This document shows, one piece after another, positions 1-28,535 of a DNA stretch of 28,535 nucleotides. The stretch is taken from the IMG/VR virus record IMGVR_UViG_3300050016_000199, positions 1 through 28,535 of that record; one strand, written 5' to 3'. The notes below the pieces were generated by a model. The model was given only the letters and a program-made list of their open reading frames with translations. It was not told where the DNA came from and made no database searches. Within the stretch, counting starts at the first letter, position 1. Each line of letters opens with the position of its first letter. The DNA comes from a virus. The translations under genes were made by a program, and so were the position numbers.

Positions 1-2
1 AA

Positions 3-125
3 ATGTCGGGCGATATCTATGACCCGACGTTCGACGCTGCTGTTCTGGTCCGCGACCGCTTCCGCTACGGACGCTTTGAAAATAACTCTGACGGTTCTAT
101 CCGTCAGCCGATTGTGAGACGATAA
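3..125 (+). CDS. Small phage protein, possibly 5'-truncated by the window edge
   Basis: An open frame runs from the window edge to a TAA at 123-125. An ATG at position 3 gives 40 residues, but the gene may begin upstream because no ribosome binding site can be seen. The product is charged and arginine-rich near its end, with a Tyr/Phe/Arg patch in the middle. No domain is recognised. Its stop overlaps the start of the next gene (TAATG), as is usual for translationally coupled phage genes. Function unknown. Confidence 0.5.
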   Translation: MSGDIYDPTFDAAVLVRDRFRYGRFENNSDGSIRQPIVRR

Positions 126-334
126 TGCGATTCTCAAAACAATCACTGGCAATCTATCTCGCGCGGCGAATCCGCGCAGCCCAAAAGACCTTCGGCTTCC
201 ATGACCGTAGCGGCTGGAATCAAGTCGCAGGCAAGGGCGAAGAAATCAACCGCGCGTACGGCGAGTACATCGCCGACCTAAACACGATGCAGAACTTCAA
301 CCTTGATTGGCCGACCGAAGAGGAGAAAATATGA
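125..334 (+). CDS. Hypothetical small phage protein (69 aa)
   Basis: The ATG at 125 overlaps the TAA of the preceding frame (TAATG), and its own TGA overlaps the next ATG at 331 (ATGA), so this is a middle gene of a coupled early cluster. The protein is basic in the first half (LARRIRAAQK) and acidic at the end (PTEEEK). It is predicted to be soluble, with no signal peptide or membrane segment. No family is recognised. The tight overlaps and absence of intergenic space support a real gene despite its size. Confidence 0.6.
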   Translation: MRFSKQSLAIYLARRIRAAQKTFGFHDRSGWNQVAGKGEEINRAYGEYIADLNTMQNFNLDWPTEEEKI

Positions 335-516
335 CCGCAACATTCGCACATGAAATCACAGCAGTACATCGTAATTGTGTCGGATTCATCTGCAGCGGGC
401 AACCGAAGTTGGAGTTGTTGACCGCCGACGCACCAAAGAAATGTCCTGTTTGTGGACAACACAATCCGCTATTCGGAACAGGGAGGAAATATGGAAACCA
501 ACCAGCAACGGTTTGA
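331..516 (+). CDS. Small zinc-ribbon-like protein (61 aa)
   Basis: The start at 331 is chosen because it overlaps the stop of the previous gene (ATGA); an upstream in-frame start at 307 would lie inside that gene. The 61-residue product has two cysteines spaced C-x4-C near residues 16-21 (NCVGFIC) and a CPVCGQH motif near residues 38-44. This arrangement suggests a single zinc-binding ribbon. Such proteins are common in phage early regions and may bind nucleic acid or a host protein. The last 26 bases overlap the next gene, which is longer than the other overlaps here, so the real 3' end deserves caution. Confidence 0.5.
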   Translation: MTATFAHEITAVHRNCVGFICSGQPKLELLTADAPKKCPVCGQHNPLFGTGRKYGNQPATV

Positions 517-652
517 CCGATTTTTCACCGCCGTGTTGATAGACCTGCGCCGACGACTGAAGGAAGACGCGGAGCCGCGAGGGTATGTCAACGATTTCGG
601 AACTGACGTTCAACCGCTCTGGCGCGACGACAACGCAGGATGGACCCGATGA
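491..652 (+). CDS. Hypothetical small phage protein (53 aa)
   Basis: The ATG at 491 is preceded by a strong Shine-Dalgarno sequence (GGGAGG at 481-486), which decides this start over an in-frame one at 452. The product is 53 residues and charged, with an amphipathic arginine-rich stretch (DLRRRLKEDAE) and a tryptophan-containing C-terminus. There is no signal peptide or membrane segment and no recognised family. The TGA at 650-652 overlaps the next start at 649 (ATGATG). Confidence 0.55.
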   Translation: METNQQRFDRFFTAVLIDLRRRLKEDAEPRGYVNDFGTDVQPLWRDDNAGWTR

Positions 653-765
653 TGCGGGCTGGCGTTATAGAATTCAAGCGATGGTACTGGCGACGGCGAG
701 CGAGCCGCGCCACATCCCGAAATGAGAGGCTAATATGCGTTATAAAATTAATCAATCTGCTGTAG
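649..765 (+). CDS. Very small basic protein (38 aa), tentative
   Basis: Two consecutive ATG codons at 649 and 652 overlap the stop of the preceding gene, suggesting translational coupling. The 38-residue product is arginine/tryptophan-rich in the middle (FKRWYWRRRASR) and ends in a short hydrophobic segment. It overlaps the next gene by 31 bases. No independent ribosome binding site is visible. It may be a genuine micro-gene or a chance frame in the coupled cluster. Confidence 0.3.
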   Translation: MMRAGVIEFKRWYWRRRASRATSRNERLICVIKLINLL

Positions 766-932
766 TTGCGCGCGTTCTGGCGTTCCTGTTCCCGCCGAAA
801 CTTCCTGGCCGTGTCGAGGGTTGGCAGGACCGCGTCGAAGCGGCGGTCCCGCAAGAGTCTGGGCAGGCTGGACCCGCCCGACGCAAACAGTACAGGAACG
901 GCATCGAGAGGCACTTCGCAGAAAACAGTTGA
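735..932 (+). CDS. Hypothetical small phage protein (65 aa)
   Basis: The ATG at 735 has a good ribosome binding site (GAGAGG, spacing 5). The product has a hydrophobic N-terminal stretch (VVARVLAFLFPP) followed by a hydrophilic, basic C-terminal half, so it could be peripheral or membrane-associated, but no clear transmembrane helix is present. No family is recognised. The TGA at 930-932 lies inside the -35 hexamer of the promoter for the SprT-like gene, so this gene closes one transcription unit at the point where another begins. Confidence 0.45.
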   Translation: MRYKINQSAVVARVLAFLFPPKLPGRVEGWQDRVEAAVPQESGQAGPARRKQYRNGIERHFAENS

Positions 933-957
933 CAGCCGTCCTCGGCCAGCGTAGTAT
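929..957 (+). promoter_or_regulatory. Sigma70-like promoter, apparently leaderless, for the SprT-like gene
   Basis: TTGACA at 929-934 and TAGTAT at 952-957 are separated by exactly 17 bp, close to the bacterial sigma70 consensus. The expected transcription start, 6-7 bases after the -10, coincides with the ATG at 964, so the mRNA would have essentially no leader. An in-frame TAG at 952-954 rules out a start further upstream. Confidence 0.7.
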
Positions 958-963
958 CAGGAA

Positions 964-1278
964 ATGAGCCAAAGCCCAGCCGTCGAATATCGCCGTCTCA
1001 ATAAATTGTTGTGGCAGAACCGTCTCCCCAAGGCGATGGTTTCATTCATTGACGACGATACGATGCCGAACAACTTTGGTATCACAATGTGGGATGAGGA
1101 TTTTGTCCTACCTATTATCTTCATCAACGCCTCGACGAAACGCTGGCACAAAGTTCTGATCCACGAGATGTGCCATGTGGCTGAACCGAATCTCCCGCAC
1201 GGGAAACTCTTCTTTGCTCTCGTCCAATTCTATGTTCGACAGGCGAAAAACACCAAGAAGGGGTACCGAACTTTATGA
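964..1278 (+). CDS. SprT-like zinc metalloprotease-family protein (104 aa)
   Basis: The N-terminus has the SprT-type opening (YRRLNKLLWQNRLPKA), followed by a beta-rich segment and the metalloprotease motif HEMCH at residues 67-71. A third likely zinc ligand is His79 in PHGKLF. This order matches the SprT-like fold (relatives: SprT, Spartan). In cellular members the domain cleaves proteins crosslinked to DNA. The protein is shorter than bacterial SprT and lacks the C-terminal zinc ribbon. In phages this family is widespread, but its target is not generally established. It is followed by an ATGA overlap with the HTH/KOW protein, suggesting one transcription unit. It starts at or next to a predicted transcription start. 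Confidence 0.8.
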   Translation: MSQSPAVEYRRLNKLLWQNRLPKAMVSFIDDDTMPNNFGITMWDEDFVLPIIFINASTKRWHKVLIHEMCHVAEPNLPHGKLFFALVQFYVRQAKNTKKGYRTL

Positions 1279-2615
1279 AGAGTCGCTCATGTGGATGGAG
1301 GTCCCCGCGCAGCCTCGGGCGACGGAGTTGGGGCTGCTGGCGCAGGCGGATGTCCAAAGGAGACGCCACGCGCGGTGCAGACTCCTACATGACTCACGTT
1401 TCTGACGCGGCGTCCTTTGAGGCGTTCAATCGTCACGAGGAGAATCCAAACTTATCCGCCGAGACACTACCTGAAAGCAGCAGCATGATCGACTTCAAAG
1501 CATTCGCGCAGGATTATCCTGAGAAATTGCTGCCGTTGCTCGAACGGCTGCGCCCTGAGTTTCAAGAGTTGTTCGCCGAGTATTGGTTGCTCGGAAAGTC
1601 CCAGAGTTTCATCGGGCGCGTCCATGGGTTCATTCAAACCCGCGTATGGCAATCATTGCGAATAATTGAAAGAGCCCTTGGGTCCTTGATCGTCTTGGGG
1701 CCAAATCCAGATGCGGAGGTTATCCGCTTCATTCTACGCAAAGAGTGCGTAGAATCGACGCCGTACGGATCACTGACGGACCTGATTCTCGCATATGCCA
1801 ACAGTCAAAACTACGCTGTCGTCGCCAAATCATTCGGAGCACCTGTACCCGCCATTCGCAAAATCTTCCGACCTGCTATCGCTCATTTGTCGGCCAGCAA
1901 AGACCTTCGTGCTGCAGCAGTAGGGTCTTATCTTCACAATTTGACACACCAGGCGTCACTGACAGGTGCGGGGTTGAGTAAACGCTGCATGGCACGAAAT
2001 CGCCGTGTCAAGACTTTGCGGTTCGATGCACCGCCATCTGAGACCTCGTCGCTGCTATCCTTCAACCGCACCGAATCGCTCGGCGACACGCCGTGGGAGA
2101 TGTTGGAAATTTCATCTGAGGGGCGCATGCAGCAGATTATGCCGACACTCCGCGAACAAGGTAAGAAAATATTCGGCAAAAAGCCTGCGCAAATTTTCGC
2201 TCCGCTGAACGCCGAGGGCGAACTCACTTTTGGTTATTTATTTGCAAGAAGCGTCACGCCTGCGATAGTGCGCAAGCTGCAGAAGATTCGTGGGATGGGG
2301 GAAATGTCTACCATCTGCGATGACGAAGGGATGTACTTGCACGCCGTTCAGGTGCCTCATGCCGACATCCTCAAAATGATAGCGGAGCACACTCCTTCAC
2401 ATATTATGAAGTGTCGTGTAGGCCAGTTCGTTCGAATTTTAACAGGACCAGCGAGCGGATACCACGGAACCATCCTAAAAATCACGGCTAAAGGTGTACA
2501 GGTTCGCGTAGATTTCCCGTCTGGGCGACAATTCCTAATTGACGCCGATCCCACCAGCGTGATACAATTGGACGTGCCTAAAATAAAACAAACTTTTTGG
2601 GGTAGTCGGCCATGA
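1275..2615 (+). CDS. Putative transcription regulator: two helix-turn-helix-like regions and a C-terminal KOW domain
   Basis: The C-terminal part (about residues 380-432) reads as a NusG-type KOW domain: VGQFVRILTGPASGYHGTIL followed by short strands and GRQFLIDADPTSVIQL. KOW domains contact nucleic acid or RNA polymerase in NusG, Spt5 and ribosomal proteins. Around residues 91-140 there is a segment resembling sigma region 4 or other HTH proteins (LRPEFQELFAEYWLLGKSQ, then a recognition-helix-like stretch), and a second HTH-like region lies near 167-205. The start at 1275 overlaps the SprT stop (ATGA). The first 38 residues are Arg/Trp/Ser-rich and look unlike the rest, so an ATG at 1389 (408 aa) is possible, though it lacks a clear ribosome binding site. 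A role in late transcription or antitermination is inferred, not shown. Confidence 0.6.
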   Translation: MKSRSCGWRSPRSLGRRSWGCWRRRMSKGDATRGADSYMTHVSDAASFEAFNRHEENPNLSAETLPESSSMIDFKAFAQDYPEKLLPLLERLRPEFQELFAEYWLLGKSQSFIGRVHGFIQTRVWQSLRIIERALGSLIVLGPNPDAEVIRFILRKECVESTPYGSLTDLILAYANSQNYAVVAKSFGAPVPAIRKIFRPAIAHLSASKDLRAAAVGSYLHNLTHQASLTGAGLSKRCMARNRRVKTLRFDAPPSETSSLLSFNRTESLGDTPWEMLEISSEGRMQQIMPTLREQGKKIFGKKPAQIFAPLNAEGELTFGYLFARSVTPAIVRKLQKIRGMGEMSTICDDEGMYLHAVQVPHADILKMIAEHTPSHIMKCRVGQFVRILTGPASGYHGTILKITAKGVQVRVDFPSGRQFLIDADPTSVIQLDVPKIKQTFWGSRP

Positions 2616-3097
2616 AAAAGGTATGTATAACTCCAAGTTGTCCTAAACTCGCGCGCGCGAAAGGGATTTGCGGCAGTTGTGAATCTCGTGCTCGACACGC
2701 TAAAAACCCTGAACGATCACGCCCATGGATTGCTGCGCATTCCGAACATATCTCAGTTCGCACTCACTACCATCTGATTCGAAATGGGGATCAGTATTAT
2801 CGCGGAATGCCTTTTTATGCTGGATGGAACCCAGACAAAGGTGGGTCCTATGGAGCGGGCGCGGAATGGATAATAGCGAACTTAGGACGCCGCCCCGACA
2901 AAACCTACCAACTTCACATCGTGGATCGATTGATTGGATTTATGCCCGAAAACCTGCAGTGGGTACATCGATCCAAACACCAGCAAGAAGAAGTGGTTGC
3001 AAAACTGAGGCTTGAAATTCAAAAACTTCGCCGACAACTTAAATATCTATTCCCAGATGTCTCGCCGTCGCGTGCACCGCAACCACTATCGGAGTGA
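2612..3097 (+). CDS. Zinc-finger plus HNH-like (His-Me finger) putative endonuclease (161 aa)
   Basis: Cys5, Cys10, Cys20 and Cys23 form an N-terminal zinc-binding motif. Residues 79-125 (GSYGAGAEWIIANLGRRP, then VDR, then ENLQWVHRSKHQQE) resemble the phage HNH homing-endonuclease pattern with LGpRP, DRIDN and NLRWat..eQ elements. The central DRIDN element is degenerate here (VDRLIG), so catalysis is uncertain. A coiled coil follows (residues 124-146). The ATG at 2612 overlaps the stop of the KOW gene (ATGA). The 3' end overlaps the convergent minus-strand gene by 59 bases. It may be a free-standing homing nuclease or a DNA-binding protein derived from one. Confidence 0.55.
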   Translation: MKKVCITPSCPKLARAKGICGSCESRARHAKNPERSRPWIAAHSEHISVRTHYHLIRNGDQYYRGMPFYAGWNPDKGGSYGAGAEWIIANLGRRPDKTYQLHIVDRLIGFMPENLQWVHRSKHQQEEVVAKLRLEIQKLRRQLKYLFPDVSPSRAPQPLSE

Positions 3098-3311
3098 GAG
3101 AATAATGCAAGACGTTGTGTATTTTTTCCCACCGCGCATCCGTCTTGCGGTCGTCTTTAATTTCTTGGATGTCGGCCTGGACTGTCGTGATAACGCTGGA
3201 CGGGCCATCGAATAGACGCTCGTTCAGCGCCGCCAGCGTGGCAGCGTTTCTTGCGGACGTGCTCTTGATGTCCGACAATTCAGTCATGATAGCGGTTTCG
3301 AAATCTGTCAT
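3039..3311 (-). CDS. Hypothetical coiled-coil protein with hydrophobic C-terminus (90 aa)
   Basis: The start at 3311 has a near-perfect ribosome binding site (GGAGG, spacing 5). The protein is helical and charged for the first 68 residues, with heptad-like spacing, and ends in a moderately hydrophobic stretch (YSLTPIVVAVHATARHLGI). It is the last gene of a three-gene minus-strand unit with the membrane-anchored coiled-coil protein at 3321-3716. That context suggests a lysis-accessory or membrane-associated role, but no family is recognised. It converges with and overlaps the plus-strand gene ending at 3097. Confidence 0.6.
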   Translation of the reverse strand: MTDFETAIMTELSDIKSTSARNAATLAALNERLFDGPSSVITTVQADIQEIKDDRKTDARWEKIHNVLHYSLTPIVVAVHATARHLGIDI

Positions 3312-3320
3312 ACATCCTCC

Positions 3321-3716
3321 TTACTTGTGCGCCATGAACACGACACTCGCGATGGCCGTAATGGCCACGACAAAACCAAAGATGTAACCGTACATATCTT
3401 GGACCCCGCGAGATTTCCCGCTGGTTTGAGCCTGAGTTACGGCGAGACGTACAACCTCGTTCTCCAATGCGCCGATCTTTTGATTGCTTTCCTTCTGCGA
3501 CTGTTCTGTTTTTGAGATGGCGAGTTGGCTCGACGCGAACGCGACGGTAACCGTTCGTTCTTGGTCCGTCTTCGCGACTGAGATGGCGGTCAAGGCAGCG
3601 TCGTTCGCAACCTTTAACACCACGAGTTGTTCGTCCAATTTCTTCGAGAGGTTGGCGATTCTTTCCGCCAGAACTTCCAACCCGATGTTTATTCCGTTTC
3701 CGTTTTGTTCAGCCAT
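3321..3716 (-). CDS. Coiled-coil protein with C-terminal membrane anchor, holin/XhlA-like candidate (131 aa)
   Basis: Residues 10-95 form a long helical, heptad-rich region (VLAERIANLSKKLDEQLVVL, later KIGALENEVVRLAVTQ). A single transmembrane segment follows at about residues 109-128 (YGYIFGFVVAITAIASVVFM) and the protein ends with a short MAHK tail. Coiled-coil plus C-terminal-anchor architecture is typical of XhlA-type lysis accessories and many phage structural-cluster proteins. Start at 3716 with AAGGTGA upstream. It lies between a small cysteine-containing protein and another coiled-coil gene in one unit. Function as a holin is inference. Confidence 0.6.
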   Translation of the reverse strand: MAEQNGNGINIGLEVLAERIANLSKKLDEQLVVLKVANDAALTAISVAKTDQERTVTVAFASSQLAISKTEQSQKESNQKIGALENEVVRLAVTQAQTSGKSRGVQDMYGYIFGFVVAITAIASVVFMAHK

Positions 3717-3720
3717 AAAA

Positions 3721-3918
3721 TCACCTTGCAGACACTTTTTGTTCTGCTAAAAATTCCTGGTCGAAGGGCGTCAGCACCCACTTGTTCGGGTCATAATTCC
3801 ACCCCTTGTGCCATATATCATCGCACTTGGTCCCGACCACCTGCCCAGGCCCGTACAGCAGTCCAGGGATGTCGTGGTACTTACTGAGGCAATTTGGACA
3901 GATCGGCGAGTGTTCCAT
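3721..3918 (-). CDS. Small cysteine-containing protein (65 aa)
   Basis: The start at 3918 is favoured because GGAG lies 6 bases upstream; a start four codons earlier (3930) has no ribosome binding site and sits close to the promoter-like motif. The product carries CPNC at residues 7-10 and a third cysteine near residue 32, perhaps half of a zinc ribbon, and a Trp/Tyr/Asn-rich middle (WHKGWNYDPNKW). It is the first gene after the AGACTT-N7-CATAAGT element at 3936-3955. No family recognised. Confidence 0.6.
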   Translation of the reverse strand: MEHSPICPNCLSKYHDIPGLLYGPGQVVGTKCDDIWHKGWNYDPNKWVLTPFDQEFLAEQKVSAR

Positions 3919-3935
3919 AGCACACTCCATCCTAC

Positions 3936-3955
3936 ACTTATGGATTCAGAAGTCT
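3936..3955 (-). promoter_or_regulatory. Late promoter/operator motif AGACTT-N7-CATAAGT, copy 1
   Basis: On the minus strand the 20-bp element reads AGACTT, seven variable bases, CATAAGT. It lies 17 bases upstream of the start at 3918 and is the first of ten identically spaced, identically oriented copies in the window. It faces away from the plus-strand promoter at 3993-4021. Confidence 0.8.
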
Positions 3956-3977
3956 TGTTTTGATGGTACTAAACATC

Positions 3978-3991
3978 GGTACTTTCGTACT
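3978..3991 (+). promoter_or_regulatory. Palindromic element GGTACTTTCGTACT, copy 1
   Basis: An inverted repeat (GGTAC, four-base centre, GTACt) whose first base is exactly 15 bp before the -35 hexamer at 3993. The same arrangement occurs at 5445. A further GGTAC half-site with GGTACTAAA lies at 3964-3972. Likely a binding site for a dimeric activator or repressor of the adjoining promoter. Confidence 0.6.
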
Positions 3992-3992
3992 A

Positions 3993-4021
3993 TTGCCGAG
4001 AATTGGGAACATCTGTAATAT
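3993..4021 (+). promoter_or_regulatory. Sigma70-like promoter, apparently leaderless, for the zinc-ribbon/OB gene
   Basis: TTGCCG at 3993-3998 and TAATAT at 4016-4021 are separated by 17 bp. The predicted start lies about 7 bases downstream, at the ATG at 4029. An alternative ATG at 4020 would sit inside the -10, supporting 4029 as the start and a leaderless transcript. Confidence 0.65.
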
Positions 4022-4028
4022 GGTGGAC

Positions 4029-5129
4029 ATGGACACCAACAACAGAACCGACATACACCGCCCCTCAGTCATCAAGCCCGAAGGCTATACCTTCGTGGCG
4101 TTCGACTACATCGGCAGTTCCGACCTGGGAGCTATCCTGATGCTGCAATCCCAGCGCGAACTCTTCCGCGCGCATATGGCGAGCACGGGCGGACGATATT
4201 CGACCCACGAGCATGGCGGGTCCTGCTACGTCTGCGGCGCCTTCGCGTGCTACCTCTGCATCTGGCACCACGCCGAAAGCAATACCTACATCCAGACTGG
4301 CGAAGATTGCGCCCAGAAAATGGACATGTCCTACGGCGACATGAATGGTTTTCGGCGCGGCATCGCCAACGCGCGCGAGGCGCAAGCGGGCAAGAAAAAG
4401 GCTATCTTGGTTCTCGGCGACCTGGGGCTCATGACAGCCTGGGAAATATACACCGCCGAGTACCCGAAACATACTGCTGAGTGCCGCGAACAGGGCGCGG
4501 TCAATGGCGAGAACACCGTCAACTTTGCTTGCACCTGCGACCAAGTTACTCGCGCGCAAGCCTTCGACCAATACGAGGAGCGGACGATCCGCGACATGGT
4601 CTCGCGCCTGGTCAAGTACGGCAGCATGTCCGACAAGACCGTCACCTTCATGAAGGCCCTTTTTGCTAAGATTCTGCAGCGTCCGATCATCGCCGCGCAA
4701 CGCGCCGCCGAGCAAGAGGCCGCTGCGCCTGTGCCGACTGGTCGAGTCATCATCACTGGCCGCGTCCTGGCCGTCAAACAGGTGGAACGCCAATCCTATT
4801 CCTACGGCGACAGCGGGATGTCCACAAAACTTCTGATCCAGGGTCTGACGGGCTTCAAGGTCTGGGGGAATCAGTTCATGAACGCCCAGAAGGGCGACCT
4901 GATTACCTTCACCGCGACCATCCAGCCGTCCGAGAAAGATACCAAATTCGGTTTCTTCTCGCGCCCAACGAAGGGCTCGTTCGTGAATGCGAAGACGGGC
5001 GAAGTTATTCCTGACTTTCCGCAGGGATATGAGACGAAAGAATTTCCCACGCAAGAAGATTTGGTCAAGGCTATCAATCAGCGGCAGGAATTGTACGGCG
5101 CAGTAAAATCGACTCAGGAGGCACTATGA
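4029..5129 (+). CDS. Phage DNA-binding candidate: cysteine-rich N-domain and OB-like C-domain (366 aa)
   Basis: The N-terminal third contains a zinc-ribbon-like cluster near residues 67-83 (CYVCGAFACYLC with IWHH) followed by TYIQTGEDCAQKM. The C-terminal third (about residues 242-325) is a beta-rich segment (GRVIITGRVLAVKQVERQSY, then FKVWGNQFMNAQKGDLITF, then FGFFSRPTKGSF). This resembles the OB-like C-terminal part of a family I recall from many actinophages and other phages, generally annotated as hypothetical or DNA-binding; the exact function is not established. The start at 4029 is set by the promoter, whose -10 covers the earlier ATG at 4020. The TGA overlaps the next start (ATGA). 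Predicted cytoplasmic, with a likely role in early DNA metabolism. Confidence 0.6.
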   Translation: MDTNNRTDIHRPSVIKPEGYTFVAFDYIGSSDLGAILMLQSQRELFRAHMASTGGRYSTHEHGGSCYVCGAFACYLCIWHHAESNTYIQTGEDCAQKMDMSYGDMNGFRRGIANAREAQAGKKKAILVLGDLGLMTAWEIYTAEYPKHTAECREQGAVNGENTVNFACTCDQVTRAQAFDQYEERTIRDMVSRLVKYGSMSDKTVTFMKALFAKILQRPIIAAQRAAEQEAAAPVPTGRVIITGRVLAVKQVERQSYSYGDSGMSTKLLIQGLTGFKVWGNQFMNAQKGDLITFTATIQPSEKDTKFGFFSRPTKGSFVNAKTGEVIPDFPQGYETKEFPTQEDLVKAINQRQELYGAVKSTQEAL

Positions 5130-5299
5130 AACGCAAAATAATCATCAGTTCCAGCGAGAGGACTTTCATCGTTTCTGCACTGATGGCGTATGACGCCAGC
5201 GGAGTAGCAGAACAGTTCAACGCCCGATTTGAAGAGGCGCCACCTGCCGACCCGACCGACGACGGACCCGAAGTCGCCATCCTGCGGAGGAAGTCATGA
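5126..5299 (+). CDS. Hypothetical small protein (57 aa)
   Basis: The ATG at 5126 overlaps the preceding stop (ATGA) and is preceded by CAGGAGG with good spacing. The product begins with a basic/hydrophobic strand (MKRKIIISSSERTFIVSALM) and ends with an acidic, proline-rich region and RRKS. No signal peptide cleavage site or membrane segment is convincing. Its TGA overlaps the start of the secreted cysteine-rich peptide, which implies coupled expression. No family recognised. Confidence 0.6.
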   Translation: MKRKIIISSSERTFIVSALMAYDASGVAEQFNARFEEAPPADPTDDGPEVAILRRKS

Positions 5300-5442
5300 A
5301 AATCATTCTGGCTTTGATTCTGGCAACGATATTCGTACTGCCGATGCAGGCGCAGGGATGGCCCTGTTCGGATAACACCTGCGGCAGCAATCATGTCTGC
5401 CAACTGTGCTACCGTCAGCACGGAATCTGCAACTGTCCGTAA
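5296..5442 (+). CDS. Secreted cysteine-rich micropeptide (48 aa)
   Basis: The ATG at 5296 overlaps the previous stop (ATGA) and has CGGAGG upstream. Residues 1-19 form a classic signal peptide: Lys2, a hydrophobic core (IILALILATIFVLPM) and a QAQG region where signal peptidase I could cut after MQA. The mature part is only about 28 residues and contains six cysteines at 24, 29, 35, 38, 45 and 47 (C-x4-C-x5-C-x2-C-x6-C-x-C), ending in CNCP. This is the composition of a disulfide-stabilised periplasmic or extracellular peptide, or a small metal binder. No known family is recognised. Position just before a small membrane protein suggests an envelope-directed job such as superinfection exclusion, lysis control or toxin-like activity; this is inference. 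Confidence 0.65.
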   Translation: MKIILALILATIFVLPMQAQGWPCSDNTCGSNHVCQLCYRQHGICNCP

Positions 5443-5444
5443 TC

Positions 5445-5458
5445 GGTACTTTAGTACC
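5445..5458 (+). promoter_or_regulatory. Palindromic element GGTACTTTAGTACC, copy 2
   Basis: A perfect 5-bp-arm inverted repeat (GGTAC/GTACC, four-base centre). Its first base is exactly 15 bp before the -35 at 5460, matching the arrangement at 3978-3993. It directly follows the TAA of the cysteine-rich peptide gene. Confidence 0.65.
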
Positions 5459-5459
5459 A

Positions 5460-5488
5460 TGGACAGCGCCGAGCGACTTTGGTAGGAT
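5460..5488 (+). promoter_or_regulatory. Sigma70-like promoter for the small membrane protein
   Basis: TGGACA at 5460-5465 and TAGGAT at 5483-5488 have a 17-bp spacer. The predicted start is near 5495, which is itself an in-frame GTG. Translation may begin there (leaderless) or at ATG 5510, which has a GGAGG site 8 bases upstream. Confidence 0.55.
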
Positions 5489-5509
5489 TGGTGTGTGGAG
5501 GATACGAAC

Positions 5510-5722
5510 ATGACCTGTCTCACAGTGCTCTCAATCATGCTGATAATCTGCTTCTGCATCATCTACAAACCGAACTTCATGAAACTCCTGAAATGGGTGG
5601 GCATCGTCGCAGGCGGGCTCAGTGTCTTAGGATTCGTTATCTGGGGCTGGATGGCCATCTTTGCGGCGGGGCCCGTCGTGGGAATGTTGGCGGTCATTGC
5701 GTGGATTCTGATATGGAAGTAA
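5510..5722 (+). CDS. Small integral membrane protein (70 aa), holin- or exclusion-like candidate
   Basis: ATG 5510 is chosen for its GGAGG ribosome binding site at 5497-5501; a GTG at 5495 in the same frame, at the predicted transcription start, would add five residues. Three hydrophobic stretches are visible: residues 3-19 (CLTVLSIMLIICFCIIY), about 29-50 (VGIVAGGLSVLGFVIWGWMAIF) and 51-69. A short basic loop (KPNFMKLLKW) separates the first two. Size and topology fit small phage holins or superinfection-exclusion proteins. It has its own promoter and follows the secreted cysteine-rich peptide. The stop abuts the convergent minus-strand gene with no intervening base. Confidence 0.6.
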   Translation: MTCLTVLSIMLIICFCIIYKPNFMKLLKWVGIVAGGLSVLGFVIWGWMAIFAAGPVVGMLAVIAWILIWK

Positions 5723-7051
5723 TTACGACCCGAGCCACCACTTCAAACCCTCATACCCGCCGACGCCAACGGGAGCAATCAGGCCAGCAATCCATTGGTG
5801 AACTTTTTGGGCATGAACCGCCTGCACTCCCGCCTTCTGGGCTGCTTCTAATCCTTTGATATACGCTTCCGCAATCGGTTTACCTGCGGCCACATCACCT
5901 TTACCAAAGGCTTGCGCGAGACGATCACCGTACTTCGGATTGAAACGTGAATCCGCAGTGCGTTTCAGCAACTGCTTCACATTGATATTGCCGTCCGAAG
6001 ATGTGGACTTCACAATATCGTTCTTGAATCCTTTGTTCGCTTCCCATGAAGTGTTGAGTCTGTCCGCTACTTTCGGGTCAATGCCCGCCGCCTGCAGCTT
6101 GGTGTTCGCCTCCGCAATTTGTTTTGTGCTGATATCCATCTCGGCATTCAATTTCGGAACATCCGCCCCAGGCTGCTTGATGGCATATTGCGTGTCGCTC
6201 AATTTCTGACGTTCTGCTTTCAAATCAAAACCCACTGTGTCATCGATCTGTTTGTAAGCGGCATCCTTTTGGATTCCCACTTTAGCTAAAAGATCATCAG
6301 CAGCGGTGGTTGTTCCTGCACGGATAGGAGTATCTACCGCTGCTCCTGTCGCTGTACGAATCGCGGCTGCGCCTGGTTCCTGCGTCGCGGCAAGTCCTGC
6401 CTCTTTGGGGCTAGTCAATAATTTTCGAAACGGATTCGTCAGTCGCGTCATCATCCCTGCGGCTTCAGGGGCCGCAACGGCTGGCGCCTTCGCTGCGGTC
6501 GCTGCAGCCTCTGCTTCAGGCGTAGCAGCTTCCCCACCAACCAGCAAAGAAGCTGCCGCTGCAGTGGCGTCGAGCAACGCGCGCGCGGTCTCGCGGGTAG
6601 GATTAGCTTTGAATGCGTCAACAATTGGAGTGATTTGGGAAATGTTGGACGAATGTTGTTTAGCGGCTTCATTCACCGATGCGAGCGAGTCGCTTATGGA
6701 CGCACCCTTGGATCGAGATTGTTCATACGCATGAATGAGCGGAAGAGTTTGCTTGACGCTATCCGCGAGTTGCACAGGAGGTAGATTATTCCAGACCGTT
6801 TTGGCTGCGCCTGTTTCTGCAGCACCGCCAGGAACCATACCCTTTACCGCGCCATAAATATCGGACGCGGCTTCGGCGCCGCCCTCCCCGACTTTATTCA
6901 AGAATCCCGAAACTCCTGTAGTCCCAGGAGCGGCTGTCGTGTCTGTTACGCCCGCAATCGGCGTGGCTTTCGACATATCAAAAAGGGGTTGAGACGCGGC
7001 AATAGGCGTCGCCTTGGACATATCGAACAAAGGTTGTGATTGAGTGGCCAT
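5723..7051 (-). CDS. Internal virion / ejection-type protein with N-terminal 15-residue tandem repeat (442 aa)
   Basis: The N-terminus carries two near-identical 15-residue units beginning SQPLFDMSKATPIA (residues 5-34), a short-motif pattern seen at the start of internal virion proteins of some podoviruses. The rest is Ala/Gly/Thr-rich, helical and low in aromatics, with a hydrophobic Ala-rich segment near residues 160-180 and a hydrophobic C-terminus (WIAGLIAPVGVGGYEGLKWW). The start overlaps the stop of the upstream gene (TAATG). It is the last gene of the virion unit driven from 10625-10644. Role as a DNA-ejection protein is inferred from order and composition. Confidence 0.55.
   Translation of the reverse strand: MATQSQPLFDMSKATPIAASQPLFDMSKATPIAGVTDTTAAPGTTGVSGFLNKVGEGGAEAASDIYGAVKGMVPGGAAETGAAKTVWNNLPPVQLADSVKQTLPLIHAYEQSRSKGASISDSLASVNEAAKQHSSNISQITPIVDAFKANPTRETARALLDATAAAASLLVGGEAATPEAEAAATAAKAPAVAAPEAAGMMTRLTNPFRKLLTSPKEAGLAATQEPGAAAIRTATGAAVDTPIRAGTTTAADDLLAKVGIQKDAAYKQIDDTVGFDLKAERQKLSDTQYAIKQPGADVPKLNAEMDISTKQIAEANTKLQAAGIDPKVADRLNTSWEANKGFKNDIVKSTSSDGNINVKQLLKRTADSRFNPKYGDRLAQAFGKGDVAAGKPIAEAYIKGLEAAQKAGVQAVHAQKVHQWIAGLIAPVGVGGYEGLKWWLGS
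6950..7039 (-). repeat. Two tandem 45-bp units encoding SQPLFDMSKATPIA[A/G]
   Basis: Residues 5-19 and 20-34 of the 442-residue protein are identical in 14 of 15 positions. The DNA copies differ mainly at synonymous positions, so the peptide rather than the DNA appears to be conserved. Confidence 0.75.
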
Positions 7052-8829
7052 TACGGTGCAACTCCGAGGTCCACCGTACCCGCTGCATTGGTGTAGTGAT
7101 TCTTGCCGTCAGGACCTGGAACAACGTGGGTTGCTCCTGTCGGAGACGCCTGTTGCGTTCCTGATTTCCCTGCGGCTTCTTGTCGAGTGGATGGATCAGG
7201 ATACATATCCTTCATGTACGGATTTGTGCCGACGCGACCGTTACGTTGTGAAGTGACAGCCTGCCGAATTTGGCTAATCGCGGCTGGACGGGCTTCAGGG
7301 GAAAGATTGACAGACAGGATATCGAGAGCCTGTTGACGTGATGTATCCGAACCTGTCCCGCCCGACATAACTTTCGAGTAGTCGTCGGCAACGCCCAACT
7401 GCGCAGCATAAGCTGCAGCCAAAGGCCCGCTCCCAACGGCAGCCTTTCGCAAGTTGTCCAACTTATTGATGATGGGAATTTTTGTATTGCCTAATGATGC
7501 ATACGCTTTATTTAATTGGTCTAGCGTACCGCCGTTGACCAGCAAAGAATCAGTGTTACCAAAGAACTGCGAGTTGGCGGGGCTTGCGGCAATTCGACCT
7601 TGTGCTTCTGATTCAGCCGCCTTAAAGGTTGGGTCAACTTTCTGTGCAGCCAACACAGCGTCAGCAATAAACTTTGGAGTAACCTGCCGAGATTTCAGTT
7701 CGGACAGGGTTAACGAGCGATCAGCCAATAATCGACCAGCCTCTGTCGGGTCGCCTTGATTCACGATTTGCTGAGTGCGAGCTTCGCGCGCTTTGATGGT
7801 CTCTGCGTTCAACTGAGCAACTGCCGCTTGCGGTAGAAGTGCATGTAGTCGAGACACATCTGCAGGAGCGGTAGTCGGGTCATCGATTTTCGCTTGGATA
7901 GCGGCCTGAGAACCTGGAGCGGACAATGCCTCGGGCGTTGATAATTTTGAAACTGGGTCGTTTGCGATTGCCGCATCTTGTTTTACACGCTGGTCAATCG
8001 CTTTGCCTTGACGGTCTTGTTCGCCCGCTAATTGGCCCGTCGCCAAAAACACGTCTTTTGGAGTTGACTTCGAGTCAGCGAGTACGGCTTGCAACTTCTG
8101 CACCATTGGATTATCGTCAGGCAGCCGCGCGGTCTTCGCTGCTCGAAGAACTGAATTCGCTTGGCTCACGAAAAATGGATTAACCCCTGTTGAGACGCCA
8201 CCGCTCACAGGTGACGTGCTCGACAGTGCCTGACTAAACTCGTCAGGCTTCATGCCACCATGTTGCGCTTGGAAGTCCGCGCCCGTGATGGCCTGCCCTT
8301 GCTGTTCGCCCGCCAGTTTCGTCTGGGCTTCGGGCACCTTCATGTGTGACAGGGAAATTTCATCAGGCATTGTGGCGGTCAGTATGTGATTATTAATGTT
8401 CGCTTGGTTGGTTTGTGCGGTCGTCAGTTTGTTGCGAAGTTCCGCGTCTTTCTGGGCTTGTGTGGCCGCAACCGCACGTTGTTGTTGCTCTGCGCGTTGC
8501 CCTTCCAATTGTTGAACCATCCCCGCGCCGCCCTCGCGCCCATGGGTAGCAAAGGAAGCTCCAGCCGCTGAAAGTCCATCAGCCAACGAGGTGACCATTT
8601 TTAACAAAACTGCATGTTTGACGGGCGCGGCAGGTGCTGCAGGAGCGTTCGCAGGATTAATCGCGTTTGGGTTCGGAGCCGTTTGATTAGCCAAAGGGGT
8701 GTTGGGCACATCAGGCGCTTGGATAGGTGCGCCGCCAGATGTGACCGAGTTATCGGGAGCGGGCATAGGTCCGCTGGCGGTTCCTGGCTGCACCATGCTG
8801 GAGAGATTCGGGTTGATGGGGTCGGGCAT
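7051..8829 (-). CDS. Putative internal virion protein (592 aa)
   Basis: The product opens with a Pro/Ala/Asn-rich disordered segment (about residues 1-70). A Gln/Ala-rich helical region around residues 100-160 follows (QQLEGQRAEQQQRAVAATQA), then a long helical body. No enzyme motif is recognised. Length, composition and position between other ejection-type proteins match internal virion proteins of podoviruses. Start ATG at 8829 with AGGAT upstream; the stop overlaps the next start (TAATG). It is cotranscribed with genes from 10612 downward, since no promoter-like motif is present between them. Confidence 0.5.
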   Translation of the reverse strand: MPDPINPNLSSMVQPGTASGPMPAPDNSVTSGGAPIQAPDVPNTPLANQTAPNPNAINPANAPAAPAAPVKHAVLLKMVTSLADGLSAAGASFATHGREGGAGMVQQLEGQRAEQQQRAVAATQAQKDAELRNKLTTAQTNQANINNHILTATMPDEISLSHMKVPEAQTKLAGEQQGQAITGADFQAQHGGMKPDEFSQALSSTSPVSGGVSTGVNPFFVSQANSVLRAAKTARLPDDNPMVQKLQAVLADSKSTPKDVFLATGQLAGEQDRQGKAIDQRVKQDAAIANDPVSKLSTPEALSAPGSQAAIQAKIDDPTTAPADVSRLHALLPQAAVAQLNAETIKAREARTQQIVNQGDPTEAGRLLADRSLTLSELKSRQVTPKFIADAVLAAQKVDPTFKAAESEAQGRIAASPANSQFFGNTDSLLVNGGTLDQLNKAYASLGNTKIPIINKLDNLRKAAVGSGPLAAAYAAQLGVADDYSKVMSGGTGSDTSRQQALDILSVNLSPEARPAAISQIRQAVTSQRNGRVGTNPYMKDMYPDPSTRQEAAGKSGTQQASPTGATHVVPGPDGKNHYTNAAGTVDLGVAP

Positions 8830-8832
8830 AAA

Positions 8833-9528
8833 TTATCCTTGTTCCTGTCCTGGGGCTGCCGCTTGAGCCGCAGGAGGCGCGCCCTGCGATTCTGGCGCGG
8901 CGGGTGCCTCCGAAGTCTCGTCCGCAGATTGAGCCCCGCCTTGAGCGGTTTCTGGTGCTTCCTGACCCTGCTGGGCTTCAGGTCCGCGCAGTTGCGCTGA
9001 GTGGCCCCCATCTTTGGTGCCAGAATGGGCTTGCGCAATGGCCTGCATAGGTTTGTTCATCATTTGAATCATCAGGACGCCAAAATCCTGTAAACTCATG
9101 CCCGACCCAAAAGTTTTCTTGACCAAATTTAGATGCCCCTGAGCCGTCTGCACAGTCGGGTCGTCATCGCCCAGCAAGAATTTGAAGTCCGTCACACACT
9201 TCTGAGCAGCATCGATCACAGTCTGGGCGTTTTTGTCATCCTTGGGAATCATCGTCTGACGAAGTTTCTCTGCGGGATGTCCGATTGTCGATCCATCCCC
9301 CGACCCGTACCCTTTCCCTTCCGCAGTATGATGAGATGTCAAAAGGTTCCCCGCCAAACCACCATTCTGTGAGGACGCCACACCTACCGCATCGATGTGA
9401 TCTTTTGCTTCCTGACCTTGCAAATACGGAACTGTAAAACTTCTGCGCACGCCCGACTCATCGAACAATTTTGCAAGACGTTCGTTGAGAGCAGAATAAT
9501 CCTTTTTTATGTTCACTGTGTCGGGCAT
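8833..9528 (-). CDS. Putative virion protein with Ala/Pro/Gln-rich tail (231 aa)
   Basis: Start 9528 (MPDTVNIKK) is chosen because AGGA lies 8 bases upstream; the frame remains open further upstream, but only through the end of the neighbouring gene. Residues 1-165 are mixed helical, with DDPTVQTAQGHLNLVKKTFG and a Met-rich helix (VLMIQMMNKPMQ). From about residue 170 the protein becomes a low-complexity Ala/Pro/Gln/Glu/Gly tail, probably disordered. It is three bases from the next gene. No family recognised; context suggests a virion or ejection-complex component. Confidence 0.5.
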   Translation of the reverse strand: MPDTVNIKKDYSALNERLAKLFDESGVRRSFTVPYLQGQEAKDHIDAVGVASSQNGGLAGNLLTSHHTAEGKGYGSGDGSTIGHPAEKLRQTMIPKDDKNAQTVIDAAQKCVTDFKFLLGDDDPTVQTAQGHLNLVKKTFGSGMSLQDFGVLMIQMMNKPMQAIAQAHSGTKDGGHSAQLRGPEAQQGQEAPETAQGGAQSADETSEAPAAPESQGAPPAAQAAAPGQEQG

Positions 9529-9541
9529 GATAAAAATCCTT

Positions 9542-10165
9542 TTATACTTGTACGCCTGGAATACCCGCGCCTGCGGTGACGAGGCCGCCGACGGCACCGA
9601 GTACGCTGCCAACTTCCTGATAGCCTGATTCCTTCGCAGCCAATACACCTGAACCTGCGTTCACTGTATCGCCGCCTGTCGTCCCTGCGCCTGTGGTGCT
9701 GCCGCCGACTGCGCCTTGCGCCGCGCCGCCTGCCTGGTTCAGTTCCTGTATCCCTGCCATCATGTTCTCACGCTTCAACGCTTCGTTGTTGGCGTCAATA
9801 CTGGAAAGAGCGCCTGCTTTTCCCAGAGATGCTTCTGTGGCGATCTGCCCCGCCATCGCGCCCGTCGGCCCGCCGCCAATATCCGCGCTGCCGTATCGCG
9901 CGCCTGCTGCGGCTGCGCTGCCGATTGCATTTTTTGCGGCGCGTGCAAAATTTTCATTAACGCCTGTCCTCTGAATCGCCAATGATGCATTCGTATATCC
10001 CATCGGATTCGTAATCATGTTATTCGCGACCAAGGTCTGCTTCGCTTGAATCGCTTGCTGTTCGGAAAACGACGTTTTTGCGTCATTTAAAAAATTCGTA
10101 TTCGCTGCAAGATTTGCATCTTGGAGTGCCTGGTCATTCTGCTGGACTTTCCCGCCTGAGCACAT
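9542..10165 (-). CDS. Internal virion protein, T7 gp14-like candidate (207 aa)
   Basis: The N-terminus starts Met-Cys (MCSGGK), then a Gln/Asn/Ala-rich helix (QNDQALQDANLAANTNFLND). This resembles internal virion protein A (T7 gp14-like) of many podoviruses, which often begins MC and sits at the head of the ejection-protein cluster. The middle is small-residue-rich (AIGSAAAAGARYGS) and the C-terminus Gly/Thr/Ala-rich with a hydrophobic stretch, consistent with membrane insertion during DNA ejection. Start 10165 has AGGA 7 bases upstream. Assignment rests on composition and order. Confidence 0.5.
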   Translation of the reverse strand: MCSGGKVQQNDQALQDANLAANTNFLNDAKTSFSEQQAIQAKQTLVANNMITNPMGYTNASLAIQRTGVNENFARAAKNAIGSAAAAGARYGSADIGGGPTGAMAGQIATEASLGKAGALSSIDANNEALKRENMMAGIQELNQAGGAAQGAVGGSTTGAGTTGGDTVNAGSGVLAAKESGYQEVGSVLGAVGGLVTAGAGIPGVQV

Positions 10166-10168
10166 TTT

Positions 10169-10612
10169 TTATTCCTTTGTTGCCGCTACCAATTTGTTAA
10201 GGTCCAATTTAAAAAGTTGCCTAGGGTCCAACTCAAACCCTTGTCGTACCGCCCACTTCGCGACGCCGTACTCTTCTTTGCTCATCACCACTATTTCTCG
10301 GACGCCTAGTTCGAGGGCGTAGTGGACGCCTACATTCAACATCCCCTCCATCGCCTGTTTCCTGTCGTCGTTCGTGCTCTCAGGATTGAAAACGAGATGC
10401 GCCAAAATCATTTGCATATAGACGGGCGCAAATGCAACCACTTTCCCTTCAGCGTTTTCAGCCGCAAAATAAACAACCGTCGGGTTGTTTTTCTTTTGAG
10501 CCGCGTCGATATCCTTCGGTTCAATCTGCGGATTCGATAAAGTCCATAGAGTGAATGATTCAGCGTCTTCAGAACCCGCCAACCTAAACTGCCAGCCTTG
10601 TGTTTCGCTCAT
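10169..10612 (-). CDS. GNAT-family (acyl-CoA N-acyltransferase-like) protein (147 aa)
   Basis: The sequence follows a GNAT topology: N-terminal WQFRLAGSEDAESF, strand VVYFAAENAEGKVVAFAPVY, helix RKQAMEGMLNVGVHYALELG and strand EIVVMSKEE, then an aromatic/Gly segment (WAVRQGFELD) typical of the last GNAT strands. Small GNAT-like proteins are frequent within podovirus structural clusters, sometimes called internal acyltransferases; their substrate is unknown. The acetyl-CoA loop motif is weak, so activity is uncertain. It is the first gene after the promoter-like motif at 10625-10644, with GGGAGC upstream of the ATG, and leads the ejection-protein genes. Confidence 0.6.
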   Translation of the reverse strand: MSETQGWQFRLAGSEDAESFTLWTLSNPQIEPKDIDAAQKKNNPTVVYFAAENAEGKVVAFAPVYMQMILAHLVFNPESTNDDRKQAMEGMLNVGVHYALELGVREIVVMSKEEYGVAKWAVRQGFELDPRQLFKLDLNKLVAATKE

Positions 10613-10624
10613 AAACTGCTCCCT

Positions 10625-10644
10625 ACTTATGGTTTAGAAAGTCT
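10625..10644 (-). promoter_or_regulatory. Late promoter/operator motif AGACTT-N7-CATAAGT, copy 2
   Basis: The motif lies 12 bases upstream of the GNAT start at 10612. Its first base (minus strand) is the last base of the TAA of the upstream gene. It would drive five genes down to 5723. Confidence 0.8.
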
Positions 10645-11126
10645 TAAATGAGTCTGACAGGGTGACTCGGCGAAGTTAAGATATTTGTTTCCCCTGCTGG
10701 CCCGAAACTGGTCACGTGGATCGCGTGAGCAGCCGCATTCACAGGCACAGTAAAAGTGAGTGGCGATTTGGCTCCTGACGCCACTTGCGTCGGCTGCCCT
10801 CCTGCCCGCTTCAAATAGACGGAGGCGCCTTGAAAGTATGGACTATTGCTCGGATGCGTAAACTGAATCGTGACCGTTTTCTGACCCGCGATGGCTTTCC
10901 GCGTCACAACCCGCACATTAGTCACAGCGGGAGGTGTCGTGCGCGGCGCAACGACCGCAGTCGCGGGCTGTGTGGTCGGCAGAGCAAACACTGCTTGCGG
11001 GCGCGCGGTTACCTTGGTTTGCTCAATCTGCTGAGATTTCTGCCTGTCGGCAGGCCAAATCACAGGAGAAATTGTATTTGCTCCTGGGTGGACAACTGCG
11101 CGGATGATTTCAGCTTCTTTGTTCAT
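10644..11126 (-). CDS. Putative virion protein with Ig/fibronectin-like domain (160 aa)
   Basis: Residues 1-65 are Pro/Thr/Ala-rich and probably a linker. Residues 66-158 look like a single beta-sandwich: TNVRVVTRKAIAGQKTVTIQ, then FQGASVYLKRAGGQPTQVA, then a final strand set ending HVTSFGPAGETN. This resembles fibronectin type III or Ig-like domains used as virion decorations. ATG 11126 is preceded by AAGGA and overlaps the stop of the GIY-YIG gene (ATGA), so it is probably translated from the GIY-YIG gene's transcript. Confidence 0.5.
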   Translation of the reverse strand: MNKEAEIIRAVVHPGANTISPVIWPADRQKSQQIEQTKVTARPQAVFALPTTQPATAVVAPRTTPPAVTNVRVVTRKAIAGQKTVTIQFTHPSNSPYFQGASVYLKRAGGQPTQVASGAKSPLTFTVPVNAAAHAIHVTSFGPAGETNILTSPSHPVRLI

Positions 11127-11881
11127 GATTTTTCCTTCGATCTGCGAGCCTGTTGTGCATCCCTCATTCGCTGACGCGTTTCAAGACTCTTCGGGTGCTT
11201 CATTTTTTGCTTTGCTTCGTTCGAATGCTTGAACCCCGCATTGGATGCTTTGCGTTTTTCTATCGTCTCCTGAGACTGCTTGCGCCCTACGTTCCAGTTA
11301 TTCCCGAGGTTATAAACTAGACCCCGACGACTTTCGCCGCTCTTTCGGTAAACCTCTGCAGGAAGGATTCTCCCTTTAAGCGTTTGACTCACTCGCCGAC
11401 GAAACTCTTCGGATTTCGGGTAATGATTCCCTTTATTCCCCGCCCCGCGAGAGTTCCCAACCATAAAAACTTTCGCATGCTCGCTTATCTTCCTTCGTCG
11501 CTCTGCTTCGACTTCGGGATCACGATTTAGAATAGTGTCTTTGAGTTTCTGTTTTGACTCATCTGAATGAGGACCCGTAAACCCCTCACCGCCGTCGCAG
11601 ATGTTGTAACCAACGTCAGGGTGTTGCGCCTTCAGTACCCGAATGAAGTGGCGCTCCATTTCGTCCAGTTCGGCGCGAGTCGCGACATCGGAAACCAGCG
11701 AGTGAATACTCCACGATTCTTTTGAGTACTTTCGCATCGCCGCGAACAGGTGTGACCGAGTCCCAGAGTTATGGCACGCGTTAGATTGCTTCGTCTGCAA
11801 ATACTTTTGCAGGTTCGTGCCTTTATGCTGACCGACATAAATCTTCAGTGTTTCCGAGTTGACTATCACGTAGATGAACAT
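11123..11881 (-). CDS. GIY-YIG homing endonuclease with NUMOD3-like repeats, copy 1 (252 aa)
   Basis: The N-terminal GIY-YIG nuclease domain opens MFIYVIV and continues with KIYVGQHKG. It includes the conserved Arg in TRSHLFAAMRKY and the likely catalytic Glu in the helix around LDEMERHFIRVL, and ends with GYNICDGGEGFTG. Downstream are NUMOD3-type DNA-binding repeats (HSDESKQKL, SEEFRRRVSQ, HSNEAKQKM and similar). Start 11881 is chosen because GGAGG lies 5 bases upstream; an ATG four codons earlier lacks one. The gene has its own palindromic copy of the late motif and is coupled to the structural gene downstream. It is closely related to the gene at 19297. Confidence 0.85.
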   Translation of the reverse strand: MFIYVIVNSETLKIYVGQHKGTNLQKYLQTKQSNACHNSGTRSHLFAAMRKYSKESWSIHSLVSDVATRAELDEMERHFIRVLKAQHPDVGYNICDGGEGFTGPHSDESKQKLKDTILNRDPEVEAERRRKISEHAKVFMVGNSRGAGNKGNHYPKSEEFRRRVSQTLKGRILPAEVYRKSGESRRGLVYNLGNNWNVGRKQSQETIEKRKASNAGFKHSNEAKQKMKHPKSLETRQRMRDAQQARRSKEKS

Positions 11882-11895
11882 CGCGACCTCCATCT

Positions 11896-11915
11896 ACTTA
11901 TGATATCATAAGTCT
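11896..11915 (-). promoter_or_regulatory. Late motif copy 3, perfectly palindromic form
   Basis: This copy contains the perfect palindrome ACTTATGATATCATAAGT (11896-11913). It lies 14 bases upstream of the GIY-YIG start at 11881 and just after the TGA of the nozzle-like gene. Confidence 0.8.
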
Positions 11916-11925
11916 ATTTCCTAGG

Positions 11926-14900
11926 TCAAACACTTTGATCTTCACCGAACGCCAGCGCCTTAATTGTCGACGGCGCGTTTTCTGGCTCGAATCGGACGCG
12001 GCACTGCATGTGATGAATATACTGACTCATCTGTGTACTATTTACCATCGAGACATTCCACCTCAACGCCAAAATAGATGAAGACGGATTGTTTTGGCCG
12101 ATAGGCGGCTCCTGCACAATCTCAGGCAAATAGACAAACGGCACGGGAGTTGTAGGCGACGTTTCGTTGGGCAAAATCCAAATATCAGGGAAACTAGGTC
12201 CGCCATGATTGAGCGTGCCGACTGCATCAAAATATCCAATCACATGTTGCAACGGGAACAATCGCCCGCCCAGAGGCGACAGAGTTATCGAACCGATCAC
12301 GATTTCGCACAAAGCATATGGGGTGCCATCATTCGCCCCAAGCGACGTATTACCATCACCCCACGACTGTAAATCTCTTGAGTAAATATAGTTTCCCTGG
12401 TCCAATTGAGCCTGGGTGTTGCCTGTCGAGATAATTTCGGCGGTAGAGATTGTCACTGCGCCAGAACTTCCGCCGAGCCCCGCCAAGGCGATCCCGTTAA
12501 AAGTGCCGCCGCCCAGCGTGATAGAAATCTGCGCCAAGATTGTTCCCACCATCATCGAAGAAGCAACGGATGTGAAAGAACTCCCGACCACCCAAATGAC
12601 ATTGCTTGCGAGAGCGCCGTTAATAAGTGCGATGGTCGAGCCGCCTTCGAGGGTAGTCGTCGACGCAGCGAAAAACACAAACTGGGCGTTCGCATTTCCT
12701 TGCGCGTCCAGAACGATGCCGCCGAACGTGTTCGGGATATCGAAACTGGATGTCGAGCTATAGTTTCCAGCAAGGTATGTGTGGCTGTTTGCGCCGTTCC
12801 CGCTTGTCGCCAAATTCACAGCCGTCCCGAGCGAGGTGAATGTCAACCCCGCATAGTGCGCGTATGCCGCGACCGCTGCCGTATGCGCTGCTGCGGCGTT
12901 GGTGTTGTCGATAATCCCAGGGGACATAATCACGCCTGGAGGAAATCCTGTAATGGTTGTGGTCGGGCTCGAACCGATGTTGCCGCCCGTAATCACGGTG
13001 CTGCCTGTGTTGGTAATTCCGCTCCACGCCAAAAGGGCATAGGTAGCTGCAACCCCTAATTGCGGATTTGATGGACGCACCCCGCCCGTGGGCGTCGCTA
13101 ACAGTAAACTGTAAATTCCAACCGATGTCTCTACCGATTTCAACGCGCCCACTCCAAATAATGGGAACGCAGGAACGCTCCATGACGGGACGTTGGGCCC
13201 GTAGCGCAAAATGCGGTCTATGCCGTTGCTGATGAATAAACCCACATCGGTTCCGTCACGGTGCAGTGTGACATACGCTTTGGCGGGATTGACGTTCGTC
13301 GCCAAGTAATCCGAAATGTGTAGCCCGACATCTTCTTTCTGCGCGCCCAGCAATTCAAAGTACTGCTTCTGCGTGGTAAACAAACCAATAATCGAGCCGT
13401 CGCGGAAGACAGCGTTCGTACTGGAAACGCCGAAGTTGCTCAAAAAATCTGTAGCGTAGAAGCTGATAGTCTCAGGTCCGCCGAGAATTGCTTGCACGCG
13501 GTCGGCCAAGAAAACAAGCATCCCGATGCCGTCCGCAGTTGGCTGCAGATTCAGCACAGGTCCTGAGAACTTGAATCGATTCCCAGGAGCCCACGCTTCC
13601 TCGGGAATACCGTTCGTGCAATCTGGTCCTGAATCGAAATACACATAGTTTCCGTCAACCATCCAGAGCCGTCCCTGCCAGTATACGCTGATAGTACCTA
13701 CAGGTTTGCCCAGCGGCGGAATGGATGAACCAGGTGCGCCAGGAGGCGGGTCGTTCTGATGGAACAATGGAGCAATCAAAAGAATATCCAGATCAGGATC
13801 GATGACAAAGTCGTCGAAGGTCCACTGAATTCCTGCGCCTGGGTTCGTGACCGCGCCATCAAACAAATAGGTTCCGCCGCCATCCGACAGACGATATATT
13901 TCCACCGCGTTGAATGTAGCTGTGCCTCCGTCGAGCGTCTGCACCGAGTCGGAGGTCGTAAAAAAGATTTGGAACCATGTGTTCTGAGTTCCGAGCGACT
14001 GATCTACCGCGATGACTTGGAATTGCTGACCGTTCAGAAACGTCGCGGTAGTCAAGCCGCCGAGAGTGACCCAGATGCCAGGCTGGAAGTTATTGCTGGC
14101 GAAAATCGTTAGGATGTTCGCGGTCACCGAGAACCCTGTGATAGTCGCAACGGAATTGCACAACGGAAATCCCTGGCCGTCTAGCAAAGATGTGCCCTGG
14201 CCCGTGATGGTTGAGATAAGCGGAGCCGCAGTACCAGAATCCGAAGTCAATGGTACAAACACACCGCCGTTGTTGAAAGTCGCAGTCCAGCTTCCGTTCA
14301 GGAGCACGGTGCCTGTCGTGGCGGTCGGGCCGTAGTTTCCCGCTGGAGGACTGGTCCCTGTCACTTCGAACTGCGTACCGCTCAATCCTGTCGCCGACAC
14401 GATCAGTGTCAACCCGTTCAGCCATGTTGCGCTCGGGTCCGTCAAGTTACTGAATGTCACGCTCTGTCCTGCGACTAAAAGATTGATGGCTTTGACGGTT
14501 AGAGTAGTACCGCCGCTGATTTGCGTCGAGGTCAAAGGAAAGCTGGAGGACGGCTGCGCGGTCAGGACAGTAAATATTTGGTTGTTAAAATAAGTGCCTG
14601 TCGTCAACCCCTCGACCGTAAAGATGTTCCCAGGGATAAAGTTGTTGCTGCCGAAAAACGTCGCGACGTTCGCAGTAATGGAGAACGACTGAATGCTGCC
14701 GTTCAGTGGTCCGAGAATCGCGCCAGTGTTGTTGCTGAATGGGCTGGCTGTTGTCAGGTGCCCGTACACCGTTCGGAAAGCGTAGACGTACGCATATCCG
14801 AAACTCGCGAGCGGAGAACCTTGCCCGAGGTTGGTCCAGGTGTAGCTGCCGTCCTGGGTCGTGATGCTGCCCAACAGCGGGTTGGCGTTTGTATTCCATA

Positions 14901-17016
14901 CTGGAGCGATGGCTCCTGTGACGGCGGGATTCGACGCCACCGCCCAATATGGAGTTGTTGTCGTCCCCCCAACCAGGACCGTATAATTACTGCTCGGCGC
15001 AACACCTGTATTGGTTCCCGCCAACACGCTGATCCAAAAACCCCCACCGAAAGAAACAATCTGCCCGACAGTATATCCAGTTGCCGCATTCCACGGCTGT
15101 ACAGGACTTGTGGCGGTAACCGCGCGCTGCAAATTTCCGTTCGTGTCCAACACCACGACAGGCACTGGATAATTTGTTTGCGGATACCAGACTTCGACAG
15201 GACCGTAATTTGTCCATTGAATTCCGCCGTCGTTGACGATGCCGCCGATAGATGTAGGCCAAATTGGTTCGGTCGGCCCAGTGAACCCAGGGCCCGTGCC
15301 TGCGGGCAGGTGATAATAAACCCGCATGATAGTTCCGACTGGCGGGCTTACTCCCACAAGGACCGTTGCGCTCCCGACAGATTTGAGGGCGACGGTGATC
15401 CCCATGGTGCCTGTGCTCCATGACGGGTTAAATGAGCCCGTTGCTCCTGGCGCAAAAAATGCCGCAGACGTTTTCTGAGTTCCGCTCGCGGCGAAAAATG
15501 ACTGATTGCTGCCGAGGGTGTATCCTGCGGGGATGGAACCGCTGACGTTCCCCCCGTACACATATGAAAAAAGCAAATCAGTGGCGTGCGTGATCGCCAC
15601 ATTGCCTGAAAGAAAGGGTGCTGATGTTGGTCCGCCGTTCGAGCCCGTCGTTTCCACGGGTGATACTGCCACAATCCCGCGAAATTCATGAGCGTTGATG
15701 CTGGTGAAACTGTTAGAGTGAAGTTGATGCACCGTCACCGTAATGGTGGTCGCGCCCGCCACCGCGTTGGATGCCACATAGACGTAATGGGCGTGTAGAC
15801 CGCCATCAAACACGCTGGCCGCGAGCACGTAGGTGTTCCCGCGATTATCCGTGACCGCCGTGATAATTTCATCGAAAGTGTGAACCCCGACAATCAACGT
15901 ATTACCTGCGGCGACTGGATTCGGAAAGGGGTAAACTACCGTCGCGGCGTTCTCTGTATTCGCCGTCCCGCTCTGCACCAAGTTAAATCCCGTCGTGTTA
16001 GAAATATTCGCTGAGATAGCGAAACCGAAACCACCAGAGCCAGGTGCATTCACCTGCGCGGGGGTCAAGGTTAGTCCCCACATAATGGTAGGGCCGCCAT
16101 ATACCTGCGTTGCAAATGCTGTCGTGCTCCACGGCGGCGGTTCGGCAAGGTTCGAACCCACCGCAACCCCGCCTACAACCAGTTGTACGGCGTGGTCGTT
16201 CGCGACACCGCTGCTGACCGTTTTCGGCACAATGACCTGGACGCCGTCGATAATCGCCGCTGAAGGAATATTCAGGTTGAAGTCGTACATCTGTAAATAG
16301 GTGGTGAATGCAGGAGACGCGAGCGTCAAGGAAACCGTACCGCCCGAGGCGCTCACCCAGGTTCCGACACCGCCTGCCAGCGGCAAATTCGTAAAAGAGT
16401 TCGGAGATTCCACGCTGCCGTTTGGAATCAGAATCGCGGAGACGGCTTCGATGTTTCCGTTCGGGTCCTGAATAGGGTCATTGATATCGAAAAACTCACG
16501 CGGATACCAGAATCCCATGCCCGTTGAAGTCGGTGTGAACGTCGGCGCCGCGAGCCCAAACGATGAGACGTTTGTCCCGTCATACTTTGCGTAGTCTTGA
16601 GGCGCGCCGTCCGAGAAATATGTCATATTGCCGAGCGTTGAGATGTACCCCTGCGCGATGGTGGTTTTCGGGACAACCGTCACCACACCTGTCGGAGTAA
16701 ACGACGCCAGCCTAGCGGTGGAATCGAAGTAATCGATGACGTTTCCGTCCAAATTCCTGAAGAAATAAAACTGGTTGATGATTTCCGTCGACGGTAAGAG
16801 TGTCGGGCAATATCGAGAGAACCCAGGGCGACGCTGCCATTCATACTTGTCAGTGTTCTCCATGTTCGCGCCGTCAATCACTGGGTCGTGGTATGACACG
16901 ACGTTGACGCCGATAGGTTTGAAGGGCGCAAACAGTTGTGAGCGGAAGGTATAGAATCCTGTGAGAAAGAATTCTATCGCCAATGCGGGATCGGATTGGG
17001 ATATCTTGCGCGCCAT
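11926..17016 (-). CDS. Giant tail nozzle-like protein with inserted beta-domains including a DUF3494 ice-binding-like domain (1696 aa)
   Basis: The N-terminus (NVVSYHDPVIDGANMENTDK then WQRRPGFSRY) and the beta-propeller-like region at about residues 1090-1310 (SVYWQGRLWMVDGNYVYFDS, then GLFTTQKQYFELLGAQ) match nozzle proteins of podoviruses (T7 gp12 / P22 gp10 type). Those are about 470-800 residues, so this one is greatly enlarged. Inserted modules, in order: a jelly-roll-like domain at about 352-552; segments containing GIQWTNYG and SYTWTNLG; three SNNFxPG/LTTxTFxNG beta repeats between about 775 and 1003; and a DUF3494 domain at about 1320-1531. The body resumes with YIYSRDLQSWGDG. ATG at 17016, 25 bases below motif copy 4. 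The insertions probably face outward on the tail. Confidence 0.7.
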   Translation of the reverse strand: MARKISQSDPALAIEFFLTGFYTFRSQLFAPFKPIGVNVVSYHDPVIDGANMENTDKYEWQRRPGFSRYCPTLLPSTEIINQFYFFRNLDGNVIDYFDSTARLASFTPTGVVTVVPKTTIAQGYISTLGNMTYFSDGAPQDYAKYDGTNVSSFGLAAPTFTPTSTGMGFWYPREFFDINDPIQDPNGNIEAVSAILIPNGSVESPNSFTNLPLAGGVGTWVSASGGTVSLTLASPAFTTYLQMYDFNLNIPSAAIIDGVQVIVPKTVSSGVANDHAVQLVVGGVAVGSNLAEPPPWSTTAFATQVYGGPTIMWGLTLTPAQVNAPGSGGFGFAISANISNTTGFNLVQSGTANTENAATVVYPFPNPVAAGNTLIVGVHTFDEIITAVTDNRGNTYVLAASVFDGGLHAHYVYVASNAVAGATTITVTVHQLHSNSFTSINAHEFRGIVAVSPVETTGSNGGPTSAPFLSGNVAITHATDLLFSYVYGGNVSGSIPAGYTLGSNQSFFAASGTQKTSAAFFAPGATGSFNPSWSTGTMGITVALKSVGSATVLVGVSPPVGTIMRVYYHLPAGTGPGFTGPTEPIWPTSIGGIVNDGGIQWTNYGPVEVWYPQTNYPVPVVVLDTNGNLQRAVTATSPVQPWNAATGYTVGQIVSFGGGFWISVLAGTNTGVAPSSNYTVLVGGTTTTPYWAVASNPAVTGAIAPVWNTNANPLLGSITTQDGSYTWTNLGQGSPLASFGYAYVYAFRTVYGHLTTASPFSNNTGAILGPLNGSIQSFSITANVATFFGSNNFIPGNIFTVEGLTTGTYFNNQIFTVLTAQPSSSFPLTSTQISGGTTLTVKAINLLVAGQSVTFSNLTDPSATWLNGLTLIVSATGLSGTQFEVTGTSPPAGNYGPTATTGTVLLNGSWTATFNNGGVFVPLTSDSGTAAPLISTITGQGTSLLDGQGFPLCNSVATITGFSVTANILTIFASNNFQPGIWVTLGGLTTATFLNGQQFQVIAVDQSLGTQNTWFQIFFTTSDSVQTLDGGTATFNAVEIYRLSDGGGTYLFDGAVTNPGAGIQWTFDDFVIDPDLDILLIAPLFHQNDPPPGAPGSSIPPLGKPVGTISVYWQGRLWMVDGNYVYFDSGPDCTNGIPEEAWAPGNRFKFSGPVLNLQPTADGIGMLVFLADRVQAILGGPETISFYATDFLSNFGVSSTNAVFRDGSIIGLFTTQKQYFELLGAQKEDVGLHISDYLATNVNPAKAYVTLHRDGTDVGLFISNGIDRILRYGPNVPSWSVPAFPLFGVGALKSVETSVGIYSLLLATPTGGVRPSNPQLGVAATYALLAWSGITNTGSTVITGGNIGSSPTTTITGFPPGVIMSPGIIDNTNAAAAHTAAVAAYAHYAGLTFTSLGTAVNLATSGNGANSHTYLAGNYSSTSSFDIPNTFGGIVLDAQGNANAQFVFFAASTTTLEGGSTIALINGALASNVIWVVGSSFTSVASSMMVGTILAQISITLGGGTFNGIALAGLGGSSGAVTISTAEIISTGNTQAQLDQGNYIYSRDLQSWGDGNTSLGANDGTPYALCEIVIGSITLSPLGGRLFPLQHVIGYFDAVGTLNHGGPSFPDIWILPNETSPTTPVPFVYLPEIVQEPPIGQNNPSSSILALRWNVSMVNSTQMSQYIHHMQCRVRFEPENAPSTIKALAFGEDQSV
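12424..13059 (-). other. Encoded DUF3494 (ice-binding-like) domain within the nozzle-like protein
   Basis: Residues about 1320-1531 of the 1696-residue protein show the DUF3494 signature: an opening LGVAATYALLAWSGITNTG, then ITGGNIGS, then a GIVLDAQGNANAQFVF strand. It continues with LINGALASNVIWVVGSS, MVGTILAQISITLGGGTFNG and a closing GAVTISTAEI. The fold in characterised members is a beta-solenoid with an alongside helix that binds ice. Confidence 0.85.
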
Positions 17017-17041
17017 AAATTTGGATGAGACCGAGGTCTCT

Positions 17042-17061
17042 ACTTATGGAAGAAGAAGTCT
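17042..17061 (-). promoter_or_regulatory. Late promoter/operator motif copy 4
   Basis: AGACTT-N7-CATAAGT, 25 bases upstream of the nozzle-like gene. The TAA of the 229-residue gene overlaps the first base of the motif. Confidence 0.8.
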
Positions 17062-17750
17062 TAAATTCCTACCAGAAACGCTCCAACTTGGGGAACAAAT
17101 GAGGACGACGCGGTGGCTGAAAAGGTGGCGAGCCCTGCTACAGATAATTGAGCCGAACCGTCAAACTCGGCGGTAAACCCGTATGTCCCTGGTCCCTGGT
17201 TTTCCTTGCTGTAGAGACCATAGACGGCTGGGACGGTGTCGCGGACAGTATAAGAAGTATCGACACCGTTGTCCCAGTTTTGAGGTATCGATGGATTAAA
17301 AGAAGTGAGCCCCCCATACCCTATAGCAACTGATATGTTGGTCGGGGAGACGCTCCCGCTCGTGGGCGTAAGAGTAGACGAAACTGTTCCCTCTATATGG
17401 TTGTTTATGAAATTAGCACCTGACCAAGCTGCAATAATCATCACTATCCATTGCGTTCCGACCGAGCCTCCTGTGTTGGTGAGAGTTACCGTAGGGTTCG
17501 CTGTTGCGCTGTTAAGAAAATAAAAAGCCTGAAGATATTCAGAAGTTCCTGATATTGGAATGGGAGGTAGAGCCGTCCACGCACCGTTGCCATCATCAGC
17601 CATGGTAAGAGTGCCCGCAACCGCCCCCAAAGAAGCTACCCTGCAGACCGCAAACAGAAGGCATCCTGTTACGGTGGCGGTGAAGGTGCGATTAGTCGTG
17701 GGAGTAGTGACTTCACTGACCGCAAGCGCCTGAATGAACGTCTGTGACAT
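17061..17750 (-). CDS. Beta-rich virion protein, related to a module in the nozzle-like protein (229 aa)
   Basis: The protein is a single beta-rich domain: TGCLLFAVCRVASLGAVAG, TMADDGNGAWTALPPIPISG, TQWIVMIIAAWSGANFI, then a Thr/Ser-rich centre and a hydrophobic C-terminus. The order of features (hydrophobic strand, D.G..W or D.RGNTY, aromatic strand, long variable region, closing strands with small residues) parallels the inserted module at about residues 352-552 of the 1696-residue protein. It may be a tail-fibre accessory or receptor-binding component. Its start overlaps the stop of the tail-fibre gene (TAATG), with GGTGAG upstream. Confidence 0.5.
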   Translation of the reverse strand: MSQTFIQALAVSEVTTPTTNRTFTATVTGCLLFAVCRVASLGAVAGTLTMADDGNGAWTALPPIPISGTSEYLQAFYFLNSATANPTVTLTNTGGSVGTQWIVMIIAAWSGANFINNHIEGTVSSTLTPTSGSVSPTNISVAIGYGGLTSFNPSIPQNWDNGVDTSYTVRDTVPAVYGLYSKENQGPGTYGFTAEFDGSAQLSVAGLATFSATASSSFVPQVGAFLVGI

Positions 17751-19273
17751 TATCTCACCACGCGGTAGTTCAATGTGATCGCGCCAGGCGTGATGGACAA
17801 TCCTGTGTTGTTCACAACGTAGAAGTTCACGAAGCCTACAGACGGAAATTTAATAATTGTCAGCATGCCGCTCGCGGACGGTTGATAGCCGACGACGCCT
17901 GTCGGGTCGGAATTGAAATCGGCCATGATGTTGTCGGTCGTCAAAACTCCTGGGGCTGAAATCGTGATGAGCGTAGCCGCAGTGCCTGATGGAATTGCCG
18001 CTGTGCCGAGCGCGACCGTCCCTGCAGCAACTGTTGTTGTCCCACTCGCCCAACTCGCCTGTTGCGGGTTTCCGCCATCAGTAATAAGAACCTGTCCCGC
18101 AGTTCCCGTGGTCGTCGGAAGTAAAATCTCGTTCGGAGTTCCCGCAATCGCGGCGACTCCGATACTTGCAACCCCTGAAGTTATCCCAAAGAAATGTATT
18201 GCACTGATGTCGGTATCCAGCACGATGCCGCTACTTAGATTATTGGTAATCTGAAGTCCGTGGATTCCAGAGCCAGTTTGATTGGTGTCGATCTTGACAG
18301 AGCCGACGCCCATCGGAGCGACAGCGGTGGTTTGCAGGTTTATACCTGGTCCGTTGCTACCTGCTGTGATGTTTATTGTTCCATTAGCACCATTGAAGGT
18401 AATCTTTCCCAAAGACTCGATGAGTGTAGAGTCGTTACGAAGGATGAGACTGTTTCCTGCGTCCTTTATAATATACGCAGTCGAAGTCCCCAACGTATTC
18501 GTCAGAGCCAGAACAGCGCCAGTGACATTGGTTGGCCCTGTGTTATTCGAGTTGATGTTTAATGGCCCACCAGATACATAGGTGAGATTGGCACTTCCCT
18601 GAATAGTGTTTGCACCAGAGCCGAATGCGACTTGAGTCGCCGCAATCGTGCCGCCGATAACGCCAGAGATATCCGCCGCGACAAGCGCGCGGAATGTTGG
18701 AAACGCTGCGATGCCTGAGACTGGGCCAGCGAGAACGGTGTTTGCGCTTTGCGTCAGGAGTGTGGCCGCGATATCGCCTGCTGTGGTAACAGGGGTCGAA
18801 GGTGTCGCGGAAAAGATGGTGCCGTCGCCGACGAACGCCACGCTGGTGACTGAACCGCCACCACCGCCGCCACCACTAAAATTTACTGGATAGTAGATCA
18901 CGTTCCCGCCTATGGTCGAAATCGCAATCATCTGACTGATGTCAACTGTTGCGCCCGACGATTCTGGAAATTGCCACCACAACGGGACCGCGTTGACACG
19001 AGCACCTGCTTGTGTATAGACGGTCACGAGATAATATGTTCCCAACAACGTGGGAGAGAGTTGCGGATTCAACTCTTCATTTGAATACAAAAGTGCAGGC
19101 TGGATTAAATCACCGTTTGCGTCAAGTTGAAACACGACGGGAATATCCGCCGCAACAAATCCCCCAGGGGCCGCAATCACGGTCGCATCCAAATTTAGTT
19201 GGAAGACGATGCTTCCGTTCGGAACAAAAAGGCTCGCTGCGGATTGAATGTGGCCGTTGGTTAAAGTTATCAC
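17750..19273 (-). CDS. Tail fibre protein (507 aa)
   Basis: Residues 1-130 form an N-terminal virion-attachment region, ending in a polyglycine linker (SGGGGGGGS). A typical phage tail-fibre stem follows: SVTSVAFVGDGTIFSATPST, then GDIAATLLTQSANTVLAGP and FPTFRALVAADISGVIGG. A long Asn/Thr/Gly/Ile-rich beta-repeat region leads to a C-terminal beta domain (TLITISAPGVLTTDNIMADF to ITLNYRVVR) that could contact the receptor. Translation starts at GTG 19273 with AGAGGA upstream, 21 bases below motif copy 5. No enzymatic motif is visible. Confidence 0.75.
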   Translation of the reverse strand: MITLTNGHIQSAASLFVPNGSIVFQLNLDATVIAAPGGFVAADIPVVFQLDANGDLIQPALLYSNEELNPQLSPTLLGTYYLVTVYTQAGARVNAVPLWWQFPESSGATVDISQMIAISTIGGNVIYYPVNFSGGGGGGGSVTSVAFVGDGTIFSATPSTPVTTAGDIAATLLTQSANTVLAGPVSGIAAFPTFRALVAADISGVIGGTIAATQVAFGSGANTIQGSANLTYVSGGPLNINSNNTGPTNVTGAVLALTNTLGTSTAYIIKDAGNSLILRNDSTLIESLGKITFNGANGTINITAGSNGPGINLQTTAVAPMGVGSVKIDTNQTGSGIHGLQITNNLSSGIVLDTDISAIHFFGITSGVASIGVAAIAGTPNEILLPTTTGTAGQVLITDGGNPQQASWASGTTTVAAGTVALGTAAIPSGTAATLITISAPGVLTTDNIMADFNSDPTGVVGYQPSASGMLTIIKFPSVGFVNFYVVNNTGLSITPGAITLNYRVVR

Positions 19274-19294
19274 AAACGTATCCTCTGCTGTGCT

Positions 19295-19314
19295 ACTTAT
19301 GGAACAAAAAGTCT
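19295..19314 (-). promoter_or_regulatory. Late promoter/operator motif copy 5
   Basis: AGACTT-N7-CATAAGT, 21 bases upstream of the tail-fibre GTG. The stop codon (TAA) of GIY-YIG copy 2 lies inside the CATAAGT block, so the end of that gene is coded by the promoter-like motif. Confidence 0.8.
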
Positions 19315-19986
19315 TATCTTCGCCTGTCGCGCACGCTGCGATGCTGCCATTTTGGCTTTCGTTTCCGCAGAAGCGGGTTTACGATGCGCATCTGCGTTCT
19401 TTCGTTTCGTTTCTTCGGAGTGCTGTCGCCCGAAGAATGGGTTATCTGCGCCAACTTGCTGCCCTTTATGAGCGGCGGACATTTTCTGAAGAGCCTGCAC
19501 AGAATGTTTTTTTCCTGTGTTGGCGGCGCGTATCCGCTCAACTGCTTCGGCGGTATGCTTAAACTTTTTACCTCTCTCTGATGACTGTTGCCGATGCGCT
19601 GCTGCGGATGGACCGCCCGCTGCATAATACGCCTTCATAGCAACACTGTGCTTGTTCTTCGTTTCGTCCGACGCAGGTCCAGTAAACCCCTCGCCACCTC
19701 GGCAGATATTGTAGCCGACTTCAGAATTCTGAGTGTTCAACGCACGGATGAAGTGCTTCTCCATCTCATCCAGGGCTTGTCGTGTCTCGACCCCCTGCAC
19801 CAGCGGATGAATACTCCACGCATCGCTCGGATGCATTCGCATTGCGCCGAACAGGTGCGACCTGCCTCCCCTGCGGTGCTTGGCGTCCGACAATTTGGTC
19901 TGCAGGTACTTTTGCAAACTATTACCTTTATGCTGCCCGATGTAAATCTTCAAAGTCTCACTGCAAACGATGACGTAGATGAACAT
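19297..19986 (-). CDS. GIY-YIG homing endonuclease with NUMOD3-like repeats, copy 2 (229 aa)
   Basis: It opens MFIYVIVCSETLKIYIGQHKG, nearly identical to copy 1, with the same conserved Arg segment (RSHLFGAMRMH), the Glu-containing helix (LDEMEKHFIRAL) and the closing GYNICRGGEGFTGP. The C-terminal half contains NUMOD3-type repeats (HTAEAVERIRAANTGKKHS, HSEETKRKNADAHRK, SAETKAKMAASQ). Start 19986 is chosen because GGAGG lies 6 bases upstream; a start four codons earlier has none. Its last codons run through the promoter-like motif of the tail-fibre gene. It sits between the adaptor-like gene and the tail fibre as an independent unit. Confidence 0.85.
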   Translation of the reverse strand: MFIYVIVCSETLKIYIGQHKGNSLQKYLQTKLSDAKHRRGGRSHLFGAMRMHPSDAWSIHPLVQGVETRQALDEMEKHFIRALNTQNSEVGYNICRGGEGFTGPASDETKNKHSVAMKAYYAAGGPSAAAHRQQSSERGKKFKHTAEAVERIRAANTGKKHSVQALQKMSAAHKGQQVGADNPFFGRQHSEETKRKNADAHRKPASAETKAKMAASQRARQAKIRLFVP

Positions 19987-19998
19987 GATACCCTCCAC

Positions 19999-20018
19999 AC
20001 TTATGGTATCATAAGTCT
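19999..20018 (-). promoter_or_regulatory. Late motif copy 6, near-palindromic form
   Basis: ACTTATGGTATCATAAGT differs by one base from the perfect palindrome of copy 3. It lies 12 bases upstream of GIY-YIG copy 2 and just beyond the TGA of the adaptor-like gene. Confidence 0.8.
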
Positions 20019-20030
20019 ACTTTCCTGTCA

Positions 20031-21428
20031 TCACATTAAAGTTCTTAAAGGTGTTATAGCCATAATGTTATCTTCGCGGTCTTCGGCGGCGAGGACAGAC
20101 TGCAGCGCCATCATCGCAACCTGCATCTGCGCCTGCGTTTCCGTCGACGTGATTCCGTACGCGAACCGCATCCCCTGCCACAACAGCAACTCGAACAGCG
20201 CGAACGAATAATCATCAGGCCACTGGAACACACTTTGCCCGCTCGTGAACTTCGGAGATTTCGCTTGATACACAATATTGAACGCGAACGGATATGTGCT
20301 GACGGGCTGCGAGAGTCTGAACTTCACGACGCCGTTGCCAAAATCAATCTCGCATGAGACGTTTAGTTCGTCCCCTGTCGAAGTGTATTCAGGCGCAATC
20401 CGATGCACCGCATCTACTGGGGTGACGGGCAGAGGGAAACTTCGGTTGTTGATGTCGACGACGGCGCCTGATTCAACCCAGCCAAGATTCCAAATCCCAG
20501 GCGCGCCTGAAGGAGCCGCGAAAATCGTTCCTGTGTCGCCGCCGTTGATTATGACGACCCCAGACGGGGTCAAAAACGTCACTGCGGTGGCCGTGGCCGT
20601 CAGCAGGATCACAGATAAGGTATTGAGCCCAGAATTCGTCGTGATGCCTGTGAATGTCATGATATCGCCAGGTGTCATGGTCTGCGCGACTTGAACCGTC
20701 GTCACACCACCTGCCGCCGAGATATTGGTGATGCCCCCCGAGTGGGCGGGTGTTCCCTGCAGCACGATATGAAAGCGGTCAGGGATAGAGATGATCGTAT
20801 AGAAATCTTCCCAGTGACTGGTTTGGGTTAGCTGATTATATTCGAATGTGCTGTTGTACGCGGGATTCACGACGCCAGAAATCAAAACTTCGGATGTACC
20901 GATGTTGCCGTCGCGGAATGGATGCGGGTCCAGAAACTGTACAGTAAAAGTGCCAGCAACAGGATCGAAGATAATCCCCGCCGTTTGCCAGTTATTGATC
21001 GGCCCATAGGAGTTTCCTCCATTGAACGTCCCGTAACGAATGCGCGCGTTCCCGTTTGCGTAGACGCCTGGGTTCAGGTCGACGCCCGCGCCGCCCGCAG
21101 GAAGTTGACCGCCTGGGGTCGTGCTGTTGATAAGCGTGAAGCAGGATGCGCCAGCGAACTTGAAATCTTGAAATCCCTGTTGAGTCATGAAAAAATGCGG
21201 GTTCTCGGCGGGGTTGTTGCTGCCGAGGTTCACGCGGTTGAATTTCCAGGGCATGCGCTTCGTCAGAAGCATCTGCTGGACGTTGTCGCACAAACGCAAC
21301 ATCGGCTGACCGTCAATGCCGCCGACGTTGAAAAAATTCTGCAATTTTGTATGAATTTTCAGAGAATCTGCCATTGCCTGAATAGTGGTGGTGGCGTTCA
21401 CATTTGGGGTGAGATTGAAGTTTGGCAT
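20031..21428 (-). CDS. Tail/adaptor-type virion protein (465 aa)
   Basis: The N-terminal helix-rich segment (QPMLRLCDNVQQMLLTKRMP then WKFNRVNLG) and C-terminal helices (FALFELLLWQGMRFAYGI, then MMALQSVLAAEDREDNIMAI) bracket a beta-rich centre. One beta module around residues 235-305 (VTTVQVAQTMTPGDIMTFTG) resembles the short repeats in the nozzle-like protein. Helical ends with a beta insert, and position upstream of fibre and nozzle genes, suggest a tail tube or adaptor protein (T7 gp11-like role). Family membership is not certain. ATG 21428 lies 31 bases inside the end of GIY-YIG copy 3. Confidence 0.5.
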   Translation of the reverse strand: MPNFNLTPNVNATTTIQAMADSLKIHTKLQNFFNVGGIDGQPMLRLCDNVQQMLLTKRMPWKFNRVNLGSNNPAENPHFFMTQQGFQDFKFAGASCFTLINSTTPGGQLPAGGAGVDLNPGVYANGNARIRYGTFNGGNSYGPINNWQTAGIIFDPVAGTFTVQFLDPHPFRDGNIGTSEVLISGVVNPAYNSTFEYNQLTQTSHWEDFYTIISIPDRFHIVLQGTPAHSGGITNISAAGGVTTVQVAQTMTPGDIMTFTGITTNSGLNTLSVILLTATATAVTFLTPSGVVIINGGDTGTIFAAPSGAPGIWNLGWVESGAVVDINNRSFPLPVTPVDAVHRIAPEYTSTGDELNVSCEIDFGNGVVKFRLSQPVSTYPFAFNIVYQAKSPKFTSGQSVFQWPDDYSFALFELLLWQGMRFAYGITSTETQAQMQVAMMALQSVLAAEDREDNIMAITPLRTLM

Positions 21429-21979
21429 TTTAATTCTCTTTTTCGTGCTTCTCTTGCGAACGCTGCGACTCGCATTTTCTGTTTTGCTTCTATTGACCGC
21501 TTTTGTCCGATTCTCGCTGCTGCCCCTTTTGCGATAGCTTCTGGCGAATGCAGCGCAACCAAAACATGCGCGGGACGATGGACCCCTTTATTTTGTCCTT
21601 TGCGTTGCGCTCGCCAGATCTCTCGCGTACTTTCGGACGGCTGAATCCCCTTATTCCAACTCGGGCGACCTTTGTGCCCAACACTCATTCGCCGTTTGGC
21701 GTCTTCCGAGTGGACGAGCCCTGAAACTCCATCTCCACCATCGGTGAAATTCCGAAGGCATCCAGTACCAAGGTCTTTACGTCCGAACAAATCAATCATC
21801 ACTATCTCGGACGCGATGGCCTCTGCTTCGGTCGCTGCAGGAAAAATCAGAATCAGAGACTTATCTTTCGGCGGTCGAAGGTGATGGCTGCCGCGTATGA
21901 ACGCGCGCTTACCTGTCCCCTTGCCGACATATCGCGGCGTCCCATCTTCCCGCATCCAAAGGTATGAGTAGAATTCCAT
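21398..21979 (-). CDS. GIY-YIG homing endonuclease, copy 3 (193 aa)
   Basis: The nuclease domain is recognised from FYSYLW, then GTPRYVGKGTGKRAF, the acidic helix around EAEAIASEIVMIDLFG and LRNFTDGGDGVSGL. NUMOD3-type repeats follow (HSEDAKRRMSVGHKGRPSWNKG, later SIEAKQKMRVAAFAREA). It belongs to a different GIY-YIG branch from copies 1 and 2, with RYVGKGTGKR in place of KIYVGQHKG. ATG 21979 lies 26 bases below motif copy 7. The last 31 bases overlap the adaptor-like gene, consistent with insertion immediately upstream of it. Confidence 0.8.
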   Translation of the reverse strand: MEFYSYLWMREDGTPRYVGKGTGKRAFIRGSHHLRPPKDKSLILIFPAATEAEAIASEIVMIDLFGRKDLGTGCLRNFTDGGDGVSGLVHSEDAKRRMSVGHKGRPSWNKGIQPSESTREIWRAQRKGQNKGVHRPAHVLVALHSPEAIAKGAAARIGQKRSIEAKQKMRVAAFAREARKRELKCQTSISPQM

Positions 21980-22005
21980 GCTTCTATTCTACCACAGACC
22001 CCTCT

Positions 22006-22025
22006 ACTTATGGAATGCTGAGTCT
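22006..22025 (-). promoter_or_regulatory. Late promoter/operator motif copy 7
   Basis: AGACTC-N7-CATAAGT, the only copy with a change in the upstream block. It lies 26 bases upstream of GIY-YIG copy 3 and immediately after the terminator at 22026-22064. Confidence 0.75.
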
Positions 22026-22064
22026 TAAATAAAATCCCCGCCAAGGGGTCAGCCTGTGGCGGGG
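22026..22064 (-). terminator. Rho-independent terminator of the virion unit above
   Basis: A perfect 8-bp stem (CCCCGCCA at 22036-22043 with TGGCGGGG at 22057-22064) has a 13-base loop. On the minus strand it is followed by the T-rich run ATTTTATTTA. It lies 73 bases beyond the stop of the gene at 22138 and directly before motif copy 7, separating two transcription units. Confidence 0.8.
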
Positions 22065-22137
22065 AGGTTCGGAGCATCCAGCTTTCATTTTTATCCCGCC
22101 GTGTGAGCAGCACGAGGGTGAAAGTGGAAGATCGTGA

Positions 22138-22425
22138 TTACAGTTTCTCTTCGACGATGTGAATGCCCGCTTCAACGTCGCCAACCAGTTTCTTGGCTTC
22201 GGTTTCGGCTTCGAGAGCGGCGGTCTTCAGCTTGCTCAGCAGAAGATTGGTGCCTTGGATCGCGCCCTGGATGGCATGCACGTTGGCAACAGCCTGTTCC
22301 GCTTGCTTGGCCGCCACTTCCGCCTGCTTGAAAAATCCTGCAAGTTCCTGCTCGATCAGTTGAATCGCATTCAACTTTTGAACCGTAACGGCTGTCGCCG
22401 CGACGGGTGTTTGTGTATCGCTCAT
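22138..22425 (-). CDS. Hypothetical coiled-coil protein (95 aa)
   Basis: The protein is almost wholly helical and Ala/Glu/Gln/Lys-rich (ELAGFFKQAEVAAKQAEQAV, then a second helix ending in EETEAKKL-type residues), with likely heptads. ATG 22425 has a strong GGAGG site 8 bases upstream. It is the last gene of the unit that starts at 24720 and is followed by a terminator. Such small helical proteins occur as virion or tail-assembly accessories; no specific family is recognised. Confidence 0.55.
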   Translation of the reverse strand: MSDTQTPVAATAVTVQKLNAIQLIEQELAGFFKQAEVAAKQAEQAVANVHAIQGAIQGTNLLLSKLKTAALEAETEAKKLVGDVEAGIHIVEEKL

Positions 22426-22440
22426 TGGTGTTGCCTCCGT

Positions 22441-22944
22441 TTAGATTTTACTGCCTGAAACTTTTGGGGCCGGGGCGTTTTTGCCTGGCTTCGCTAAACC
22501 GCTGATGCCTTTGTGCGCGGTCTGAGATTTTTTCTTGGCGGCTGTATCCTGCCCGCCGTTCTTATCGCTATCGACCGCGTTGCCGCTCTGGCCTGTCGAA
22601 TTCACCGTAATGTTGTAAACATGCGGACGCTTGTCGCCAGTATCGGGACCGCCACTTCCTGTGGCTTTCCCTCCACCTTTTCCTGCTGCGGGCTTCCCCG
22701 CGCCCTTACCGCCACCTTTTCCTGAACCCGTGGTCTCGGTTTCGGTGGAAGTCTCGGTGCTGGTACTTGTGCTGCTTGATCCAGAAATCGTAATCGTTAC
22801 CGCGCCGCCCGTCGCCGCCCCTGTGTTACGGGTAGCAGTAGCGCCGCCTGTGCTGGTGCTGGTTCCTGGCGTAGCTTGAGCCGCAGCCAAATCCGCAGGC
22901 TTCGCGGACAGAGGTGAAACGGCGGAATCTTTTTTCGTCGGCAT
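22441..22944 (-). CDS. Low-complexity Ser/Thr- and Gly/Lys-rich protein (167 aa)
   Basis: The whole sequence is biased. It has an Ala/Pro/Thr-rich start, a Ser/Thr/Glu run near residues 55-72 (STSTSTETSTETETTG), a Gly/Lys run near 74-95 (GKGGGKGAGKPAAGKGGGK) and a more ordinary short segment (KRPHVYNITVNSTGQSG) before a basic tail. It is probably disordered. It lies 6 bases from the stop of the small decoration-type paralog and is cotranscribed with it. It may be a virion linker or DNA-associated protein; no family is recognised. Confidence 0.45.
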   Translation of the reverse strand: MPTKKDSAVSPLSAKPADLAAAQATPGTSTSTGGATATRNTGAATGGAVTITISGSSSTSTSTETSTETETTGSGKGGGKGAGKPAAGKGGGKATGSGGPDTGDKRPHVYNITVNSTGQSGNAVDSDKNGGQDTAAKKKSQTAHKGISGLAKPGKNAPAPKVSGSKI

Positions 22945-22950
22945 ATGCCC

Positions 22951-23499
22951 TTAGTCTTGAAACAGTTCCCACATCTGCGCAACAGGCGTCAGAGGCCCTG
23001 CTGATGTCACGTTCGCATACCGTACGCGAATAAGAGCCGCTTTGCTGAACGAGGTCCATACGACGGTTCCGTCAGTCGTCGTCGCGGCCTTCACGGTGTT
23101 GAAGTTGCTGAATCCAATAAATTTTACTGCGGTCGTTCCGCCCGTCGTGGCTTTGAACAAATACCCGTTCAGAACCGCATACGCGCCAGTTGCCACAACC
23201 ACACCCGACCCAGGGTACACAGGAGCGACACAATCAAGCCCGCCGAAAATAATCCCTGCGGTCTCGGCCAGCCCGTCGGAGTGCATGTAATTGACGGTCT
23301 TGCCGACTTTCCACTGCGCGCCTTCGTTCCCCACCTTCATAAAATAGTCCGCCGTGGCGTTTGCCGCGATAGAGGGGAGCGGGTCTTGCGCGTTCGCACC
23401 GCCGCCGCCTCGCGCATCGGTAGGAAGAATAACGATAGCGAATGCGCCAGGAGCGTTCGAAACATATGCGCGTGTGTTATATCCGATTGATCCAGCCAT
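22951..23499 (-). CDS. Virion (head-fibre/decoration-type) protein, short paralog (182 aa)
   Basis: The sequence is beta-rich: APGAFAIVILPTDARGGGG, then NATADYFMKVGNEGAQWKVG, LDCVAPVYPGSGVVVATGAY, YLFKATTGGTTAVKFIGFSN and TTDGTVVWTSFSKAALIRVR. The last part resembles the short beta module (YLFkATTGGTT...TDGTVvW) found in many phage tail and decoration proteins. It aligns end to end with the protein at 23527-24720 apart from a DUF3494 insertion there, so the two arose by duplication. ATG 23499 has GGGAC upstream. The exact position in the virion is unknown. Confidence 0.6.
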   Translation of the reverse strand: MAGSIGYNTRAYVSNAPGAFAIVILPTDARGGGGANAQDPLPSIAANATADYFMKVGNEGAQWKVGKTVNYMHSDGLAETAGIIFGGLDCVAPVYPGSGVVVATGAYAVLNGYLFKATTGGTTAVKFIGFSNFNTVKAATTTDGTVVWTSFSKAALIRVRYANVTSAGPLTPVAQMWELFQD

Positions 23500-23526
23500 G
23501 GTCTTGTCCCTTTTTGCTCAAACTTT

Positions 23527-24720
23527 TTAGGCTTCCCACAAATCGTATTCTTGTGCAACTGGGGTCGCGGCTGCGATACTCACGTTCGCGAAGCGGATGC
23601 GAACGATAGCCGCCTTGCCGAATGAAGTCCAGACCACCGTTCCGTCAGTTGTAGTCGCACCCTTGACGGTGTTGAACTTGCTGAACCCGATGAATGTTGC
23701 CGCCGTTGTTCCGCCCGTCGTGGCACCGAACAGATATCCGTTCAGAACGATGTACGATGTGGGATTGAAACTGGCTGCCACAACCGTCGCGGTTCCAGGG
23801 TAAACTGGAGCGATGCAGTCAATTCCGTCAATCACGATTCCAGCAGTCTCTGTGGTTCCGTTCGGTCGGGCGAACTTGACCGACTTTTGAACTTTCCACT
23901 GCGAGCCTGTGTTCGCAACGATTGCGACGAAATCTGCCGTGCTGCCTGCGGGCACGAGAGGAAGGGGATTCTGAATTCCTGCGACGAAAGCGCCGCTGGA
24001 TGACGTGACATTCGTCGCCGTCGAGATAGTAACTGCGCCGTTGCCGCTGCCGACCGCCAAAGCGCGACCGACGAGAGTTCCGCCGCCGAGTGTCACGGAT
24101 GTGATGGCCAAGATGTTTCCAACCATATTCGAGGTTGCGACAGTCGTGAGTGAACTGCCAACCAACCAGAACACGTTATCGGCTGTTGCGCCGTTCGTCA
24201 GAGTCACAGATTGACCCGAGGCCAAATTGACTGTGGAGCCTGCCTTGAAAATATACACGCCAGGACCGTTCAATACGATACCTGTGGACATCGTCATCGA
24301 AGAGCCTGCGGAATAGTTGCCTGGGATGTACACGTTGGTGCTGCCGACTCCTGCAGTGCTTAGATCGACAGTCGTTGCGCTCAACGAGACGAAGGTCAAT
24401 GCAGCAAGCGTGGTATACGCTGCCAGCCCAGCCGTGCGAGCCGCCGCAGAGTCCGCGTTGTCGATGAAAGCTGGGGGAACGAGAATCATTCCGCTCAAAG
24501 TTGCGGGAACGGAAGCTGACCCGATGTTGCCGCCGTTGATGACAGATGATCCTGTGTTCGTGATGCCGCTGTATGCGAGCAGGGCATATGCGCCTGCCGA
24601 CCCTAATACCGCAGGTGTGGGAGACGAAGTGCCGAAGTCCGTGGCAAAAATTTCGAAGTACGCGCCAGGCGCGGGCGATCCACGAAAAGATGAAGTGTAT
24701 CCCTTAGAAGAATTCGACAT
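23527..24720 (-). CDS. Virion (head-fibre/decoration-type) protein carrying an inserted DUF3494 domain (397 aa)
   Basis: Residues 1-38 and about 240-397 match the 182-residue paralog at 22951 (shared segments include GSQWKVQKSVKF-type, IDGIDCIAPVYPGTATVVAA, YLFGATTGGTTAATFIGFSK and TTDGTVVWTSFGKAAIVRIR). Residues 39-239 are a DUF3494 ice-binding-like domain (LGSAGAYALLAYSGITNTG to GAVTISTATNV). Start 24720 is used because GGAAA precedes it; the frame stays open to 24762 through a 5' hairpin. The 57-base leader contains that hairpin. First gene of a four-gene unit ending in a terminator. Confidence 0.7.
   Translation of the reverse strand: MSNSSKGYTSSFRGSPAPGAYFEIFATDFGTSSPTPAVLGSAGAYALLAYSGITNTGSSVINGGNIGSASVPATLSGMILVPPAFIDNADSAAARTAGLAAYTTLAALTFVSLSATTVDLSTAGVGSTNVYIPGNYSAGSSMTMSTGIVLNGPGVYIFKAGSTVNLASGQSVTLTNGATADNVFWLVGSSLTTVATSNMVGNILAITSVTLGGGTLVGRALAVGSGNGAVTISTATNVTSSSGAFVAGIQNPLPLVPAGSTADFVAIVANTGSQWKVQKSVKFARPNGTTETAGIVIDGIDCIAPVYPGTATVVAASFNPTSYIVLNGYLFGATTGGTTAATFIGFSKFNTVKGATTTDGTVVWTSFGKAAIVRIRFANVSIAAATPVAQEYDLWEA
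24004..24606 (-). other. Encoded DUF3494 (ice-binding-like) domain inserted in the decoration-type protein
   Basis: Residues 39-239 carry the family landmarks: SGITNTGSSVINGGNIGS, a central GIVLNGPGVYIFKAGSTV, DNVFWLVGSSLTTVATSNMV, GNILAITSVTLGGGTLVGRA and GAVTISTATNV. It is paralogous to the domain at 12424-13059. Confidence 0.85.
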
Positions 24721-24735
24721 GATATTTTCCTTTTG

Positions 24736-24752
24736 CCGTTGGGAACCAACGG
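24736..24752 (-). other. 5' leader hairpin ahead of the DUF3494 decoration-type gene
   Basis: A perfect 7-bp stem (CCGTTGG/CCAACGG) with a 3-base loop lies 15 bases upstream of the ATG at 24720 and just before the ribosome binding site. No T-run follows, so it is not a terminator. It may stabilise the mRNA or serve as an RNase III site. Confidence 0.55.
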
Positions 24753-24777
24753 GGGCCTGCAATGTGCTAGGCCCTAC

Positions 24778-24797
24778 ACTTATGGAATAGGAAGTCT
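24778..24797 (-). promoter_or_regulatory. Late promoter/operator motif copy 8
   Basis: AGACTT-N7-CATAAGT, 57 bases upstream of the ATG at 24720, the longest clear spacing among the copies. The extra leader holds a hairpin. Confidence 0.8.
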
Positions 24798-24808
24798 AAA
24801 ACCTTCCT

Positions 24809-25315
24809 TTACCCTTCTTGCTGGTTGATGGCATCCCAGACAAGTTGATACTTCGGATGCATATCAACGACGGCGGCCACACCTTCGGGATGCTCGTCTG
24901 TAGGCGCCGAGATGCGCCATTCTCTTGGGTAAAACCATTCATGACACTGCACGCAGATTCCCCGAGGAACATTCCCAGGGAAGTTACGGACGACGCCAAT
25001 CGATGCGAGGCCGTTTTTATATTTGTGGGGACACATCTCGCGGGCCTTACGGCGGGCGGCGGCGTTGTCAATTTCCTCTTGCTTGAATTTCATTTTCTCG
25101 CGGAGGGCGCGGTGCGCGACGGCAGGGTCTACATACGGCTTGTTGGCTTCGCGCAACTTCTCAGGCGTCAGTGCCAAATCTTTCACCATACTGCCCATTA
25201 ATACGGCCACGCCTGCCATCGCCTCTTTCACAGCGGCGGATGTGGATGCGGTAATCATGGCGATAAGTTCTGGCGTCATCGCGGTGCTGCGGTTGTTTTC
25301 GTTCTCGTGTCCCAT
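24809..25315 (-). CDS. Hypothetical protein with C-terminal zinc-binding motif (168 aa)
   Basis: The N-terminal half is helical and Met/Ala-rich (TPELIAMITASTSAAVKEAM then AGVAVLMGSM). A basic helix (LREKMKFKQEEIDNAAARRK) leads to a probable zinc site: CPH at residues 95-97 and CVQC at 121-124, followed by HEWFYPREWRI. No family is recognised. ATG 25315 lies 41 bases below motif copy 9, and it is the only gene in that unit before the next motif. It may be a virion or assembly protein. Confidence 0.55.
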   Translation of the reverse strand: MGHENENNRSTAMTPELIAMITASTSAAVKEAMAGVAVLMGSMVKDLALTPEKLREANKPYVDPAVAHRALREKMKFKQEEIDNAAARRKAREMCPHKYKNGLASIGVVRNFPGNVPRGICVQCHEWFYPREWRISAPTDEHPEGVAAVVDMHPKYQLVWDAINQQEG

Positions 25316-25356
25316 GGAAGTGCTCCTCGAAGGCTCAACGGCTGGAATGCTCTTAC

Positions 25357-25376
25357 ACTTATGGAGGAGTAAGTCT
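25357..25376 (-). promoter_or_regulatory. Late promoter/operator motif copy 9
   Basis: AGACTT-N7-CATAAGT, 41 bases upstream of the start at 25315 and 24 bases beyond the stop of the gene at 25401. Confidence 0.8.
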
Positions 25377-25400
25377 AAAACTGTAACAAGATTTCATCAG

Positions 25401-25988
25401 TTAGTCGAGGAGGTTCGCAATATTCCGTTGCATAATCTGGTCGCCACCGTGCCGAAAATCGGCGGTCGTTTCCATCCACCGCTGTTCATTGAAGCCGTCT
25501 AGGGGCTCGCCAAACTCGGCAATCGTCTGCCCCCATGTGATGGCGCCCTTCATCAAGCAGTAGACCAGGACTGTCCGCCAGCCCCGTTTTTCTTCTACAG
25601 GTAGGTCTCTGTCATCCACAATAGCATAGCTTAGCTCTGTCAACCAGCCTTTCGGTAAACCAGTCAGGAACTGCACGCGACCGAGCGCCGATGTGTACAG
25701 CCCCCAGTCATCGGGGAAATTGTACTGCGACTGGACATAGATGTGGGGGTTCAGTTGCTGCAAGCGAAAAATCAAATCTGAGGAGTGCAGCACTTCACCT
25801 TTCCGACGCAAAAAATCCTTGAACCATTCGTGGTCGCTCTGGCGATAGGTCTGAAGCGTTGGCTCAATCTTCTCGGCGATGTATCGCTCGCGTGCTTCTT
25901 CCCAGGGCTCAAAGTCGGCAGCCTTCGCGTTCGCGGCGCGCTTCCAGGCTTTCTGTTCCCAATATTCTTTGGACCAAAGGTCTTGCAT
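25401..25988 (-). CDS. Hypothetical phage protein (195 aa)
   Basis: The protein is charged and tryptophan-rich: an N-terminal helix (DLWSKEYWEQKAWKRAANAK), then WFKDFLRRKGEVLHSSDLIF, a central Tyr/Trp segment (NPHIYVQSQYNFPDDWGLYT), and RGWRTVLVYCLMKGAITWG near residue 150. It is soluble with no signal peptide. The start overlaps the stop of the upstream gene (TAATG). It is the last gene of the unit driven from 26829-26848. No family is recognised; position among late genes suggests a structural or assembly role. Confidence 0.55.
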   Translation of the reverse strand: MQDLWSKEYWEQKAWKRAANAKAADFEPWEEARERYIAEKIEPTLQTYRQSDHEWFKDFLRRKGEVLHSSDLIFRLQQLNPHIYVQSQYNFPDDWGLYTSALGRVQFLTGLPKGWLTELSYAIVDDRDLPVEEKRGWRTVLVYCLMKGAITWGQTIAEFGEPLDGFNEQRWMETTADFRHGGDQIMQRNIANLLD

Positions 25989-26167
25989 TACTGCTCCTTA
26001 ATTTGGTCAACCAAATGTTCCCAGTCGCTCAGGGCCTGGGCTTGCGTTAAGGTACGAACGCAGATACACGGCACCGCGCCAGAATTCTTCGGACATCCGA
26101 ACTGGTGTCCGAGGCTGCGCGCGAGCGCGTTACCAATTTGGATCAGTCGCTCTTCGGTCGCGGTCAT
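25988..26167 (-). CDS. Hypothetical small protein (59 aa)
   Basis: Start 26167 (MTATEERLI) has GGAGG 8 bases upstream, which favours it over alternative starts further up the open frame. The product is helical at both ends (ERLIQIGNALARSLG and QAQALSDWEHLVDQIKEQ), with a cysteine-containing centre (FGCPKNSGAVPCICV) that could form a disulfide or metal site. It is coupled to the downstream gene by a TAATG overlap. No family recognised. Confidence 0.55.
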   Translation of the reverse strand: MTATEERLIQIGNALARSLGHQFGCPKNSGAVPCICVRTLTQAQALSDWEHLVDQIKEQ

Positions 26168-26248
26168 GGCGAAACCTCCAAATACAGTAGAGTCGATTGC
26201 AGAGCCCGCCGAATCCCACAACCCCGAGCCAAACAATTAAAAGTTTGC

Positions 26249-26536
26249 TTACCATCGAACGAGCCCAGCCGCCAACATAGCGCGGTCTTCGTCTGTGATT
26301 GTCGGCACTTTATGTGATGTGGTGCCGTGCGGCGCAAGATATTGCGGCAAAGGACCTTTTGTTCCGCTGTATTGCGTGGAACTTTCAATACTTCCTGCGG
26401 TCCAGTTTGCAAAATCGGATGGGTGTTGTGATGTAGCGTGATAGTTCACCGCCGAGGCTAAATACGCGAGCGTTTCGCCGTACAGAAATCGGTCACAGCG
26501 AACGCAATAATATTTATGTGCTCGAACATCAGCCAT
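26249..26536 (-). CDS. Small zinc-finger-like protein (95 aa)
   Basis: Residues 9-38 hold a C-x2-C-x18-H-x4-H arrangement (YYCVRCDRFLYGE, then NYHATSQHP), similar to C2H2-type or DUF1059-like zinc motifs. The remainder is Ser/Thr/Pro-rich and ends with a short helix (TDEDRAMLAAGLVRW). Its start overlaps the stop of the upstream zinc-ribbon gene (TAATG). There is an 81-base gap to the next gene, which holds only that gene's ribosome binding site. Function unknown; nucleic-acid or protein binding is plausible. Confidence 0.55.
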   Translation of the reverse strand: MADVRAHKYYCVRCDRFLYGETLAYLASAVNYHATSQHPSDFANWTAGSIESSTQYSGTKGPLPQYLAPHGTTSHKVPTITDEDRAMLAAGLVRW

Positions 26537-26721
26537 TATTTTGCTCCCTCCGAAACGGCCTCGACGAAGACCAGGTAGGTCGGCTTCACTTTACTTCCGT
26601 TGAGGCATTCCAGACAAGTTGTTTCGTCGTAATCATCAAATCGGGTGCCGAGCGGGAAGATTTTCTCTGTGATATGTCCGTTCGCGCATTTATATGTGAA
26701 CCGCTGTTTCGTCGCCGCCAT
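26536..26721 (-). CDS. Small zinc-ribbon protein (61 aa)
   Basis: The sequence has a ribbon pattern, C-x3-H at residues 12-16 (YKCANGH) and C-x2-C at 36-39 (CLEC), resembling FmdB-type zinc ribbons in which one ligand pair reads CxxxH. Start 26721 is supported by GGTGGGG just upstream. Further upstream the frame is open but overlaps a possible leader ORF. It belongs to the unit beginning at the motif at 26829. Function is unknown. Confidence 0.55.
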   Translation of the reverse strand: MAATKQRFTYKCANGHITEKIFPLGTRFDDYDETTCLECLNGSKVKPTYLVFVEAVSEGAK

Positions 26722-26815
26722 GGCCCCACCGCCTGTTAGAAAGGTGTGTCGGCGTATTGCTTTGATTGGCCCCAATGGTCAGATGAGCCTTGGAATCCCG
26801 CGCCGACTCGGTCAA
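26690..26815 (-). CDS. Possible TTG-started leader ORF (41 aa), tentative
   Basis: TTG at 26815 is preceded by GGAG with 5-base spacing and lies 13 bases below motif copy 10, matching the motif-to-start distances of the other late units (12-57 bases). Without it, the leader to the ATG at 26721 would be 107 bases. The product is hydrophilic with no recognised domain, and the frame overlaps the next gene by 32 bases. It may be a leader peptide or a chance ORF. Confidence 0.25.
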   Translation of the reverse strand: MTESARDSKAHLTIGANQSNTPTHLSNRRWGHGGDETAVHI

Positions 26816-26828
26816 ATTTTCTCCTACT

Positions 26829-26848
26829 ACTTATGAAATAAAAAGTCT
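26829..26848 (-). promoter_or_regulatory. Late promoter/operator motif copy 10
   Basis: AGACTT-N7-CATAAGT, 4 bases beyond the TAG of the endolysin gene. It would drive the four or five genes from 26815 down to 25401. Confidence 0.8.
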
Positions 26849-26852
26849 CGAT

Positions 26853-27284
26853 CTAAACGTAGAAACTTTGCTTGCCGATGTGCGCGGTCAAGGCATGACC
26901 GTCTGTCCCGAAGCCGTCAGGTCCTGCAATGACGCGCCCGAACCATCCGCTGGCAGCGGTTGCCAAGTTCGCGTAATAATGCGCGTCATCGGTAATGTCC
27001 GCGTCGCTGCCTGACAACACACCAGGGCACATCGCCGAAGCGTATGCGAACTGCGAGTCTCCTGCGGGAGGAATGAGGTTGAATTCTGGGTCGGACGCGA
27101 CGCTCATGCTGGTGAATTGGTTCTTCCCGTAAATCACGTCATGAAGGGTGTGTGCAAACCCTGGGGTGCCGACACGATTCTTGATAACGTGCGCGACTGC
27201 GCGCATGCCGTCGAGCCCCTCGCCGCGCGCCTCTTTCCAAACACACAAAGCCATTGAATGGATATCTGCATCATCATACTGCAT
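26853..27284 (-). CDS. SleB-type cell wall hydrolase, probable endolysin (143 aa)
   Basis: The Hydrolase_2 (SleB) signature is clear: MALCVWKEARGEGLDGMRAV with the likely catalytic Glu18, then HVIKNRVGTPGF, HTLHDVIYGKNQFTS and a later DAHYYANLATAASGWFGRVI. Members cleave peptidoglycan glycan strands. At 143 residues it is a bare catalytic domain with no binding repeats and no signal peptide, so it would need a holin or other release. ATG 27284 is chosen because GAGG lies about 7 bases upstream; it overlaps the previous gene's stop by 11 bases. It probably acts late in lysis, although membrane-protein candidates lie far away at 3039-3716 and 5510. Confidence 0.85.
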   Translation of the reverse strand: MQYDDADIHSMALCVWKEARGEGLDGMRAVAHVIKNRVGTPGFAHTLHDVIYGKNQFTSMSVASDPEFNLIPPAGDSQFAYASAMCPGVLSGSDADITDDAHYYANLATAASGWFGRVIAGPDGFGTDGHALTAHIGKQSFYV

Positions 27285-27744
27285 CAGGCACCTCGACGGT
27301 TGCAATCGCTTTCAAATTTTCTTCCAGTTGCTGGCGTTGGGCGGCGATTCCCGCGCGGTCGGCAATATACTTCGCCATCCGCATTTTATTCTCAGATGTG
27401 TCCTGATAAACATGTTTCGAAGATATCTGCGACCGTTTTCCATTCGAATCCACAATCCAAAACTGCACTTCGCTGTTGTATGATTTTTGTTCGGCAACCG
27501 AGGTAATTGCAACCGCCTCGAAGTAGTACGTCGCGCTGTAATCCTTCGATGCGAGAATGAACGCCGAGATGCGTTTGAATGAGTTCTTCCCTTTCGGCTC
27601 AGGTTTATCGATGGCTTCCTTGGCGAGTTTCAGCGAGTCGACGATACGCTCGCGACCGCGCAGTTCAAACACCCACTTGTTTGTGGATTCCGAATACGTG
27701 ATGTCCACGTCAGCATAGACTAGGTTTATGTGTTTTTCGCTCAT
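27274..27744 (-). CDS. Hypothetical phage protein (156 aa)
   Basis: This is a mixed alpha/beta soluble protein. It opens with strands (INLVYADVDITYSESTNKWV), has a centre of YSATYYFEAVAITSVAEQKS and a further strand (VQFWIVDSNGK). It ends with a helical, charged tail (NKMRMAKYIADRAGIAAQRQ). No family is recognised. It overlaps the endolysin start by 11 bases, so the two are coupled. Neither a late motif nor a sigma70-like promoter is visible on this strand upstream, so it may be transcribed from outside the window. Confidence 0.6.
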   Translation of the reverse strand: MSEKHINLVYADVDITYSESTNKWVFELRGRERIVDSLKLAKEAIDKPEPKGKNSFKRISAFILASKDYSATYYFEAVAITSVAEQKSYNSEVQFWIVDSNGKRSQISSKHVYQDTSENKMRMAKYIADRAGIAAQRQQLEENLKAIATVEVPDAV

Positions 27745-27767
27745 GATGTGATCTTACTCCTGTTCTC

Positions 27768-27796
27768 TTGACGTGTCAACCTTTTTCTGTTATTCT
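27768..27796 (+). promoter_or_regulatory. Sigma70-like promoter with palindrome, apparently leaderless, for the cysteine-rich mini-gene
   Basis: TTGACG at 27768-27773 and TATTCT at 27791-27796 have a 17-bp spacer. The perfect palindrome TTGACGTGTCAA (27768-27779) covers the -35 and could be an operator. The predicted start falls at the GTG at 27802. Confidence 0.65.
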
Positions 27797-27801
27797 TTGC
27801 C

Positions 27802-27981
27802 GTGACCAAAAAGATTCAGGACGAAGACTCTGGCTACAGCAAGCCGCATGTTTGCGAAATCTGCGGGCAGAGGTGGGACTGTATTCTCACGCTCTGCTGG
27901 GAAATTGAGAAAACAACCTGCGCGGCCTGCCCCTGCGGGCCGATGGTCTGCGGATTCAAACCGCCGTTTATTTTGACGTAA
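27802..27981 (+). CDS. Cysteine-rich mini-protein, GTG start, on the opposite strand to its neighbours (59 aa)
   Basis: Translation from GTG 27802 gives 59 residues with eight cysteines at 18, 21, 27, 32, 40, 43, 45 and 50, including CEIC, CAACPC and a final C before GFKPPF. There is no signal peptide, so metal binding (zinc ribbon-like) is more likely than disulfides. A consensus-like promoter with a 17-bp spacer ends five bases before the start codon, and no ribosome binding site is present, so the mRNA would be leaderless. It converges with the minus-strand gene at 27968 with a 14-base overlap. It is a single-gene plus-strand unit within the late region. No known family. Confidence 0.6.
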   Translation: MTKKIQDEDSGYSKPHVCEICGQRWDCILTLCWEIEKTTCAACPCGPMVCGFKPPFILT

Positions 27982-28147
27982 CCGCTTTCTGGTCCTGCGC
28001 GAGTGCTTTCTTGGTCGACGTAATAAAACTCTCTGCAGTCTCTCGACAACTATAGTGGCCGACATAATTCACCATCTGCACCGCTATTGGAAAAGCGATA
28101 TGCGGCGGGTTTGGGTCTTCCCAGATGTCAAACAGTTCACGCTTCAT
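27968..28147 (-). CDS. Hypothetical small protein (59 aa)
   Basis: ATG 28147 overlaps the stop of the upstream gene (ATGA). The product opens MKRELFDIWEDPNPPHIAFP, has a short hydrophobic segment around MVNYVGHY, and ends in a helical basic tail (ESFITSTKKALAQDQKAVTS). It is soluble with no recognised domain. It ends 14 bases inside the convergent cysteine-rich gene. The coupling and reasonable composition favour a real gene over the longer low-complexity frames overlapping it. Confidence 0.55.
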   Translation of the reverse strand: MKRELFDIWEDPNPPHIAFPIAVQMVNYVGHYSCRETAESFITSTKKALAQDQKAVTSK

Positions 28148-28518
28148 GGTTGCACCAGTTCCTGAGACGGCGATGCTATCGTTCGCTCCGTCTCAGGCTC
28201 GGGTGTAGTGCTGTCTGTTGGGGGTTGTGTTAGTGCGGGCGGCGGCACGTAGCTCTTATTATTGCCCGCGAAGATGAAAGCGAAACGGATGGTGCTGCCG
28301 ATGGACGCCAACTCGACGGGGCGAAACTGCCACCACGGGTACAGCGTGTCAAGTTGGTCGGCAATCTGCTCCAGCATCTGGTCGACGCCGTCAGGACCGA
28401 ATCCCTGACGCGGACCTGCGTGCTGCACGTATGTGCGGTCAGGGAAAATCTGGTCGGGGAAGATGACCTTGACCCTCATCTTCTTGAAAAGTTTGTTTCC
28501 GTATTTGTCAGTTCGCAT
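28144..28518 (-). CDS. Hypothetical phage protein (124 aa)
   Basis: ATG 28518 has GAGG 6 bases upstream, which favours it over a TTG two codons earlier. The first half looks like a compact alpha/beta fold (KKMRVKVIFPDQIFPDRTYV, then MLEQIADQLDTLYPWWQFRP), with strands around STIRFAFIFAG. The last 35 residues are Pro/Thr/Glu-rich and probably disordered. No family is recognised. It is coupled to the next gene by an ATGA overlap. The upstream control region is outside the window. Confidence 0.55.
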   Translation of the reverse strand: MRTDKYGNKLFKKMRVKVIFPDQIFPDRTYVQHAGPRQGFGPDGVDQMLEQIADQLDTLYPWWQFRPVELASIGSTIRFAFIFAGNNKSYVPPPALTQPPTDSTTPEPETERTIASPSQELVQP

Positions 28519-28535
28519 ACGCAACCTCTTTACAA

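Follow-up and report, generated by a model that had tools for sequence, protein, structure and literature searches.

Tandem phage paralogs with and without an inserted DUF3494 domain point to a probable exchangeable display module on a constant scaffold

We examined two adjacent genes in a 28,535-base IMG/VR virus record, hereafter the window. Both lie on the minus strand, with the gene for a long paralog first and that for a short paralog 27 bases after it. The genes and their parts are as follows.

22951..23499, minus: short (plain) paralog of the scaffold family we call family A, 182 aa, insertion site empty
23527..24720, minus: long paralog, a family A scaffold with a DUF3494 insert, 397 aa, ATG at 24720
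24607..24720, minus: residues 1-38 of the long paralog, the N-terminal part of its scaffold; shuffles and family alignments show its homology to residues 1-36 of the short paralog
23977..24606, minus: DUF3494 insert with its linkers (residues 39-248 of the long paralog), from a PF11999 match (5.3e-25) and the structural model
23530..23976, minus: residues 249-397 of the long paralog, its C-terminal scaffold, approximately 60% identical to the short paralog
23038..23229, minus: carbohydrate-binding-module-like stretch of the short paralog (residues 91-154), from an AlphaFold2 model and VIA-align

The original prediction described tandem paralogs that are homologous on both sides of a DUF3494 domain present in the larger copy, and our comparisons agree with this description. 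The approximately 60% identical C-terminal halves align by BLASTP with 92 of 159 residues identical (2e-53), spanning residues 253-410 of the TTG-start form of the long paralog, and the C-terminal scaffold of the long paralog is 77-86% identical between viruses. The N-termini are also homologous, though short. In the window pair alone this homology is marginal (raw score 33, equalled or beaten in 10 of 2000 shuffles), but it is clear in the orthologous pair of record L003 (score 67 versus a shuffle maximum of 43); the long paralog of the window scores 51 against the short paralog of L003, with a shuffle maximum of 50. The N-terminal pattern SS-x-GYxSSxRGxxxPGAYxxxxxDFG recurs in other family A members, and where L020 and L021 have the site empty, the DFG/DWG is joined directly to the (I)Q-x-x-LP start of the core. 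Because the N-termini match across the L003 pair and the wider family, the long paralog is correctly read as an insertion, ordered strap, insert, core. The insert is precise and in frame; its limits, originally placed at residues 39-239, lie nearer 39-248 when the linkers are counted.

The PF11999 (Ice_binding) match in the long paralog reaches 88.8 bits, with a cut-off of 28.7. Our model of this protein, which is only moderate outside the DUF3494 part, has a predicted helix at residues 88-106 and repeated strands, as in a beta-solenoid with a long helix alongside, and its insert resembles ice-binding proteins of known structure (E about 1e-9, target TM up to 0.82). The AlphaFold2 model of the plain paralog has a mean pLDDT of 79 and is good except at residues 1-35. 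A Foldseek search of the PDB with this model gave no match at E 0.001 or better. A separate VIA-align comparison superposes residues 91-154 of the plain core on the Pam1 tailspike's receptor-binding domain (57 residues at rmsd 1.6 A, 25% identity, Z 8.6) and, at Z 4-6, on chitin-binding modules of the CBM5/12 type, for which there was no Pfam match. Among predicted viral structures, Foldseek finds a stretch of about 60 residues of the plain core recurring in tail fibres and baseplate proteins. The family A scaffold has no match in PHROGs or Pfam; by its models, it resembles a short N-terminal strap followed by a C-terminal beta domain with a carbohydrate-binding-module-like fold.

The DUF3494 domain of the long paralog is, as had been proposed, the second such domain of the window, the other one lying in a 1696-aa protein. 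The surrounding features are listed below.

11926..17016, minus: virion-type protein of 1696 aa, whose gene order makes it tail-hub-like or nozzle-like, with weak PHROG head/packaging matches
12433..13056, minus: DUF3494 domain at residues 1321-1528 of the 1696-aa protein, PF11999 8.4e-30
20031..21428, minus: adaptor-like protein, the locus anchor, from PF24175 (SU10_adaptor) and matches to gp12 and gp13 of Tunturiibacter phage Tunturi_3
22441..22944, minus: Ser/Thr/Gly-rich low-complexity protein adjoining the pair, present also in L003
25401..25988, minus: syntenic marker, a relative of Tunturi_3 gp10 (phmmer 1.3e-14)
11123..11893, 19297..19998 and 21398..21979, minus: three ORFs of homing-endonuclease type, of which two match GIY-YIG and NUMOD3

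We used the adaptor-like protein as the anchor for finding relatives. Its PF24175 match is under the cut-off in the window (E 0.045), and the profile is found in 4 of 7 family members (best E 5e-4). The L022 and L020 records carry portal, major capsid protein, family A, and adaptor genes in one run. This gene order, together with weak PHROG matches to head closure (4e-4) and head decoration (5e-3) proteins, suggests that the pair proteins are on the particle. The podovirus isolate Tunturi_3 lacks the slot of the pair, and the pair proteins would therefore be accessory. The virus is probably a podovirus-like tailed phage, with an Acidobacteriota host and a soil-type habitat suggested only by distant similarity to Tunturi_3. 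Searches of phage databases returned no annotated phage with the pair, and the sole match to the 1696-aa protein was Tunturi_3. Cellular genomes scanned with the scaffold and with a DUF3494 profile yielded no relative, and PDB profile searches with the 1696-aa family and the adaptor family found nothing. As a separate observation, the homing-endonuclease ORFs of the window adjoin the adaptor and tail genes, and L015, L017, L012, and L022 have more of them in the same module; it is a guess that such genes could promote local gene conversion there.

We compared family A across 16 viral records, the window included, with relatives taken from IMG/VR. Among the 15 records besides the window, the insertion site is empty in three (L003, L020, L021), holds DUF3494 in four (L003, L004, L008, L025), and holds an unrelated domain of about 130 aa in nine (L010, L019, L022, L024, L050, L052, L053, L054, L058), with L003 counted twice because, like the window, it has both an empty and a DUF3494-bearing copy. 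The predicted coexistence of a plain and a domain-bearing form is thus seen in the window and again in L003; with these two viruses as the only cases, maintenance of the genes as a pair is thinly sampled. The L004 contig ends inside the long copy and does not cover the neighbouring gene. L008 and L025 each carry a DUF3494 copy but no plain one of family A, and in L025 the DUF3494 form of family A adjoins a plain form of a different family, family B. The alternative insert of about 130 aa appears FN3/Ig-like by eye, yet it has no Pfam or PDB sequence match. The L010 record also contains, outside the structural locus, a separate 346-aa gene (L038:1189-2229) with an FN3-like-looking stretch and a divergent DUF3494.

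The 1696-aa protein offers a second site of this kind. Its DUF3494 domain, which matches PF11999 with 104.4 bits (cut-off 28.7), sits between YSLLLATPTGG and NYIYSRDLQSW. At this position the relatives L010, L019, L020, L021, and L022 and the isolate Tunturi_3 are empty, L012, L024, and L025 have a domain of about 165 aa, and L008 has a 392-aa stretch. DUF3494 occupies it in the window, in the near relative L085, and in three distant records of separate lineages (L095, L107, L129), while L133 carries DUF3494 in an adjacent loop. The DUF3494 domains of this protein family are not one clade (p-AU 1.2e-4; 0.015 without L133). The two DUF3494 domains of the window are approximately 55% identical, and internal copying between the two genes is rejected (both domains with that of L085 as one clade, p-AU 0.024). 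L085 is a 59,098-base record that starts inside the gene for the 1696-aa protein, in which its DUF3494 is 99% identical to that of the window; it also has portal and capsid genes. Elsewhere in the 1696-aa protein, a stretch of about 210 residues (345-555) is found at the same place in L010 and matches residues 676-877 (2.7e-13) and, weakly, 1312-1505 of the L008 protein. This stretch is possibly another mobile domain.

Proteins of the non-homologous family B take the place of the pair in L012, where they form an independent plain/DUF3494 pair.

L012:6577-7458 and L012:7506-9032: tandem family B genes, a plain form of 293 aa and a form of 508 aa with an inserted DUF3494

L011 and L023 have the plain family B copy only. 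In L015 (3276-4688), a tail-fibre-like protein ends in about 190 residues that constitute a family B domain, and family B may therefore be a fibre-tip-type domain. DUF3494 thus occurs in several non-homologous particle-type proteins, among them the 1696-aa protein and those of families A and B, and some relatives have empty sites. A scan of IMG/VR shows that 34 of 44 distinct DUF3494 ORFs have at least 40 aa of flanking sequence on both sides. The viral proteins of L088, L099, and L112 contain two DUF3494 domains apiece.

This arrangement bears on whether the DUF3494 protein could be a secreted, auxiliary metabolic protein that protects the host, as PF11999 genes in Arctic marine vOTUs have been interpreted (PMC11515562). 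We regard this explanation as very improbable for the window, because the DUF3494 domains here are embedded in scaffolds within a structural module and do not stand alone. The long flanks of most viral DUF3494 ORFs and the N-terminus of the long paralog, MSNSSKGYTSS, in which no hydrophobic signal peptide is apparent by inspection, also speak against secretion.

We compared the history of the scaffold with that of the domain. In the scaffold tree, which is rooted by midpoint only, the plain copies of the window and L003 are monophyletic (100/99), and the long paralog of the window groups with L004 (97/92). With the N-terminal columns added, the five DUF3494 copies come out as a single clade whose sister group is the two plain copies, with weak support (67/75 and 71/82). 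The nine members with the insert of about 130 aa are not one clade (p-AU 0.0013), and the empty L021 is nested beside the insert-bearing L050 (98/95). The scattered inserts and the nested position of L021 indicate that the ancestral site was probably not empty throughout, and loss of the insert at least once, in L021, is well supported by the scaffold sequences.

The domain tree differs. Among 45 domains, the five DUF3494 domains of family A are not one clade (p-AU 5.5e-5), a result that is retained when long branches are removed (p-AU 0.007; 0.006 also without L004). The family A domain of L008 groups with the DUF3494 of the window's 1696-aa protein (95/86, then 98/91), and that of L025 belongs to a group that includes the DUF3494 of the non-homologous protein in L012 (99/98). 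With the domains at the family A site belonging to more than one lineage and the scaffold maybe to one, different cassettes entered the same site. Separate acquisition is not needed for every member, since neither the sister relationship of the window and L003 domains (p-AU 0.28, with uneven support in the domain tree) nor a grouping of the window, L003, and L004 is rejected. For the window and L004 domains together, p-AU is 0.0575. In 20-residue blocks, the long paralogs of the window and L004 mostly share 70-95% amino acid identity in the scaffold and about 20% in mid-domain, a drop such as recombination within the domain would give.

These histories weigh on the proposal that the genes were duplicated and one copy then gained the domain. 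Tandem paralogy stands; the direction, a gain, is not established by the scaffold tree, and the loss alternative has a p-AU of 0.28. In its strictest form, with one duplication and a single DUF3494 gain that was inherited ever since with no continuing exchange, the gain history would explain why the five DUF3494 scaffolds form a clade beside the plain copies. We consider it quite unlikely, given that the domains themselves are not one clade, that nine relatives hold another domain at the same site, that L021 shows loss, and that L008 and L025 have the DUF3494 copy without a plain family A copy. The converse deserves more weight, although we hold it at somewhat less than even odds: the scaffold already had an insert when it was duplicated, and the plain copy later lost it. 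Most relatives carry some insert, the empty L021 lies beside the insert-bearing L050, and a duplication younger than the split of L008 and L025, from which loss of DUF3494 from the plain copy would follow, is the alternative that the p-AU of 0.28 leaves unrejected. Against it, the best tree places the plain copies outside the DUF3494 clade, under the same midpoint rooting.

We favor a reading, to which we assign a probability of about 0.72, in which DUF3494 is an exchangeable display module on a constant scaffold and the pair gives a podovirus-like phage one accessory particle protein, of surface type, in two versions. A permissive loop between strap and core would accept whole folded domains in frame, with DUF3494 being one of at least two cassettes at the family A loop, and another permissive loop in the 1696-aa protein would likewise take DUF3494 or other domains. 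The scaffold would be inherited while cassettes are exchanged between phages and also between non-homologous proteins. What we observe directly is the architecture, the repeated insertion, and the disagreement between scaffold and domain histories; from these we infer that the proteins are on the particle, exposed at its surface, and adhesive. The structural job would stay with the plain copy, and the DUF3494 copy would add a rigid, outward-reaching beta-solenoid that binds a host or environmental polymer, possibly ice; its likely function would be adhesive display. It is plausible that both versions of the subunit occur on one particle.

Ice binding by the domain would itself be an inference from family and fold. 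That DUF3494 here is a true ice-binding module, attaching particles to ice or protecting them from freezing, strikes us as doubtful: it matches characterised ice-binding proteins in both respects, and Tunturi_3, the closest isolate in which the large protein has a relative, is from Arctic tundra soil (PMC11924767), but the mid-domain sequence is replaced wholesale in L004, and a family name does not equal an activity. Equally speculative is a broader picture of soil phages with docking loops, in which sticky domains are swapped across phages and unrelated proteins, plain and decorated subunits set the density of the module, and DUF3494 attaches virions to ice or polymers.

Under the display-module reading, the gene pair becomes part of a series in which states before and after insertion can be compared, as the same residue is empty, holds DUF3494, or holds alternative inserts, in two proteins; the independent family B pair adds a second plain/DUF3494 case in a non-homologous protein. 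The modular evolution of phage surface proteins thereby becomes directly testable. Viral PF11999 matches need not represent host-protection genes, as most here lie within larger particle-type proteins. Our literature search returned no paper naming both DUF3494 and phage.

Several known systems resemble parts of this locus. Characterised DUF3494/PF11999 ice-binding proteins (6eio, 5uyt, 7bwx, 9lhn) share the sequence family and the predicted fold, whereas the domains here lie within phage scaffold proteins with no apparent signal peptide. The PF11999 genes of Arctic marine vOTUs place the same Pfam family in viral genomes, but they are read as host cryoprotection and ours as virion modules. 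The receptor-binding domain of the cyanophage Pam1 tailspike (7eea) and CBM5/12-type modules superpose on about 57 core residues at 1.6 A, a match that covers only part of the plain core. Tunturi_3 (PP885686) has adaptor-like, gp10-like, and gp19-like proteins in a similar order; it is distant and has neither the slot of the pair nor any DUF3494. The closest functional parallel may be the Ig-like, BACON, and PKD domains, which Fraser et al. 2006, as relayed in PMC13370021, describe as promiscuous in phage structural proteins. According to that account, one domain type occurs in unrelated tailed-phage particle proteins, is absent in close relatives, and is thought to be adhesive. In the present proteins, by contrast, fixed internal sites receive entire domains, and a decorated copy may have a plain paralog retained beside it. 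Because the fold is a DUF3494 beta-solenoid and not an Ig fold, the module would work like the Ig-like display domains without being a member of that group.
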